Source of the DNA: an uncultured Prevotellaceae bacterium
GTDB taxonomy: Bacteria; Bacteroidota; Bacteroidia; Bacteroidales; Bacteroidaceae
Reading direction: 5' to 3'
DNA length: 60,484 bases
Assembly: GCA_946406585.1 (NCBI GenBank)
Contig: CAMJLI010000001.1
Location: forward strand, 1-60,484
In this document: piece by piece, positions 1-60,484 of the stretch
Position numbering within the stretch: position 1 is the first letter of the stretch
How the letters are laid out: the number at the start of each line of letters is the position of its first letter
Translations under genes and position numbers: made by a program
Notes under the pieces: model-generated
What the model was told of the DNA's origin: nothing
The model's database searches: none
The model's input: only the letters and a program-made list of their open reading frames with translations

Positions 1-2
1 GT

Positions 3-890
3 CTCAATCCTGACGAATGGTATCATGAGAAACTTTTGGTGGTTGACTATGTGCTGCCGTTGGATTACAGTCTCACAGAACAAATAGACCGCGACAACAA
101 AAGTGGTTATTGCTTGCGTGGAACCGTGTTCACACCTGATGACAGGTATTTGCTTGTGGGATGCATGGGGGATAATGGCGGGATTGCCATTATCGACATG
201 GAAACACAAAGATACCTTGGCAGGGTGCTTGGCATGATGCCCAACGTGAGGCATCTTGTCATACGAGATGGATACCTCTACCTCAGCATAAACAAGGCTG
301 GATATGTGCAGCGCATCAAGTTTGACACGTTTATGAAGGCAGCCACCAAGATTGATGGCAAGACCACCACGTTGAAAGGGTGGGAGAGTTGCAAGGTTGG
401 TGATGGGGCACGTACCATCGAATTGTCTCCAAGTGGGCATTTCGTCTTTGCAGCATGCAACCTTGCAAGCAGACTTGACGTGGTGGACACAAGAACGATG
501 AAAAAGGTGGCTTCGATTGATGTTGACTCATATCCTGTAGGTCTTGACATATCCAACGATGGCCGATTTGTCATTGTCACCTCGCAGGGGAGGGGAAACT
601 CTGGCACCAGTGGAAATGCTGTCAACATCTATGAGGTGGAATATGCTGAACCAGAGCCGGTGCTCGAACATACTGATGGAGCGGCGGTGCTTGAATTGCT
701 CAATGAAGGTGACGATGGCCAAAAGCCAATGGCTTCTGTGGATGAAAAAGAAGAAAACGTCGGCAAATCGCTTATGCAAAATGCCGACGGATTCATGAAT
801 TATGTTTGGCTGGGAGGTGGAGCGGCCGTTGTGGTTTTGGCTCTCTTGGCTCATGCCCTCTTGGCTCGTAAGAAAATGGACAAATCTTGA
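3..890 (+). CDS. Beta-propeller (YncE/YVTN-like) protein, 5' truncated, C-terminal membrane anchor
   Basis: The reading frame is open to the left window edge, so the true start lies outside; a TTG at position 36 is not a credible start. The visible 295 or so residues contain repeated beta-propeller blades, with phrases such as TPDDRYLLVGC, ELSPSGHFVFAAC and DISNDGRFVIVTS at about 45-residue spacing. This is the pattern of YncE/lactonase-like YVTN repeats. An acidic linker follows, then one strongly hydrophobic segment (YVWLGGGAAVVVLALLAHAL) and a short RKK tail, which suggests a single membrane anchor with the propeller outside the cytoplasm. No catalytic residues can be assigned, so the ligand is unknown. 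It is convergent with the next gene, 24 bases away, with no clear hairpin between them. Confidence 0.7.
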   Translation, partial: LNPDEWYHEKLLVVDYVLPLDYSLTEQIDRDNKSGYCLRGTVFTPDDRYLLVGCMGDNGGIAIIDMETQRYLGRVLGMMPNVRHLVIRDGYLYLSINKAGYVQRIKFDTFMKAATKIDGKTTTLKGWESCKVGDGARTIELSPSGHFVFAACNLASRLDVVDTRTMKKVASIDVDSYPVGLDISNDGRFVIVTSQGRGNSGTSGNAVNIYEVEYAEPEPVLEHTDGAAVLELLNEGDDGQKPMASVDEKEENVGKSLMQNADGFMNYVWLGGGAAVVVLALLAHALLARKKMDKS

Positions 891-914
891 TAAATTAATA
901 TCTACCTCCTTTCT

Positions 915-1613
915 TTAGAAGTTTACACCAATGTTGAGGAAAAAGGCACCATTATGGGTGTCGTCGAAGGCATTGTCGCCTATGTTGGTCAGGCCAAAGT
1001 CATATCCCAATTCTGCATACAGCATTTCATAGGCCAAGCCACAACCTACACGCAGACCTCCATCAAAACGTTTGAAATTGGCTCCGTAGCGGTCGTCGAA
1101 CGAACTGAATGCTTCTCGGGTGCCATAATCTTTCACCTTGCCGCCTACCCCACAGGATAAGTAGCCTCCGACAAATGGCTCTACCGCCATTGCGGGTTGT
1201 ACGTATGCTGAGTATTTCAACAGAAGGGGCACTTCAAGGTAGTTCAGGCCAATTGAGAATTTGTCGCCATTGAGATTGCCCTTGCCTCCTTTTTCTGAAT
1301 ATTCAAGACCGGTTTCGAAAAACAATGGTGCCTGTGGTGCAAGTTGCACACCTAATACGACCCCTGCGTTGAGGCCGGTCTTGCTGGTCGTGCCATTGAG
1401 TTCGGGTGCATCGGAACTGATGTGGGAGGCTGATAGGCCGAATCGGAATCCATAATACATGTTTGGAGCATAAGTGCTATGGCGGGTGATGGTGCCATGT
1501 CCTCTCCGTGGGGCGGGTGGTATGTAGCCGCTGCGGCTTCGTGGTTGTCCGTTGATGCTTCCTGCTGTCATCAGGCAGAGCAGTGTAGCGATGAGTGTTA
1601 TTCTACTTTTCAT
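915..1613 (-). CDS. Porin-like outer-membrane beta-barrel protein
   Basis: A 232-residue protein that starts with a clear signal peptide (MKSRITLIATLLCLMTAGSING). I chose the ATG at 1613 because the upstream in-frame codons are not signal-like; an ATG two codons earlier (1619) is equally possible. A basic, Pro/Arg-rich linker is followed by alternating hydrophobic strands with many Gly and aromatic residues (YYGFRFGLSASHIS, FFETGLEYSEKGGKG, LEVPLLLKYSAYV). The last residue is a phenylalanine (FLNIGVNF), the usual terminal signature for BAM-dependent insertion. This matches the small outer-membrane barrel families of Bacteroidetes (OMP_b-brl_2/PorT-like). Function and ligand cannot be told from sequence. 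Confidence 0.75.
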   Translation of the reverse strand: MKSRITLIATLLCLMTAGSINGQPRSRSGYIPPAPRRGHGTITRHSTYAPNMYYGFRFGLSASHISSDAPELNGTTSKTGLNAGVVLGVQLAPQAPLFFETGLEYSEKGGKGNLNGDKFSIGLNYLEVPLLLKYSAYVQPAMAVEPFVGGYLSCGVGGKVKDYGTREAFSSFDDRYGANFKRFDGGLRVGCGLAYEMLYAELGYDFGLTNIGDNAFDDTHNGAFFLNIGVNF

Positions 1614-1641
1614 ATGCATGTGTTGTTGGTTGTTCTCGATG

Positions 1642-1649
1642 CAAAGGTA
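1642..1649 (-). promoter_or_regulatory. -7 element (TACCTTTG) for the barrel gene
   Basis: On the minus strand TACCTTTG fits the Bacteroidetes -7 consensus TAnnTTTG. It lies 29-36 bases upstream of the barrel gene's start at 1613, which gives a short leader. No good TTTG is seen at the -33 position. Confidence 0.45.
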
Positions 1650-1680
1650 TGGTTTTGCAACCAACACACATAAGGACTAA

Positions 1681-1719
1681 CCCTATTATGGGAAAGGTGT
1701 TTCCCTAATTGTAATAGGG
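1681..1719 (-). terminator. Nested stem-loop downstream of mnmA
   Basis: Two stems nest exactly: outer CCCTATTA/TAATAGGG and inner GGGAAA/TTTCCC around a GGTG loop. The element sits just after the mnmA stop codon and just before the barrel promoter. It could be the mnmA terminator or a 3' processing structure, but it has no strong U-tract on the minus strand. Confidence 0.4.
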
Positions 1720-1732
1720 ATTTGGCTAAGGA

Positions 1733-2806
1733 CTATATCCCTATTTCTGCCGAACCAAAGCAGCAATGGTGGTCTTTGTCATATACAACACAGAATTGCC
1801 CGGGTGCCACCCCTTGAATGAGATTTGTGGAATGTACCACATACTCTCCAGGGCCTGTTTGCTCCATTCTTGCTGTGTGGAACTCTGGGGTGTGGCGTAT
1901 TTTGAATGTCACATCTATCATTTCCACTTCCTCTGTCAGGAAATGAAAATGGTGTATCTTGAAAACATCGCTGTAGGTTGAGCGTGGTTCATATCCTTTG
2001 CTCACGTAGAGGATGTTGTTCTCCATGTCCTTGCGAACAACATACCAAGGACCACCACCGAAACCCAATCCATGACGCTGGCCGATGGTGTGAAACCACA
2101 ATCCACGATGCTGGCCTATGCATTTGCCCGTTTCCATGTCAATCACGCTGCCGGGATTCTCTCCAAGATAGCGGCGGATATAGTCATTGTAGTTGATTTT
2201 TCCTAAAAAGCAAATGCCTTGAGAGTCTTTGCGATGGGCATTCACAAGATGTTCCCGTTCTGCTATTTTCCGCACTTCGTCTTTCATGTAGTGCCCGATG
2301 GGGAAAAGCGCCTTGCGAAGTTGCCAGCATTCTATTTGTGCCAGAAAGTCGGTCTGGTCTTTTACGGGGTCAGGACTGGTGGTAAGCCATTTTTTTCCAT
2401 TGATGATCTCTGTTTGTGCATAATGGCCTGTTGCTATTAAGTCGTAGTCGTGGCCCACTTTTTCGTCGAAAGCTCCAAATTTGATAAGGCGGTTGCACAT
2501 CACGTCGGGGTTGGGCGTCAAGCCGGCTTTTACCTTGTCCATCGTGTAGCGTGTCACCTTGTCCCAATAGTCGTGATGGCAATCCACAACTTGCAGTTTG
2601 CAACCATAGCGTGATGACAGGGCAGAGGCCATTTCCATATCCTCTTCAGAAGAGCAGTCCCATTCCTCGTCTTCGTCAGGACCTATCTTTATGTAGAAAC
2701 AGTCTGGATGAAGGCCTTGGGAACACAGTTCATGAAGTACGACGGCACTGTCCACTCCTCCTGAGAGCAGCAAAGCTATTTTTTTGTCTTTGAGCATTTC
2801 TGTCAT
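1733..2806 (-). CDS. mnmA: tRNA-specific 2-thiouridylase MnmA
   Basis: A 357-residue protein of the usual length for MnmA, the cytoplasmic enzyme that puts sulfur on U34 of tRNA Lys, Glu and Gln. The N-terminal ATP-pyrophosphatase loop SGGVDS is at residues 15-20. The two active-site cysteines are present: one in PDVMCNRLIKFG (about residue 103) and one in QGICFLG (about 198). The fingerprint GQRHGLGFGGGPWYVV and a C-terminal beta-barrel follow. Start at 2806, with a second ATG three codons in. It follows the lipoprotein gene by 17 bases on the same strand, so it may be the distal gene of the pgi-HAD-lipoprotein run. Confidence 0.95.
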   Translation of the reverse strand: MTEMLKDKKIALLLSGGVDSAVVLHELCSQGLHPDCFYIKIGPDEDEEWDCSSEEDMEMASALSSRYGCKLQVVDCHHDYWDKVTRYTMDKVKAGLTPNPDVMCNRLIKFGAFDEKVGHDYDLIATGHYAQTEIINGKKWLTTSPDPVKDQTDFLAQIECWQLRKALFPIGHYMKDEVRKIAEREHLVNAHRKDSQGICFLGKINYNDYIRRYLGENPGSVIDMETGKCIGQHRGLWFHTIGQRHGLGFGGGPWYVVRKDMENNILYVSKGYEPRSTYSDVFKIHHFHFLTEEVEMIDVTFKIRHTPEFHTARMEQTGPGEYVVHSTNLIQGVAPGQFCVVYDKDHHCCFGSAEIGI

Positions 2807-2823
2807 GGAAAAATCGTGATGTG

Positions 2824-3327
2824 TTAGTTGCTTTTCTTGTAGTTGACAAGACTGATGGTGTCGTTTTCTTCCAGGAAAACCTCCAAATTGTCTTTTTTCA
2901 CTGTCTTTTCAAAGGTCACTCTGGCCTCTCTATTGGCACTTGTGGCTTTTGTATAGCTTTCAGCACTATATTCACACACGAATTTGTAGGCCTCTATGTC
3001 GCTGGATATCTTGGGAAGAGGTCGTTTTGCCGTAGCTGTCACGTTCATTCTGAAAGTTGTGTGGTGAGTGCCATCTACTTTGTCTTTTTTGTTCCACGAT
3101 TCTGATTCCACAACTTCTGTCTTTTCCTCGCCAGACACCGTCACGTATGTGGCCTTGATGTTATAGAATCGCAGCAGGTCTGCACTAAGCGCCAATTTGT
3201 AATTGATGCTGGTGTAGTCAGGACGTTCCATCACTCCATCATCGTCATCTCCACAACTTGCAAGAAACAATCCCGACATGGCGAGAATCAATAGGCTAAT
3301 GAGTGTAAGTGTTGGTGTTTTTTTCAT
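2824..3327 (-). CDS. Lipoprotein with acidic surface-export-like signal, unknown function
   Basis: A 167-residue protein with a lipoprotein signal peptide; the lipobox FLASC places the lipidated cysteine at residue 25. It is followed directly by GDDDD. In Bacteroidetes an acidic run right after the cysteine is the known lipoprotein export signal that sends lipoproteins to the cell surface. The remainder (for example YKLALSADLLRFYNIKATYV, FKFVCEYSAES) looks like one small beta-rich domain and I do not recognise it. Its ATG overlaps the stop of the upstream HAD gene (ATGA), so translation is probably coupled. Confidence 0.7.
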   Translation of the reverse strand: MKKTPTLTLISLLILAMSGLFLASCGDDDDGVMERPDYTSINYKLALSADLLRFYNIKATYVTVSGEEKTEVVESESWNKKDKVDGTHHTTFRMNVTATAKRPLPKISSDIEAYKFVCEYSAESYTKATSANREARVTFEKTVKKDNLEVFLEENDTISLVNYKKSN

Positions 3328-4085
3328 TTCTCCTCGAATGTTGTGGGTTGTTGTCTTGCTGCCGCCATCAATTCATGCCAATGGTCGCGGAAGTCTGTCA
3401 TGCGATTGAAAATCAAGCTGGACCCTTGTTCTGTCAGTTTGCTGTTAGGCAGCGGACCAGTATTCACAGCCACTGTGAAAATACGTGCTGCTACAGCTGC
3501 TTTAACACCAAGTGGGGCGTTCTCCACCACGATTGCCTCCCAAGGCTCCACACCGCATTTTTTAAGTCCTTGCACGTAGGGGTCGGGTGCAGGCTTGCCA
3601 ATCTTCACGTCGGAACTAGTCACCATGAGTTCTTTGTGAAGCAGACCGGGGAAGTCTTTTTCCAAACGGCTGAGCAAGCTCTTTTGCCCGCTACCTGTCA
3701 CAACACCTATGGCAAGGCCGTCAGAGTGGATGAGGTGCATTAGCTCTTCCACGCCTTCCATCTTGCGTGTAGGACCCAGTGACGCGAAAATCTCAGATTT
3801 CCTGTCGTAATATTTCTGGGCCTGTTTCTCATCAAGCTTTATGCCTTTTTGCTTCTCGAACATCCTGCCGATGGTTTCCACTCCGCGCATGCCTTCGTAT
3901 TCATATGCCTCGTCGACAGACATCTGGATGCCAGCCTCTGCCATCGACTCAGTCCATGCTATGGCATGATGTGGCATGGAGTCGTAAATTACGCCATCCA
4001 TGTCGAAAAGAACGGCTTTGGGAGTGAAACTCCCGAAGCCGTGTCTTGTCATGTATTCACTTATTGATGTGATGATGCTTGTCAT
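3324..4085 (-). CDS. HAD-superfamily phosphatase/phosphoglucomutase-like
   Basis: A 253-residue HAD subfamily I protein with a helical cap of the beta-phosphoglucomutase/phosphatase type. Motif I is FDMDGVIYD (nucleophile D28, acid/base D30), motif II VVTGSG, motif III the Lys of IGKPAPDPYV, and motif IV the region of VVENAPLGVKAA. The open frame extends into pgi; I use the ATG at 4085, which lies 16 bases after the pgi stop and has a purine-rich stretch (AAAGAA) before it. An ATG at 4052 would also keep the whole domain. Substrate is not determinable; a sugar phosphate is likely given pgi next door. Confidence 0.8.
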   Translation of the reverse strand: MTSIITSISEYMTRHGFGSFTPKAVLFDMDGVIYDSMPHHAIAWTESMAEAGIQMSVDEAYEYEGMRGVETIGRMFEKQKGIKLDEKQAQKYYDRKSEIFASLGPTRKMEGVEELMHLIHSDGLAIGVVTGSGQKSLLSRLEKDFPGLLHKELMVTSSDVKIGKPAPDPYVQGLKKCGVEPWEAIVVENAPLGVKAAVAARIFTVAVNTGPLPNSKLTEQGSSLIFNRMTDFRDHWHELMAAARQQPTTFEEK

Positions 4086-4101
4086 TTCTTTAGTGAATGA
4101 A

Positions 4102-5448
4102 TTAAGCCAATCTTTCCTTGATGGCCTTGCTCTCAGCCTCATACCCAGGCTTGTCAAGCAGTGCAAACATGTTCTTTTTGTATGCTTCCACGCCTGGCTG
4201 GTTGAATGGGTTCACGCCAAGTACATTGCCGCTAATGCCACATGCTATTTCAAAGAAATAGATTAGCTGGCCGATGTAATATTCATTAAGCACTGGCACT
4301 GATATGCGAATGTTGGGCACTCCGCCGTCTACATGTGCCAGGCGCGTGCCTAATTCAGCCATCTTGTTCACCTCGTCAACTCGCTTGCCAGCAAGGAAGT
4401 TCAGGCCGTCAAGATTCTCTTCGTCCTCGGGGAAGAGGAGGTTGCGGTTTGGCTGTTCCACGCTGATGACTGTCTCGAAGATGGAACGCTCGCCATCTTG
4501 TATCCATTGGCCCATTGAGTGGAGGTCGGTGGTGAAATCACATGAAGCAGGGAATATTCCCTTCTTGTCCTTGCCTTCGCTCTCGCCGAATAGTTGTTTC
4601 CACCATTCGCTTATGAAATGAAGCTTGGGCTGGTAATTCACCATGATTTCTATTTTTTTGCCACTGGCATAGAGACCGTTGCGCACTGCGGCGTATTGTG
4701 CTGCCGGATTGCTCTCGAAAGGAACATCCTTGCCACAAGCCGACTCCATGTCGGCAGCACCCTTCACCAACTGGCGGATGTCGAAACCGGCACAGGCAAT
4801 GGGAAGAAGGCCCACGGGGGTCAGGACGGAGAATCTGCCACCCACATTGTCGGGGATGATGAAGCTGGTGTATCCCTCTTTGTCGGCACAGGTGCGTGCT
4901 GCACCACGCTTGGCATCGGTCACTGCCACTATCACTTTCTTTGCCTCTTCTTTGCCACGTTGGGCCTCGCATTGCTTTTTAAGCAAACGGAATGTAAGGG
5001 CTGTCTCGGTGGTGGTGCCGGATTTTGATATGTTGATAACACCGAATTTCTTGTCTTTCAGGTATTCTGTCAGTTCTGAGAGGTAGTCTTCGCCAATGTT
5101 GTTGCCTGCAAAGAGGATGACGGGGTTCTTCTTGTCGTTGATAAGCCAAGCAAAGGTGTTGCCAAGTGCTTCAATCACGGCACGGGCGCCTAGATAGCTG
5201 CCGCCTATGCCTGCCACCACTATTGCCTCACAGTTGGAGCGCAACACTTCTGCACATGCCTGTATCTCATCAAGAAACTCAGGGGTTATGGATGATGGCA
5301 GGTGAAGCCACCCCAAGAAGTCGTTGCCAGGGCATGTGCCGCCTTCCAATGCTTCTTGTGCTGATTTTACTTGTGGCTCAAAAGCCTTTACTGCGCCTTC
5401 ATTTAGGAATTGGGCTGCTTTTGTAATGTCTAAACTGATGTTCTTCAT
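4102..5448 (-). CDS. pgi: Glucose-6-phosphate isomerase
   Basis: A 448-residue phosphoglucose isomerase interconverting glucose-6-P and fructose-6-P in the cytosol. The length is that of the shorter bacterial form (about 450 residues) rather than the 550-residue E. coli form. Phosphosugar (SIS) signatures are visible: [26 protein letters not shown] for phosphate binding, and [14 protein letters not shown]. It lies between gpsA and the HAD gene on the same strand, with 37 bases to gpsA, and is likely co-transcribed with them. Confidence 0.96.
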
Positions 5449-5485
5449 TGTGTTTTTTTGATAAGGGTTGTTAGTTCTTTAGGAT

Positions 5486-6484
5486 TCATCTGAAACTGTC
5501 GGTGAGCAGTTTTATCTCTATTTGCGGGCTGATGCGCTCGTATAGGATGTTGTAAACTGCATCGAGAATGGGCATGTTGACATGAAGATGACGGTTTATC
5601 TCTTTCATGCATTTGGTGCCAAAAAAGCCTTCGGCTATCATTTCCATTTCTATCTGCGCACTCTTCACGCTATATCCTTTGCCTATCATTGTGCCGAAGA
5701 CACGATTGCGTGAAAAGTTGGAATAGCCGGTTACAAGAAGGTCGCCCAAATAGACAGAGTCATAAATGTTGCGGTCGGGCTGGGGGCTGATGACAGTGAG
5801 AAATCTCGACATCTCTTGTACGGCATTCGACATCAACACTGCTTGGAAGTTGTCGCCATATTTCAGGCCGCTGCAGATGCCGGCAGCTATTGCATACACG
5901 TTTTTCAGCACCGAGGAATACTCTATGCCTATCACATCGCTGCTTGTCTTGGTCTTGATGTAATTGCTCGACAAGACAGAAGTAAAAGCTTGGGCTTTTT
6001 CCATGTCTGCGCAGCCCACTGTGAGATATGACAGGCGCTCAAGAGCCACCTCCTCTGCATGGGAGGGGCCGCCGATGCAAGCGAGGTTTTCGAAAGGCAC
6101 GTCATAGACATGATGGAAATATTCGGAACAGACCAAGTTTTCATCGGGTACTATGCCCTTGATGGCAGTCACGATAAATTTGCCTCTGATACGTGTCTTG
6201 AGCTTCTTCAGATGGTTTTTGAGGTATGGGGATGGTGTTACAAACACTAATGTGTCGTATAGGTCCACCACTTTGTTTATGTCGCTGGAGAAGAATATCT
6301 CTTCAGTGTTGAAGTGTACACTTGTAAGATACGCAGGATTGTGACCCATGCGTAGAAAGTCTGCAATGCGGTCGTCTCGACGCATATACCATCCTATGTG
6401 GTGGGTGTGGCCCACCACAATCTTGGCAATGGCAGTGGCCCAACTGCCTCCGCCAATGATGGCTATCTTACCGCAATCGTGCAT
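5486..6484 (-). CDS. gpsA: NAD(P)H-dependent glycerol-3-phosphate dehydrogenase
   Basis: A 332-residue enzyme reducing dihydroxyacetone phosphate to sn-glycerol-3-phosphate, the backbone for phospholipids. The N-terminal Rossmann motif is IIGGGSWATAIAK. The family signatures VTAIKGIVPDENL, GGPSHAEEVA, and the catalytic-lysine helix region SSVLKNVYAIAAGICSGLKYGDN are all present, with GYSNFSRNRVFG in the C-terminal helical domain. The start is 3 bases after the lysS stop, which is typical of a tightly coupled operon with lysS upstream. Confidence 0.95.
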   Translation of the reverse strand: MHDCGKIAIIGGGSWATAIAKIVVGHTHHIGWYMRRDDRIADFLRMGHNPAYLTSVHFNTEEIFFSSDINKVVDLYDTLVFVTPSPYLKNHLKKLKTRIRGKFIVTAIKGIVPDENLVCSEYFHHVYDVPFENLACIGGPSHAEEVALERLSYLTVGCADMEKAQAFTSVLSSNYIKTKTSSDVIGIEYSSVLKNVYAIAAGICSGLKYGDNFQAVLMSNAVQEMSRFLTVISPQPDRNIYDSVYLGDLLVTGYSNFSRNRVFGTMIGKGYSVKSAQIEMEMIAEGFFGTKCMKEINRHLHVNMPILDAVYNILYERISPQIEIKLLTDSFR

Positions 6485-6487
6485 GAA

Positions 6488-8224
6488 TTATGCCTTGTTT
6501 TGGGCTGATTCTATCCACTTGGCAAATTCGTCTACCTTGGGATTCTCATAACCCAACTTGTATTTCTTGTTTACACCGCAGACATCCATCTGCAACTTTT
6601 GGGGATTCACATCTTTGATGTCGCTGGTCAGATAGTACCCGCATTTGTTGAATACCGGCACCCAGCATTCTGGCACTCCCAAGGAAGCCCATTCGGCAAC
6701 ACTGCTGCGGGGGGCTTTCTTCTCAGGCCTCATCTGGGGGAAGAACAGCACTTCCTGAATGTAGGTCTTGCCCGTCATGAGCATCACAAGGCGGTCGATG
6801 CCTATGCCGATGCCGCTTGTGGGAGGCATGCCATATTGCAGGGCACGGAGAAAGTCTTGGTCGATAATCATTGCCTCGTCATCACCCTTGTCGGCCAGGC
6901 GCATCTGTTCCTTGAAACGCTCTTCCTGGTCTATCGGGTCATTGAGCTCCGAGTATGCATTAGCCAGCTCCTTGCCATTTACCATAAGTTCGAAACGCTC
7001 TGTCAGACCGGGCTTTGAACGGTGCATCTTGGTCAATGGAGACATTTCTACAGGATAGTCTGTGATGAATGTGGGCTGGATGAAGCTTCCTTCGCAGGTC
7101 TCGCCGAATATCTCGTCTATCAGCTTGCCTTTGCCCATTGTCTCGTCTACTTCTATGCCAAGAGCCTTGGCAATCTCGCGTATTTCGTCCTCAGTCTTGC
7201 CGTCAAGGTCATAGCCTGTTTTCTCTTTGATGGCGTCAAGAATGGGAAGACGGCGGTAGGGAGCCTTGAAGCTTACCATCTGTCCATCTATTTCGCGTTC
7301 TGCCTTGCCATTGACGGCTATGCAGATGGTTTCGAGAAGCTTTTCTGTGAAAGACATCATCCAATTGTAGTCCTTGTACTGGACATAAAGTTCCATGCAG
7401 GTGAATTCCGGGTTGTGGTTGCGGTCCATTCCCTCGTTGCGGAAGTTCTTGCCAATCTCATAGACTCCCTCGAAGCCTCCCACAATGAGGCGCTTGAGGT
7501 AAAGCTCGGTGGCTATTCGCATGTACATGTCTTGATCCAAGGCATTGAAATGTGTGATGAATGGACGTGCGCTGGCACCACCGGCAATCATCTGGAGGGT
7601 TGGTGTTTCCACTTCTGTATAGCCCGCTTCATCAAGCACCTTGCGCATGGTGCGTATCACGGTGGCTCGCTGGAGGAATGTATCTTTCACTCCTTCATTC
7701 ACCACCAAGTCCACATAGCGCTGGCGGTAGCGCAGTTCTGGGTCTTCAAATTTGTCATAGGCTACGCCATCCTTGTATTTAACTATAGGAAGGGGCTTCA
7801 GACTCTTGGATAATAGTTTCAGTTCCTTGGCGTGAACGCTTATCTCGCCTGTCTGAGTGCGGAAAACAAAACCACGAATGCCTATGAAATCTCCTATGTC
7901 GAGAAGTTTCTTGAATACTGTATTATATAAGGTCTTGTCCTCTTCGGGGCAAATGTCGTCGCGTGTGACGTAAACTTGAATGCGGCCTTTCGAGTCTTGC
8001 AATTCCACAAAACTGGCTTTGCCCATCACCCTACGGCTCATCATTCTACCTGCTATCACCACTTCCCGAGGCTCGTCTTCGTCTTTGAATTCTGACCTGA
8101 TGTCGGTGGAGAACGCATTGGTGGGGTATTCGGCTGCAGGATATGGGTCGATTCCCAATTGCCGCAATTCCTCCAAACTGTTGCGTCTTCCTATTTCTTG
8201 CTCGCTTAGTTCTAAAATGTTCAT
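6488..8224 (-). CDS. lysS: Lysyl-tRNA synthetase, class II
   Basis: A 578-residue class II aminoacyl-tRNA synthetase. I take the ATG at 8224 ([20 protein letters not shown]); the 21 codons before it are not part of the family and run into the promoter. The N-terminal OB-fold anticodon-binding domain is followed by the catalytic domain. Motif 2 is seen at [19 protein letters not shown] and motif 3 at [18 protein letters not shown]. The C-terminus is some 70 residues longer than the E. coli enzyme, as I expect for Bacteroidetes LysS. It is first in the lysS-gpsA-pgi run and divergent from the men operon. Confidence 0.96.
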
Positions 8225-8251
8225 CTTTTGTCTCGTTTCTCTTAAACGGTG

Positions 8252-8259
8252 CAAATTTA
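8252..8259 (-). promoter_or_regulatory. -7 element (TAAATTTG) for lysS
   Basis: Minus-strand TAAATTTG matches TAnnTTTG and sits 28-35 bases upstream of the lysS ATG. The -33 region is weak. It is half of a divergent promoter pair with the men operon. Confidence 0.5.
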
Positions 8260-8303
8260 CTAATTTTTTGTGATGTTGCATCACCATATTGGAAATTAAT
8301 TAG

Positions 8304-8311
8304 TAATTTTG
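8304..8311 (+). promoter_or_regulatory. -7 element (TAATTTTG) for the men operon
   Basis: TAATTTTG matches the Bacteroidetes -7 consensus and is 21 bases ahead of the first men gene, predicting a leader of about 15 nt. There is no clear TTTG at -33. No other candidate lies between lysS and menI. Confidence 0.5.
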
Positions 8312-8332
8312 CCCTATATTAAGATGTAGGAA

Positions 8333-8752
8333 ATGAATGTAGATAAAATAAGAGACATCATAGAAAGTCAGCCAAACTTGTCGACGGCTTTGGGCATGAA
8401 GTTTATCTCAACACCAGATGATGACTTGTGCATGGCTACCATGAAGGTGGATGAACGCAACAGACAGCCGTTCGGATTTCTCAGCGGGGGCGCATCACTG
8501 GCTTTGGCAGAGAATCTGGCTGGAGTTGGGTCGACGGCTCTTTGCCCCGGCAAAATATGTGTTGGCATAAGTGTGAGTGGGAGCCATGTGAAAGCCGTTG
8601 TAGAAGGAGATACTGTTACTGCGCTTGCACATCTCGTGCAGAAAGGTAGGAAATTGCATGTTTGGAATGTGGAAGTCAACAATTCTGCTGGAGAGCTGAT
8701 TTCCACTGTCACTGTGACCAATTATATTATCTCTCCCAAATCCCAACACTGA
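8333..8752 (+). CDS. menI: Hotdog-fold thioesterase, probable DHNA-CoA hydrolase (MenI)
   Basis: A 139-residue PaaI/YbgC-type hotdog thioesterase. Family features are the substrate-loop/helix region RQPFGFLSGGASLALAENLAG and strands VGISVSGSHVKAVVEGDTVTALA and LHVWNVEVNNSAGELISTVT. As the first gene of a menaquinone operon it most likely releases 1,4-dihydroxy-2-naphthoate from its CoA ester, the step after MenB. A close AGGAA precedes the ATG at 8333. The gene ends 4 bases before menF. Function rests on family plus position; a general thioesterase is the alternative. Confidence 0.82.
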   Translation: MNVDKIRDIIESQPNLSTALGMKFISTPDDDLCMATMKVDERNRQPFGFLSGGASLALAENLAGVGSTALCPGKICVGISVSGSHVKAVVEGDTVTALAHLVQKGRKLHVWNVEVNNSAGELISTVTVTNYIISPKSQH

Positions 8753-8756
8753 TAAC

Positions 8757-9875
8757 ATGCCTGCTTTTGCCATTTATAGAAAACCTTATGAGAGTGAATG
8801 CCATTTGGCCATTCAAAAGGAAGGACAACCAGAGGAATTGCCTTCTGTATCGGCCCTAAGTGGAAAGAAAGGATTTGTCATGGCTCCTTTTGCCTTGGAC
8901 ATGCAACACCCTGTGTTGCTGTTGCATCCTGATTTTAGTATGACAGTCTTGCCGGATGATTTGTTGAGGCAGTATGGGAGTGGGGATGACAATTTCGTGA
9001 GAATGATTGATGAAATCCTTAATCAACCTCAACAGAAGGAGCCTGAAAAACATTGTACGCATTTCCATTATGCCGTGGACTTTGCCAATTTCCATTCACA
9101 TATCCTGGAGGGTGATTTCTCAAAGATTGTGTTGGCACGATGCTGCGTTGAGCAGAACAAGCACCATTTGAGTCCTTTGCATTTGTTTGCAAAGGCTTGC
9201 AAGATGTATCCTCGCTTGTTCGTGGCTTTGGTCTCGGCTTATAAATGTGGCACTTGGCTTATGGCAACTCCTGAAGTGCTTTTGGAAGGGGATGGCCGAC
9301 AATGGTCTACCATGTCTTTGGCAGGGACGATGCCCCTTAGTGGAGAGCAAATGGATTTCGACGAACCACCTTCACCTCATCGGCATGTGGAGCATGAGGG
9401 CATCAGGTGGAGTATAAAAAACATACAGGAACAGAGATTCGTATCAACATATATCACTGAGGCATTGGAGCAAGTGGCTTCTGACATTGAAGAAAAGGGG
9501 CCATACACCATGAGGGCCGGCAATTTGGTGCATTTGAGGAGTGACTTCCATTTCACCATTAGCAATAGGGACCAATTGGGCGAACTCATAAACATTCTTT
9601 ATCCTACTCCTGCGGTTTGTGGACTGCCAAAGGATATGGCAAGGGATTTCATCGTAAGCAACGAGTTCGCTCCAAGATGCTATTATAGCGGATTCTTGGG
9701 AAGTCTGAACCCAGATGCTGAAACTCATTTGTATGTCTCGCTAAGATGCATGCGTATTGACAAGGACACGTGCAGCTTGTATGCTGGCGGTGGCTTGTTG
9801 GCTGATAGCGACATGGAGACGGAATGGAGGGAGACAGAAATGAAAATGGATACCATGAGGAATTTGCTTGCATGA
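8757..9875 (+). CDS. menF: Isochorismate synthase (MenF-type)
   Basis: A 372-residue chorismate-binding enzyme converting chorismate to isochorismate, the first committed step to menaquinone. The chorismate-binding domain fills the C-terminal two-thirds: FSKIVLARCC (with the general-base lysine expected in this helix), STMSLAGTMPL, the EHEGIRWSI metal-site region, LYPTPAVCGLPKDMA and YYSGFLGSL. The N-terminal part is short, giving a protein smaller than E. coli MenF (about 430). Isochorismate rather than salicylate or anthranilate chemistry is inferred from the men genes that follow. Confidence 0.9.
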   Translation: MPAFAIYRKPYESECHLAIQKEGQPEELPSVSALSGKKGFVMAPFALDMQHPVLLLHPDFSMTVLPDDLLRQYGSGDDNFVRMIDEILNQPQQKEPEKHCTHFHYAVDFANFHSHILEGDFSKIVLARCCVEQNKHHLSPLHLFAKACKMYPRLFVALVSAYKCGTWLMATPEVLLEGDGRQWSTMSLAGTMPLSGEQMDFDEPPSPHRHVEHEGIRWSIKNIQEQRFVSTYITEALEQVASDIEEKGPYTMRAGNLVHLRSDFHFTISNRDQLGELINILYPTPAVCGLPKDMARDFIVSNEFAPRCYYSGFLGSLNPDAETHLYVSLRCMRIDKDTCSLYAGGGLLADSDMETEWRETEMKMDTMRNLLA

Positions 9876-9938
9876 TTGTCCTGACCTTCGACAAGATTGT
9901 TTAGATACCTTTTTGTATTAACCTTTAGAATATGCCAT

Positions 9939-11681
9939 ATGTTTTCCGACATTTCAAATGTCAACATTGTTACATCATTGTTGGTTGCTCATAATGTTCG
10001 GCATGTCGTGGTCTGCCCTGGTAGCCGGAATGCCCCATTGGTGCACAACTTTCATGTAAATGAAAATATCGAGTGCTATCCACTTACCGACGAGCGAAGT
10101 GCTGGCTTTTTTGCCCTTGGCATGTCACAAGCATTGGATGAACCGGTTGCAGTATGTGTCACCTCTGGCTCGGCGGTCTTGAACCTGGCTCCTGCCATTG
10201 CGGAAGCTGCTTATCAACATGTCATGATCGTGGTTGTTTCGGCTGACAGGCCTATGCAGTGGATTGGGCAGTTGGATGGACAGACTTTGCCTCAGACAGA
10301 TGTCTTTGGAGGATTGGTGAACAAGGCGGTTTCATTGCCGTCAGCAATAAGTAATGATGAGCAGAGATGGTTGTGCAACAGGCTTGTAAATGAAGCTTTG
10401 CTGGCTACTGCTTTCCCGAAACAAGGTCCGGTGCATATTAATGTACCCATCGAGGAACCTCTCTTCAGGTTTTCTGTGACGCATTTGCCAAATGAGAGGA
10501 TGATCAGACGTATGGTTGAATATGATGGCATTTGCATGTCCATGGTGGCAAGATGGCTTCTTGAGGCTTCGCGACCCATGGTCGTCATGGGGCAAATTGC
10601 AGGTGGCACACATGACTATTCTGATGCTTTGTGCAGGAAGGGCATCGACTTGATGGCCTCAATGGGGGTGGTGATTGCAGAGAAGTTGTGCCGCTTGCCC
10701 ATCCCATTGTCCTTGGTTGATGAGGCTTTGACGCTTATAGGTGATGATGATGGCTATGTGCCCGATGTGATTGTGTTCTTTGGTGGCAACTTGGTCAGCA
10801 AAAAGCTTAAGGCTTTTATGCGAAAGGCGGTTAAAGCCAAGATGGTTATGGTAAACATGGATGGTGATGTGAATGATGTGTCGATGCATGCTACCGATGT
10901 GGTTGTGGGCAAGCCCGCCAATATGTTTAGGGCTTTGGCTATGATGCATGAAACAAGGACTGACCATGAGAATGGAGAAGCTATTCTTGTTCCAGAGGAA
11001 GAGCAGCGAACTTTTCATGAAAGGTGGAAACAAGTACTCGACTTCGTGGAAAATTTTGCAGATGAATATGTTCCACAATTCTCACAGATGGCGGCAGTGA
11101 AGTATTTTGAGCAGCAGTTGGAGGATATGGAATATGACTTTCATGTGCATTATGCCAATAGCATGGCTATCAGGCTGGCCAACATATATGCAGGGCATTA
11201 CGTCATGTGCAATAGGGGAGTGAATGGGATTGAAGGGTCCCTGTCTACGGCGGCAGGATTCTCAGTAGCTGCTGATGGAATGACTTTTTGCGTTATTGGT
11301 GACTTGAGCTTTTTCTACGACCAAAATGCTTTGTGGAATGCCTGCTTGAACGGGAAATTTAGAATAGTGCTTCTCAATAATGGAGGAGGAGCCATATTCA
11401 AATTGCTGAATGGGCTGGAAGGTAGTGTGGCAAGGGATGAATTGGTGGCTGGAGCTCATAAAGTGGAGGCAAGAGGCATATGCGAGCAAAATGATGTGGG
11501 ATATATCAGGGCTACGAATATGAAGGAATTGGAAATCGGCATGGTGACACTCGTCACAGAACAAACCAGCCGCCCCATGCTCTTGGAAATTGTAACAGAT
11601 GCAGAGACGGATGCTTCTACAATAAAGAACTTTATAAATAAATTGAAGGAATTATGGCAAAAAGAGAATGGAAGAAAATAA
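9939..11681 (+). CDS. menD: 2-succinyl-5-enolpyruvyl-6-hydroxy-3-cyclohexene-1-carboxylate synthase (MenD)
   Basis: A 580-residue thiamine-diphosphate enzyme that joins isochorismate and 2-oxoglutarate. The family start is [18 protein letters not shown] at 9939; the open frame also runs upstream through a TTG, which I reject. The N-terminal domain shows [11 protein letters not shown] and the TPP-activating glutamate in [14 protein letters not shown]. The ThDP/Mg motif is at [17 protein letters not shown] and [10 protein letters not shown] near the C-terminus. Its last 28 bases overlap menB in another frame, which indicates translational coupling. Confidence 0.95.
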
Positions 11682-12475
11682 GGGATTTCAAGGATCTCTT
11701 GTTCGAGGAATATAATGGAATAGCAAAAATAACAATCAACCGGCCAAGATACCGCAATGCGTTTACTCCAAGGACTACGTTGGAACTGTCCCAGGCTTTT
11801 GCTTATTGCAGGGAGGCACAGGATATTTCTGTTGTGCTGCTCACGGGTGCTGGAGACAAGGCTTTCTGCTCGGGAGGAGACATGAATGTCAAGGGACGTG
11901 GTGGCTATGTGGACGAGGAAGGGGTGCCAAGGCTCAGCGTGCTTGATGTTCAAATGCAAATCAGACGATTGCCCAAACCTGTGATAGCCATGGTTAATGG
12001 ATATGCCATCGGTGGCGGTCATGTCTTGCATCTGGTGTGCGACCTCACCATAGCAAGTGATAATGCAATCTTTGGACAGACTGGACCTAAAGTCGGGTCT
12101 TTCGACGCTGGCTTCGGAGCTTCATATTTGGCCAGGATAGTAGGGCAGAAGAAGGCACGGGAAATTTGGTTCTTGTGTAGGCAATACACTGCCAAGGAGG
12201 CTGAGAGCATGGGTATGGTGAACAAGGTGGTGCCCCTGGAGAAATTGGAAGATGAATGTGTGGAGTGGGCTGAAACAATGATGGAACGTAGTCCGCTCGC
12301 CTTGAGAATGATAAAGGCCGGACTAAATGCCGAATTGGACGGACAGGCTGGCATTCAGCAACTGGCAGGGGATTGCACCATGTTGTACTATTTCCTCGAT
12401 GAGGCTCAAGAAGGAGGAAAGGCTTTTCTTGAAAAACGAAAGCCTGACTTCAAGAAATACCCCAAAATGCCATGA
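11654..12475 (+). CDS. menB: 1,4-dihydroxy-2-naphthoyl-CoA synthase (MenB)
   Basis: A 273-residue crotonase-fold enzyme that cyclises O-succinylbenzoyl-CoA. Oxyanion-hole and substrate motifs are clear: [36 protein letters not shown] and [21 protein letters not shown]. The Gly of GQTG is what I expect for the bicarbonate-dependent class of MenB, while the other class carries an acidic side chain there. The ATG at 11654 lies inside the menD 3' end but has a good GAAGGAATT just upstream, so the overlap is real. The C-terminal [16 protein letters not shown] is also family-typical. Confidence 0.96.
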
Positions 12476-12511
12476 CGTCTTTTTGTAGGTGTTCATAATT
12501 AATTGTGTCTT

Positions 12512-13546
12512 ATGAATAAATTGGAATTGACAGTTGCTGAGAGAGTCTTCCATTTCAAACAGCCGGCAGGAACTTCAAGGGGGGTATATCTCACAAGACG
12601 GTCTTGGATGGTGGAAGCCAGATGTCCTGACATGCCGCAAAGGGTGGGGATTGGCGAATGTGCTCCCTTGCCCATGTTGAGTTGTGATGACTTGGAAGAT
12701 TATGAGAGCATCCTGAAAAATATATGTAGGCATGTGGAGGAAGAGGGATGCCTGGATGACAATTTGCTCTTGCCATATCCTTCAATGCGGTTTGGAATAG
12801 AAATGGCTCTTATGAGATTGGAAGCTAGTGGTGATGTCATTTTCGACACTCCTTTTTCTAGGGGAGAGATGGGCATTCCTATCAATGGCCTTGTCTGGAT
12901 GGGAGCTTACGATGAGATGCTGAAGAGGATGGAAGAAAAGATTGGGGATGGATTCCATTGCGTCAAATTGAAAATAGGAGCAATTGATTTTGAGAGTGAA
13001 TTGAATTTGGTCAAGATAATACGTCGTCGCTTTGGTCCGGATGACATTGAATTGAGATTGGATGCCAATGGCGCTTTCAGTCCTTTGGCAGCCATGGGAC
13101 GACTTGAAAAACTTGCACATTTTGACATTCATTCCATTGAACAACCTATCAGACAGGGCCAGTGGAAGGAAATGGCAAGGATTTGCAAAGAATCGCCTAT
13201 TCCAATAGCCCTGGACGAGGAACTGATAGGGGTTAATTCCTTGGCTGAAAAAGAAGAGCTGTTGGATGCTGTCAAACCGGCATATGTTATATTGAAACCT
13301 TCTTTACATGGTGGGTTCAAGGGGGCTGAGGAGTGGATTGCCCTTGCACGACAAAGAGGGATAGGTTCTTGGATAACAAGTGCCTTGGAGAGCAATGTCG
13401 GCCTTTCTGCGATAGCTCAGTTTGCTGCTTACATTTATGGATGTCCCTTGAAAATGCCGCAAGGGCTGGGAACAGGACAATTGTTTGAGGACAACATCCA
13501 AATGCCTTTGGATGTTGTTGGTGACAAATTGTACTATCTGCATTAA
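12512..13546 (+). CDS. menC: o-Succinylbenzoate synthase (MenC)
   Basis: A 344-residue enolase-superfamily enzyme that dehydrates SHCHC to o-succinylbenzoate. Catalytic and metal residues appear in order: the KxK pair in CVKLKIG, metal ligand Asp in LRLDANGAF, Glu in SIEQPI, Asp in IALDEEL, and the second lysine in YVILKPSLHGG. I start at the ATG at 12512 (MNKLELTVAERVF); the TTG three codons earlier is unlikely. It lies 36 bases after menB and 11 bases before menE. Confidence 0.94.
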   Translation: MNKLELTVAERVFHFKQPAGTSRGVYLTRRSWMVEARCPDMPQRVGIGECAPLPMLSCDDLEDYESILKNICRHVEEEGCLDDNLLLPYPSMRFGIEMALMRLEASGDVIFDTPFSRGEMGIPINGLVWMGAYDEMLKRMEEKIGDGFHCVKLKIGAIDFESELNLVKIIRRRFGPDDIELRLDANGAFSPLAAMGRLEKLAHFDIHSIEQPIRQGQWKEMARICKESPIPIALDEELIGVNSLAEKEELLDAVKPAYVILKPSLHGGFKGAEEWIALARQRGIGSWITSALESNVGLSAIAQFAAYIYGCPLKMPQGLGTGQLFEDNIQMPLDVVGDKLYYLH

Positions 13547-13557
13547 TGTGAATTACT

Positions 13558-14523
13558 ATGACGTTGAAGGATTTTCTTGATTCGTGGAATGATGACTTGC
13601 CCACAATCAGGGTTTTTACTAGTGGCTCTACCGGAAAGCCCAAGCCTCTTCTTGTAGAGAAAAGGAGGATGGTGAATAGTGCGAGAATGACTTGTAGGTT
13701 CCTTGGCTTGCATGAAGGTGATACAGCCTTGTTGTGCATGCCACTCGACTATATAGCTGGCAAGATGATGGTGGTGAGGGCTGTAGTTGGCAACTTGCAC
13801 CTTTTGTCTGTTGCTCCTTCGGGGCATCCTCTGCAAGGCGTGTCAGTCCATCAGAAAATAGACCTTGGAGCCATGGTGCCATTGCAAGTATACAACTCTT
13901 TGATGGTTGGCTCGGAACGTGAAAAGTTGAAGTCTATTAGGCATCTCATAATTGGAGGAGGAGCATTGGATGAGAAGATTGAGGCTCAATTGAAGGCATT
14001 CCCAAACAATGTGTGGTGTTCTTATGGAATGACAGAGACGCTTTCGCACGTGGCAATGAGAAAAATCAATGGGCCAGATGCTTCTCCTTGGTATGAACCT
14101 TTGGAGAATGTACATGTTGGTCAAAATGAAAATGGGTGTTTGGTAGTTTCCGCCCCGGATCTATGTGATGGTGATGTCGTGACTCATGATGTGGTGGAGA
14201 TGAATCCTGACGGCAAGCGATTCATGGTGAAAGGGAGAATAGACAATGTAATAGATTGTGGAGGGGTAAAGATGTTGGCTGAAGAGGTGGAACAATTGCT
14301 GGCTCCTCATTTGGTAATGCCTTTTTATATTGCAAGGCAAAGTGATGAGAAATTTGGGGAAATACCTGTTTTGGTGATAGAAAAAGGTCAACCGAATATA
14401 GAAGAGATAATTAAGGGATGCTTGCCTAAATATTGGAGACCAAAGAGGATAGTGGTTGTGGATGATCTGCCTTTGACAGAAAATGGCAAGCCTCGAAGAA
14501 ATGTAATTCCAGAAGAAATGTAA
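13558..14523 (+). CDS. menE: o-Succinylbenzoate-CoA ligase, short form (MenE)
   Basis: A 321-residue AMP-forming acyl-CoA synthetase activating o-succinylbenzoate. Motifs: P-loop VFTSGSTGKPKP near the N-terminus, YGMTETLSHV, the hinge region GRIDNVIDCGGVKM, and the C-terminal catalytic-lysine region LPLTENGKPRR. It is well short of the 450-490 residues of E. coli or Bacillus MenE: the N-terminal subdomain before the P-loop is almost absent (about 20 residues rather than over 100). No frameshift is seen upstream and the gene starts right after menC, so the short form looks native. It is the last gene of the operon, before a strong terminator. Confidence 0.88.
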   Translation: MTLKDFLDSWNDDLPTIRVFTSGSTGKPKPLLVEKRRMVNSARMTCRFLGLHEGDTALLCMPLDYIAGKMMVVRAVVGNLHLLSVAPSGHPLQGVSVHQKIDLGAMVPLQVYNSLMVGSEREKLKSIRHLIIGGGALDEKIEAQLKAFPNNVWCSYGMTETLSHVAMRKINGPDASPWYEPLENVHVGQNENGCLVVSAPDLCDGDVVTHDVVEMNPDGKRFMVKGRIDNVIDCGGVKMLAEEVEQLLAPHLVMPFYIARQSDEKFGEIPVLVIEKGQPNIEEIIKGCLPKYWRPKRIVVVDDLPLTENGKPRRNVIPEEM

Positions 14524-14532
14524 TTCCATAAA

Positions 14533-14565
14533 GAAAGACGGCTGGCAATTTGCCAGCCGTCTTTC
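14533..14565 (+). terminator. Terminator of the men operon
   Basis: A perfect 16-bp stem (GAAAGACGGCTGGCAA and its complement) around a one-base centre, starting 10 bases after the menE stop. It also serves as the end of the converging small gene on the minus strand. Confidence 0.85.
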
Positions 14566-14582
14566 GAAGAAAGAATAGATTC

Positions 14583-14762
14583 TTATTCTTCAGTCTCTTC
14601 GTCCTCTCCCCATACACTCTTGCTAGTTGGGAATTTGTCATAATTCGACTCCCAGCCTCCTTCATTTGCAAGTGGTTCTGAAATGACTGGCGGCTCAAGC
14701 AATGGGTCTTTGACGTTAATGTCCACAAATCTTGACTCAGGATTCTGATAATTTTTTTTCAT
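14583..14762 (-). CDS. Small MKKxYxNP-type protein A (59 residues)
   Basis: A 59-codon frame, too short for most gene callers. It starts MKKNYQNPESRFVDINV and ends in an acidic tail after KFPTSKSVWGEDEE. It has no signal peptide or membrane segment. It is probably real for three reasons. It has its own well-formed promoter (14869-14899) and the men terminator at its 3' end. A second gene of the same plan (18144-18320) is nearby: same MKKxYxNP start, a GG pair mid-protein and a Lys-x-x-Trp near the end. Both follow large secreted-protein genes on the same strand. I do not know its function; a secretion-associated partner or a peptide precursor are the ideas worth testing. Confidence 0.65.
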   Translation of the reverse strand: MKKNYQNPESRFVDINVKDPLLEPPVISEPLANEGGWESNYDKFPTSKSVWGEDEETEE

Positions 14763-14868
14763 GATGTTGTGTTGTATTTATTATTGTTTATATTCTATTT
14801 AATATGAAGTCTTGATATTTCCGTATTTCCAATTTGAAGGGAATCTCTCGGTTTGTTCAATAACGATG

Positions 14869-14899
14869 CAAATTTATAAAAAAATATGTTTGCCGCAAA
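14869..14899 (-). promoter_or_regulatory. Promoter for small protein A
   Basis: On the minus strand TTTG, a 19-base spacer and TAAATTTG match the Bacteroidetes -33/-7 consensus closely. Transcription would begin near 14862, giving a leader of about 100 nt. Apart from this promoter the 200-base gap 14763-14962 shows nothing else. Confidence 0.7.
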
Positions 14900-14962
14900 G
14901 AATTTCTTGCTATTTTTCCAATTTTTTTCTTTTTTTATTTGTTTTTGTTTCTCCTTGTGAAT

Positions 14963-16795
14963 TTATTGATGTGCCAGTATATAGTTTACAACCCACATCA
15001 TGTCAATAACATTGATCTTATTGTCGAAGTCAGTGTCACCATTGGTGAAATTGAACACTTCTTGCGGGATTTCGAGTATGTAGTTGGCGATGGCTAGCAC
15101 ATCGATGATGTTTACAAAGCCGTCTTCATTCACGTCTCCCAATAGAGGCTCTATGTCATTTTTTGTGAATTTTATCTCATTCTTAGGCCTCCTTACCTTG
15201 GATACGTCAAGATAGCAAGTGTTGTTGGCTATGTAGGTGAGAGTCACATAGTTGTGGGCATCATCCTTGATGTTTTCGTTGGTGAAGGCTGCTTTGTCAT
15301 TGCTCAATACACGCATGGTTTGTGGGTCGAACAATGTGCGGTAGTTGCTCTCATCATCTGATCCGTCCTTAAAGTATATTTCACCTTTTAGCAGGTTGGT
15401 GCCTGTTAATTCAGCGGGGTCGGTGACCAAAGGCAGCAGACGGTTGTTCTTGACCTCTGTGCTGTTGCATTCAAGAATGACAGGGGTCTTGGCAGGCACA
15501 ATGCCATCTTGCACTTCCACCAAGTGGGCATTGCCATCAGAACGAATCTTGTCTACGGTATAGGCTTTCACTCCATCAAGACAACGATACGGGAAGGCGG
15601 TGTACATTGTAGTGTAGTATTTGCCATCTTGTGTTGTTTGTGGTGACGGCAATGCTCCAAAATAATACTTGTCCAGGTTTTCCTCGTTAAGTACATGGAA
15701 TCGCCATCTGTATGTCACTTCGTCGTTGGGCCTGTTGTAGATGTTGGGATAGCGTATCGGGCCTATCAGCTCCATGTCACCTTTTGTGGTTTTGTCGGCA
15801 TTGTCTTTTAGGTAACCGGTAAATCCCTGGGCACGACCATAAACGAAGTAGTCAAGAGTGTCATATTTTTCAATGTTGAAACTCAGATTGATAGCTTCGT
15901 ATGTGGATGTGCCTTGTCCTTCGATGTTTACTCCATTGAAACCACCAGTTCCTGTTGGGGTGCCTTTTATCTTGAGCACCAAAGCAGGTGTGGAATGTGC
16001 TTTTTTGTGTGATCCATCTATGAGCACCATGGTGTTGTAGAAATTCCGTTGCTCTTCGGTGATGCTGTCTTTGACATTTCCCGTAACACCAAGATATTTG
16101 TGCTGGTACATGTTCTCAAGATAAACGTACAATCCGTCTGTTTCTATATTGTTGGATTCAAAAACAGCTGTGTAGTGGCCTTTGTTCGACGAGGTCACCA
16201 CTGTGGTGTACGGATTGTCTGGTATGAGTGTAGGCGAGTCTTCATGCCGCCATCCAATAAATCGCCCATATAGGTGGTCTGGGTGGGCTGTCAGGGTTAC
16301 ACTATCTCCTATCTTGTTGGTTGGGTTGCTGCTCTCAACAGTGCCATACATGTCGTTAGACGAAGTACAGTATATTTCCCCCAAGGGTGCAAAATAGGCT
16401 TTGTAATTAGTAATACTTGGCTTTGTCTCGTCTGTTGACAATACTGTTACCAGGTCTGTGGTGTTTGCTGCATGGCTGATTATGGTTTCTGAGCCATTTT
16501 TATCAACTTTTGTCCAATGCATGAATTGGTAGCCAACCTCGGGTTGGGCAAACAGATATGCGGTCACTGAGACAGCTTCTACTTGAACTTTCAGTGATTC
16601 GCTATATTTGTAGGTCGTGTATTCCTTGTTTAGCTTGTTGGTCTCAAGACTGTCTTTGTTGCTAACGTATACTTTGCCTTGGCCTGTTGGAGTGGCTTCA
16701 GCATGAAATTTGTAATAGAATGTTGGACCCATTGCGTAACTGCTTATAATTGACAGAAAACACAAAGAAAATAGGGTGATTAGTTTTGCTTTCAT
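14963..16795 (-). CDS. Large secreted protein with dockerin-type repeats
   Basis: A 610-residue exported protein. Residues 1-21 are a signal peptide (MKAKLITLFSLCFLSIISSYA). Residues of about 25-215 contain two or three beta-rich units ending in phrases such as GYQFMHWTKVD, ITNYKAYFAP, GRFIGWRHED and GHYTAVFES, the look of divergent InlB-type B repeats. A central domain follows with DGKYYTTMYTAFPYR (about 388) and GIVPAKTPVILEC (about 430), shared with the secreted protein at 18340-20046. Residues of about 549-608 are a dockerin type I pair: GDVNEDGFVNIIDVLAIANYIL and GDTDFDNKINVIDMMWVVNYIL, each with the Asp/Asn calcium-loop pattern. There is no T9SS tail. Function is unknown; adhesion or glycan-related surface roles are guesses. 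Confidence 0.8.
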   Translation of the reverse strand: MKAKLITLFSLCFLSIISSYAMGPTFYYKFHAEATPTGQGKVYVSNKDSLETNKLNKEYTTYKYSESLKVQVEAVSVTAYLFAQPEVGYQFMHWTKVDKNGSETIISHAANTTDLVTVLSTDETKPSITNYKAYFAPLGEIYCTSSNDMYGTVESSNPTNKIGDSVTLTAHPDHLYGRFIGWRHEDSPTLIPDNPYTTVVTSSNKGHYTAVFESNNIETDGLYVYLENMYQHKYLGVTGNVKDSITEEQRNFYNTMVLIDGSHKKAHSTPALVLKIKGTPTGTGGFNGVNIEGQGTSTYEAINLSFNIEKYDTLDYFVYGRAQGFTGYLKDNADKTTKGDMELIGPIRYPNIYNRPNDEVTYRWRFHVLNEENLDKYYFGALPSPQTTQDGKYYTTMYTAFPYRCLDGVKAYTVDKIRSDGNAHLVEVQDGIVPAKTPVILECNSTEVKNNRLLPLVTDPAELTGTNLLKGEIYFKDGSDDESNYRTLFDPQTMRVLSNDKAAFTNENIKDDAHNYVTLTYIANNTCYLDVSKVRRPKNEIKFTKNDIEPLLGDVNEDGFVNIIDVLAIANYILEIPQEVFNFTNGDTDFDNKINVIDMMWVVNYILAHQ

Positions 16796-16838
16796 CTTTT
16801 TCTTGAACTTTTATTTTGGATATTCCCACAATACGTTG

Positions 16839-16846
16839 CAAAGTTA
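16839..16846 (-). promoter_or_regulatory. -7 element (TAACTTTG) for the dockerin protein
   Basis: Minus-strand TAACTTTG lies 44-51 bases upstream of the start at 16795. The -33 position is poor and falls near the end of the DUF4105-like gene. Confidence 0.4.
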
Positions 16847-16863
16847 TACATTTTTTTTCATTA

Positions 16864-18057
16864 TCATGCTTTGCATCCAACTTTTTTTATTTTGACATAA
16901 TGGCTTATGGTGCGGATGAGGAATGATGTAGCTATCAATTGATGAGGTATGTCGAGTTGTGAGAGACATGGGGTGGCCATAAGAAATGCCAGGAGGATTA
17001 TGGTGTATGCAAGATACACAAGTTTCATTGACTTGCTCTTGTGGAAAAGCAGCCATATTATTAAAGGAATGGGATTGAAAGGTATAAGATACCAATTCCA
17101 ATGCATGCCGAAAAGATTGGCGGATATCGACATGTAAAGTAGGATGATGCCAAAGATGGTTTGCCCTGATAGTAATAATGCATCGATGATTTTTGCAGGT
17201 GCTGACAGATTGCATTTCCATTCTAATAAAGTGACAATCATCACCAAGATTAGCAAAATTGAGAAAAAGACTGTTGGGGACAACCATGACGGTTCGGGCA
17301 TTATTGTTGCTTCATTGTGGGTTGTCACTTCTCCTGTGAAAGCTGGTCTGCTTGCCCCGTTCTCGTCTACGAATCGTGTCTTGTCCAACACGTCGACCAA
17401 CATTTTGGGAGACAATTTGTATTCTATGTCAAAGTGCTTGTCGCTGGATGCACCGAATATGCTCATGAATATGAATTCACCCCATGGGGTGTCTTGTGTG
17501 TTGTAGCGGATGATGTCTCCATTGTCGTGGCTTAATATTTCCGGCAGCTGGCCAAAGTCCATTTGTTCCTCAATCAGTGAATTCTTAACCATCAAGTAGC
17601 ACATCATTACACAGTTGGTGTTGAGGAGGTTGAATGTGAGGTGAGGGGGTTTCACCATCTCTTCATCCAAATTCTTCCATAATAGTTGCTTTTCTGAGTG
17701 AGTGAGGTTTAATACATGTTCTGTTACTCCACGACCTTCAGATATGTATGAATCCAAGTATTCTTTTGTTGGAACGGCAACCACGGCTGCTTTGCCCTTG
17801 CCTGATAGGAACTCATAATAATCCATGGCTCCCGTACCCATTTCCAAGGAGAAGCAATAGTCCAAGTCTTCGCTAGGATATTGCATCCTTATGGCACAAT
17901 GCCCGAAAGAGGAATATAGGACATCTGTTGGGGTGCTAAGTAATATGCTTGCCACGATGGCTCGTGTGCTATCTGCAATCTGGCCATCCTTTTTAGTGCC
18001 AAATGCAAATGTTGTGGAGGCTATGAACCATAGGATTATAAAGAGTCTTTTCGCCAT
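16864..18057 (-). CDS. DUF4105 / Lnb-N-type periplasmic domain protein with membrane segments
   Basis: A 397-residue protein. A signal peptide (residues 1-20) precedes a periplasmic domain with the DUF4105 hallmarks: SSFGHCAIRMQYP (about 49-61) and FNLLNTNCVMMCY, whose His and Cys could be an active pair. The name comes from the N-terminal domain of a lacto-N-biosidase accessory protein; its chemistry is not settled. From about residue 258 there are four or five hydrophobic segments (SPTVFFSILLILVMIVTLLEW, LLLSGQTIFGIILLYMSISA, PFNPIPLIIWLLF, VYLAYTIILLAFLMATP), so the C-terminal half is embedded in the inner membrane. It lies between two secreted-protein/small-protein pairs but is separated from the upstream pair by a terminator. 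Confidence 0.75.
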   Translation of the reverse strand: MAKRLFIILWFIASTTFAFGTKKDGQIADSTRAIVASILLSTPTDVLYSSFGHCAIRMQYPSEDLDYCFSLEMGTGAMDYYEFLSGKGKAAVVAVPTKEYLDSYISEGRGVTEHVLNLTHSEKQLLWKNLDEEMVKPPHLTFNLLNTNCVMMCYLMVKNSLIEEQMDFGQLPEILSHDNGDIIRYNTQDTPWGEFIFMSIFGASSDKHFDIEYKLSPKMLVDVLDKTRFVDENGASRPAFTGEVTTHNEATIMPEPSWLSPTVFFSILLILVMIVTLLEWKCNLSAPAKIIDALLLSGQTIFGIILLYMSISANLFGMHWNWYLIPFNPIPLIIWLLFHKSKSMKLVYLAYTIILLAFLMATPCLSQLDIPHQLIATSFLIRTISHYVKIKKVGCKA

Positions 18058-18087
18058 GTCTGTATTTGTTTGTTGTTCTAAAATCCA

Positions 18088-18120
18088 AAAGAAGGTGGTG
18101 AATTGCTCACCACCTTCTTT
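18088..18120 (-). terminator. Terminator after small protein B
   Basis: A perfect 14-bp stem (AAAGAAGGTGGTGA and its complement) with a 5-base loop lies 24 bases after the small gene's stop. It separates that transcript from the DUF4105-like gene, though read-through is possible. Confidence 0.75.
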
Positions 18121-18143
18121 CTAATATTGGATTGGTCTTTTTA

Positions 18144-18320
18144 TTAGTCCCAAGTTCCCTTGTTGCTGAACATGTCGTCTACGGCATCCTCATATTGGTT
18201 GTCACCTTGTACGCCCCCAACAGGGATATAAGAGGTGTTGCCAAATAATTCGTTAAGCACATTGTGCTTCAGGCTCAAGGTCATGACCTTGCAAGCGGGG
18301 TTGATATATTGCTTCTTCAT
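18144..18320 (-). CDS. Small MKKxYxNP-type protein B (58 residues)
   Basis: A 58-codon frame that starts MKKQYINPACKVMTLSLK and ends DMFSNKGTWD. It begins 19 bases after the stop of the T9SS-tailed secreted protein (18340-20046) and ends just before a strong terminator, so the two form a closed two-gene transcript. It shares its plan with small protein A: the MKKxYxNP start, a GG pair in the middle, acidic residues, and a Trp three residues after a Lys near the C-terminus. It has no signal peptide or membrane helix. Position and the second copy argue for a real gene; the function is unknown. Confidence 0.72.
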   Translation of the reverse strand: MKKQYINPACKVMTLSLKHNVLNELFGNTSYIPVGGVQGDNQYEDAVDDMFSNKGTWD

Positions 18321-18339
18321 AATTCAAACGTGATTTTTA

Positions 18340-20046
18340 TTATTTGATGACCATTTTCTTACCGTTCACGATATACAGACCCTTTGTAGGATTGTTGACG
18401 ATGCGACCTTGAATGTCGTAAATCTGAGTGTTCTCTACCTCAGCAGCGTTCACTTCGCTGATGCCAGTGATTTCGTCGAGGATGTAGATGTTAGCTCGTG
18501 CTGTCTCGTCATCAAGAATCATGAATGCTCTGTTGGCAAGCAATGTGCCACCATTGTACTTGAAGAATCCGAGTGGGTTAAGAGTGTTCTTGCCTCTGTT
18601 GAATACGCGGAGATACTTTCTTTGAACAGGTGTGCCAACCTCTGGATAGCCATTGGCGTCGATTGGACGAATCTTGTAGATGAATTCGTCTGCATCATCA
18701 GCTGTGTTGCCACCATCGAAGTCCTCAGCAAAGAAGATACCTCTCAAGAATGAACGGTCGGTCTCGTCTTGGATGGCCTTGTTCACATCTTCCTCTACTG
18801 GGCTGCCAGCAGGATTGAGGAGGTTGTTGACATGTGCTGTTGACAAGCATTCTACAACAACTGGAGTGCGGGCGGGAACTACACCTTTGTATTCCTTTGT
18901 GGTAACATAACCTACAGTCTCACCTGGGTTTGGTTGGGTTGATTGGAAAGAACCGAGTTTTGGTCCTTCGGGGATACCCCAAACACGTACGGTGTTATTA
19001 CCATTGTTTACAATCTCCATTGGGAAGTCTGTGTAGATGGTCTGATAGTAGTGGCCGTCAAGACCCTGAACGAATGCGTCAAGTGCGAAATAGTTGTAGT
19101 CGTCGGTCTCTGTTCCAGGAACGATTTTCTTGATGTACCACTTTGCAAAGTCACCAGCAACTTCGATTTCAGGAGTGTAACCTGTGACAGGATAGTCAAC
19201 AGTATTCTTGTTGGCGAAGCTTACGAACTCACCAGCAACAGGACCCATGTCGAATTTCTGTGTGTGGGTGTTGAAGTTTGTCTTAACGTGACCACCAATC
19301 AGATAGTAGGTGTGACCCATGTGGATACGGTTTGTGTATCCATGAAGTTCATACTCAAAGAAGTATTCCCATTCTGTCCAGAACTGCTCGTCACCAGCTT
19401 CATCGCAATAATCCCTCACGCTTTCATACATCATGTTCCACAGGTCTTGTTTAAGAGATGCATTGTCCTCTACAACACCCTTTTCAATCAGAATTGCTGC
19501 AAGTGGTGCAGGATCTGGTGTGGTGCTCTTCAGATAGAAAGCTTCGTTGCCTTGGCTGTCTGTTGTGGGCTCCATGTACATTTTCATCAAATTGAACATG
19601 TCCTCAAGAACTTGCTCACGCTCCTCCTTGCTAAGACCCCAATTGTTGTGGCTGTTGGCATAGCTCAATCCGCGAGAGAAGCCTTCCTTCATCAAGGCAA
19701 CAATAGGACCATAAACAGCCTTGGAAGCGTCAACTGCTTGTGAGCGAAGGTTTAGAACTTCCAAATCCTCAGCAGTTACATCGATGTAAGGACGCTCGGG
19801 ATCCTCAGCATCAGCTTTTACAGCATTAACATAGAGCACTGTTCCAGGCATTGTCACTGCATCAACCTCTTTTGCTTGAGGCTGGGCCGTAGTCGGCGAT
19901 GTAACGTTCATAACACCTGTTCCTCTTGCATTGAGGTAACCAACGTTGATGGCACGATAATAGCCGTCAAAATCCTGGCCATTAACACCAACGCTCATCG
20001 CCGTGGCAACAAACGTCAATAATAAACCTTTTGTAAATTTTCTCAT
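18340..20046 (-). CDS. Large secreted protein with T9SS C-terminal sorting tail
   Basis: A 568-residue exported protein with a signal peptide (MRKFTKGLLLTFVATAMSVGVNG). The last 40 residues (GISEVNAAE, then YDIQGRIVNNPTKGLYIVNGKKMVIK in part) are the short C-terminal sorting domain typical of Prevotella cargo of the type IX secretion system. That implies export across the outer membrane. Residues of about 329-460 include DGHYYQTIYTDFP and GVVPARTPVVVEC, matching the dockerin protein at 14963-16795. The N-terminal half is rich in Glu, Asp and Asn and in helices (EEREQVLEDMFNLMKMYM) and is not recognised. It has a strong promoter upstream, and the small gene follows in the same transcript. Confidence 0.82.
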   Translation of the reverse strand: MRKFTKGLLLTFVATAMSVGVNGQDFDGYYRAINVGYLNARGTGVMNVTSPTTAQPQAKEVDAVTMPGTVLYVNAVKADAEDPERPYIDVTAEDLEVLNLRSQAVDASKAVYGPIVALMKEGFSRGLSYANSHNNWGLSKEEREQVLEDMFNLMKMYMEPTTDSQGNEAFYLKSTTPDPAPLAAILIEKGVVEDNASLKQDLWNMMYESVRDYCDEAGDEQFWTEWEYFFEYELHGYTNRIHMGHTYYLIGGHVKTNFNTHTQKFDMGPVAGEFVSFANKNTVDYPVTGYTPEIEVAGDFAKWYIKKIVPGTETDDYNYFALDAFVQGLDGHYYQTIYTDFPMEIVNNGNNTVRVWGIPEGPKLGSFQSTQPNPGETVGYVTTKEYKGVVPARTPVVVECLSTAHVNNLLNPAGSPVEEDVNKAIQDETDRSFLRGIFFAEDFDGGNTADDADEFIYKIRPIDANGYPEVGTPVQRKYLRVFNRGKNTLNPLGFFKYNGGTLLANRAFMILDDETARANIYILDEITGISEVNAAEVENTQIYDIQGRIVNNPTKGLYIVNGKKMVIK

Positions 20047-20202
20047 AATTTAAATTATTTAAGTTTATGTGTAGAAATTCCGTTTTCTTTAATTGTATGT
20101 ATCAATAGGATTGGCTTTTTCCCCTGTTTGAGAATTGGCTTTTGTTTATTTGAAGTTAGTTTGCTCGATATCTTAGTTTCTTACGACGGATATATTTTGG
20201 TG

Positions 20203-20233
20203 CAAATTTATAAACTCTTTCTGAATTGACAAA
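20203..20233 (-). promoter_or_regulatory. Promoter for the T9SS-tailed protein and small protein B
   Basis: Minus-strand TTTG, a 19-base spacer and TAAATTTG form a near-perfect Bacteroidetes promoter. Transcription would start near 20196, giving a leader of about 150 nt. The gap 20047-20313 holds only this promoter, the leader and A/T-rich DNA. Confidence 0.72.
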
Positions 20234-20313
20234 GAATTTCTTTTGTTTTATTTCTTAAAAAATGTAAAATAATGACTTTTTATTAAAAAATACGTTTTTG
20301 TCCTTTAATCGAA

Positions 20314-21363
20314 TCAGCTTTCACGAAGAAAATCCAGTGATTCTTTTATAACTTCAGATGTGCAAGTTTGGTTGAGCCGTATTTTGCCAACATCTTTCAA
20401 TAAGGTGAAGTTTATGCTCCCGCCAATGTTTTTCTTGTCGTGTGTCATAAGCTCGAGTAATGCAGGGTAGTCCTCGCATGTGATTTTTGGCATTCCGTAA
20501 TTTTCTCTTATGAATCTTGTTGTTGCGTGTAATTTGTCTTTTGGGAATCCCGTAAGAATGCAACTGAGATAGAGTTCACATATAATACCGAAAGCTACTG
20601 CGTAACCATGCTGCAATGGCGTGTTTTGGCGCAAAGACCAAGACTCCAAGGCATGTCCTATGGTGTGCCCAAAGTTCAGCGCCTTGCGAATACCTTTCTC
20701 GTAGGGGTCTTGGTTTACAATGTCTTGTTTGACAGTCACCGAACTGCCCACCATGGCTTGGAGTTGTGAAAGGTTTGGTTTGAAAATGTCAAATTGCAAT
20801 AGTTCCGACCATGTCCTGGTACTGGATATTAGGCCATGTTTTAGCATCTCTGCGTAGCCGGACAAAATGTTCTCTTGGTCGAGCGTGTTGAGGAACTGTG
20901 TGTTGATGATCACTTGTTGTGAATCGGAAAACACTCCAATCTCGTTTTTCAGCCCATTGAAATTAATGCCTGTCTTGCCACCAACGGATGCATCTACCAT
21001 GGCAAGCAGGGTGGTGGGGATGTTTATATAGTTTATGCCACGCTTGAAAGTACTTGCTGCGAAACCTCCTAAGTCGGTCACCATGCCACCTCCAAGGCAT
21101 ATCAGGCAGGAATGGCGTGTGGCTCCCCCTTTGGACAAGGACTCCCATACTGCAGACAGGCTTGCCAAGTCCTTGTGGTTGTCGCTGCAAGGGATAGTGA
21201 TATGGTGAGCATGGCGAAGGCCGACGAAATCGCAAAGAAGCGGCCAGCATTTTTCGTGGGTTATGTTGTCTGTGAGCACGAAGATTTTGTCGTGACTGCA
21301 TTCGGATATGGCTATGGCCAAATCTTGATATAGTGATGATGAAATTATTACCCTATTTTCCAT
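20314..21363 (-). CDS. aroB: 3-Dehydroquinate synthase
   Basis: A 349-residue shikimate-pathway enzyme that cyclises DAHP using NAD and a divalent metal. Motifs: GGGMVTDLGGFAASTFKRG for NAD binding, PTTLLAMVDASVGGKTGIN, YAEMLKHGLI, and the metal-binding NFGHTIGHALE. The length is normal. It supplies chorismate, the substrate of menF about 11 kb away, but is transcribed on its own; the next gene downstream has its own promoter. A 150-nt leader is predicted. Confidence 0.95.
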   Translation of the reverse strand: MENRVIISSSLYQDLAIAISECSHDKIFVLTDNITHEKCWPLLCDFVGLRHAHHITIPCSDNHKDLASLSAVWESLSKGGATRHSCLICLGGGMVTDLGGFAASTFKRGINYINIPTTLLAMVDASVGGKTGINFNGLKNEIGVFSDSQQVIINTQFLNTLDQENILSGYAEMLKHGLISSTRTWSELLQFDIFKPNLSQLQAMVGSSVTVKQDIVNQDPYEKGIRKALNFGHTIGHALESWSLRQNTPLQHGYAVAFGIICELYLSCILTGFPKDKLHATTRFIRENYGMPKITCEDYPALLELMTHDKKNIGGSINFTLLKDVGKIRLNQTCTSEVIKESLDFLRES

Positions 21364-21515
21364 TTTTGACTTCTTACCTTAATTTATATTGTCATGACCT
21401 GAAATATGGCTCTTCTGTAGCACGAAATAGATATTTTATAATTACCTTTTTAAAAAGGTGGGATAGGTAGGGGGTGTTGCTGGTTTATATTGTCTATATA
21501 TTTTTTGAATTGATG

Positions 21516-21536
21516 CAAAGGTAAGCATAATTATGC
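21516..21536 (-). promoter_or_regulatory. aroB -7 element with adjoining 12-bp palindrome
   Basis: Minus-strand TACCTTTG (21516-21523) matches TAnnTTTG. One base further upstream lies the perfect palindrome GCATAATTATGC (21525-21536), in the -33/-7 spacer, where a regulator could bind. No matching -33 TTTG is present. Confidence 0.45.
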
Positions 21537-21606
21537 AAAACAAGAAAAAAGAATGAAGATATTAAACCTTTGTATGGATTAATACGTCTAAAAATCATAA
21601 AAACAC

Positions 21607-21627
21607 GCAGCGATGACGCTGCTTTTT
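21607..21627 (+). promoter_or_regulatory. Terminator-like hairpin in the leader of the barrel receptor gene
   Basis: GCAGCG/CGCTGC with an ATGA loop is followed at once by TTTTT, the layout of an intrinsic terminator. It ends 20 bases before the ATG of the receptor-like gene, and no plus-strand gene lies upstream, so it may act as an attenuator or shape the 5' end of the mRNA. Confidence 0.45.
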
Positions 21628-21647
21628 GGTATTATTTAGGCAGAAAG

Positions 21648-24600
21648 ATGAAAAAATTATTCGCATGTTTGTTGTTATTGTCCGCAGTGCTTACTTCCAA
21701 CGCCCAACAGGTCATCACCGGGCACATTGTAGACAAAGAATCTAAAGAAGGCATAGTACAGGCTACATTGCAGTTGTTGAAAAAGGATAGTACGTTCGTC
21801 TCAGGTGTGCTTTCTGATGACAATGGCTATTTTAGCATGCCTGTCAATGAGTCAGGCCATTACATCGTCAAGGTGACCAGTATTGGGTACACTACTTGGA
21901 CTAAGGATGTAACTGTTGCAAAGGATAAGAGTTTTGACCTGGGGAATGTGGTACTTAGTCCTGATGCCATTTTGCTAAAGGAAGTTACTGCAACGGGACA
22001 AGCCGCAAAGGTGGTGGTTAAAGAGGACACCTTTGTGTATAATTCAGCTGCATACCGTGTTCCTGAAGGCTCTGTAGTTGAGGAATTGGTAAGAAAACTC
22101 CCGGGAGCACAAGTTGACGATGACGGTAAAATCACCATCAATGGCAAGCAGGTGAAGAAAATCCTCGTCGATGGCAAGGAATTCATGACGGGAGACACAC
22201 AAACAGCACTGAAGAACCTGCCAACGTCGATAGTTGACCGTATCAAGGCGTATGACGAGAGAAGCGATCTCGCCAGAATTACTGGTATTGACGATGGAGA
22301 GGAGCAGACTGTTCTCGATTTCGGACTCAAGGCTGGCATGAACAAGGGCTTCTTCGGAAATGCTGACCTCGCCATAGGTACCCATGGTCGCTATGCCGAG
22401 CGTGTCATGGCTGCCTTGTTCAAGGACAAATACAGAATAATGGCCATGGGTAGTGCCAACAACACCAACGACATGGGATTCCCAGGAGGTGGTGGCCGCC
22501 GAGGTGGAATGGGTGGTGCCAGCAATGGACGCAATTCTACAAAGATGATAGGCCTCAATCTGAACTACGAGGATACTGACAAACTTGAGGTAGATGCCAG
22601 CGTCAGGTGGAACCATAGCAATGGAGACGTATATTCTAAACAGTCAACACAGAATTTTGTGGGGAATAGTTCTTTCTCCAACAGCATAAACCAAAATTAT
22701 ACAAGACGTAATTCTTGGAACGGCCAGATGAGATTGGAATGGATGCCAGACTCCATGACAAATATAATGTTCAGGCCAAGTTTCACTGTTTCATCCAACG
22801 ATGGCAACCAGTCGACAGTCTCTGCCACATACAATGAAGACCCTTATCTTTATGTCGTTGACCCGCTTTCAGAGGAAGGTCTGAAGCAACTTGCCAAATG
22901 GTCGGTGTCTGCTGATGGTGACAGCACAAGAATCCTTGTAAACGACCAAAACAATGTGTCTCTTTCATATGGCAAGTCCAATTCGCTTAACGGAATGTTG
23001 CAGTTTAACAGAAAGCTGAACAACCGAGGCCGCAATGTCACTCTCCGTGTCGATGGAAACTACAGCGACAATGACAATACGAGTCTGTCAATCAGCAGGA
23101 CCACACTCTACCAGACTTTGAGCTATCTCGGTCTCGACTCTACTTACCAAACAAACAGGTACAGTCTCACACCATCAACACGCAAGGGGTATTCGCTACA
23201 GACCACTTATACAGAGCCTATCGCAAGAACCATGTTCATGCAGTTGAGCTACCGCTACAACTATAGCTTTAACGAGAGCGACCGATCAACATACGACTTC
23301 AGTTACCTTGGCACCGCATTCTCAGAGGGCATCGTTCCCCAATACCGCACGTGGAGCCCATATCTCAACAGGGTGACAGACGGCATAGAGAATCACAAGG
23401 AACAAAACTTGAGCCGCTATTCCGAGTACAAGAACTATACTCACGACATACAGCTCACTTATCGATGGATTCAGCCAAAGTTCCAACTTAATGCCGGATT
23501 CATGGTGCAGCCGCAGAAATCACATTATATTCAAGACTATCAAGGCGTGTTTGTGGATACCGTGAGAAATGTCACCAACATGTCGCCGACTCTCGACTTC
23601 CGTTACCGTTTTAACCAGTTGAGCAACTTGCGTGTTCAATATCGTGGTACAACGTCGCAGCCAAGCATGTCCGACCTGTTGGCCATCAGAGACGACAGCA
23701 ACCCGATGAACATCACTGAGGGTAACCCTGGACTGAAACCTTCGTTCACCAATAGCTTCCAGCTCTTCTACAATACATACAGGCAGGCTCACCAACAGTC
23801 AATCATGACTTTCGCCAATTTAAGCACCACTCGCAACAGCATCAGCAACATGGTGACTTACAACGAAAAGACTGGTGGACGTGTATCAAGACCTGAAAAT
23901 ATCAATGGTAACTGGAACTTGAACAGTGCCTTCATGTTCAACACTGCCATCGACAGTGTCGGCATGTGGAACGTAAACACTTTCACCAATTTTGGCTACA
24001 CCAACAATGTGAGCTATCTCTTCTTGGATAATGCCACGCGTAAGAACTACACACGCACAACTACGGTGATGGAGCGCCTCTCGCTGTCATACCGCAATTC
24101 TTGGCTGGAAGTGGAACCAAATGGATCCTTTACTTATACTCATGCCCGCAACAAGTTGCAGAGCAATAGCGATCTCGATACATGGATTTTCTCCTATGGT
24201 GTCAACTTCAACATCTATGCTCCATGGGGTACAAGCCTGTCCACTGGCATAAGCGAGAACTCACGCAGAGGCTTCAACGACAATTCGATGAACACCAATG
24301 AACTGATTTGGAATGCCCAGATTAGCCACGGCTTCCTGAAGGGCAAGGCTCTTACAGTAAGTTTGCAACTGTATGACATCCTTCACCAACAGAGCAGCTT
24401 GTCTCGCACCATCAATGACATGATGCGAAGTGACACGGAGTATAACACAATCAATAGCTATGCGATGGTGCATGTCATCTACCGTTTCAATGCATTTGGA
24501 GGCAAGCAGGCAAGGCAAGGCATGATGCCTGGCATGATGCCTGGCATGATGCCTGGAGGCATGCCGGCTGGTGGTGGCCGTCCTGGTGGCTTCGGCGGCG

Positions 24601-24680
24601 GTCGTCCTGGTGGTGGCGGCTTCGGCGGCGGTCGTCCTGGTGGTGGCGGCTTCGGTGGTGGCCGTCCCGGTGGCTTCTGA
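21648..24680 (+). CDS. TonB-receptor-like outer-membrane beta-barrel with Gly/Met/Pro-rich tail
   Basis: A 1010-residue protein; I use the ATG at 21648, where a signal peptide begins (MKKLFACLLLLSAVLTSNA). Next come a carboxypeptidase-regulatory-like beta-sandwich (about 20-105: ITGHIVDKESKEGIVQATLQ) and a plug-like domain (about 110-250: VEELVRKLPGAQVDDDGKI, INGKQVKKILVDGKEF). A long barrel with alternating Tyr/Asn/Arg strands follows, as in the OMP_b-brl_3 group of TonB-dependent-receptor-like proteins. A glycine-rich loop (GFPGGGGRRGGMGG) interrupts an early barrel strand. The barrel ends at VIYRFNAF, but about 55 more residues follow as MMPG and GFGGGRPGGG repeats. There is no SusD-like partner and no clear TonB box, so the cargo is unknown. 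Confidence 0.85.
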   Translation: MKKLFACLLLLSAVLTSNAQQVITGHIVDKESKEGIVQATLQLLKKDSTFVSGVLSDDNGYFSMPVNESGHYIVKVTSIGYTTWTKDVTVAKDKSFDLGNVVLSPDAILLKEVTATGQAAKVVVKEDTFVYNSAAYRVPEGSVVEELVRKLPGAQVDDDGKITINGKQVKKILVDGKEFMTGDTQTALKNLPTSIVDRIKAYDERSDLARITGIDDGEEQTVLDFGLKAGMNKGFFGNADLAIGTHGRYAERVMAALFKDKYRIMAMGSANNTNDMGFPGGGGRRGGMGGASNGRNSTKMIGLNLNYEDTDKLEVDASVRWNHSNGDVYSKQSTQNFVGNSSFSNSINQNYTRRNSWNGQMRLEWMPDSMTNIMFRPSFTVSSNDGNQSTVSATYNEDPYLYVVDPLSEEGLKQLAKWSVSADGDSTRILVNDQNNVSLSYGKSNSLNGMLQFNRKLNNRGRNVTLRVDGNYSDNDNTSLSISRTTLYQTLSYLGLDSTYQTNRYSLTPSTRKGYSLQTTYTEPIARTMFMQLSYRYNYSFNESDRSTYDFSYLGTAFSEGIVPQYRTWSPYLNRVTDGIENHKEQNLSRYSEYKNYTHDIQLTYRWIQPKFQLNAGFMVQPQKSHYIQDYQGVFVDTVRNVTNMSPTLDFRYRFNQLSNLRVQYRGTTSQPSMSDLLAIRDDSNPMNITEGNPGLKPSFTNSFQLFYNTYRQAHQQSIMTFANLSTTRNSISNMVTYNEKTGGRVSRPENINGNWNLNSAFMFNTAIDSVGMWNVNTFTNFGYTNNVSYLFLDNATRKNYTRTTTVMERLSLSYRNSWLEVEPNGSFTYTHARNKLQSNSDLDTWIFSYGVNFNIYAPWGTSLSTGISENSRRGFNDNSMNTNELIWNAQISHGFLKGKALTVSLQLYDILHQQSSLSRTINDMMRSDTEYNTINSYAMVHVIYRFNAFGGKQARQGMMPGMMPGMMPGGMPAGGGRPGGFGGGRPGGGGFGGGRPGGGGFGGGRPGGF
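24519..24677 (+). repeat. In-frame tandem repeats in the barrel protein tail
   Basis: Three copies of the 12-base unit GGCATGATGCCT (24519-24554) are followed by about three copies of a 30-base GC-rich unit encoding GFGGGRPGGG. The stretch is far richer in G and C than its surroundings. Because the units are multiples of three, slippage would change tail length without breaking the frame. Confidence 0.85.
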
Positions 24681-24706
24681 TAAAGCAAAATACAAGAGAA
24701 GAAATG

Positions 24707-24749
24707 ATACAAAATTGCCAGCATCAAGTAGATGCTGGCAATTTTGTAT
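24707..24749. terminator. Bidirectional terminator between the barrel gene and hslR-like gene
   Basis: A perfect 19-bp stem (ATACAAAATTGCCAGCATC and its complement) with a 5-base loop. A-rich on one arm and T-rich on the other, it can end both converging transcripts. The inner 14-bp stem recurs at 49501-49535. Confidence 0.88.
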
Positions 24750-24764
24750 TAAACGGTATTGGTG

Positions 24765-25181
24765 TCAGTCAATGTCATCATCGTCGTCGAAGCCAAACAA
24801 GGACGGCTCTACAAAGGCTTCCATGGCTCTGCGGTCCTTTTTGGTGGGACGGCCTGTTCCACGTGCTCTATCCACAAAACCACTGATACGACTCATTTCA
24901 AGAATCTCGTATTGTTTGGGGTCGGTCACGTTCTCGTATATTTCGGGCAACAACTTTGCACCAACTCTATTCTCGATGCATTGCAAGATGCGAAATGAAT
25001 AGGTGACAGGGGGCTTCCTTACGTCTACAATTTCACCTGCTTTCACGGGGCGTGATGGCTTCACGTTGACGCCTCCGATGGTCACGCGACCGTTTTTGCA
25101 GGCATCGGCTGCTATGGTGCGAGTCTTGAAAATGCGGGCTGCCCACAGCCATTTGTCTATCCTTGCTTCAGTGTTGCTCAT
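24765..25181 (-). CDS. S4-domain RNA-binding protein (Hsp15/HslR-like)
   Basis: A 138-residue protein whose first 65 residues are an S4 RNA-binding fold: [49 protein letters not shown] in abbreviated form. This is the heat-shock protein 15 group, which in E. coli binds stalled 50S subunits carrying nascent chains. The C-terminal half is basic then acidic ([19 protein letters not shown]). It overlaps the end of pth by 14 bases, so it is the third gene of rplY-pth-hslR-like, a set linked by ribosome function and peptidyl-tRNA rescue. Confidence 0.85.
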
Positions 25182-25773
25182 TGTCGGATGGTGGATTTGG
25201 GATGGTTGGCTTGCGCTTGTTGTATTGGTTCATTGTAATGTTCACACCTGCCAGAACAAAACTTTTGATGATTTCTGTCGCGGTATCAAAGGTTGGATTA
25301 AGAGCCTCACGCTCTTCAGTGCTGAAATGCCCCAAAACGTAGTCCACTTGGCTGCCGCGAGGAAAATCGTTGCCTATGCCTATGCGCAGACGAGCATATT
25401 GCTGGCCGATGAGTTGCTGTATGTGGCCAAGGCCATTATGACTGCCAGCACTGCCACTGGCTTTCAAGCGTAGAGTGCCAAGGGGAAGTGACAAGTCGTC
25501 AACAATTACAAGCAAACGGCATTCGTCGATGTTTTCCTTGTTTAGCCAATACCTTACAGCATTGCCACTGAGGTTCATGAAGGTAGTGGGTTTCAGAAGA
25601 ATTAGCTTTCGGCCTTTCAATGAACTCTCGGCAACATACCCATAGCGACGGTCTTCAAAAACAATATTGGACGCTTTGGCAAAAGCGTCCAATACCATGT
25701 ATCCTATGTTATGTCGGGTCTCGGCATACTCCGCTCCAGGATTGCCCAAGCCAACAATAAGATATTTGTCCAT
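25168..25773 (-). CDS. pth: Peptidyl-tRNA hydrolase
   Basis: A 201-residue enzyme that frees tRNA from peptidyl-tRNA dropped by ribosomes. Starting at the ATG at 25773 ([24 protein letters not shown]), it shows the family fingerprint GLGNPG, the catalytic His of [16 protein letters not shown] and [11 protein letters not shown]. The open frame upstream runs into rplY and is rejected. It lies 13 bases after rplY, which encodes a ribosomal protein, and overlaps the S4 gene downstream. Confidence 0.95.
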
Positions 25774-25786
25774 TAGAAGATGGATT

Positions 25787-26398
25787 TTACTCTGCTGCTG
25801 CCTCCTCTTCTTCAGAAGCGGCATTCTTTGAAGCGGCACGTGTCATCTTGATGGAGCATACCACAACTTCCTTGCTGGTGGCAAACTCAAGGCCTTCAAA
25901 TTTAAGTTCGCCAACCTTGATGCTCTTGCCAATGCGAAGGTTGGTAACGTCGATGTCAAGCTGTTCGGGTATCTGCCTGAATGGAGCGGTAACCTCAATC
26001 TTGCGAATGGAAAGGTTCATGCGGCCACCATCACGAATACCTTGTGCCAGACCAACCAAATGAACGGGGATGCCAATGGTGAGAGGCTTCTCCTCGTTTA
26101 TCTCCAGGAAGTCGATATGGAGAACGGCGTCTGTGGTGGGGTGGAATTGCAATTCCTTAATCACGGCAGTGTGGTGCACGCCTTCGATGTCGAGGTTGAT
26201 GACGTAGACATGGGGAGTGTAAATCACCTTGCGAAGGTCGGATGCGGGAATGGCGAATGCCAATGCCTCTGGTTTGCCGTTTGCATCTTTTGCCTCACCA
26301 TAGAGGTTGCAAGGTACAAGACCCTCTTTGCGCAATTGCTTGGTGGCTTTCTTGCCTGTCAATTCACGCTTTTGTCCTTTCAAATTAAATTCTTTCAT
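25787..26398 (-). CDS. rplY: 50S ribosomal protein L25 / Ctc-type, long form
   Basis: A 203-residue protein of the long (TL5/CTC) L25 family that binds 5S rRNA. The N-terminal domain is [31 protein letters not shown]. The C-terminal beta domain contains [23 protein letters not shown] and the typical [22 protein letters not shown]. The acidic, Ala-rich end ([10 protein letters not shown]) is common in Bacteroidetes. It is first in the rplY-pth-hslR-like operon. Confidence 0.94.
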
Positions 26399-26501
26399 GA
26401 CAATTAATAAATGTGTTACTCTAAATTAAGTGAATAATAAATCGATGCTTAATTCGCCATCACACGAAAACCTTTATTGTCGGGTGTGTCAAAAAGCGGT
26501 G

Positions 26502-26509
26502 CAAAGGTA
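26502..26509 (-). promoter_or_regulatory. -7 element (TACCTTTG) for rplY-pth
   Basis: Minus-strand TACCTTTG, about 105 bases upstream of the rplY start. The nearest upstream TTTG is 27 bases away, longer than usual. Confidence 0.45.
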
Positions 26510-26579
26510 ATCATTTATTCTTTATTATTGTTATTACAAACTGAAAATTTGAAAAATCAGCCATATTTTTCAACAATTT

Positions 26580-26611
26580 CTTGCAAATCACACGAAAAAG
26601 AATTATTTTTG
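26580..26611 (+). promoter_or_regulatory. Promoter for the nusB operon
   Basis: CTTG, a 20-base spacer and TATTTTTG: a good match to TTTG/TAnnTTTG with one -33 mismatch. It gives a leader of about 57 nt before nusB. It is divergent from the rplY promoter, and the gap 26399-26674 holds nothing else visible. Confidence 0.6.
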
Positions 26612-26674
26612 CAACACACTTTCAAGTGACCGATAGGTATATCTTTTGTTTTTTTAATAATACTGCGTTTGCAC

Positions 26675-27625
26675 ATGATTAATAGAGAATTAATAAGGAT
26701 CAAGGTGGTCCAGTTAACCTACGCATACTATCAAAACGGAAGCAATAATTTGACTAAAGCTGAAAACGAATTGATATACAGCCTTTCTATGGCCTATTCG
26801 TTATACAACTACATGCTTCTGCTCATTGTGGCCATTTCCAGGGAAATGAGACATAGGGCGGAAGTGGCTGCAACAAGAGCTGAGCGTGAAGGGACCCCCT
26901 TGCCAAATCTAAAATTTGTTGAAAACAAGTTCGCAAGGCAACTTGAGGACAATATCATGCTTATGGACTTTGTCGACGAGCAGAAACTCACCTGGAACGA
27001 AGATGTGGAATTCGTTAGGAAATTGTGTGGAATTATAGAGCAAAGTCAAATTTACAACCAATACATGGCTGACGAGGATGACTCTTACGAGGCTGACAGG
27101 GAGGTCTGGAGAAAACTATATAAAGCCATAATACAAGAGAATGAAGACCTGGACGCCTTGCTTGAGGAGAAAAGCCTTTATTGGAATGACGACAAGGAAG
27201 TGGTGGACACTTTCGTGTTGAAGACCATCAAGAGATTTGAGATGGCTAATGGCAGAAAGCAAGAACTGCTGCCAGAATATGATGATGTGGAGGATAAAGC
27301 CTTTGCTTGCAAACTGTTCAGGGCAACAATTCTCAACGCTGACCAGTATCAAAGATATATGAGCGATGCTTCCAGGAATTGGGACTTCTCAAGATTGGCG
27401 TACATGGATGTGGTTATCATGCAAATTGCCATTGCTGAAATGATGACATTCCCAAATATTCCTATTAGTGTAACCATTAATGAATTCGTTGACCTCGCCA
27501 AGCTTTACAGCACATCCAAGAGTGGAGGATATATTAATGGCATGCTCGACACCATAGCCCGGTTCCTTATAGAATGTGGGGAACTGAAGAAAGTCATGGA
27601 GTCTCCAAAACAAAAGAAATATTGA
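26675..27625 (+). CDS. nusB: Transcription antitermination protein NusB, long form
   Basis: A 316-residue protein; the start is the ATG at 26675 (MINRELIRIKVVQLTYAYYQ). NusB binds boxA RNA with S10 to support rRNA antitermination. The N-terminal helix shows RELIRIKVVQLTYA, and the C-terminal NusB core carries WDFSRLAYMDVVIMQIAIAEMMTF, PISVTINEFVDLAKLYSTSKSGGYINGML in part. Bacteroidetes NusB is about twice the length of the E. coli protein because of a middle insert, as here. It leads a same-strand run with yajC, ybbR and coaE. Confidence 0.92.
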   Translation: MINRELIRIKVVQLTYAYYQNGSNNLTKAENELIYSLSMAYSLYNYMLLLIVAISREMRHRAEVAATRAEREGTPLPNLKFVENKFARQLEDNIMLMDFVDEQKLTWNEDVEFVRKLCGIIEQSQIYNQYMADEDDSYEADREVWRKLYKAIIQENEDLDALLEEKSLYWNDDKEVVDTFVLKTIKRFEMANGRKQELLPEYDDVEDKAFACKLFRATILNADQYQRYMSDASRNWDFSRLAYMDVVIMQIAIAEMMTFPNIPISVTINEFVDLAKLYSTSKSGGYINGMLDTIARFLIECGELKKVMESPKQKKY

Positions 27626-27697
27626 GAGATAACTTTTCACCCCTGTAGGATTAGTAATTCTTTAGGGGACAACTAACGTTATTAAAAAAATAAAAAA

Positions 27698-28033
27698 ATG
27701 AACACTTCTTTCTTTCTCGCAGCTCAAGCCCAAGGACAAACGGGTGGAGGCTTCCAATTCATTATCATGATGGTGGCTATCTTTGCCATCATGTGGTTTT
27801 TCATGATTCGTCCGCAACAGAAAAAACAAAAGGAAATACGTGAATTCCAAAACAAGTTGCAGGAAGGTACCAAGGTCGTGACTGGAGGGGGAATTTATGG
27901 AATTGTGAAGCACATAGACATCACCAATGGCAAGGTGACCGTGGAAATTGCAAAGGGAGTGGACATCGTTGTCGACAAGGCATACGTTTTTGCCGACACC
28001 AATGAACTGCAAGCTATGCAACCAGCTAAGTAG
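27698..28033 (+). CDS. yajC: Preprotein translocase accessory subunit YajC
   Basis: A 111-residue inner-membrane protein with one N-terminal helix (FIIMMVAIFAIMWFFMI) followed by the family signature RPQQKKQKEIREFQNKLQEGTKVVTGGGIYGIV. YajC associates with SecDF at the Sec translocon. It begins 72 bases after nusB and ends 10 bases before the YbbR gene. Confidence 0.95.
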   Translation: MNTSFFLAAQAQGQTGGGFQFIIMMVAIFAIMWFFMIRPQQKKQKEIREFQNKLQEGTKVVTGGGIYGIVKHIDITNGKVTVEIAKGVDIVVDKAYVFADTNELQAMQPAK

Positions 28034-28043
28034 ATATGAGTGA

Positions 28044-29033
28044 ATGAAAGAAGTGGGAACGCCTTTCAACAATAGGGTCGGGAAATTCTTTAGAGGGCTG
28101 AAAAGCAAGAATTTCCTGGTCTTTTTGTTCTTCTTCCTGGTCAGTTGTTTCTTTTGGATCGTTTTGGCCATAAAGGACCCGGTGGAAAAGGAGTTCCTTA
28201 TTCCTGTCAGAATCATACACATTCCGGATAATGTCATAATACGTGATGGATTTGACTCGTTGAATGTCACTGTCAGCGTCAAGGACAATGGATATAACCT
28301 CATAGGTTACGATTTGAATCATGTTAAGCCTATTGAGGTGAATTTCAGGCATTATGCCAAGGGTGACGATGGCAAACTGACCATTTCCAATTATGACTTG
28401 AAGAAGGAGGTCAGGGGCAAGTTGGCTTCCTCTTCCCAGGTGATTTCCATCAAACCAGAAAAGCTGGAAATATTTTTCGACTATGGCGACAGCAAAATGA
28501 TTCCTGTCAGCTTGAAGAATGTTGATATCATACCCGATTACAGGTATGTCATTGATGAGGCTAAGGTCACACCTAATTATGTAAAGGCATATGCCACTGC
28601 AGCTCGACTGAAGCAACTTGACTCCGTATGGACGAATTTTCTTGAAATTGACAATGTGACAGGAAAAGAAACTAAAAAGGTTAAGCTGAAGAACATTAAT
28701 GGAGTGAAATTTGAACCTGACGTTGTCGCTGTGAATGTGATAGCTGATGCACTGATAGAGGATACCGTCGACGTACCTATAATTATGGTTAACGTGCCTG
28801 ATAGCATCCAGCTTCATCTCACTTCAGAGAAAGTGAAAGTGTCGTTTGTCACCGGCGCCAGGAAAAAGGGGCAGTTCAATGCGATGGATTTCAAGGTGGT
28901 GACAGATTACAAGAGTATGAACATGGATTCATTGCAGAAATTGCTCCCAGTAACGTTGGAAAAATATCCTTCATCTGAGGTGATGCGGCCAAAATTGGAG
29001 TTCGATCAAGTGGATTATCTCATCTTGCGATGA
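28044..29033 (+). CDS. YbbR-domain membrane protein
   Basis: A 329-residue protein with a single transmembrane helix near the N-terminus (FLVFLFFFLVSCFFWIVLAI) and an extracytoplasmic part made of YbbR-like beta repeats. Examples are VSVKDNGYNLIGYDL and the recurring VKAYATAARL / LDSVWTNFLEIDNVTG blocks. In Firmicutes YbbR (CdaR) regulates a diadenylate cyclase; here no cyclase gene is adjacent and the role is unknown. It lies between yajC and coaE, with a single base between its stop and the coaE ATG. Confidence 0.85.
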   Translation: MKEVGTPFNNRVGKFFRGLKSKNFLVFLFFFLVSCFFWIVLAIKDPVEKEFLIPVRIIHIPDNVIIRDGFDSLNVTVSVKDNGYNLIGYDLNHVKPIEVNFRHYAKGDDGKLTISNYDLKKEVRGKLASSSQVISIKPEKLEIFFDYGDSKMIPVSLKNVDIIPDYRYVIDEAKVTPNYVKAYATAARLKQLDSVWTNFLEIDNVTGKETKKVKLKNINGVKFEPDVVAVNVIADALIEDTVDVPIIMVNVPDSIQLHLTSEKVKVSFVTGARKKGQFNAMDFKVVTDYKSMNMDSLQKLLPVTLEKYPSSEVMRPKLEFDQVDYLILR

Positions 29034-29034
29034 A

Positions 29035-29649
29035 ATGGAGAATGTAAACTTCAAAATAGCTGTCACTGGGGGGATAGGCAGCGGAAAGTCTTTCGTCTGC
29101 CGGCGGTTGGTTGAACATGGTTTCAGCATTTTCGATTGTGACGCTTCCGCCAAGCGACTGATGCGTGAATCTGAGGATGTCAGAAGAGGCATTATTGGTT
29201 TGGTTGGAGAGGATGCTTACATCGATGGAAGGCTCAACAAGGCAGCTGTTGCCAACTTCTTGATGACTTCAGATGACAATACTTCAAGACTGAATGCTGT
29301 GGTCCATCCTGCTGTGGCAAAAGATTTCTTGTCATCTGGCTGTCAATGGATGGAGTGTGCCATCTTGTTTGAAAGTGGTTTCAACCAGTATGTCGACAAA
29401 GTAATTTGTGTAGCAGCACCGCTTGAGGTCAGGATTGACAGGGTGATGCAGCGTGATGGCATTGGCAGGGACAAAGTGCTTGAATGGATGGGAAAGCAGT
29501 GGCCTCAAGAGCAGGTAGTGGCTCTTAGTGACTACGTAATCATGAATGATGGCATTCAAGATGTTGATGAACAGCTGTCGGGTCTGCTCGATATGCTTTA
29601 TCCAAATTATGATGGAAGTGATGACAGCTTCTTTCCATTTATAGGCTGA
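29035..29649 (+). CDS. coaE: Dephospho-CoA kinase
   Basis: A 204-residue kinase for the last step of coenzyme A synthesis. The P-loop is VTGGIGSGKSFVCRRL, followed by FDCDASAKRLM and, further on, AILFESGFNQYVDKVICVAAPLEVRIDRVMQRDG in short form, which is the CoaE lid and acceptor region. Length and order are typical. It follows the YbbR gene by one base. Confidence 0.94.
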   Translation: MENVNFKIAVTGGIGSGKSFVCRRLVEHGFSIFDCDASAKRLMRESEDVRRGIIGLVGEDAYIDGRLNKAAVANFLMTSDDNTSRLNAVVHPAVAKDFLSSGCQWMECAILFESGFNQYVDKVICVAAPLEVRIDRVMQRDGIGRDKVLEWMGKQWPQEQVVALSDYVIMNDGIQDVDEQLSGLLDMLYPNYDGSDDSFFPFIG

Positions 29650-29697
29650 TGGATTTTTGCAAACTATTTTTATAACATTAATATATAATAAATAAAA

Positions 29698-30141
29698 ATG
29701 AAAGAGACTATTCTGTCAATAGCCGGAAAACCAGGGCTTTATAAGTTGGTTTCAAGAGGTAAGAGCAACTTGATTGTTGAAAGTGTAGACCAAAACCATA
29801 GAAGACAACCAGTATTCAATACTGAGAAAATAATAAGTCTTGCAGATATTGCAATGTATACTGAAACAGAAGATGTGCCTCTTATGGATGTGCTTATTGC
29901 TATTAGAGACAAGGAAGAAGCTAAACCATTGTCTATCAATTACAAAAAGGCATCAAGCAATGATTTGAGAACTTATTTCGCTGAAGTTTTGCCGAATTTC
30001 GATAGAGAACGTGTACATGACAGCGACATCAGGAAACTGATGCAATGGTATGACATCTTGGTGAAAAATGGCATAACTTCATTTGAGGATGACTTGGAGC
30101 CTACCAAGGGCGACAATGTCGATGATAGAAAAGAACAATAA
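29698..30141 (+). CDS. DUF5606-like Bacteroidetes protein
   Basis: A 147-residue protein. It opens with a small beta domain ([27 protein letters not shown]), then helical sequence ending [24 protein letters not shown]. This layout fits the DUF5606 family, common and conserved in Bacteroidetes but of unknown function; the N-terminal part resembles a small RNA- or nucleotide-binding beta fold. No signal peptide. It is 10 bases ahead of pepT and 48 after coaE. Confidence 0.78.
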
Positions 30142-30151
30142 TACATACGCC

Positions 30152-31375
30152 ATGACAATTGTAGAGAGATTTCTCAATTATACAAAGTTCGACACCCAGT
30201 CGAGCGAGGAGTCGCAGACCGTGCCAAGTACGTCCAAGCAATTGGTCTTTGCTGAGTTCCTCAAGGATGAACTGATAAAAGAAGGACTTGCTGATGTCGA
30301 GATGGATGAGAAAGGGTATATTTACGCCACTCTCAAGTCGAATATCAAGAAGGATGTGCCTACTATAGGATTCATTTCACATTACGACACCAGTCCGGAC
30401 TGCAGTGGAGCGAACGTAAATCCCCGAGTGGTGGAAAAATATGACGGGGGCGACATCTTGCTTTCCGAAGGCATAGTTTCTTCGCCAAGAAAGTTCCCTG
30501 AGTTGATAAAACACAAGGGGGAAGACTTGATTGTCACTGATGGAAAGACTCTTCTTGGGGCTGACGACAAGGCTGGTATCGCTGAAATTGTCCAGGCCAT
30601 GTGTTTCTTGCGCGACCATGAAGACATTCCACATGGAGACATCAGGGTGGCTTTCAATCCTGACGAGGAGATAGGCATGGGGGCACATCATTTTGATGTG
30701 GAAAAATTCGGGTGCGAATGGGCTTACACCATTGATGGCGGCGACATAGGAGAGCTGGAGTATGAGAATTTCAATGCGGCTTCGGCCAAAGTTCGGCTGA
30801 GAGGTGTAAGCGTGCATCCTGGATATGCCAAGGATAAAATGGTGAATGCCAATAGGCTGGCAGCTGAGTTCATAGGACTGTTGCCGGCAGAAGAGACTCC
30901 GGAAAATACAGAGGGCTATCAAGGCTTTTATCACTTGCTTGGCATACAGTCGAATATAGAATGTGCCCAACTTTCTTACATCATCCGCGACCATGACAGA
31001 GACAAGTTTGAGGCGCGCAAGCTGAAAATAAAAGAATGTGCAGACTGCATAAACAGCAAATATGGAGAGGGTACATGCGAAATAGTGGTGTCTGACCAAT
31101 ATTACAACATGAAGGAAAAAATTGACCCTAACATGCATGTTGTGGACCTTGTACTCAAGGCTATGCAAGAGAGTGGGGTGACTCCCATCGTGATGCCTAT
31201 CAGGGGTGGTACCGATGGGGCACAATTATCGTTCAAGGGATTGCCATGCCCTAACTTGTTTGCTGGAGGTGTCAATTTCCATGGACCTTTTGAATTTGTT
31301 TCAATACAAGTTATGGAGAAAGCCATGCAGGTTATAGTCAAACTTTGTGAGCTTACTTCGCATTATAACGATTAA
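30152..31375 (+). CDS. pepT: Peptidase T (tripeptidase)
   Basis: A 407-residue M20-family metallopeptidase removing the N-terminal residue of tripeptides in the cytosol. I start at the ATG at 30152 ([17 protein letters not shown]). Zinc-site motifs: [11 protein letters not shown] (first His, Asp), [13 protein letters not shown] (bridging Asp), [16 protein letters not shown] (catalytic Glu and ligand), [18 protein letters not shown], and the last His in [11 protein letters not shown] strong terminator follows. Confidence 0.95.
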
Positions 31376-31394
31376 TCCATATCTTATGTCTTAT

Positions 31395-31427
31395 GACGGT
31401 TGGCATGATTGTCAACCGTCTGTTTTT
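31395..31427 (+). terminator. Terminator after pepT
   Basis: GACGGTTG/CAACCGTC stem with a 10-base loop, followed by TGTTTTT, 19 bases after the pepT stop. It separates the nusB-pepT run from the antiporter gene. Confidence 0.8.
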
Positions 31428-31456
31428 CAAAATGCCAAATAATTAAAGGAACAGCC

Positions 31457-33703
31457 ATGTCGGATTTGCCAATACTCGTCAAAGATCTTGCTCTGATACT
31501 CATTGTCGCAGGAATTGTGACCATAGTTTTCAAAAAACTCAAACAGCCTCTTGTGTTGGGGTATTTGGTGGCTGGATTCCTGGTAGGACCTAACATGCCT
31601 TATACCATGTCCGTCATTGAAGAGGAGAATATTGAGACATGGGCTAATATTGGTGTCATGTTTACTCTGTTCTCTTTGGGACTTGATTTTTCTTTCAAAA
31701 AGATTCTAAAGATGGGCGCTGCACCCATCATTGCCACCATGACCATCGTTTTCTGCATGATAACCATTGGCATTCTTGCAGGATACCTCTTCGGATGGTC
31801 GAAAATGAGTTGCATTTTCCTTGGTGGCATGTTGGCCATGAGTTCCACCACCATCATTTACAAGGCTTTCGAGGATTTGGGCTTGCGCCAGCAAAATTTT
31901 GCAGGTCTGGTGATGAGTGTGCTGATTTTGGAAGATATACTTGCCATAGTGATGATGGTGATGCTCGCAGCCATTGCAGATGGAGGACAGGCAGGCGGTG
32001 GGCAAATGCTCCAAAGTATTTTGCGTATTGGCTTCTTCCTGGTTCTGTGGTTTGTCGTTGGTATTTTCCTTGTTCCTTTGTTCTTGCGCTCCATGAGAAA
32101 GCTCATCAATGGGGAGACTTTGCTGATTGTATCTTTGGGTCTTTGCTGTCTTATGGCCGTGGTGTCTACAAAGGCAGGATTCAGTAGTGCTTTTGGCGCG
32201 TTTGTCATGGGGTCTATCCTTGCAGAAACGGTTGAGGCGGAGAAAATAATAAAACTGGTGGAGCCTGTGAAAAACTTGTTTGGGGCCATCTTCTTTGTTT
32301 CTGTTGGAATGATGGTGGCACCCAAGGTGCTCATAGATTATGCATTCCCCATATTGATGCTTGTGATAGCCATAATATTGGGGCAGGGAATATTTGGCAC
32401 TTTGGCATTCCTTGTCAGTGGCCAGTCGTTGAAATCAGCCATGAGGTGTGGCTTTTCCATGGCACAGATAGGTGAATTCTCTTTTATTATTGCGAAACTT
32501 GGAGACTCACTCAAGGTGGTGGGGCCGTTTTTGTATCCTGTAGTGGTCGCAGTTTCTGTCATCACCACGTTTCTCACTCCATATATGATGAAAGCTGCCG
32601 TGCCATGCTATGGGCTTCTGGAAAAACACTTGCCGAAGTCTTGGATAAGAAGACTCAATCATCTCACCATGAGTCATCCCGCAAGCAAAGGCGAACATGG
32701 CAAGTGGAAGCATCTGCTGATTCAGATGTCGGTGGTCACTGCCATTTATTCCATCCTTTCAATGTCGGTGATATCGTTGATGTTTGTCTTCTTCTTGCCT
32801 TTTATCAGAAGGTTGTTGCCTCTAACTTGGGCAAATGTTGTATGTGGCTTGATAACCATCTCGCTGGTGGCTCCTTTCCTTAGGGCTATTGTGATGAAGA
32901 AGAACCATAGTGAAGATTTCAAGGCTCTTTGGACTGAGAACAGGCTTAATCGGCTGCCGTTGGCGTTTACCATTTTCGTGCGTCTTGCCCTTGCTGTTGC
33001 TTTTGTCTTCTACATTTGCAACTACCTTACCAACTTCTCCAATGCGGTTTTGATAAGTATAGGAGTGGCTTTGGTGGGTGTGATGATTCTTTCCAGAAAC
33101 TTGAAGCATCGTAGTATCAGGCTCGAGAGGATGTTCATCATGAACTTGAGGTCTCGTGACATAGAGGCACAAGTAAGTGGCAGGCGCAGACCGCTTTTTG
33201 AAGGACGTCTTCTCGACAGAGACATACACATCGCCGATTTTGAAGTTCCTGCAGGCTCTTTGTGGGCAGGAAAAACTCTCAAGCAACTTGCATTGGCCAG
33301 CCTTTATGGTGTGCACGTGAGCAGCATACTGAGAGCTGGAAGACGGCTCAACATTCCAGAAGGGGATTCCGTCATTTTCCCCGGCGACAGATTGCAGGTG
33401 ATTGGCAATGACGAGCAGCTTGCCATTTTCAGTAAGGCGATTGAAAGCCAACTGTTTGAAGAGGATTACGACTTGGAAAAGCGAGAAATGAAATTGAGGA
33501 GGATGGTCATCAATGGCAGCAGTGAATTTCTCAACAAGACTTTGGCGGAAAGCGGCATTCGCCATGTCTTCAACTGCATGGTTGTAGGACTGGAAGAAGG
33601 CAAGGAGAATTTGTCTGTGGTAAATCCTTCTTATCGCTTTCAGAAGGGTGACATCCTTTGGGTCGTGGGTGAGCAGGACGACCTTGACAGGCTTGTAAAG
33701 TGA
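31457..33703 (+). CDS. Kef/CPA2-type cation:proton antiporter with two TrkA-C domains
   Basis: A 748-residue inner-membrane protein; the start is the ATG at 31457, with AAAGGA upstream. The first 390 or so residues are a CPA2 Na/H-exchanger fold (VLGYLVAGFLVGPNMPY, LFSLGLDFSF, STTIIYKAFEDLGL, GFSSAFGAFVMGSILAE). A further four-helix membrane block (about 420-575) is followed by two regulatory TrkA-C (RCK-C) domains: one around SLWAGKTLKQLALASLYGVHV and one at the end, EFLNKTLAESGIRHVFNCMVV with RFQKGDILWVVGEQDDL. There is no TrkA-N nucleotide domain. It probably exports K+ or Na+ in exchange for protons; the ion is not determinable. Confidence 0.87.
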   Translation: MSDLPILVKDLALILIVAGIVTIVFKKLKQPLVLGYLVAGFLVGPNMPYTMSVIEEENIETWANIGVMFTLFSLGLDFSFKKILKMGAAPIIATMTIVFCMITIGILAGYLFGWSKMSCIFLGGMLAMSSTTIIYKAFEDLGLRQQNFAGLVMSVLILEDILAIVMMVMLAAIADGGQAGGGQMLQSILRIGFFLVLWFVVGIFLVPLFLRSMRKLINGETLLIVSLGLCCLMAVVSTKAGFSSAFGAFVMGSILAETVEAEKIIKLVEPVKNLFGAIFFVSVGMMVAPKVLIDYAFPILMLVIAIILGQGIFGTLAFLVSGQSLKSAMRCGFSMAQIGEFSFIIAKLGDSLKVVGPFLYPVVVAVSVITTFLTPYMMKAAVPCYGLLEKHLPKSWIRRLNHLTMSHPASKGEHGKWKHLLIQMSVVTAIYSILSMSVISLMFVFFLPFIRRLLPLTWANVVCGLITISLVAPFLRAIVMKKNHSEDFKALWTENRLNRLPLAFTIFVRLALAVAFVFYICNYLTNFSNAVLISIGVALVGVMILSRNLKHRSIRLERMFIMNLRSRDIEAQVSGRRRPLFEGRLLDRDIHIADFEVPAGSLWAGKTLKQLALASLYGVHVSSILRAGRRLNIPEGDSVIFPGDRLQVIGNDEQLAIFSKAIESQLFEEDYDLEKREMKLRRMVINGSSEFLNKTLAESGIRHVFNCMVVGLEEGKENLSVVNPSYRFQKGDILWVVGEQDDLDRLVK

Positions 33704-33727
33704 AGACTGTTGATGGGTCTGGATGTA

Positions 33728-36583
33728 TCAATACCATTGGATGGCATTGCTGTATCCGCTTTTCTTGTCATATTTCAGTGCATCGGTCAGGGTGGAGGCG
33801 TTGCATCGGAATGTGAAGTTGTAACTGGTGTATGGAGCCAACACTAAAGAACAAGACATGCTGAAGCAGTGCAGGTCGCGAGACAATGAAGCGGTGGTCA
33901 TCGACATTTTGTGGTTGTCAAAATCATAGCCAGAAGAAAAACTGATGTTCCAACCTTCACTGATGCGGATGTTGCCACTCATGTTCAGGGTTTGGGTGAA
34001 CTTGTATGGATAACGCATCCTTTTGGTGTTGAATTTGCCGTTGGTGTTCTCTCGCATCGTTATGCCATAGCCAAAAGTTAGTGACCATGGCATGTTGAAG
34101 GTCATGTAGCCGTCGGCATCTGTTTCTGCTTTGCCGCTCTTGGTGTTTTTTGCACCACGCTGGCCGTTCACCATGTCGTCGTCAATGTTGGACTCTATGT
34201 TTGTGTCGATTCCTTCGTCGTCTTCATTGTTCTTGTTGCTTTCTTTCTTGTCGCTTTCGCCACTGAAGAGTTTCTTTATCTTGTCAGGGGTGAGTGTGTA
34301 GGATATGTTCTGAGACATTCCTTGAAAACGTCCCCAACGGCCATAGCTGTATTCTGTGCGTGTGCCAATGTATGGCTTGCCATCCTCGTCGAGTTCATAT
34401 GCGTAAGTGGCGAAAACGGCATTCAGGTTGAACGTGTATCGCTTCCACCATTTTAGTCTGATTCGCATGGTCAGGTCGCTGAGTGGTCTTACCTTTGCAG
34501 CCATGTTGTATGACATGGAAGCACCCAGTTCATCTATTATGCTTACCTTCTTCAGAGAGTCGTCTTTCGAAAGCATTTTCATCTCTATGTTGTTTGAAAT
34601 GTCGAAAGATACACTACCTGTCTTGCCCGTGCCAGGCACGCCATACAAGCCGTTGGAGTATGGGGAGTATTTCACGAGCGACACATTCCCTTTTGCATCT
34701 GTCTTTAAGTAGGTGTCGTAGAATCCGTAGTGGCTCGCAGAGAAGTCGGGAGCGTAACTGAAGCTGACAGTTGGTGTGAATACATGGCGGATGGCTTGTA
34801 TCTTGTCTCCAAAAATCTTTCTGTTGGGGATGAATGTGCCATATATCTTGGTGGATAGCCCAAGGCTGAGGCTCCAGTTGTAGACGTTGTGGAAACCGTA
34901 TGTAGTGTCAGCCAACTCCACTTGACGACTATTGTCCCATGAACGTGTGATTTTGTTGCTGTACATCCTGTCGGTAAAGTTGAACGAGGGGTTCACGTTG
35001 ATATAGTCAAACAGGGTGAAGTTTCCGCTTATGGGGATGTTGTGTTGGAAGCCATTCTGCCAGTCTTTCACAATATTGGCATGCATCAGCTTGTCTTCTT
35101 TGGTGTTTATGGAGTTGCTGAAGTGGCCGGTGTAGCTCATGGCTATTTTCTCAAACCATTTTTCTTTGCCTGCTGCTTTCTTGCGTTTGAAGGGGTAGAA
35201 TCTGCTGATGGATATGTTTAGGTCAGGAAGAGTCATGGCAATGGTAGTGTCGCGCATGTTTTGAGAGAGGTTGGCTGTGGTGCTCAAAGTCATGCCAATA
35301 CTTGAAAATTGCGTGTTGAAGCTTACCGACGAGGTGCGGGTGCTTTGAGTCATCGCCTGAGGATTGTACATGCTGGTCAGGTTGTTGGGCTCATAACTGG
35401 ATGTGGCAAAGTTGACACTGGCAGACAATGAATGGAATGGATTGGCCTTTGCGTCCTGGCGATGGCTCCACTGCACTTTGAAACTCTCCTGCTCTGCAAA
35501 GTCGGGCATGCCTTTGTCGCCTGTTTTCGTGTCTTGATAACTGAAATGGAAACTGCCATTGTAGCGGTAGCGCTTTTTGTAATTGCTTGCCGCTGAGATG
35601 CCCCATGAACCTTTGGTGTAGATTTCACCAATGAGTTTCAAATCCATTTTGTCGTTTATGGCAAAATAATATCCTCCATCACGCAGGTAGAAGCCCCTTG
35701 AGTTCTCGTCTCCGTAAGTAGGCATTATGAATCCACTGGAATAACTCTTGGTGAAAGGGAAAAAGCCGTATGGGATGGCCAATGGCAGGGGAACGTCTGC
35801 CACCACCAAGTAGGCAGACCCGAACACAACGTCTTTGCCAGGCCTCACTTTCGCCCGTGATAGTGCGATGTAGAAATCAGGATGCTCCTCGTCGCATGTG
35901 GTGTATCGGCCATGCTCCAAATACAGGTTTCCGTTGGCGTCGCGCTTGGCATGTTCGCTGAATATGTATCCATCCTGCTGTTCTGTGTATGCGTTGTCTA
36001 TGAAACCTTTCTTGCTCTTGAAATTGTATAGGATGGTGTCGCTTTCATACTCGTCGCTGCCCATTTTGAAGACCGGCGTGCCTTTAAGGCCTTTTGTCGT
36101 TGTGCTGTCTGATATGCCAGTGGCGTCCACCAGGCTCTTGTCCATGTTTATATGCACTTGTTCGCTTGTCAGGTGCATCTCTTCATAGTCCACTTTAGAG
36201 TCGCCGTAGAGGTATGCATTTTTGGAAGATGCATCGTAGACCAATGAGTCTTCAGCTGTGAATGTCACTGGTGAGTCTATTCCATTGGGCTTTGCGCGGT
36301 TGATGGAGTCAAGTCGCAAAGAATCGTCCACCGCCTTGTTGTGATGGTATATGGCCAGTTGCAGGGAGTCCATGTTGAGCGTGTCCACTGAAATGCTGTC
36401 GCCAATGGAATTCCCCATCATGATTGTATCTATGAAAAGGCTGTCTTGGTTTTTGGGAACTAATGTCGTGTCGTCATCTACTAGTTTTCCATGCCTGCCG
36501 TGTGGAATGGCACGCATGGGTGTTTGGGCCATCGTGAGCACTATGGCCGCAAGCAGGAGAGTGATAACGCCTTTTGTTCTCAT
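33728..36583 (-). CDS. lptD: LPS-assembly outer-membrane protein LptD
   Basis: A 951-residue protein. A signal peptide (about 1-25) is followed by a linker of about 60 residues rich in Asp, Ser and Leu. Then comes an OstA/LptA-like beta-jellyroll (about 85-230: AYLYGDSKVDYEEMHLTSEQV, TGISDSTTTKGLKGTPVFK). The LptD barrel begins around VPLPLAIPYGFFPF, with GFIMPTYGDENSRGFYLRDGGYYFAIND in short form. LptD translocates lipopolysaccharide to the outer leaflet together with LptE, which is not seen here. An acidic, low-complexity insert (KKESNKNNEDDEGIDT) lies in a late loop. It converges with the antiporter gene with only 24 bases between them. Confidence 0.92.
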   Translation of the reverse strand: MRTKGVITLLLAAIVLTMAQTPMRAIPHGRHGKLVDDDTTLVPKNQDSLFIDTIMMGNSIGDSISVDTLNMDSLQLAIYHHNKAVDDSLRLDSINRAKPNGIDSPVTFTAEDSLVYDASSKNAYLYGDSKVDYEEMHLTSEQVHINMDKSLVDATGISDSTTTKGLKGTPVFKMGSDEYESDTILYNFKSKKGFIDNAYTEQQDGYIFSEHAKRDANGNLYLEHGRYTTCDEEHPDFYIALSRAKVRPGKDVVFGSAYLVVADVPLPLAIPYGFFPFTKSYSSGFIMPTYGDENSRGFYLRDGGYYFAINDKMDLKLIGEIYTKGSWGISAASNYKKRYRYNGSFHFSYQDTKTGDKGMPDFAEQESFKVQWSHRQDAKANPFHSLSASVNFATSSYEPNNLTSMYNPQAMTQSTRTSSVSFNTQFSSIGMTLSTTANLSQNMRDTTIAMTLPDLNISISRFYPFKRKKAAGKEKWFEKIAMSYTGHFSNSINTKEDKLMHANIVKDWQNGFQHNIPISGNFTLFDYINVNPSFNFTDRMYSNKITRSWDNSRQVELADTTYGFHNVYNWSLSLGLSTKIYGTFIPNRKIFGDKIQAIRHVFTPTVSFSYAPDFSASHYGFYDTYLKTDAKGNVSLVKYSPYSNGLYGVPGTGKTGSVSFDISNNIEMKMLSKDDSLKKVSIIDELGASMSYNMAAKVRPLSDLTMRIRLKWWKRYTFNLNAVFATYAYELDEDGKPYIGTRTEYSYGRWGRFQGMSQNISYTLTPDKIKKLFSGESDKKESNKNNEDDEGIDTNIESNIDDDMVNGQRGAKNTKSGKAETDADGYMTFNMPWSLTFGYGITMRENTNGKFNTKRMRYPYKFTQTLNMSGNIRISEGWNISFSSGYDFDNHKMSMTTASLSRDLHCFSMSCSLVLAPYTSYNFTFRCNASTLTDALKYDKKSGYSNAIQWY

Positions 36584-36591
36584 TCAAAATG

Positions 36592-36599
36592 CAAAATTA
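36592..36599 (-). promoter_or_regulatory. -7 element (TAATTTTG) for lptD
   Basis: Minus-strand TAATTTTG, 9-16 bases before the lptD ATG. This would leave almost no leader, so the real start of transcription may be elsewhere. The -33 region is poor. Confidence 0.3.
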
Positions 36600-36710
36600 C
36601 GCATTTATGATGGAATAATCTTTGCTTTTTCTTATTTTAACAACAAAAACAAGGAAAGTGGGGAGACAAAAATTATTCTTTGAACATATGTGTATGGTGT
36701 AATAGTGCTG

Positions 36711-37262
36711 TCACTCGAAGATGCTAGCCCAATGACGGAAGCGTGCCACGCCTGCAGTTCCAAATTTTGAAAGGCTGCTTTCTGCTTGCTCTATGCTTTT
36801 CTCCTGGTCAAGGTGGGTCTTGGAGAAAAACTTGTCGGCATAGCAAATCAACTGTTCGGTTATTGTTTCAGGAAGAAAACTCTGATGGGGGAGGGGCAAT
36901 TGCTGGCTTGTGATGTCATCGAGTGAAAGGCCGGCGCCGGTATGTCGTTCACATATTCGAGCGTGTGCCTCGTAGCCTTCCGACCTCATGATGGATGCTC
37001 CAAGTATGCCATGGCAGATGTATGGCTCTTTGCCATGACAGTGGATGCCGGGGGCGTCGGTCAGGAATATGCCGATGTCGTGAAGCATGGCGGCTTCTTC
37101 CACAAAACGTAGGTCGAGGTTTAGTTCGGGGTGAGAAACGGCAATCTGTAGCGCTTTATGCGCTACAGATTGACTGTGGATTATTAGTATTTCACGCAAT
37201 TTTGTATCGTGCGGATAATACTTGTCTATGATTTTCTGGTAATCCAAGTATGCCATGGGCAT
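36711..37262 (-). CDS. HD-domain phosphohydrolase
   Basis: A 183-residue HD-superfamily protein. Metal-binding residues are visible: the first His in IIHSQSVAHKAL, the HD pair in EEAAMLHDIGIFL, then His residues in IHCHGKEPYICHGILGA and the C-terminal ERHTGAG. This is the HDIG-type layout of small nucleotide phosphohydrolases in Bacteroidetes. The substrate is unknown. Either of two ATGs (37262 or 37256) can serve as start. It follows the carboxyltransferase gene by 24 bases on the same strand. Confidence 0.82.
   Translation of the reverse strand: MPMAYLDYQKIIDKYYPHDTKLREILIIHSQSVAHKALQIAVSHPELNLDLRFVEEAAMLHDIGIFLTDAPGIHCHGKEPYICHGILGASIMRSEGYEAHARICERHTGAGLSLDDITSQQLPLPHQSFLPETITEQLICYADKFFSKTHLDQEKSIEQAESSLSKFGTAGVARFRHWASIFE
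37142..37172. repeat. Perfect 13-bp inverted repeat inside the HD gene
   Basis: CAATCTGTAGCGC, a 5-base loop TTTAT, then the exact complement. It is in the coding region (protein segment around HSQSVAHKALQIAVS) and has no U-tract. It is longer than chance would readily give. Confidence 0.8.
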
Positions 37263-37286
37263 TTTCTTGATTGATATCAGGTGGGG

Positions 37287-39065
37287 TTAATTGTCGTTCG
37301 GACGTTCAATATATGCTATGACATCACCCTTTTGCACTTTGCTGCCACGTTTGGCGTTGATTTCCACCAATTTGCCTCCAAGTGCCGCAGGCACGTCTAC
37401 AATCTCGCCCCATGGAGCTTGGATGTAGCAGAACTTGTCGCCTTCTTTGTATTCCTTGCCGATGAATGGTTCCACTGTGGGGGCGCATTCACCTTCACCA
37501 TTGAACTCCCAGTATATCTGACCCTTGACAGGTGCAACAACAGCATCAGCCTTGGCATGCTTGAATTCAGATAGCTGTTGGGGTGTGAGCTTGGCGCCGA
37601 GTTTCGCATCTTTGGCTTTTTGCAAGTCGGCAAGGAAGTTCTTCTTGGCCTGGCCGCTCTTGAAGTTGCGGTATTGCTCTGGGTGCATGCCAAGTTCGTA
37701 GAGCTCTTCGTCGTCTTGACCATATTCCCATCCGTTCTCGTCCATCTCCTTGCGGAAGTCATCGAGGGCATTCGGGATGAGTGTGTGTGGGTCTGCATCG
37801 GTGAACTCGCGTCCTTGTTTTGCTGCCAACTCTTTTAGTTCTGGAGCGATTTCGCCAGGTATGCGTCCGCTCTTTCCAAGAACCATGCCCCACATCGCAT
37901 CGTCCATCATAACATAGCGACCCTTGCCTTGCTCCAATGTGAGAAGGTTTGTCAGGGCGATGTTCTTCACGTATTGTGAGAATGGGGTAACCAGTGGTGG
38001 GTATCCAACCTTTGGCCAGACATAAGCCACTTCATCGAAGAGTTTTACCAACAGGTCGTCGATGCTCAGTTCTGGCTCACCTTTCTTGGCACGGGTCTTG
38101 TTGATGATTTGATGTATGCCGCCCAAGTCGGCCATCATGCTGCCCATCATGCCACCTGGCAGTCCGCATCCCAAGAGCAGAGAACTCATGTGTTTGTTGC
38201 CTGGGTTGATGAAATATCCCAGCCAGTCGTCGATGAACTCTTGTGTAAGTGAACGAGCCTTCATGTAGGCTTTCATGTTGATGTCTGCCACTTCAAATCC
38301 CTCGTTCTTCAACATGCTTTGCACGGAGATGATGTCGGGATGCACCTTTCCCCATGACAAAGGCTCGATGGCGGTGTCGATGATGTCGGCTCCATTGTTG
38401 CACACTTCGAGGATGGAAGCCATCGAGAGGCCCGGTCCGGAGTGGCCATGGTATTGGATGATGATGTCGGGATGCTTGTCTTTGATGGCTTTTGTCAATT
38501 TGCCTAGCATGGCTGGCTGTCCTATTCCTGCCATGTCCTTCAGACATATTTCCTGGGCGCCTGCTGCTATCACTTCGTCGGCGATGCGGCTATAGTACTC
38601 CACTGTGTGGACGGGAGAAGTGGTGATGCAGAGAGTGGCTTGTGGTGTCATGCCAGCCTCGAGAGCCCATTTGATGCTTGGAATGATGTTGCGTGTGTCG
38701 TTGAGACCGCAGAAAATACGTGGGATGTCGACACCTTGGGCATGCTTCACTTTATATTGCAATTGGCGCACATCATCTGGAACTGGGTACATGCGCAGTG
38801 CGTTGAGACCACGATCAAGCATATGGGTCTTTATGCCTACTTCGTTGAAAGGCTTGCAGAATGCTCTCACAGCAGCATTGGGATTCTCACCGGCCAATAA
38901 ATTTACTTGCTCGAAGGCTCCACCATTTGTTTCTACACGAGCAAAGCAACCCATGTCGATTATAGCTGGGGCTATGCGCTCTAACTGGTCCTTTCGAGGC
39001 TGAAATTTGCCTGACGATTGCCACATGTCCCTGTAGACAAGACTAAACTGGATTTTCTTTTTCAT
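37287..39065 (-). CDS. Oxaloacetate decarboxylase alpha / pyruvate carboxylase B-like carboxyltransferase, no biotin lysine
   Basis: A 592-residue protein; start at the ATG at 39065 (MKKKIQFSLVYRDMWQSSG). The N-terminal TIM barrel is a biotin-dependent carboxyltransferase of the DRE-TIM type. It has RD in YRDMWQSS, the lysine in CLKDMAGIGQP expected to be carbamylated, and the metal His pair in YHGHSGPGLSMA. The PycB/OadA helical domain follows. The C-terminal 70 residues look like a biotinyl domain, but where AMKM should be the sequence reads CYIQAPWGEIVDVPAALGG. The acceptor lysine is missing. The protein must use a separate biotin carrier, or the domain is structural. No other decarboxylase subunit is adjacent. 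Confidence 0.85.
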   Translation of the reverse strand: MKKKIQFSLVYRDMWQSSGKFQPRKDQLERIAPAIIDMGCFARVETNGGAFEQVNLLAGENPNAAVRAFCKPFNEVGIKTHMLDRGLNALRMYPVPDDVRQLQYKVKHAQGVDIPRIFCGLNDTRNIIPSIKWALEAGMTPQATLCITTSPVHTVEYYSRIADEVIAAGAQEICLKDMAGIGQPAMLGKLTKAIKDKHPDIIIQYHGHSGPGLSMASILEVCNNGADIIDTAIEPLSWGKVHPDIISVQSMLKNEGFEVADINMKAYMKARSLTQEFIDDWLGYFINPGNKHMSSLLLGCGLPGGMMGSMMADLGGIHQIINKTRAKKGEPELSIDDLLVKLFDEVAYVWPKVGYPPLVTPFSQYVKNIALTNLLTLEQGKGRYVMMDDAMWGMVLGKSGRIPGEIAPELKELAAKQGREFTDADPHTLIPNALDDFRKEMDENGWEYGQDDEELYELGMHPEQYRNFKSGQAKKNFLADLQKAKDAKLGAKLTPQQLSEFKHAKADAVVAPVKGQIYWEFNGEGECAPTVEPFIGKEYKEGDKFCYIQAPWGEIVDVPAALGGKLVEINAKRGSKVQKGDVIAYIERPNDN

Positions 39066-39119
39066 TGTTATCAGTTTAAAGTTTGATATAAAGGTTTTTT
39101 GTGCATTTTCTTTCGTGGG

Positions 39120-39150
39120 CAAAGTTAGAAAAAAAATGTAGAAAAGCAAA
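39120..39150 (-). promoter_or_regulatory. Promoter for the carboxyltransferase gene
   Basis: Minus-strand TTTG, a 19-base spacer and TAACTTTG: a full match to the Bacteroidetes consensus, giving a leader of about 48 nt. Confidence 0.75.
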
Positions 39151-39157
39151 CAATGAA

Positions 39158-39189
39158 CTTGTTTTTTTGTAGGAAATGCATTATTTTTG
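39158..39189 (+). promoter_or_regulatory. Promoter for the lipoprotein gene at 39230
   Basis: CTTG, a 20-base spacer and TATTTTTG. The start point would be near 39196. It is divergent from, and nearly touches, the carboxyltransferase promoter. Confidence 0.62.
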
Positions 39190-39229
39190 CACTCCATACC
39201 TGATTTCATTCTAAGAAAATCCTCTTGAT

Positions 39230-40021
39230 ATGCAATTGAGATATTTTACTCTTTTTTCACTACTCGTTGCTCTCGCCCTTTTTGTGGCGTGTGGAAAAGG
39301 TGAAGACAAACAAAGCATGAACGAAGATGTCATCCTGCCGAAGTCATACATTGCCGTCGGTGATTCCATGATTTACGGACTTGCTTGTGATGGCTGTTCT
39401 GATTCTGTGTTGGTGTTGCTTCCAGATTCAGGTGGAGACCCTGTTTATTACAACATACTTGAAGCCAGAATGAACCGCAAAGTGTTTGGACGACCAAGCG
39501 TTGGCGACAATTTGGCTATCATGATAGACTCTTTGAATCCAGATGTTGTCACAATGCTTGTCAATATCGAGAAAGTGAAAGGGACTTGGTATTATTACGA
39601 AATGCCCCACCTGCGCCATCATATTGCCCAACGTGACAGCAGCGCAGTGAAGAATGTGTTGACACCTGAGCAAATGGAACGGAGGGATTCGTTCCTAAGG
39701 TCATATATGGTGCCAAGGGAATACGTCTATACTCTTAAACGAGACTATACCATGGTGGCTTCTGGAGGACCACCACGCAATTCTTCACTCGATGCCAACA
39801 CTCCCGTTGAGTATCCTAAAATCAAACGTTACACGGAATGGCACCTGCATAATGGCAAGCTTATTCTGACATACGGAGGCATGGCGGTTTCAGGAGGGCG
39901 TGATTCTGTAGAGCTGGTCAACGATACTGCAGAATTTGTCTTGTTAAGGAGCGACACCATGGCTCTAAGAATCAATGGTGAGGTGAAGGGATTCAAGTTG
40001 AAACCTGACACCATTCAGTGA
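39230..40021 (+). CDS. Lipoprotein, unknown function
   Basis: A 263-residue protein with a lipoprotein signal peptide (MQLRYFTLFSLLVALALFVAC, lipidated Cys at 21) and GKGEDKQS after it. The body has two regions: an N-terminal beta-rich part with CDGCSDSVLVLLPDSGGDPVYY and repeated references to a small-molecule-binding-like fold (VGDNLAIMIDS), and a C-terminal part with FVLLRSDTMALRINGEVKGF. I do not recognise the family, though it reads like conserved Bacteroidales lipoproteins. It is a single-gene transcript convergent with queF. Confidence 0.7.
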   Translation: MQLRYFTLFSLLVALALFVACGKGEDKQSMNEDVILPKSYIAVGDSMIYGLACDGCSDSVLVLLPDSGGDPVYYNILEARMNRKVFGRPSVGDNLAIMIDSLNPDVVTMLVNIEKVKGTWYYYEMPHLRHHIAQRDSSAVKNVLTPEQMERRDSFLRSYMVPREYVYTLKRDYTMVASGGPPRNSSLDANTPVEYPKIKRYTEWHLHNGKLILTYGGMAVSGGRDSVELVNDTAEFVLLRSDTMALRINGEVKGFKLKPDTIQ

Positions 40022-40047
40022 GAAAGAAAGAGCTTTGGGGATGATGC

Positions 40048-40503
40048 TCAGGAATGGCTGAAAAGGCGCTCTTCAGCCATCTTCTCGTATTTCGTGCCTT
40101 TGATGCCATAGTTGGCAAAGGGGTGGATGCTGATGCCGCCACGAGGGGTGAACAGCCCTGTCACCTCTATATATTTGGGCTGCATGAGGGCTATCAGGTC
40201 TTTCATGATGATGTTCACGCAGTCTTCATGAAAGTCACCATGATTGCGAAAACTAAAAAGATACAATTTCAGACTCTTGCTCTCCACCAAGCGTTCGTCA
40301 GGGATATAGCTGATGATGATCTCTGCAAAGTCTGGCTGCCCGGTGATGGGACAAAGAGATGTGAATTCAGGGCAATTCAGCTTCACCCAGTAGTCGTTTC
40401 CCTTGTGCTTGTTCTCGAAACTCTCCAGTACTTCTGGCGAGTAGTTCATGGAGTATTTGGTGGTCTGGCCTAATGCCTTCAGGCCTTCTTCTTTTCTTTC
40501 CAT
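40048..40503 (-). CDS. queF: NADPH-dependent 7-cyano-7-deazaguanine reductase (preQ1 synthase)
   Basis: A 151-residue GTP-cyclohydrolase-I-fold enzyme reducing preQ0 to preQ1 for queuosine. The catalytic Cys lies in [19 protein letters not shown], the region that forms the covalent thioimide with preQ0, and the NADPH motif is [16 protein letters not shown]. The unimodular short length is the Bacillus type. Start at the ATG at 40503; it follows the transporter gene by 2 bases, so both sit behind the riboswitch described below. Confidence 0.95.
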
Positions 40504-40505
40504 AA

Positions 40506-41195
40506 TCAAATTGTGAATATTTTGAGAATGTCATAATTGATGCCCTCGTCATAGACATCTTCTTCCTCGTGCTTTTTCACCCAATTCACCACTTTTATAG
40601 TGATGGGCAACACCACTATCTCATAAGATGTCTTGATCACAACTTGCCAGAACATAAGCATTGGCAGTTCGCTGGTTGGAATGACACCCATAAATGCGAT
40701 AGGGAAAAAAATCAAAGAATCGGCACCTTCACCCAAAATCGTGCTGAATATGGCGCGCAAAGAAAAATGCTTGCCTTTTGATTTCACTTTCATCTTGCTC
40801 ATGACATAGGCGTTGGTGAAACTGCCGATGATGAATGCCATGAATGATGCAAATGCTATGCGGGGGGCAAGTCCGAAGATGGCATGGAAACCTGCATCGT
40901 TGTCCCAATATGGCGCGCCTGGGATGATGTCGCACAACCCGCATACAGCAACAAAAAAGAAATCCATCAGGAATCCGGTCCAAATGAGAAGACGCACTTT
41001 GCTGTAGCCCCATACCTCACATACGCAGTCGTTTATGATGTATGAGATGGGAAATATCAAAATGCCGCCTGTTAAACTAATTGGGCCTAAGGCAATTTGT
41101 TTGGCACCCAAGAGGTTTGCTGTAATGAGGCAAACCGTGAAAAGTATGCTGAAAAGCATGAACAGCACACTTACTTTTGTCTGTTTTGTTTTCAT
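40506..41195 (-). CDS. yhhQ: Queuosine precursor transporter (YhhQ/QPTR)
   Basis: A 229-residue inner-membrane protein with about six helices ([70 protein letters not shown], each in part). The family hallmark is the acidic-helix region [15 protein letters not shown], followed by [10 protein letters not shown]. YhhQ imports preQ0/preQ1-type queuosine precursors. It leads the two-gene operon with queF, which processes the same molecule. Confidence 0.92.
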
Positions 41196-41198
41196 TTT

Positions 41199-41227
41199 CT
41201 TGTTTTTTAAGAGGTTGCAAGCACTCT
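41199..41227 (-). promoter_or_regulatory. preQ1-I-like riboswitch before yhhQ-queF
   Basis: On the minus strand the RNA reads AGAG, a 10-nt loop UGCUUGCAAC, CUCU, then an A-rich UUAAAAAA and CAAG. Stem P1 is AGAG/CUCU and stem P2 is loop CUUG with tail CAAG, making the H-type pseudoknot of preQ1-I riboswitches. The loop length, the AAC before the 3' strand and the A-rich tail match the known class. The CAAG of P2 ends 3 nt before the AUG of yhhQ, so ligand binding would hide the start region, meaning translational control. No folding program was run. Confidence 0.78.
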
Positions 41228-41245
41228 GTTTTCAAAAATAGTTTG

Positions 41246-41253
41246 CAAAGGTA
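41246..41253 (-). promoter_or_regulatory. -7 element (TACCTTTG) for yhhQ-queF
   Basis: Minus-strand TACCTTTG; transcription near 41239 would include the whole riboswitch. The -33 region is not a good match. Confidence 0.5.
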
Positions 41254-41294
41254 CACTTTTTCTCCCAAATAATGCACGTTTCAAATAAAAATAT

Positions 41295-41302
41295 TATTTT
41301 TG
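41295..41302 (+). promoter_or_regulatory. -7 element (TATTTTTG) for the thioredoxin-like gene
   Basis: TATTTTTG, 27-34 bases upstream of the start at 41329. The -33 is weak. It is divergent from the yhhQ promoter. Confidence 0.5.
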
Positions 41303-41328
41303 CAAACGAATTTTATGTGGTTTAAGAT

Positions 41329-42390
41329 ATGATGAAAAGACTTATTTCTGTTGTCATGGTTTCAGCCATTGCTACATTGGTAGGAGCACAGGTCCAAATG
41401 AAAGTTAGCGGCGTTTGTGCACCCGACGTGGATACGGTAGTGGTATTTGATTTGTCTCATGGTGTGACAAGGGCAAAAATACCTGCCAAAAATGGCTCTT
41501 TCTCTTCCACATTGCCTTTGAATGAAAATGAACTCGTGGGAGTGGGAGGGAAAAAGTACTACATGCCTTTTTTTGCTGATGAAAAAGGGGTAGTGATTGA
41601 CTTGGTGAAACGCACTCTTGTGGGGTCTCCTCTCAACGAGATGGCTTGCCGGTGTGATAACTCCATGGACTCTCTTGACGCGGTGATTACTGCAAAGATG
41701 GAAAAATTAATGCAACAGTCGAAAGAGGGTGACGAGGCCTTTGCACGTGAGCAAATGGAAAGTCTTATGAAAGAGCGACTGAACAAGCGCAATGAAATCC
41801 TCAAGCCATACAAGTTGACACTTGTTCCGGCTGCCTTCCTGCCAGACATGTGCATGGAGATGCCGTATGAAATGATTGAACCATGGCTCAAGGGGGAAGC
41901 GCCTTATCTTAGCCATCCAAGAATGCAGGTTGCCAAGAGTTATGCAGAAGGATTGAAGAAAAAAAGACCCGGACTCAAGTTTACCGACTTGACAATGAGA
42001 GACATGGATGGAAAAATCCGTCGCTTGAGCGAATGGTGTGGAAAGGGAAACTATGTGCTTGTGGATTTTTGGGCAAGCTGGTGTGGACCTTGCCGGCAGG
42101 AAATGCCCAATGTGGTGGAGTCTTATGTGAAATACCATTCCAAGGGGTATGAGATTGTTGGTGTTTCTTTCGACAGCAAGGCAGATCCTTGGAAGGCTGC
42201 TGTAAAGCAACTTGGTATGGACTGGGTGCAAATATCCGACCTGAAAGGTTGGCAAAGCGCTGCTTCAGATGCATACGGGGTGATTGCAATACCTTCTAAT
42301 ATACTGCTTGATGGAGAAGGAAAAATTGTAGCCTACGACCTTAGAGGTGAAAAACTGATGTCAAAGCTAAAAGAAATCTATGGCTTTTGA
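41329..42390 (+). CDS. TlpA/ResA-like thioredoxin-fold protein with N-terminal beta domain
   Basis: A 353-residue exported protein: signal peptide (about 1-20), then a DUF4369-like N-terminal beta domain (VQMKVSGVCAPDVDTVVVFDL) and helical linker. A C-terminal thioredoxin fold of the TlpA/AhpC type carries the active site VDFWASWCGPCRQEMPNVV with the CGPC redox pair. IPSNILLDGEGKIVAYDLRG contains the cis-proline, with serine rather than threonine after the isoleucine-proline. Such proteins act in the periplasm or at the outer membrane in thiol reduction or cytochrome maturation; the partner is not evident here. Confidence 0.88.
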   Translation: MMKRLISVVMVSAIATLVGAQVQMKVSGVCAPDVDTVVVFDLSHGVTRAKIPAKNGSFSSTLPLNENELVGVGGKKYYMPFFADEKGVVIDLVKRTLVGSPLNEMACRCDNSMDSLDAVITAKMEKLMQQSKEGDEAFAREQMESLMKERLNKRNEILKPYKLTLVPAAFLPDMCMEMPYEMIEPWLKGEAPYLSHPRMQVAKSYAEGLKKKRPGLKFTDLTMRDMDGKIRRLSEWCGKGNYVLVDFWASWCGPCRQEMPNVVESYVKYHSKGYEIVGVSFDSKADPWKAAVKQLGMDWVQISDLKGWQSAASDAYGVIAIPSNILLDGEGKIVAYDLRGEKLMSKLKEIYGF

Positions 42391-42417
42391 CCAAAGACAA
42401 TAGATGGCTCATTTTGA

Positions 42418-42467
42418 AAAAGTGGGTGCTCGAGATTATGAATCACATAATTCTGGGCACCCGCTTT
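42418..42467. terminator. Long hairpin between the thioredoxin gene and the exchanger gene
   Basis: AAAGTGGGTGC...GGCACCCGCTTT with a second inner pairing AGATTATG/CATAATTCT. It serves both converging genes. Confidence 0.75.
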
Positions 42468-42474
42468 GTTGTTG

Positions 42475-43422
42475 CTATATGGCTTGATAGATGAGCCAGC
42501 TCATGTAAATCCCAAATAGAATGGTGAGAACTGCGCCTTCCCACCGCTCCACCTTGAAGCGGGTGAATGAAAACAGCCATAGCAGGAAGATGCTGATAGT
42601 CATTGTTCCCAAGTCAATAGGAGTTATGCCGCTTATGTGCATGGGGCAAATAAGGCCTGTTGCACCAATAATCAGCAAGATGTTTATCACATTGCTGCCT
42701 ATTACATTGCCAATGGCGATGGCACTTTGACCTTTGCGGGCGGCTACCACGCTGGTGGCAAGTTCGGGCAAAGATGTGCCTCCTGCAACAATGGTCAGAC
42801 CGATGATGGCTTCCGATACACCTAATGACTGGGCTACCTTCGTGGCAGCATCAACGAATATGTTGCTGCCGAAAATAAGACATGCCAAACCTACTATCAC
42901 TAATGCTATTGCTTGAAGTATGGAATGTGGCTTGGCTTCTTCTTCTTCTGTATTGGAGGATGGGTCGGACCCTTTCTTCTTTGCATTCTTCAATGTCAAG
43001 AACATGAATAAGATAAATGCTGCAAACAATATTATGGCATCTATTCGTGATATGTCATGGTCGAGGCACATCAGCATCAAAGCCACACTCCCAAATACAG
43101 CCCATGGAATGTCTTTCTTCACAGTGCTGTGCAATATTGTCATAGGGGCTACCATGGCCGCTACACCAACAATTAGCATGGTGTTGAAGATGTTGCTGCC
43201 TACTACGTTGCCAACTGCCAAGTCGGGGGTGCTTTTCAATGCTGAAACCATGCTTATGCATAATTCAGGCATAGAGGTTCCCATGGCTACTATGGTCAGT
43301 CCGATTACGATTTGGGGGATTTTCAAACGTTGGGCAATGGCCACCGAACCATCGGTCATGCGGTCGGCTCCCCATATTACCAATACTATACCTAATACAA
43401 TTAATAATAGATTCAATATCAT
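42475..43422 (-). CDS. Calcium/sodium antiporter (YrbG/CaxA family)
   Basis: A 315-residue inner-membrane exchanger; start at the ATG at 43422 (MILNLLLIVLGIVLVIWGADRM). The two alpha-repeat motifs that line the ion path are visible: GLTIVAMGTSMPELCISMVSA with GNVVGSNIFN, and GLTIVAGGTSLPELATSVVAA with GNVIGSNVIN. The linker is charged (KKGSDPSSNTEEEEAK). The length is standard. It follows the Met-sulfoxide reductase gene by 47 bases on the same strand. Confidence 0.93.
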   Translation of the reverse strand: MILNLLLIVLGIVLVIWGADRMTDGSVAIAQRLKIPQIVIGLTIVAMGTSMPELCISMVSALKSTPDLAVGNVVGSNIFNTMLIVGVAAMVAPMTILHSTVKKDIPWAVFGSVALMLMCLDHDISRIDAIILFAAFILFMFLTLKNAKKKGSDPSSNTEEEEAKPHSILQAIALVIVGLACLIFGSNIFVDAATKVAQSLGVSEAIIGLTIVAGGTSLPELATSVVAARKGQSAIAIGNVIGSNVINILLIIGATGLICPMHISGITPIDLGTMTISIFLLWLFSFTRFKVERWEGAVLTILFGIYMSWLIYQAI

Positions 43423-43469
43423 TTTGATTGCTACTTTTTTGTTCTTGTTGAGGATTATGCTTTTCTTGA

Positions 43470-43970
43470 TTAATGAAACAAGTGACCCAACATGGCGCAA
43501 ATGATTTCCAAGCCTTCACGGTCTGTATCATCAAATGATTTCAATTCGGTTGAGTCGATATCAAGCACTGCCACCACTTCTCCATTTGAACCTTTGACAG
43601 GAACTACTATTTCAGAACGCGAGAGAGAAGAACATGCTATGTGCCCAGGGAATTGCTCCACATCATCTACGATGACTGTTTCCTCACGAACCCATGCGGA
43701 ACCACATACACCGCGACCGCGACCAATGCTGAAGCATGCAACAGTTCCTTGAAATGGACCCAATAGCAGATTTTCACCTTCCACAATATAGAAGCCCACC
43801 CAGAAAAAACGCTCGCCAAAAGCGGTACGTAGTGTGGCTGTCACGTTGGCCAAGACTCCTACGAGATTGCTTTCGCCTGCAATGAGACTCTCCAATTGTG
43901 GTATAAGTGATTGGTAGACTTCATGGCGGTCAGACTGCTCCTTAGTTTCTATTTGTATTTCCTTGCTCAT
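43470..43970 (-). CDS. msrC: Free methionine-(R)-sulfoxide reductase (GAF-domain fRMsr)
   Basis: A 166-residue GAF-domain protein; start at the ATG at 43970 (MSKEIQIETKEQSDRH), with the long upstream frame rejected. Three cysteines have the spacing of fRMsr enzymes: TVACFSIGRGRGVCGSAW (10 apart) and then HIACSSLSRSE (24 further). The substrate-pocket residues WVGFYIV and VAVLDIDS are also present. It repairs free Met-(R)-SO in the cytosol. A possible promoter (TTTG-N20-GTACTTTG) lies upstream, with one weak base pair in the -7. Confidence 0.9.
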   Translation of the reverse strand: MSKEIQIETKEQSDRHEVYQSLIPQLESLIAGESNLVGVLANVTATLRTAFGERFFWVGFYIVEGENLLLGPFQGTVACFSIGRGRGVCGSAWVREETVIVDDVEQFPGHIACSSLSRSEIVVPVKGSNGEVVAVLDIDSTELKSFDDTDREGLEIICAMLGHLFH

Positions 43971-44162
43971 ATCTGTCTCAATGGTTTTCAGCCTGCAAAG
44001 TACACTCTTTTTTTCGACATGACCAAATATGATGGCATGATAATATGTGTTTTTGGAAAAATACTTGGATAAAAGGTGAAGTAGGCTGAATGAAGGGCGG
44101 AAAGCATGGTTTGTAAATTTGGAAAGGAATTGTTGCATAAGCCAATAATAAAAGCGTGTTGA
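43971..44162. other. Gap with no gene seen
   Basis: The 331-base gap between msrC and the acetyltransferase gene holds a weak minus-strand promoter near 43990-44030, A/T-rich DNA with no convincing frame, and the plus-strand promoter at 44163-44194. No hairpin or repeat stands out. Confidence 0.6.
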
Positions 44163-44194
44163 TTTGGATTGTTCAAAATAAAGGGATATATTTG
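44163..44194 (+). promoter_or_regulatory. Promoter for the acetyltransferase gene
   Basis: TTTG, a 20-base spacer and TATATTTG: full consensus. The leader would be about 100 nt, longer than usual here. Confidence 0.75.
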
Positions 44195-44301
44195 CAGTTC
44201 GGTTAGGTGCATTTGTGTAAAACCTTCTTGCGAAAAACTTGTTGGGCAAATGGCCGTTTGATAGAGCAAAAAGTTCTTGTTATCAATTAATTATAAATGA
44301 A

Positions 44302-44886
44302 ATGACAGAAAAGGAGAAAATGCTGTCGGGTAATGTATATTCTGCAGTAGACCCACAATTGCTTGAGGAATTGATGGCAACTAAAGAGGTTGTCCGTGAA
44401 TATAATGCATTGCGTTCTTCTGAGCGCGAGAAAATGCTTGAATTGCTGAAAACGCTGTTGGGATACATTGCCGATGACAAGATAATAATCAACCAACCTT
44501 TCTATTGTGATTATGGAAAGCAAATAAGTGTGGGAAAGCGTTTCTTTGCCAATTTCAACTTCACAGTGCTCGACGAGGCTTGCGTCACTATTGGTGATGA
44601 CTGTTTTGTCGGACCTAATGTCAGCATATATACGGCTTGCCATAGTACAGACCCAAGACAACGGAACAGCCGAAAGGAATGGGCCATGCCTGTCAAGATA
44701 GGAGACAACGTATGGATAGGAGGAAGTGTGACCATCTTGCCTGGGGTGGTGATTGGCGATAATGTGACCATAGGTGCTGGCTCTGTGGTGGTGGACGACA
44801 TTCCGCCTTGTTCCATTGCTGTTGGTAATCCGTGCCGGGTGGTCAAAACACTGGATGCGCAGGAAGAGAAAAATGAAAGAGTGTAA
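44302..44886 (+). CDS. Sugar O-acetyltransferase (Maa/LacA/NodL family)
   Basis: A 194-residue left-handed beta-helix hexapeptide acetyltransferase; start at the ATG at 44302 (MTEKEKMLSGNVYSAVDPQLL). The N-terminal helix is typical of Maa. The catalytic His is in YTACHSTDPRQRNS. Hexapeptide turns run through PVKIGDNVWIGGSVTILPGVVIGDNVTIGAGSVVVDDIPP in short, ending AVGNPCRVVK. It moves acetyl from acetyl-CoA to a sugar hydroxyl; maltose, galactoside or a polysaccharide precursor are all possible. Confidence 0.9.
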   Translation: MTEKEKMLSGNVYSAVDPQLLEELMATKEVVREYNALRSSEREKMLELLKTLLGYIADDKIIINQPFYCDYGKQISVGKRFFANFNFTVLDEACVTIGDDCFVGPNVSIYTACHSTDPRQRNSRKEWAMPVKIGDNVWIGGSVTILPGVVIGDNVTIGAGSVVVDDIPPCSIAVGNPCRVVKTLDAQEEKNERV

Positions 44887-44973
44887 CTGTTTTTGGGCAT
44901 TTTTGCTTCATTTTTTATCTTTTATGTATCATTTTGCTGTTTCTTTTAAGAAGAAATGCTTTTTTACTTGCAT

Positions 44974-45007
44974 TTTGGCTTGATTTGTTCTTTTTTTTGT
45001 ACTTTTG
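44974..45007 (+). promoter_or_regulatory. Promoter for trpB2
   Basis: TTTG, a 22-base spacer and TACTTTTG. The leader would be about 25 nt, and no attenuator or leader peptide is visible. Confidence 0.6.
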
Positions 45008-45038
45008 CAATCCTTAATCATTTCATTCTTTTTTTATT

Positions 45039-46403
45039 ATGGCCAAACAGAAAAGATTCATTCTCCAAGAAAGCGAAATTCCTACAAAGTGGTATAATAT
45101 TCAGGCTGAAATGCCTAACAAGCCTTTACCTCCTCTCAATCCAGGGACCAAAGAGCCTCTGAATCCTGAAGACTTGGCTCATATTTTCAGCCTGGAATGT
45201 TCAAAACAAGAACTCGACACCACACACCCGTGGATTGACATTCCGGAGCCTGTTCTTGAAAAATACAAGTATTATCGTGCTACTCCGCTTGTCAGGGCTT
45301 ACGCCTTGGAAGAAGCTTTGGGTACGCCAGCACACATTTATTTTAAAAATGAAAGCGTAAATCCCCTTGGCTCACACAAAATCAATTCCGCACTTCCACA
45401 ATGCTATTATTGCAAAGAAGAGGGTATTACTAATGTCACTACTGAGACAGGAGCCGGACAATGGGGTGCGGCACTAAGCTATGCTGCCAAGGTGTTTGGT
45501 TTGGAAGCTGCTGTATATCAAGTGAAAATTTCAATGCAGCAGAAGCCATATCGTTCTTCTATCATGCGCACCTTCGGGGCTACAGTGGAAGGCTCGCCTT
45601 CAATGTCGACGAGGGCAGGAAAGGATATCATTACGCGAGACCCCATGCACATGGGCTCACTCGGAACAGCCATATCGGAGGCAGTGGAATTGGCTACCAC
45701 CACACCAAAATGCAAGTATACATTGGGCTCTGTTCTTAATCATGTCTCTTTACATCAGTCGGTAATAGGACTCGAAGCAGAAAAACAAATGGAGATGGCT
45801 GGAGAGTATCCCGACAAGGTGATTGCTTGCTTTGGTGGCGGCTCCAATTTTGGTGGCATCGCATTCCCTTTCATGAGGCACAATTTTACAGGAGAGAGGA
45901 ATACCGAATTTATTGCTGCAGAGCCGGCAAGCTGTCCTAAACTGACACGTGGCGTCTTCGACTATGACTTTGGAGATGAGGCTGGATACACACCATTGCT
46001 TCCCATGTTCACTTTGGGGCATGACTTCAAACCTGCCAATATTCATGCAGGAGGACTTCGCTATCATGGTGCAGGAATGATTGTGAGCCAGCTGATTAAA
46101 GATGGTTTCATGTATGGAGTGGATATTCCACAATTGGAAACTTTCGAGGCTGGCATCCTTTTCAGCCGCACAGAGGGCATCATTCCAGCTCCAGAAAGTT
46201 GCCACGCCATAGCTGCCACTATAAGGGAGGCTCTCAAATGCAAGGAAACAGGAGAAAAACAAGTGATTCTCTTTAATCTCAGTGGACATGGCTTGATTGA
46301 CATGACATCTTACGACCAGTTTATTAATGGCGACCTACGTAATTATGAACTGACCGATCAGGACTTGGCCAAGAGTATGGCAAACTTGCCACATCTTATC
46401 TGA
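45039..46403 (+). CDS. Tryptophan synthase beta subunit, TrpB2 type
   Basis: A 454-residue PLP enzyme. The PLP lysine is in NPLGSHKINSA, with ETGAGQWGAA before it, and the phosphate loop is CFGGGSNFGG. The extended N-terminus (about 60 residues before the usual TrpB start) and the longer total length mark the TrpB2 branch, which is usually not paired with TrpA. No other trp gene is present in the window. It probably makes tryptophan from free indole and serine; related proteins have been proposed as salvage enzymes. A terminator follows. Confidence 0.93.
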   Translation: MAKQKRFILQESEIPTKWYNIQAEMPNKPLPPLNPGTKEPLNPEDLAHIFSLECSKQELDTTHPWIDIPEPVLEKYKYYRATPLVRAYALEEALGTPAHIYFKNESVNPLGSHKINSALPQCYYCKEEGITNVTTETGAGQWGAALSYAAKVFGLEAAVYQVKISMQQKPYRSSIMRTFGATVEGSPSMSTRAGKDIITRDPMHMGSLGTAISEAVELATTTPKCKYTLGSVLNHVSLHQSVIGLEAEKQMEMAGEYPDKVIACFGGGSNFGGIAFPFMRHNFTGERNTEFIAAEPASCPKLTRGVFDYDFGDEAGYTPLLPMFTLGHDFKPANIHAGGLRYHGAGMIVSQLIKDGFMYGVDIPQLETFEAGILFSRTEGIIPAPESCHAIAATIREALKCKETGEKQVILFNLSGHGLIDMTSYDQFINGDLRNYELTDQDLAKSMANLPHLI

Positions 46404-46493
46404 TTGTGAACCAGCCTGCTTAAGACTTTTGATGTGAAAAAACATGTCAATGTGATTTAAGTATTCGGCCTGTTTCTTGAATCGGGCAATAAA

Positions 46494-46532
46494 AATAACG
46501 CTAAGGGCTTTGCGCATGTCCTTAGCGTTATT
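46494..46532. terminator. Terminator between trpB2 and the small dockerin protein
   Basis: AATAACGCTAAGG and its exact complement with a 13-base loop: a perfect 13-bp stem, able to act in both directions for converging genes. Confidence 0.85.
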
Positions 46533-46552
46533 GTTATGGTGCTGGTGCTTCG

Positions 46553-46981
46553 TTAGGAAACAAGTATCAGCTCTACAAGTAATGATATGTCAGCTACTGT
46601 TATTTCTCCGTTGGAATCAAGGTCGCCACGCTCCTCAACAAGCTTAATGCTTTCTTCGTCAGTCTGCATGGCACCTAATATATATTTAACCAACAAGGTG
46701 ACATCCGTGACTGATAATTCACCATCATTGTTCACATCGCCCATCATGAAAGATGAGTTGTTGGAAAAATACATCTTGGTTAGGTCTTCCAATGATATGA
46801 CATGGTTTTCTGTGCCATTTACAGCTTTCAGCATTCCATCTTTGAATGTGATAACTGTACCAACGGCTGTAATATTCTCTTTTGATCCGTTCGCTTTCTC
46901 GAATGTAAGAAATGTGTAGTCGTCTGCATAGACTGAACTTTCAATAACAAATGCCATGAGCAAGGCAAATATGTATCTCAT
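46553..46981 (-). CDS. Small secreted protein with dockerin-type repeats
   Basis: A 142-residue exported protein. Signal peptide (MRYIFALLMAFVIESSVYA), a beta-rich module (YTFLTFEKANGSKENITAVGTVITFKDGML, about 20-65) ending ISLEDLTKMYFSN, then a dockerin type I pair. The two loops are GDVNNDGELSVTDVTLLVKYIL and GDLDSNGEITVADISLLVELIL, both with Asp/Asn at calcium positions. The beta-module plus dockerin layout is common at the C-termini of larger Prevotella secreted proteins; here it is the whole protein. No cohesin domain is seen in the window. Confidence 0.82.
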   Translation of the reverse strand: MRYIFALLMAFVIESSVYADDYTFLTFEKANGSKENITAVGTVITFKDGMLKAVNGTENHVISLEDLTKMYFSNNSSFMMGDVNNDGELSVTDVTLLVKYILGAMQTDEESIKLVEERGDLDSNGEITVADISLLVELILVS

Positions 46982-47036
46982 ATGTTTAATTTGTTTAGTT
47001 GCTTTGTCTCTGTTTTGAGATTTATGTTTGTTGATG

Positions 47037-47044
47037 CAAAAATA
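47037..47044 (-). promoter_or_regulatory. -7 element (TATTTTTG) for the small dockerin gene
   Basis: Minus-strand TATTTTTG about 56 bases upstream of the start. TTTT is at the -33 distance. The remaining gap to 47225 shows no convincing gene. Confidence 0.5.
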
Positions 47045-47225
47045 CGAATATTATTGTTAATACTAAAAAATATTCTACCAAAAAACCTTTTTCATCAACA
47101 AAAGGGGGACTCTATTTCTGACAAGCAGGTACTCGATAATAGTGGATTCTTTTTATGTTCCATGATGTATGATGACTATTGTATTTCCAACAAAAAGTGA
47201 TATTGTTAAATTGCATGGGTGTTTC

Positions 47226-47256
47226 TTTGCCGTTTGCAAAAATATCACTACTTTTG
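47226..47256 (+). promoter_or_regulatory. Promoter for aspS
   Basis: TTTG, a 19-base spacer and TACTTTTG: full consensus, giving a leader of about 23 nt. Confidence 0.75.
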
Positions 47257-47285
47257 CACCAATTAAATCAATAAATATATAAATA

Positions 47286-49052
47286 ATGTACAGGACTCAT
47301 ACTTGTGGAGAGTTGAGGCTCACTGATACCGGCAAGAAGGTAACGCTTGCAGGATGGGTGCAGAGAAGCCGAAAAATGGGTGGCATGACTTTCGTAGATT
47401 TGCGCGATAGATATGGGCTCACCCAACTGGTGTTTAACGAAGAAAAAGACAGCGAATTGTGTGCTCGTGCCAATAAATTGGGGCGTGAATACTGCATACA
47501 AATCTCTGGCCTCGTGAGTGAGAGGGAAAGTAAAAACCCCAAAATGCCTACTGGGGAGATTGAAATTATAGTTGATGAACTGTCTGTGCTCAGCGAAAGT
47601 GCCACTCCTCCTTTCACCATCGAGGACAATACTGATGGCGGGGATGACATAAGAATGAAATACAGGTATCTTGACCTCAGGAGAAATGCAGTGAGGAAGA
47701 ACCTTGAATTGAGGCACAAAATGACTATCGCTATAAGAAATTTCCTTGATTCAAAGGATTTCATAGAGGTGGAAACCCCCATACTTATAGGCTCTACACC
47801 CGAGGGGGCAAGGGATTTTGTCGTGCCTTCACGAATGAACCCGGGGCAATTCTATGCTTTGCCACAAAGTCCTCAGACTCTTAAACAGCTGCTCATGGTC
47901 AGCGGATTTGATAGGTATTTCCAAATCGCAAAGTGCTTCCGTGATGAAGACCTCAGAGCTGACAGACAACCGGAGTTTACACAAATCGACTGTGAGATGA
48001 GTTTCGTTGACCAGGAGGATGTAATCTCCATATTTGAAGACATGTGCAGACATCTGTTCAAGGAAATTCTCAATGTGCAACTGCCAGAAAAATTGCAGCA
48101 AATGACATGGCACGAGGCAATGAGACGATATGGAAGCGACAAGCCAGACTTGCGTTTTGGCATGGAATTCGTGGAACTTATGGATTTGCTTCAGACAGGT
48201 TCTTTCCCCGTGTTCGATCAAGCAGCATATATCGGTGGCATATGTGTGCCAGGATGTGCAGCATATACACGCAAGCAACTAGACCAACTCACTGACTTCG
48301 TGAAACGTCCCCAAGTAGGAGCAAAGGGACTGGTTTATGTTAAATATAATGCCGACGGAACTATCAAAAGCAGTGTCGACAAGTTCTACTCGCAGGAAAC
48401 GCTTCTTGCACTGAAAGAGAAAATGGGTGCCAATGATGGCGACTTGGTGCTAATTCTTAGTGGAGACAACGCAAACAAGACAAGGGTGCAATTATGTACG
48501 CTACGTCTGGAAATGGGCGAAAGGCTTGGACTGCGTGACAAAAACAAATTTGAGTGCTTGTGGATTGTTGATTTCCCACTTTTCGAATGGAGTGATGAAG
48601 AGCAGAGACTCATGTCGACTCACCACCCATTCACCATGCCCAATCCAGATGACATTCCTCTTCTGGAAACCCAGCCGGAGCGTGTGAGAGCCAAGGCTTA
48701 CGACTTCGTATGCAATGGCGTGGAAGTAGGAGGTGGCAGTCTGCGTATCCATGACAGCAAATTGCAGGAAAAGATGTTTGACATACTTGGATTCACACCC
48801 GAAAGAGCTATGGCACAGTTCGGATTCCTTATCAACGCTTTCAAGTTTGGTGCACCACCTCATGCAGGACTTGCTTTCGGACTAGACCGTTTCGTATCTA
48901 TCTTTGCTGGCCTTGACAGTATTAGAGATTGCATCGCTTTCCCCAAAAACAATAGCGGAAGAGATGTGATGCTCGACGCTCCTTCACAATTAGACCCTAA
49001 ACAGTTGCAAGAATTGCAAATTAAGGTTGATTTATGTCAAGAAAAACAATAA
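47286..49052 (+). CDS. aspS: Aspartyl-tRNA synthetase
   Basis: A 588-residue class IIb synthetase of the bacterial type. The N-terminal OB fold is [22 protein letters not shown]; motif 2 is [28 protein letters not shown]-type insert lies between motifs, and motif 3 is [16 protein letters not shown]. Length is normal. The discriminating-versus-nondiscriminating status cannot be told. It is a single gene with its own promoter. Confidence 0.96.
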
Positions 49053-49121
49053 AATTGTAATTTTGAGCATGCCACATGCCATTTATTGGTAAAAAAATTA
49101 GAAGAATTGAAATAAAACCAC

Positions 49122-49129
49122 TAATTTTG
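49122..49129 (+). promoter_or_regulatory. -7 element (TAATTTTG) for the winged-helix gene
   Basis: TAATTTTG 64-71 bases ahead of the start; no TTTG at -33. Confidence 0.45.
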
Positions 49130-49192
49130 CAGCGGATTTAAGATGTTGATACATAATAAGTTCAACTATATTTAATTTGTTTTACTAAAATT

Positions 49193-49483
49193 ATGGCAGA
49201 AAAGAAGACAACAAAGGCTGCAACAGAGAAGAAAGTGGCCGCAGAGAAGAAGACAACCACCCGTAAGACAGTGAAGAGAGCTGAAATCGTTATCAATGCA
49301 GAAAACGTAGGTTTCAAGGCTGGTGATGTGTACCAGGCTTTGGCTGCTGATAAAAAAGCACTGAGCGTTAAGGACATTGCCAAAATGGCAAATATCACTG
49401 AGGCTGAAACACTGCTCGGTATTGGATGGCTCTTCAAAGAGGGTAAGATTAAGGGTGAAAATAATCTCATCACACTTGCATAA
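49193..49483 (+). CDS. Small winged-helix (DUF2582-like) protein with Lys/Thr/Ala-rich tail
   Basis: A 96-residue cytoplasmic protein. Residues 1-28 are Lys/Ala/Thr/Glu rich (MAEKKTTKAATEKKVAAEKK), a disordered basic tail. The rest, IVINAENVGFKAGDVYQALAADKKALSVKDIAKMANITEAE in part and LLGIGWLFKEGKIK, fits the winged-helix DUF2582 group. It probably binds nucleic acid, but no target is known. It is a single gene with a strong terminator 17 bases on. Confidence 0.78.
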   Translation: MAEKKTTKAATEKKVAAEKKTTTRKTVKRAEIVINAENVGFKAGDVYQALAADKKALSVKDIAKMANITEAETLLGIGWLFKEGKIKGENNLITLA

Positions 49484-49500
49484 TCTCTAAATCACATATT

Positions 49501-49539
49501 AAAATTGCCAGCATTTGCATGATGCTGGCAATTTTTTTT
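49501..49539 (+). terminator. Terminator after the winged-helix gene
   Basis: Perfect 14-bp stem AAAATTGCCAGCAT with its complement, 7-base loop, and a run of T. The stem is identical to the core of the terminator at 24707-24749. Confidence 0.9.
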
Positions 49540-49625
49540 CTTTTACTCCTTTCTTATTAATACCACATTCTTTGTTTTAGGTTATTTTATCTATTAGACG
49601 CAGTTTTTTTCACTCACTTTTATTA

Positions 49626-49654
49626 TTTGCAATCAAAAAAATATACTATCTTTG
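49626..49654 (+). promoter_or_regulatory. Promoter for xylB-xylA
   Basis: TTTG, a 17-base spacer and TATCTTTG. The start point is about 20 bases before xylB. No operator-like repeat is seen. Confidence 0.6.
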
Positions 49655-49678
49655 CAACAATGATTAAATCATCATACT

Positions 49679-51172
49679 ATGTCAAAAAGATATTTATTAG
49701 GTTTCGATGTCGGCAGTAGTTCTGTCAAGGCATCGCTCGTGGATGCAGATTCAGGTGCATGTGCTGCATCAGCATTCTTTCCCGATAGTGAAGCTCCCAT
49801 CAAGGCTCTGAAGGCAGGATGGGCTGAGCAAGAACCAGATTCTTGGTGGAACTATGCCAAGATGAGTCTGAAAAAGATTATGGCTGATACTGGAGCCAAG
49901 GGTGAAGAAATCAAGGCTATCGGTATCTCGTATCAGATGCATGGATTGGTGTGCGTGGACAAAAATCTGCAAGTGCTAAGGCCTGCAATCATCTGGTGCG
50001 ACTCAAGGGCTGTCCCGTATGGAGAAAAAGCTTTTTCAGAGATAGGTGCTGAAAAATGTTTGGGCCACTTGCTCAACTCGCCAGGTAACTTCACTGCTGC
50101 AAAGCTCGCTTGGATGAAGGACAATGAGCCGGAACTTTTTGAAAAGGTTTATAAGTTCATGCTCCCAGGCGACTATCTTGCCATGAAGCTTAGTGGCGTG
50201 GTGAATACAACTATTAGCGGACTTAGTGAAGGAATGTTCTGGGACTTCAGAGAGAAAAAGGTGGCTGATTTCCTTATGGACTATTTTGGATTCGACAACT
50301 CTACTGTTCCAGATATAGTGCCCACATTCAGCGTGCAAAGTGAAGTCTGCGAGGCTGCCGCCGCCGAACTCGGACTTAAGGCGGGAACTCCTATTTCATA
50401 TAGGGCTGGTGACCAACCCAATAATGCATTGTCTCTTAATGTGTTTAATCCGGGTGAAATTGCTTCTACTGCCGGTACTTCGGGAGTTGTTTATGGCGTG
50501 CTCGGGGAAATCAATTACGACAAGAAGAGCAGGGTGAACACCTTCGCACATGTGAACTATACCGAGCAGCTCGACCGCCTGGGAGTGTTGCTGTGCATCA
50601 ACGGAACTGGCATATTGAATGCATGGGTGAGAAGAACCATAGCTCCAGAGGGAATCTCTTATGCAGACATGAACGACTATATGGCTTCTGTGCCTATTGG
50701 TAGTGATGGCGTCACTATCATTCCTTTTGGAAATGGTGCTGAGAGAGTCCTTGAAAACAAGGAGGTGGGATGCTCCATTAATGGGGTCAATTTCAACAAG
50801 CATGGGAAAGCTCATCTCATGAGGGCTGCTCAAGAGGGCATTGTCTTCAGCTTCTGTTATGGCATGGAAATCATGCAGCAAATGGGCATGGACATCAAGA
50901 AGATCCATGCAGGAAAGGCAAACATGTTCTTGAGCCCGCTGTTCCGGGATACATTGGCCGGTGTCAGTGGGGCAACAATCGAGCTGCTTGAGACTGATGG
51001 CAGTGTGGGTGCTGCAAAAGGTGCCGGAATGGGATGTGGCATTTACAAAGACAACGAGGAAGCATTCGCCTCTCTCAAGAAGTTGGCTGTCATTGAACCC
51101 GACGAGAGCCATCGCAAAGAATACCTGCAGGCATATGCCAACTGGAAAGAACGTTTGACCAAGATCATTTGA
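49679..51172 (+). CDS. xylB: Xylulokinase
   Basis: A 497-residue FGGY-family carbohydrate kinase phosphorylating D-xylulose. The N-terminal phosphate loop is LLGFDVGSSSVKASLVD; the sugar/catalytic segment is SYQMHGLVCVD with PAIIWCDSRA; the catalytic-base region is TAGTSGVVYG in context IASTAGTSG, and the C-terminal ATP site GAAKGAGMGCGIY. It is followed 75 bases later by xylA, its pathway partner; no transporter or XylR-type regulator is adjacent. Confidence 0.95.
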   Translation: MSKRYLLGFDVGSSSVKASLVDADSGACAASAFFPDSEAPIKALKAGWAEQEPDSWWNYAKMSLKKIMADTGAKGEEIKAIGISYQMHGLVCVDKNLQVLRPAIIWCDSRAVPYGEKAFSEIGAEKCLGHLLNSPGNFTAAKLAWMKDNEPELFEKVYKFMLPGDYLAMKLSGVVNTTISGLSEGMFWDFREKKVADFLMDYFGFDNSTVPDIVPTFSVQSEVCEAAAAELGLKAGTPISYRAGDQPNNALSLNVFNPGEIASTAGTSGVVYGVLGEINYDKKSRVNTFAHVNYTEQLDRLGVLLCINGTGILNAWVRRTIAPEGISYADMNDYMASVPIGSDGVTIIPFGNGAERVLENKEVGCSINGVNFNKHGKAHLMRAAQEGIVFSFCYGMEIMQQMGMDIKKIHAGKANMFLSPLFRDTLAGVSGATIELLETDGSVGAAKGAGMGCGIYKDNEEAFASLKKLAVIEPDESHRKEYLQAYANWKERLTKII

Positions 51173-51247
51173 AATTTTTGGAACTTTAAATATTATTAAT
51201 TGATAATTATCATTTTATTCACAACTTATTCTTTATAATATCTTATT

Positions 51248-52567
51248 ATGGCAAAAGAGTATTTTCCGTTTACCGGTAAAATTCCTTTCGAAGGAAAAGA
51301 GAGCAAAAATGTAATGGCATTCCACTACTATGAACCAGAGAAAGTGGTCATGGGAAAGAAAATGAAGGACTGGCTGAAATTTGCCATGGCTTGGTGGCAC
51401 ACTCTGGGCGGTGCTTCTGCTGACCAATTTGGTGGACAGACACGTAGCTATGAATGGGATAAAGCAGAGGATGCCGTGCAGCGCGCAAAGGACAAGATGG
51501 ACGCTGGATTCGAAATAATGGACAAACTGGGCATCGAATATTTCTGCTTCCATGATGTAGACCTCGTTGAAGAGGGTGCTACCATCGAGGAGTATGAGGC
51601 TCGCATGAAGGCTATCACAGACTATGCTCAAGAGAAGATGAAACAATTCCCAAACATCAAGCTGCTCTGGGGTACAGCTAATGTGTTTGGCAACAAACGA
51701 TATGCCAATGGCGCATCTACTAATCCTGATTTCGACGTTGTGGCTCGTGCCATCGTGCAAATCAAGAATGCTATCGATGCTACTATCAAGCTCGGTGGCA
51801 CCAACTATGTGTTCTGGGGTGGACGTGAGGGATACATGAGCCTTCTCAACACTGACCAAAAACGTGAGAAAGAACACATGGCTACCATGCTTACAATGGC
51901 TCGCGACTATGCAAGGGCTAAGGGATTCAAAGGCACTTTCCTCATTGAGCCAAAACCAATGGAGCCTTCAAAGCACCAATATGATGTGGACACAGAGACC
52001 GTCATAGGATTCCTTCGCGCTCATGGACTTGACAAGGACTTCAAGGTGAATATCGAGGTTAACCACGCTACCTTGGCTGGACATACCTTCGAGCATGAAC
52101 TGGCTTGCGCTGTGGATGCAGGAATGCTTGGATCTATTGATGCAAACAGAGGCGATGCTCAGAATGGATGGGACACCGACCAATTCCCAATCGACAACTT
52201 CGAACTCACACAGGCCATGATGGAAATCATTCGCAATGGTGGTCTCGGTAATGGCGGCACCAACTTTGATGCCAAGATCCGCCGCAACTCTACAGATCTC
52301 GAGGACTTGTTCATTGCCCACATCAGCGGCATGGACGCCATGGCACGTGCTCTTGAAAATGCTGCTGCCATCCTTGAGGAGAGCGAACTGCCAGCAATGA
52401 AGAAGGAGCGTTATGCAAGCTTCGATAGTGGCATTGGAAAAGATTTCGAAGATGGCAAACTGTCTCTCGAGCAGGTTTATGAATATGGCAAGACCGTAGA
52501 AGAGCCCAAGCAGACTTCCGGCAAGCAAGAGAAATACGAGACTATCGTTGCTCTCTATGCCAAATAA
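51248..52567 (+). CDS. xylA: Xylose isomerase
   Basis: A 439-residue class II (long) xylose isomerase, turning D-xylose into D-xylulose for XylB. Catalytic and metal motifs: YFCFHDVDLV (active-site His and Asp), VFWGGREGYMSLLNTD, LIEPKPMEPSKHQYD (metal Glu, Lys) and NIEVNHATLAGHTFEHELA. The order kinase then isomerase is reversed from E. coli. A terminator follows. Confidence 0.97.
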   Translation: MAKEYFPFTGKIPFEGKESKNVMAFHYYEPEKVVMGKKMKDWLKFAMAWWHTLGGASADQFGGQTRSYEWDKAEDAVQRAKDKMDAGFEIMDKLGIEYFCFHDVDLVEEGATIEEYEARMKAITDYAQEKMKQFPNIKLLWGTANVFGNKRYANGASTNPDFDVVARAIVQIKNAIDATIKLGGTNYVFWGGREGYMSLLNTDQKREKEHMATMLTMARDYARAKGFKGTFLIEPKPMEPSKHQYDVDTETVIGFLRAHGLDKDFKVNIEVNHATLAGHTFEHELACAVDAGMLGSIDANRGDAQNGWDTDQFPIDNFELTQAMMEIIRNGGLGNGGTNFDAKIRRNSTDLEDLFIAHISGMDAMARALENAAAILEESELPAMKKERYASFDSGIGKDFEDGKLSLEQVYEYGKTVEEPKQTSGKQEKYETIVALYAK

Positions 52568-52590
52568 TAATCATGCTTGACATGAATAAC

Positions 52591-52624
52591 GAAACGCCAT
52601 TGGCCTTCTGGTCAATGGCGTTTC
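52591..52624. terminator. Terminator between xylA and dedA
   Basis: GAAACGCCATTG and its complement with a GCC/GG inner pairing: a 12-bp or longer stem, able to act for both converging genes. Confidence 0.85.
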
Positions 52625-52639
52625 TCTGTTGGTCGTAAA

Positions 52640-53263
52640 TCAGGATTTCTTCTTTAGTACATGCTTGAATAAGAAGTAGGCACATACTACAAGAACTATG
52701 CCTATTATGCCCCATTTGATGTAGTCGCCATATTCCACCAACTTGTCTTCGAGTTGGCTCTCCGGCACAAATGAATGCATGTACCATCCAAGTGCTGCAA
52801 GGATGGCATGCCATACACCGGCACCAATGGTCGTGTATAGTAGAAATTTCCAATAAGGCATTTTCGACAGACCGGCAGGGATGGATATCAAGTGGCGTAT
52901 GCCTGGTATCAGACGGCCTGTCAGGGTGGCAACCACACCATGGTCGTAGAAATATTTCTCGCTCTTCTCCACCTTTTCTTGATTAAGAAGGCATAAATGG
53001 CCTAAATGGCTGTTTGCGAATCTGTATATGATTGGGCGGCCCAGGAAATAGCCTGCCCAATAATTGATGGATGCTCCCACGTCAGCTCCTATCGTTGCAA
53101 AAAGAATTACCAAAAATACATTCAGGTGGCCTCCAGCGGCATGGTAAGCGGCAGGGGATACCACAAGCTCTGAAGGTACGGGGACGACGGTGCTCTCTAG
53201 TAGCATCAAGATGAATATGGTCGTATAATTAAGATTGCCCAAAAGGGTTGATATCCAATTCAT
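52640..53263 (-). CDS. DedA-family membrane protein
   Basis: A 207-residue inner-membrane protein of the DedA/SNARE-associated family. Family motifs are FILMLLESTVVPVPSELVVSPAAYHA in part, the ATIGADVGASINYWAGYFLGRP segment, and the amphipathic TGRLIPGIRHLISIPAGLSKMPYWKF with the conserved Arg residues. Some DedA proteins flip polyprenyl phosphates or affect proton balance; the specific role is open. Its ATG overlaps the stop of the TPR gene by the ATGA pattern, indicating coupled translation. Confidence 0.9.
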   Translation of the reverse strand: MNWISTLLGNLNYTTIFILMLLESTVVPVPSELVVSPAAYHAAGGHLNVFLVILFATIGADVGASINYWAGYFLGRPIIYRFANSHLGHLCLLNQEKVEKSEKYFYDHGVVATLTGRLIPGIRHLISIPAGLSKMPYWKFLLYTTIGAGVWHAILAALGWYMHSFVPESQLEDKLVEYGDYIKWGIIGIVLVVCAYFLFKHVLKKKS

Positions 53264-54681
53264 GATATTGGTTGTTTTATAGCGTAATCGTAATATTCAT
53301 TGGGCGACATGCCCTCTGGAAACATTGTGCCCAACAAGGCACGTGTGGCAACTGGTGACTTTTCGATGGCTTCCTTGAGGTGGTGAAGATAGGCATCGCG
53401 CATCTTCAAGTCGTAGGCACATATTGACAGATATGCATGTGCCTGAGGTATCTTGTCCAAATCAGAAGCATCCAGAGAACTTATAATTCTGTAGGCTATC
53501 TCCACAAAGTCGTTGTCATAGAGAGACACACCTACACGAAGCATTATGTGTGGGTCGTAGTGGGAGTTTGCAATAGCCGACTTGTAGCAGTGGCGCGCTT
53601 CTTCCGTTTGGTCGTTCTCACAATAAACGTGACCCCTAAACACCAACAATTCGTTGGGGTCGCACAATGGCGACTCTTCCATCTTCTTCAGACAATCCAG
53701 TGCCTTTGGCAAGTCGTGTCTGTGACTATGGGCGAAAGTCTCTTCTTGATATATCTCCCATAGACGGTCTGGGCAATAAATCTTGGCACGAGCCTTGGCT
53801 TGATCCAGGTATTTCAATCCTTCTTCATATTTGTCGAGGCTGAACATGCAATAGGCTGCATTGACATAACCATCTATATTGGCTTCGCGGACTTCAGATT
53901 GACGAAGAAAGTACCCCATGGCTTCTTCGTAGTTTTTCAGACGCATCAGGGCTTGCCCTTTGTAAAGCAGGGCATCATCGTCGTTGGGGTTTATGGCTAT
54001 GGCATATTCGCTGCTCGTGATGGCGTTGGAGAGATTGTCCTGGGCCAACTGGGTGCTGGCAAGCATGTCCCAATAGAATGAGGTGTATGGACTTTCATCT
54101 ATTAGTTGCTCGAAAATACGCTCACAACCTTCATAATCTTTTTCGTAGAACAAAATACGACCCAGTGTCTCACGATAGTCGGCTAGCTCGGTATCTTCTG
54201 ACCTCTCCAGCCATTTCCTTCCCAATGTGATGCATTCGTAGTCAACAAATAGAATGGCTGCGTCCAATACGAAGTCGCAAACCTCAAAATCGTCTATTTG
54301 GTCAAGGCACGATTCCAAAAACAAGTCGGCATCCTCGCTACGGGCTGTAGCTACCAATATCTCGGCTTTTATGTAGTAATAGTCGAGGTCGCTCTTGTCG
54401 GCTATCTGCTCGGCGAGCATGTCGGCCTTTTCTGGTAAATTTTCATTCAGCAAGGCTAGACGCGCCTTGAGCACCAAGGGGCCTGTGGCACCTTCAAACA
54501 TGCTGAGGGCATAGTCGGCTACTGCTATGGCTTCTGCCGGCTTGCCTTTCCAATGGTAGTACTCGGCAATGTCGGTGAGTTGGTCGGAGTCGAGATATAT
54601 CGGCTTGCCAGTCTTTGCAGCATCTTCATATCTTCTCAGCAGGTTCTTGAAATCCTTGCTGTCAAAATAGTTGCCTTGCAT
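53260..54681 (-). CDS. Tetratricopeptide-repeat protein
   Basis: A 473-residue protein; start at the ATG at 54681 (MQGNYFDSKDFKNLLRRYEDA), 8 bases after the glnS stop. The longer open frame overlapping glnS is rejected. It contains about ten TPR-like helix pairs (for example NLSNAITSSEYAIAINPNDDDALLYKGQALMRLKNYEEAMGYF in part, and NIDGYVNAAYCMFSLDKYEEGLKYL). No signal peptide or membrane helix, so cytosolic. It is acidic and is likely a scaffold; the partner is unknown. The operon is glnS-TPR-dedA. Confidence 0.88.
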   Translation of the reverse strand: MQGNYFDSKDFKNLLRRYEDAAKTGKPIYLDSDQLTDIAEYYHWKGKPAEAIAVADYALSMFEGATGPLVLKARLALLNENLPEKADMLAEQIADKSDLDYYYIKAEILVATARSEDADLFLESCLDQIDDFEVCDFVLDAAILFVDYECITLGRKWLERSEDTELADYRETLGRILFYEKDYEGCERIFEQLIDESPYTSFYWDMLASTQLAQDNLSNAITSSEYAIAINPNDDDALLYKGQALMRLKNYEEAMGYFLRQSEVREANIDGYVNAAYCMFSLDKYEEGLKYLDQAKARAKIYCPDRLWEIYQEETFAHSHRHDLPKALDCLKKMEESPLCDPNELLVFRGHVYCENDQTEEARHCYKSAIANSHYDPHIMLRVGVSLYDNDFVEIAYRIISSLDASDLDKIPQAHAYLSICAYDLKMRDAYLHHLKEAIEKSPVATRALLGTMFPEGMSPNEYYDYAIKQPIS

Positions 54682-54689
54682 TTCACAGA

Positions 54690-56480
54690 CTAATTCTTCT
54701 TCGACCAAGTGTCTTTCAAACCTACCGTCTTGTTGAAGACAGGGCGTTCTGGAGTGCTGGTAAGGTCGGGGGTGAAGTAGCCTATGCGCTGGAACTGCAA
54801 ATAGGAGAGGGGAGGCATCGTTGCAGCAAATGGCTCCACATAGCATTGGCTCAGCACAGTCAGCGAGTCGGGATTGATGATTTGCTTCATTGCATCCATC
54901 GTCTTGCAGTTTTGTTCTTCACAAATGGAAGCAAGTTCGTCGCGTGGGTTCTCCACCTTCCACAACCTGTCGTATAGGCGCACCTCTGCTTGAATGGCAT
55001 TGTGGCACCCTACCCAGTGTAGTGTCTTTCCCTTGATTTTGCGGTCCGAACCAGGTAGCCCGCTGCGGGTCTCAGGGTCGTAGGTGCAATAAATGGTGGT
55101 CACGCGGCCGTTCTCGTCTTCGTCACATGGATGTTGCTCGTCGCATTTCACTATGTAGGCATTCTTGAGCCTCACTTCTTTTCCTGGAGCAAGACGCATG
55201 AATTTCTTGGTGGCCTCTTTCTGGAAATCATCACGCTCGATCCATATCTCACGACCAAATTCCACCGTGTGTGTTCCGTCTTCGGGATTCTCGGGATTGT
55301 TTACTGCTACTAGTTCCTCGGTCTGGCCTTCGGGATAATTGGTGATGACTACACGCACAGGGTCGAGCACTGCTGATACACGAATGGCGCGGCTATTCAA
55401 GTCTTCGCGAACGGCACTCTCCAGCAAGGCCATCTCGTTCAAGGCATCATAGGTGGTATAGCCTATCTTGTCTATGAATTTGGCAATGCTTTCCGGACTG
55501 TAGCCTCTGCGTCGGAATCCACAGATGGTAGGCATGCGTGGGTCGTCCCAACCACCTACGAGCTTCTCGTTTACCAAAGCCAGGAGATTGCGTTTCGACA
55601 TGAGTGTGTAACTCAAGTTGAGCTTGTTGAACTCTGTCTGTCGTGGACCCTCATACGAATTGAATATTTCTTCGTCCATTGGCAATGGCTTTCCCTCTGC
55701 CTTAAGTTCGCCCATGTATTCCCTCATCCATGTCACGAAAAGATTGTAGAGTGGGCGATGCTCCACAAATTCCAACGTGCAGAGTGAATGGGTTACACCT
55801 TCGAGATAGTCGCTTTGGCCATGTGTGAAATCATACATGGGATATGCATTCCAGCGGTTGCCGGTGCGTATGTGCGGTATGTTCATCACACGATAGAGCA
55901 GGGGGTCGCGAAATAGCATGTTGGGATGAGCCATGTCTATCTTGGCACGCAATACAAGTGTGCCCGGGGTTGCCTCGCCACTGTTCATGTATTCGAAAAG
56001 GCGAAGGTTTTCTTCTACAGGACGGTCGCGGAAAGGACTGTTGATGCCTGGTTTTGTGGTGGTGCCTTTCTGCTCTGCAATGGTTTCGGCACTTTGCTCG
56101 TCGACGTAAGCACGTCCCTTGCGGATGAGCCATACGGCAAAATCCCATAATTCCTGGAAATAGTCGCTTGCATAGTATACGTTGGTCCATTTGTAACCAA
56201 GCCATTTTATGTCGTGCTCTATGCTCTCAATGTATTCAGTGTCCTCCTTTATAGGATTGGTGTCGTCAAAACGAAGATTGCATATGCCACCATAACGTGC
56301 TGCTATGCCAAAGTCCATGGCGATGGCTTTGGCGTGGCCGATGTGCAAATATCCGTTGGGCTCCGGGGGGAAACGGGTCTGTATCCTTCCATTGTCCTTG
56401 CCCTCTGCCAAGTCTTTCTCTACCTGCTGTTCCACAAAGTTCAGACTTCTCTTCTCCGTGCTTTCTTCTGTCGTTGCCAT
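54690..56480 (-). CDS. glnS: Glutaminyl-tRNA synthetase
   Basis: A 596-residue class I synthetase. I start at the ATG at 56480 (MATTEESTEKRSLNFVEQ); the TTG 21 codons earlier is not needed. HIGH motif: RFPPEPNGYLHIGHAKAIAMDFG in part; KMSKS region: SYTLMSKRNLLALV. The anticodon-binding beta barrels fill the C-terminal 230 residues. Presence of GlnRS means direct glutaminylation of tRNA Gln. It leads the glnS-TPR-dedA operon. Confidence 0.96.
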   Translation of the reverse strand: MATTEESTEKRSLNFVEQQVEKDLAEGKDNGRIQTRFPPEPNGYLHIGHAKAIAMDFGIAARYGGICNLRFDDTNPIKEDTEYIESIEHDIKWLGYKWTNVYYASDYFQELWDFAVWLIRKGRAYVDEQSAETIAEQKGTTTKPGINSPFRDRPVEENLRLFEYMNSGEATPGTLVLRAKIDMAHPNMLFRDPLLYRVMNIPHIRTGNRWNAYPMYDFTHGQSDYLEGVTHSLCTLEFVEHRPLYNLFVTWMREYMGELKAEGKPLPMDEEIFNSYEGPRQTEFNKLNLSYTLMSKRNLLALVNEKLVGGWDDPRMPTICGFRRRGYSPESIAKFIDKIGYTTYDALNEMALLESAVREDLNSRAIRVSAVLDPVRVVITNYPEGQTEELVAVNNPENPEDGTHTVEFGREIWIERDDFQKEATKKFMRLAPGKEVRLKNAYIVKCDEQHPCDEDENGRVTTIYCTYDPETRSGLPGSDRKIKGKTLHWVGCHNAIQAEVRLYDRLWKVENPRDELASICEEQNCKTMDAMKQIINPDSLTVLSQCYVEPFAATMPPLSYLQFQRIGYFTPDLTSTPERPVFNKTVGLKDTWSKKN

Positions 56481-56691
56481 AGTCGTTGTTTTAGTTGTAG
56501 CTGTGAGTGGTTGGTATTCACGCTTGATATGTTCACTTGACAATTGCCATGATATGGTGATGCCAAATCATGTAATGTATGTCGAGTGTTGCTTTTGATT
56601 GCAAAATTACATTTATTTTCCCAAATTATTCCCAAATAAACTATATAAAATTGTTGTAGCCTAAAAATATGTTGTACAGCATAAAAAAATA
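56481..56691. other. Intergenic region upstream of glnS
   Basis: The 361-base gap to mltG holds, from left to right, the glnS leader with its -7 element (56602-56609), A/T-rich DNA with nothing recognisable, then the promoter and hairpin of the candidate small RNA below. Confidence 0.6.
56602..56609 (-). promoter_or_regulatory. -7 element (TAATTTTG) for glnS
   Basis: Minus-strand TAATTTTG with the nearest TTTG 23 bases upstream. Leader of about 115 nt. Confidence 0.5.
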
Positions 56692-56723
56692 TTTGCGACT
56701 ATTGTAAAAAACTCGTACTTTTG
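56692..56723 (+). promoter_or_regulatory. Consensus promoter with no plus-strand gene behind it
   Basis: TTTG, a 20-base spacer and TACTTTTG: a full match to the Bacteroidetes consensus. The nearest coding regions on both sides are on the minus strand. Confidence 0.7.
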
Positions 56724-56729
56724 CCAACG

Positions 56730-56828
56730 TTATCCTGAATACAATCTTTTTACCTTAAAAAAGCTAATACCTATTGATATGGAGCCGCCCCCTCTGCGAA
56801 GAAGGGGCGGCTCGTCTGTTTCTTTTAT
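56730..56828 (+). ncRNA. Candidate small RNA (about 90-100 nt)
   Basis: This span runs from the predicted start of the promoter above to a U-rich end after a 10-bp GC stem (GAGCCGCCCC, 56782-56791, with its complement 56804-56813). The hairpin is followed by GTCTGTTTCTTTT on the plus strand, which suits an intrinsic terminator in that direction better than in the mltG direction. It does not look like 4.5S, 6S or tmRNA by eye. The alternative is that the hairpin only terminates mltG. Confidence 0.5.
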
Positions 56829-56841
56829 TGCATTTGTTTTC

Positions 56842-57864
56842 TTATTTTATGCCTTTGGCATTGAGTGCTTGGTGGTAGCGACGTGCATTTGCCAAGTGCT
56901 CTGCTTCGGTGCGGGCATAGTTGTGAGTGCCGCTGAAGTCTTCCTTTGCACACATGTAGATGTAGTCGTGATGCTCGTAGTTGAGTACTGCTTCAAGGTC
57001 TTCCTTCATAGGGATGCGGATTGGACCAGGAGGCAAGCCCTTATATTTGTAGGTGTTGTATGGGTTGTCGGTGGTGAGCATTCTGTTGAGGATGCGGCGT
57101 ACGGCAAAGTCCTGCATTGCAAATTTCACTGTTGGGTCCGACTGCAGGAGCATTCCTTTCTTCAATCGGTTGATGTAAAGCCCTGCTACAGTTGGTTTTT
57201 CCTGAGTGGCTCGCGTCTCTTCTGTTACTATGCTGGCAAGTGTGCTGACTTCTACAGGGGTCATGCCCAGGGCTTTAGCTTTATTCATGCGTTCGTCGTT
57301 CCAGTATTTGTCGTTCTCCTTTTTCATGCGGTCCAAGAATTCTTCCACTGTCACAGTCCAGTACATGTTGTAGGAATCAGGAATGAACATGCTGGCTATC
57401 GTCTGCACGTTATAGCCATATTTTTGGCAGATGTTGGAATCGGTGAGTGCTTGGAGAAGTTCCAAACTGTCAAGTTCCAATTTCTTTGAAACAGCTCCAG
57501 CAAGCCTGTCTATTGTCCTAACCGAAGGTATGGGGACATTGAGTGGTGTTTGCTCGCTACGGTACAAGGTGTTGAAGACGGCTCGTGCGCCCATGTCGTT
57601 CTTCACTTCATATCTACCATGCTTTATGTTGCTGGCAAAGTCTTTCCATTCTGCAAGTGCCTTGAAGCCCTTCATTGAATGGGGAGTGCTGAATTCGGAT
57701 AGCTTGGTGTATACAGAGTCTATGTTGTCGTCACGGTCTATGTAGAGATATTGTGTCTCGCTTTCTTTCAGCATCGGGGTGTTGAGATAATAGTAATGGA
57801 TGCCGAAAAGGCCCAGTGCCAATATGATGACGAGGGCCAGAATGATCTTTATCGGTTTCTTCAT
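56842..57864 (-). CDS. mltG: Endolytic peptidoglycan transglycosylase MltG
   Basis: A 340-residue inner-membrane protein with one N-terminal helix (IKIILALVIILALGLFGIHYYY) and a periplasmic YceG/MltG domain. It contains ASMFIPDSYNMYWTVTVEEFLDRM in part, the catalytic Glu region VSTLASIVTEETR and the C-terminal GLPPGPIRIPMKEDLEAVLNYEHHDYIYMCA in part. It trims nascent glycan strands. It follows tsaE by 34 bases; this operon begins at least at porX. Confidence 0.94.
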   Translation of the reverse strand: MKKPIKIILALVIILALGLFGIHYYYLNTPMLKESETQYLYIDRDDNIDSVYTKLSEFSTPHSMKGFKALAEWKDFASNIKHGRYEVKNDMGARAVFNTLYRSEQTPLNVPIPSVRTIDRLAGAVSKKLELDSLELLQALTDSNICQKYGYNVQTIASMFIPDSYNMYWTVTVEEFLDRMKKENDKYWNDERMNKAKALGMTPVEVSTLASIVTEETRATQEKPTVAGLYINRLKKGMLLQSDPTVKFAMQDFAVRRILNRMLTTDNPYNTYKYKGLPPGPIRIPMKEDLEAVLNYEHHDYIYMCAKEDFSGTHNYARTEAEHLANARRYHQALNAKGIK

Positions 57865-57898
57865 CTTGAATCTTTATTGTTGTTTAGGTGCAAGTTTG

Positions 57899-58312
57899 TT
57901 AAAATTCTACTACGCGACTGCCGTCTTCCACCTCGCGTATGTTTACTTTGACAGCGTCTTCGGGCAACAGTTCCTCTACCAGCTCTGGCCATTCTATGAA
58001 GCAAAGGCATCCGCTGAAGAAATAGTCTTCATATCCCATGTCGTAAACCTCTTCAATTTTTTTGATGCGGTAAAAGTCGAAATGGTATATCAGTTCTGCG
58101 TTCTTGGAGGAACGATATTCATTTACAATGGCAAAGGTGGGGGAGGTCACTACGTCGTCCACGCCCAATTCTTCGCATAGTGCCTTGATGAACGTGGTTT
58201 TGCCTGCTCCCATTGCCCCATAAAAGGCAAATATGGTGTTCTCGCCAATTTGTGCTACAAATTCTTGTGCTGCAGAGCGAATGTCTGCAAGACTCTTTAT
58301 GGTTATCGTCAT
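57899..58312 (-). CDS. tsaE: tRNA threonylcarbamoyladenosine biosynthesis protein TsaE
   Basis: A 137-residue P-loop ATPase that drives the TsaBDE complex making t6A37 in tRNAs reading ANN codons. Walker A is [17 protein letters not shown]; next are [10 protein letters not shown] and the Walker B-like HFDFYRI, then [14 protein letters not shown]. Length and motifs are standard. It begins 5 bases after the porX stop. TsaB and TsaD are not in the window. Confidence 0.95.
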
Positions 58313-58317
58313 TGTGT

Positions 58318-59889
58318 TTATCTCTTGCGTTGTGTAAGGGTTACGATGGGTATCAGCATCTCTTCCATGGAGATGCCGCCATGCTGGAACGTGTCTTTAT
58401 AGTAAGAAACGTAATAGTTGTAATTGTTGGGATAGGCGAAGAAATCAGCTCCCGTGGCAAATACATATGTTGTACTTAGGTTGGGTGCAGGAAGCTGGGC
58501 TTCTTGTGGCTTTTTTATGGCATACACTTCTTTTTGGTTGTAGCTCAAGTTCTTGCCCAATTTGTAGCGCAGGTTGGTGTTGGTGTTACGGTCGCCAATG
58601 ATTTTTATGGGCTTTGATGTGCGTATGCTGCCGTGGTCGGTTGTGATTATCACCTTGTACTCCGATTGTGCAAGATTCTTGAATAGTTCGGACAGTATTG
58701 AATGCTTGAACCAGCTTTGTGTGATGGAGCGGTAGGCTGATTCGTTGTTTGCCAACTCGCGCACCATTTTTGACTCGGTGCGGGCGTGGGACAGCATGTC
58801 AATGAAATTTATCACCATTACGTTCAGGTCGTTCTTTTGCAAGTTCTTGAACTGTTGCATGAAATTCTCTGCTCCGTCGGAGTCGTTCACCTTGTTATAT
58901 GAGAAGGTGTTCCTGCGGCGGAATCGTTCCAGCTGTGTCTTGATGAGAGGTCCTTCGTTCAGGTTCTTTCCTTCTTCCTCGTCTTCGTCCACCCATAGCT
59001 CGGGAAACATCTTGGAGATTTGCACAGGCATCAGGCCGCTGAATATGGAATTGCGTGCATATTGGGTTGCCGTTGGCAGGATGCTGCAATACATGTCTTC
59101 TTCAATGTCAAACATGTCGCCAATTTCTTGGGCTAGGACACGCCATTGGTCGAAGCGGAAATTGTCGATTACGATTAGGAATACTTTTTCTCCTTTGTCG
59201 AGCAAGGGGAACACTTTTTGTTTGAACACATCTGGACTCATCATTGGGCGAGACGTGGCATTGCCCTTGCCAGAGTTGATTTGGCTTACCCAATCGAGAT
59301 AGTTCTTCTTGATGAACTTGCCAAAACCGTTGTTGGCATCTTCTTTCTGGGTCTTGAGCATTTCGCCCATGTTGCTGTCGGTGCTGCTCAGCTCCAGTTC
59401 CCAATACACCAAGCGGCGATAGATGTCCATCCAGTCGTCCATGGTCTTGCATTCGCTTATCTTCATCGAGATGTCGAGGAAATCTTGCTGATAACTGCTT
59501 TGCGTAACCTCTGCCACTATTTCCTTTCTATGGATGTTCTTTTTCAGAGTCAGAAGTATCTGATTGGGATTTACTGGCTTGATGAGGTAATCGGCTATCT
59601 TTGAACCTATTGCCTGGTCCATGATGTTCTCTTCCTCGCTTTTGGTCACCATGACAATAGGTGTGGCTGGAGATATTTCCTTGATTTTTGCCAATGTCTC
59701 AAGACCGGAAAGACCGGGCATCATTTCATCGAGCAGAACAAGGTCGAATGTCTGTTGCCTGCATTGGTCTATTGCATCAGTGCCATTGCTCACAGTGGTC
59801 ACCTCGTAGCCTTTTTTTGTTAGAAAGAGTATGTGGGCTTTCAGCAACTCTATTTCGTCGTCCACCCATAATAGTTGTCCGTTGCTCAT
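58318..59889 (-). CDS. porX: PorX: response regulator with PglZ phosphatase-like domain, T9SS regulator
   Basis: A 523-residue cytoplasmic protein. Residues 1-120 are a receiver domain: acidic pocket D10/D11 ([11 protein letters not shown]), phosphoacceptor D54 ([11 protein letters not shown]) and the TKS switch region. The rest is a PglZ/alkaline-phosphatase-superfamily domain ([13 protein letters not shown] with the metal-binding Asp, [34 protein letters not shown]). This two-part layout is that of PorX, which with PorY and the sigma factor SigP controls T9SS in Porphyromonas. It fits with the T9SS-tailed protein at 18340-20046. No histidine kinase is adjacent. Confidence 0.92.
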
Positions 59890-59909
59890 TTCTTTTTTTG
59901 TTTTATAGG

Positions 59910-60484
59910 CTAAAAACCATCAAGGTCGTAGTATTCGTCCTCAAGGTCTATTTCCTCAAGTTCTTTTTCTTTTTTCTTCTTTGGTGCTTCTGGCACGAAA
60001 TCTTCCCCAAAACCGTCATCGAACACTATGCCTGTGTCTTCTTTCTGTGGAAGTGGCTCCACTTGGTTTACAGTGGCTTTTGTTTGCTCTGTTTGTTTGC
60101 TCGATGTTGGTGTCTTTGTCTCTTTCCTTTCTTTTCCAGTCTTTGCTTGCTGTTGTGGCTGGCTTGATTTGGAGGGCAGCGTCACTTGCTCTTGTTTTGT
60201 CTTTTCTGAATCCTTTATTCCCGGCACCTTGTCGATTCGTTTGTTGGTGTTGTTCTTGGGCCTCTCGAAATCCAGTTGGTACTCGTCATCGTTGGCAGGA
60301 GGTGTCGGGGTGTCTGGGATTACATTCACGCCATTGTTTGGAATTGTCATTCCTCCGTCATCATCTGTCGGCACAGTCATTCCTCCGTCATCATCTGTCG
60401 GTATTGTCATTCCTCCATTGTCGTCTGTCGGAATTGTCATTCCTCCGTCATCATCTGTCGGAATCGTAGTCCCTCCGTCATCAT
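59910..60484 (-). CDS. Repeat-rich protein upstream of porX, 5' truncated
   Basis: The frame is open to the right window edge, so the N-terminus is missing. The visible 190 residues start with four and a half copies of a ten-residue unit, TIPTDDDGGM, followed by a Pro/Asn linker (IPDTPTPPANDDEYQLDF). A Lys/Gln/Thr-rich low-complexity stretch and a terminal acidic part (DGFGEDFVPEAPKKKKEKELEEIDLEDEYYDLDGF in part) follow. It looks disordered. It lies 20 bases before porX on the same strand, so it is probably co-transcribed. I do not recognise it. Confidence 0.75.
   Translation of the reverse strand, partial: DDGGTTIPTDDDGGMTIPTDDNGGMTIPTDDDGGMTVPTDDDGGMTIPNNGVNVIPDTPTPPANDDEYQLDFERPKNNTNKRIDKVPGIKDSEKTKQEQVTLPSKSSQPQQQAKTGKERKETKTPTSSKQTEQTKATVNQVEPLPQKEDTGIVFDDGFGEDFVPEAPKKKKEKELEEIDLEDEYYDLDGF
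60351..60484 (-). repeat. 30-nt tandem coding repeat at the right window edge
   Basis: Units of 30 bases beginning TCCTCCGTCATCATCTGTCG (plus-strand reading) start at 60351, 60381, 60411, 60441 and 60471, the last cut by the window end. Copies differ by a few bases. All are in frame with the protein, and the array may continue outside the window. Confidence 0.92.

Follow-up and report, generated by a model that had tools for sequence, protein, structure and literature searches.

Small peptides encoded in multiple copies are well known from Bacteroidales, where they include double-glycine and other natural-product precursors and the NVEALT small proteins. Linear polyphosphorylated peptides (LPPs) were described in 2026 as occurring in Bacillota only, with a role not yet known; their core consists of an HprK-like kinase, a signal peptidase and a RiPP recognition element (RRE), in clusters reported only from Bacillota (PMC13381572). 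RREs bind a leader motif of the form [Y/W]xxPx[L/V/I/A/F/Y] (PMC13381572). In a phosphorylated lasso precursor, positions -17 to -12 are occupied by the YxxPxL motif, and the modified residue is Ser3 (PMC10368454). The present work compares with these systems two small genes that follow secreted-protein genes.

Results

Organization and expression signals of the locus

All the genes considered lie on the minus strand of the window, i.e., the whole stretch of 60,484 nucleotides that was analysed, and in the order that the preliminary description had given. The cargo gene (18340..20046) encodes a 568-aa secreted protein with a T9SS type A-like tail of the ...VYDIQGR..GLYIVNGKKMVIK type, and is followed, after a 19-nt gap, by the gene for S58 (18144..18320), a small MKKxYxxP-family protein of 58 aa whose YxxP leader motif (residues 5-8) is located at 18297..18308. 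Next come the genes for an Lnb-type (lipoprotein N-acyltransferase-like, DUF4105) membrane protein (16864..18057) and for a secreted protein of 610 aa that carries InlB-like repeats and a C-terminal dockerin (14963..16795), then, after a 200-nt gap, that for S59 (14583..14762), a 59-aa protein of the same family, with its YxxP motif (residues 5-8) at 14739..14750. The starts previously quoted for both small proteins are indeed present, as is the Lys-x-x-Trp near their C-terminus (KGTW and KSVW). The two large partners have a domain in common, as had been said, with a match of 33.7% over 98 aa (E 2.8e-9) between the 568-aa homologue of L001 and the 610-aa protein of the window. The host of S58 and S59 is a rumen Prevotella.

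The cargo tails terminate with G-[IVL]-Y-[IV]...KK...K, which we take to resemble the last CTD motifs of the T9SS type A sorting domain. The 568-aa protein gave, at full length, no TIGR04183 or PF18962 match at E 1, and the tail of its ortholog in G001, one of the four S58-bearing genomes searched (G001-G004), matched TIGR04183 at E 0.018 with 15 bits, below the cut-off of 23. More broadly, 4 of 56 cargo proteins matched TIGR04183 at E 0.01, and 1 of 10 tails passed the cut-off. The tail of the 568-aa protein was poorly modelled in fold prediction (best PDB match at E 0.57), while the prediction for S58 was uninformative (mean pLDDT 54), which would be consistent with a disordered protein.

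Expression signals distinguished the two small genes. A promoter motif, TTTG-N19-TAAATTTG, lies 106 nt upstream of the S59 start (14869..14899, minus strand) and was found directly ahead of S59 in 19/19 loci, versus 0/20 for S58. The same motif, 156 nt upstream of the 568-aa gene (20203..20233, minus strand) and conserved in 20/20 loci, would serve both this gene and S58, which appears to be on the same transcript as its cargo gene. The terminator placed after S58 by the preliminary description corresponds to a hairpin at 18097..18114 (minus strand), but such sites are no more common in the region than in shuffled sequences (6 versus 6.3), i.e., not above expectation.

Conservation of S58 and S59

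The arrangement was kept in 21 public loci, with the T9 gene in 19/21, the dockerin gene in 20/21 and S59 in 18/21; contig ends cut L008, L012 and L013, and L020 starts within S58 and has no S59. The Lnb-type gene was present in just 13/21 orthologous loci. Median dN/dS was 0.18 for S58 (21 sequences; 177 of 210 pairs with unsaturated dS) and 0.22 for S59 (19 sequences; 87 of 171 pairs), and both genes are under purifying selection. The matches listed contained 58 homologues of S58 and 4 of S59, and the S58 profile matched the S59 profile at 96.5% (E 8.7e-10). S58 and S59 are real, conserved genes, homologous to each other. The idea of a duplicated two-gene unit holds for the homologous small genes and for the domain common to the large ones, but S59 has a conserved promoter motif of its own. 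The mid-protein GG that had been highlighted is found in both window proteins, yet is not conserved among the relatives of S58 or S59, and is a coincidence of two sequences.

Neither S58 and S59 nor their 71 relatives gave a Pfam or NCBIfam match beyond chance. A profile search of 5.8 billion proteins returned 95 matches at E 1, the names shown being 'hypothetical protein' apart from a single entry labelled 'Mor family transcriptional regulator'. Among the papers listed in searches of the open-licence PMC literature, PMC10352776 and PMC7533575 included, none was recognised that describes these genes.

A small-protein family linked to T9SS-tailed genes

Across Prevotella, family members share a plan consisting of an MKKxYxxP start, a variable acidic middle and a Trp near the end. 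In G001-G004, 30/44 small ORFs followed a T9SS-like-tailed gene at a distance of no more than 100 nt, the tail pattern having been devised after inspection of those same genes. These genomes gave 48 strict hits, of which 45 were tabulated (L046, L050 and one contig-edge hit were left out); 44 of these encode at most 100 aa, including 4 antisense-looking frames (MKKRYxAPSC). With a tail model built from these first four genomes, 44/79 small ORFs from 37 further genomes also followed a tail gene within 100 nt. This second sample combined 11 genomes with at least 5 hits (minus 5 hits near contig ends) and one locus from each of 30 genomes; 18 hits were skipped (<35 or >100 aa) and 1 duplicate was removed, while antisense and unrelated frames remain in it. 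In the genome G115, 11/15 small ORFs were within 150 nt of a tail gene. The search that had been proposed, for MKKxYxxP frames directly after T9SS-tailed genes, was therefore strongly positive against about 3% expected by chance, an estimate which assumes a guessed figure of about 3900 genes per genome and tail-gene counts that are minimum values, as the candidates were capped in three of the four genomes. The secretion-linked family thus extends far beyond the window. S59 follows the dockerin protein, which has no T9SS-like tail. SprA is present in G001; none was found in G161, despite its 12 hits and cassette.

Such linkage could be borne by mere bystanders, conserved small ORFs on secreted-protein transcripts with an unrelated role, in line with the members that stand alone or follow other genes (22/79 follow other genes and 11/79 have no upstream ORF). 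The enrichment after tail genes and the joint inheritance of small gene and cargo argue against this reading, which we regard as very unlikely.

The small proteins might, alternatively, be dedicated chaperones or escorts, each acidic protein binding the new cargo in the cytoplasm and keeping it export-competent while itself remaining unmodified. In line with this, the linkage is tight (gaps of -4 to 99, median 21, with start/stop overlap in some pairs), the small proteins are acidic where cargo tails end basic, they have no export signal by eye, and similarity among them tracks the cargo body (r 0.47) above the tail (r 0.23), as expected of a cargo-specific chaperone. Pairing via the tail alone was weak (partial r 0.12) and was discarded. 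However, diverse cargo would not need one common YxxP start, some family members stand alone, and S59, whose neighbouring cargo bears no such tail, is preceded by a separate promoter motif. Neither the distance from Tyr to Ser nor the gene order at L324 (see below) would be explained by chaperones, and we consider this explanation unlikely.

An HprK-like kinase, peptidase and RRE cassette

An HprK-like gene was found in 4/4 of the S58-bearing genomes searched. In G001 (L301), genes for an RRE, an HprK-like kinase and an SpI-like archaeal-type peptidase, named from weak matches, stand side by side, and in G002-G004 a peptidase-like gene adjoins the HprK-like gene, as judged by sequence; all three cassette genes, RRE and peptidase included, were checked in full in one S58-bearing genome. 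Among the family genomes, 46/61 had an HprK-like gene and 46/61 a peptidase-like gene. The kinase and peptidase names come from sub-threshold matches and sequence motifs, PF00717 being passed by one peptidase. The RRE profile, searched against PDB at E 0.1, matched TfuB1 (3.5e-6), then PbaB1, LppB and TbiB1 (0.013-0.05). Six RRE-side genes were chosen by eye among the rpoD-side cassettes listed, and L316-L319 had been retrieved on account of a hit elsewhere on their contig.

Kinase and small genes co-occurred. Among the 61 genomes, those with an HprK-like match at 1e-100, one of two cuts tried, had a mean of 4.0 strict hits (n = 28) versus 1.15 (n = 33; p 7.6e-6), and at 1e-60 the means were 3.0 (n = 43) and 1.17 (n = 18; p 0.005), both comparisons ignoring kinship. 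In the order sample, 8/149 genomes carried an HprK-like gene, including the richest, G115; G001 was the centre of the order draw, and only G115 is therefore an independent success, with a chance probability of 0.047 (7/148 other order genomes carry an HprK-like gene). Just 1-2 strict hits were found in 6/8 of the HprK-positive order genomes, and G195, with 5 hits, had no HprK-like or peptidase-like gene that could be found.

The cassette is distant from S58 and S59: none was present among the listed ORFs of the 60-kb window, and in G001 it is on contig C146, S58 being on C97. At L324 (Bacteroidales), a MKKxYxxP gene is directly followed, on one strand, by genes for an HprK-like kinase, a peptidase, an RRE, NTP_transf_5 and an MsbA-like ABC transporter, which together make up a complete set of LPP-type genes. 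An NTP transferase and an MsbA-like transporter accompany the cassette at L324 and L327, and also at L326 by length and position; an ABC transporter without NTP transferase occurs at L304 and L325, and the rpoD-side cassettes read had neither a transporter nor an NTP transferase adjoining. Outside L324, the link between small gene and cassette is one of co-occurrence.

Leader and core motifs

The YxxP motif was itself part of the search pattern for family members. Two residues after its Pro (P+2), 24/65 non-redundant members have L, V, I, F or A, and 41/65 if Met is allowed; S58 and S59 have Cys and Ser, respectively. Ser is enriched at Tyr+19, where 25/65 members have it, and [AC]-x-S at +17/+19 occurs in 18/65, whereas 0.49 would be expected and none of 2000 shuffles gave more than 4; this motif was first spotted in these same 65 members. 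G115, a genome unused in finding it, has the motif in 11/15 of its members. A further 40 tail genes were those that score highly but have no strict hit; of the 17 looser partners, 16 were analysed for motifs and 2/16 fit. The lasso-precursor Ser3 corresponds to Tyr+19 as computed here, whereas the LPP consensus gives Tyr+18 (PMC13381572); the small protein at L324 has its own Ser at +18.

The usual core start, [AC]-x-S at +17/+19, is absent from S58 and S59, which makes their processing less certain. They might be diverged descendants of precursors, perhaps still able to bind the RRE, that now escape cleavage and phosphorylation and serve the pathway, or secretion, as regulators or adaptors. 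Their retained YxxP start and Trp end without [AC]-x-S or a hydrophobic P+2, together with purifying selection and invariant residues along their length, would accord with such a fate, but Ser30 of S58, which comes after Gly27-Asn28, is invariant and might indicate that the core is shifted, and we judge this reading quite unlikely.

Discussion

Taken together, these data indicate that the S58 and S59 family probably consists of LPP-like RiPP precursors whose genes lie apart from those of the enzymes and, in most cases, immediately behind a T9SS cargo gene. Among the roles offered for the small proteins in the preliminary description, that of precursor peptide is indeed the best supported, by the RRE-binding leader motif, the LPP-type cassette and the L324 arrangement, with the chaperone role as a rival. 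From a mechanistic point of view, the PqqD-like discrete RRE of the chromosomal cassette would bind the N-terminal YxxP leader, the HprK-like kinase may phosphorylate a Ser early in the core, and the archaeal-type signal peptidase would then remove the leader, so that an acidic, Trp-ended core peptide may be set free and employed alongside the adjacent cargo. We infer that the small proteins are translated, exported and interact with their cargo.

The association suggests that protein secretion and modified peptides are connected. More tentatively, an LPP-like phosphopeptide pathway could exist in Bacteroidota in which the precursors left the cluster and spread across the genome as T9SS-cargo partners, each secreted or surface protein having its own modified peptide. 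If true, this Bacteroidota version would extend the LPP kind to another phylum and give it a cellular context: a RiPP pathway would be at the service of protein secretion instead of forming a natural-product cluster on its own. It would also explain many unannotated small Prevotella genes, and raise a new question for type IX secretion, namely why a modified-peptide gene should follow a cargo gene.

Regarding known systems, double-glycine precursors and NVEALT proteins are likewise small and multi-copy in Bacteroidales (PMC10352776), but the family differs from them by its 71 members matching no curated model beyond chance; double-glycine leader peptides were rejected, as GG is not conserved in relatives. 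Compared with the T9SS type A domains PF18962/TIGR04183 (PMC10202324), the cargo tails are short and divergent. Bsf-type phosphorylated lasso peptides have a YxxPxL leader, a PqqD-like RRE and a kinase-phosphorylated Ser3 at a Tyr-to-Ser3 spacing of 19 (PMC10368454), features with putative counterparts in the family. However, the B2 leader peptidase PF13471 passed the cut-off in just 2/61 family genomes (G156 and G183), with no match in G001, and lasso peptides proper were rejected on this ground. The lasso-precursor models each matched one small protein of 71 at chance level (E 0.014-0.017).

LPPs differ from the family in being found in Bacillota, not Bacteroidota. The putative precursors of the family number several in a genome, where they are scattered and for the most part follow T9SS-tailed genes; the rpoD-side cassettes that were read have no transporter or NTP transferase adjoining; the C-terminus is Trp/acidic and the Tyr-to-Ser distance mostly 19, versus 18 in LPPs; and S58 and S59 are without A-x-S. 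LPPs share with the family precursors with a conserved N-terminal YxxPx and a variable C-terminus (PMC13381572), a discrete RRE, an HprK-like kinase and an archaeal-type signal peptidase, the NTP transferase and ABC transporter seen here in L324 and L327, and, in many family members, an A-x-S at the presumed core start, comparable to the AQS of LppA.

Organization and conservation of the locus

The gene order on the minus strand given in the preliminary description was confirmed in the window: a gene for a 568-aa cargo protein with a T9SS type A-like tail (18340-20046) is followed by S58 (58 aa, 18144-18320), a DUF4105-type (Lnb-type) gene, a 610-aa dockerin gene (14963-16795) and S59 (59 aa, 14583-14762). 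The GG that the two small proteins were said to share is not conserved among their relatives. Neither protein matched a Pfam or NCBIfam family; homologues among the matches listed numbered 58 for S58 and 4 for S59, and a profile comparison matched the one to the other at 96.5%. An S58-alignment scan of genome contigs yielded 21 loci, two of them from a single assembly, all bearing a Prevotella or Prevotellaceae title. Up to the contig limits these loci maintained the succession of aroB, T9-tailed gene, S58, dockerin gene, S59 and a convergent gene, which we take to be OSB-CoA-synthase-like, with two exceptions: S59, missing between the dockerin and convergent genes in one locus (L020:2142-2383), and the Lnb-type gene, lipoprotein N-acyltransferase-like, that separates the two pairs (window 16864-18057, minus strand) and is present at only 13 of the 21 orthologous loci. 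Median dN/dS, over unsaturated pairs, was 0.18 for S58 and 0.22 for S59.

Other loci carried duplications, either of the T9-cargo and S58 pair as a near-identical tandem (L006:6416-10258) or as additional, diverged S58 paralogues in tandem between the cargo gene and S58 (L002:6913-7086, L003:7598-7986, L004:7799-7978). Small partners of the MKKxYxxP family other than S58 and S59 were not found in the window, which also encodes a secreted-looking 142-aa protein ending in a dockerin-like repeat (46553-46981, minus strand).

A TTTG-N19-TAAATTTG site lay upstream of the 568-aa gene in 20/20 loci, and TTTG-N19/20-TAAATTTG upstream of S59 in 19/19, two of which have TAATTTTG. No S58 gene had such a site in the 150 nt upstream (200 nt for the window; 0/20 loci), compared with 1/10 for the Lnb gene and 3/17 for the dockerin gene. 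S58 is therefore most likely part of the cargo transcript, and S59 is a separate unit.

A small-gene family beside T9SS-tailed genes

That MKKxYxxP proteins form a family encoded beside T9SS-tailed genes is well supported. In the four S58-bearing genomes, the DNA pattern occurred 8 to 16 times per genome and the reversed pattern 0 to 2 times; among the 44 ORFs no longer than 100 aa, 30 began no more than 100 nt downstream of a gene with a T9SS type A-like C-terminus. Tail model A3, built from these same genomes, detected at least 108 to 140 tails in each, so that tail genes would make up an estimated 3% or so of genes. In 37 other family genomes, the distance to a tail gene was 100 nt or less for 44 of 79 ORFs and 700 nt or less for 2 further; 22 followed something else and 11 had no upstream ORF in range. 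A tail gene also preceded 11 of 15 small ORFs in G115, a genome from an order-wide sample. In the reverse check, 40 tail genes lacking a strict hit (a match to MKKxYxxP) included 17 with a looser partner, such as MKKYxxP. The 85 linked small proteins had a median length of 59 aa, a median gap to the tail gene of 21 nt and a median net charge past residue 15 of -7, with Trp within the last 12 residues in 74. Two mutually alike 45-aa ORFs at pattern matches in two genomes (L027, MKKTYFQP...; L045, MKKFYAQP...) stand alone, with no tail gene before them.

The cargo proteins themselves are diverse: many Pfam families were found in 56 of them, including C10 peptidase, pectinesterase, BspA-type LRR, GLUG, Big_2 and laminin-G, none in more than 2 members. 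TIGR04183 at E 0.01 matched only 4/56, and the tails are therefore assigned to T9SS by their likeness and by SprA, which was detected in 38/61 family genomes, G001 (S58-bearing) among them. Over 62 pairs, related ones included, small-protein similarity correlated with that of the cargo body at r 0.47 vs 0.23 for the tail (tail partial 0.12). Secreted proteins that appear cohesin-like by eye adjoin tail or small genes in L240 and L316:5639-6703; other secreted proteins bear dockerins.

Co-occurrence with a kinase, peptidase and RRE cassette

PqqD-like genes (RiPP recognition element, RRE) were present in 54/61 family genomes, and lasso B2 above cut-off in 2/61. In 12 of 20 PqqD neighbourhoods examined, an HprK-like kinase and an S24/S26-like peptidase adjoin the RRE; the gene beside several of these cassettes is presumably rpoD. 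The enzymes are named after weak matches to HprK-related kinase A, archaeal signal peptidase I and a lasso PqqD chaperone, and kinase and peptidase gave no significant match in PDB; the RRE profile matched, at E 0.1, TfuB1 (3.5e-6), PbaB1 (0.013), LppB (0.025) and TbiB1 (0.05).

The HprK-like gene occurred in all four S58-bearing genomes searched. Over 61 genomes, kinship uncorrected, strict hits averaged 4.0 with a strong HprK-like match (1e-100, n=28) vs 1.15 without (n=33; p 7.6e-6), 3.0 (n=43) vs 1.17 (n=18) at a cut of 1e-60 (p 0.005), and 2.95 with SprA (n=38) vs 1.65 without (n=23; p 0.013). Strict hits were present in G195, where the cassette was not found, and with the cassette in G161, where SprA was not found. 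Eight of 149 order genomes had the HprK-like gene: G115, with the most strict hits, G001, the centre of the draw, and six with 1 or 2 strict hits each.

Likeness to known RiPP precursors

Of two lasso-precursor models, each hit a single member at chance level (E 0.014-0.017), yet these hits drew attention to the leader. Discrete lasso RREs bind [Y/W]xxPx[L/V/I/A/F/Y], according to PMC13381572; two residues past the leader Pro, 24/65 non-redundant members had one of L, V, I, F and A, or 41 when Met is counted. Bsf precursors, as described in PMC10368454, carry YxxPxL at -17 to -12 and are phosphorylated on Ser3, which therefore lies 19 residues after Tyr. Among the same 65 members, Ser peaked at Tyr+19 (25/65) and position +16 was hydrophobic in 59. 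[AC]-x-S at +17/+19 occurred in 18/65 vs 0.49 expected, in the data where the motif was first spotted; in G115, outside motif discovery, it occurred in 11/15, with 2 others offset by one. Looser partners had this core start in 2/16; it is absent from S58 and S59. Six YxxP/WxxP genes near RRE genes, selected by eye, all combined Ala/Cys at +17 with Ser/Cys/Thr at +19. The family likely comprises precursors like those of linear polyphosphorylated peptides (LPP); that S58 and S59 are processed like other members is less sure.

WxxPxF proteins of 140-145 aa with Ala-x-Cys at +17/+19, which possibly belong to another RiPP type, adjoin a 130-aa PqqD-like protein (L305:4983-5910, L311:4986-5884). A RiPP-like cluster (L318:5269-9163) combines PqqD-like, HprK-like, peptidase-like and radical SAM proteins with a Cys-containing 148-aa YxxP protein, and PqqD-like genes occur, with a large NTP transferase-resembling protein, within what by eye resemble capsule-export loci (L300:2824-6226, L319:2914-8433). 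LPP-type gene sets with no precursor seen were noted in L326 and L327.

The LPP core, as described in PMC13381572, consists of SpI, RRE, HprK-like kinase, NTP transferase and MsbA-like transporter, with Ser3 the kinase target and the leader taken off by the peptidase. A similar, complete LPP-type set occurs in the Bacteroidales genome G023 (L324:1522-6031), where a YxxP gene encoding MKKLYTSPEIEVVEV...GFAASE stands at the front, followed directly by same-strand HprK-like, peptidase, RRE, NTP_transf_5 and MsbA-like genes. Its product has Ser at Tyr+18, which corresponds to the LPP spacing as we derive it from PMC13381572.
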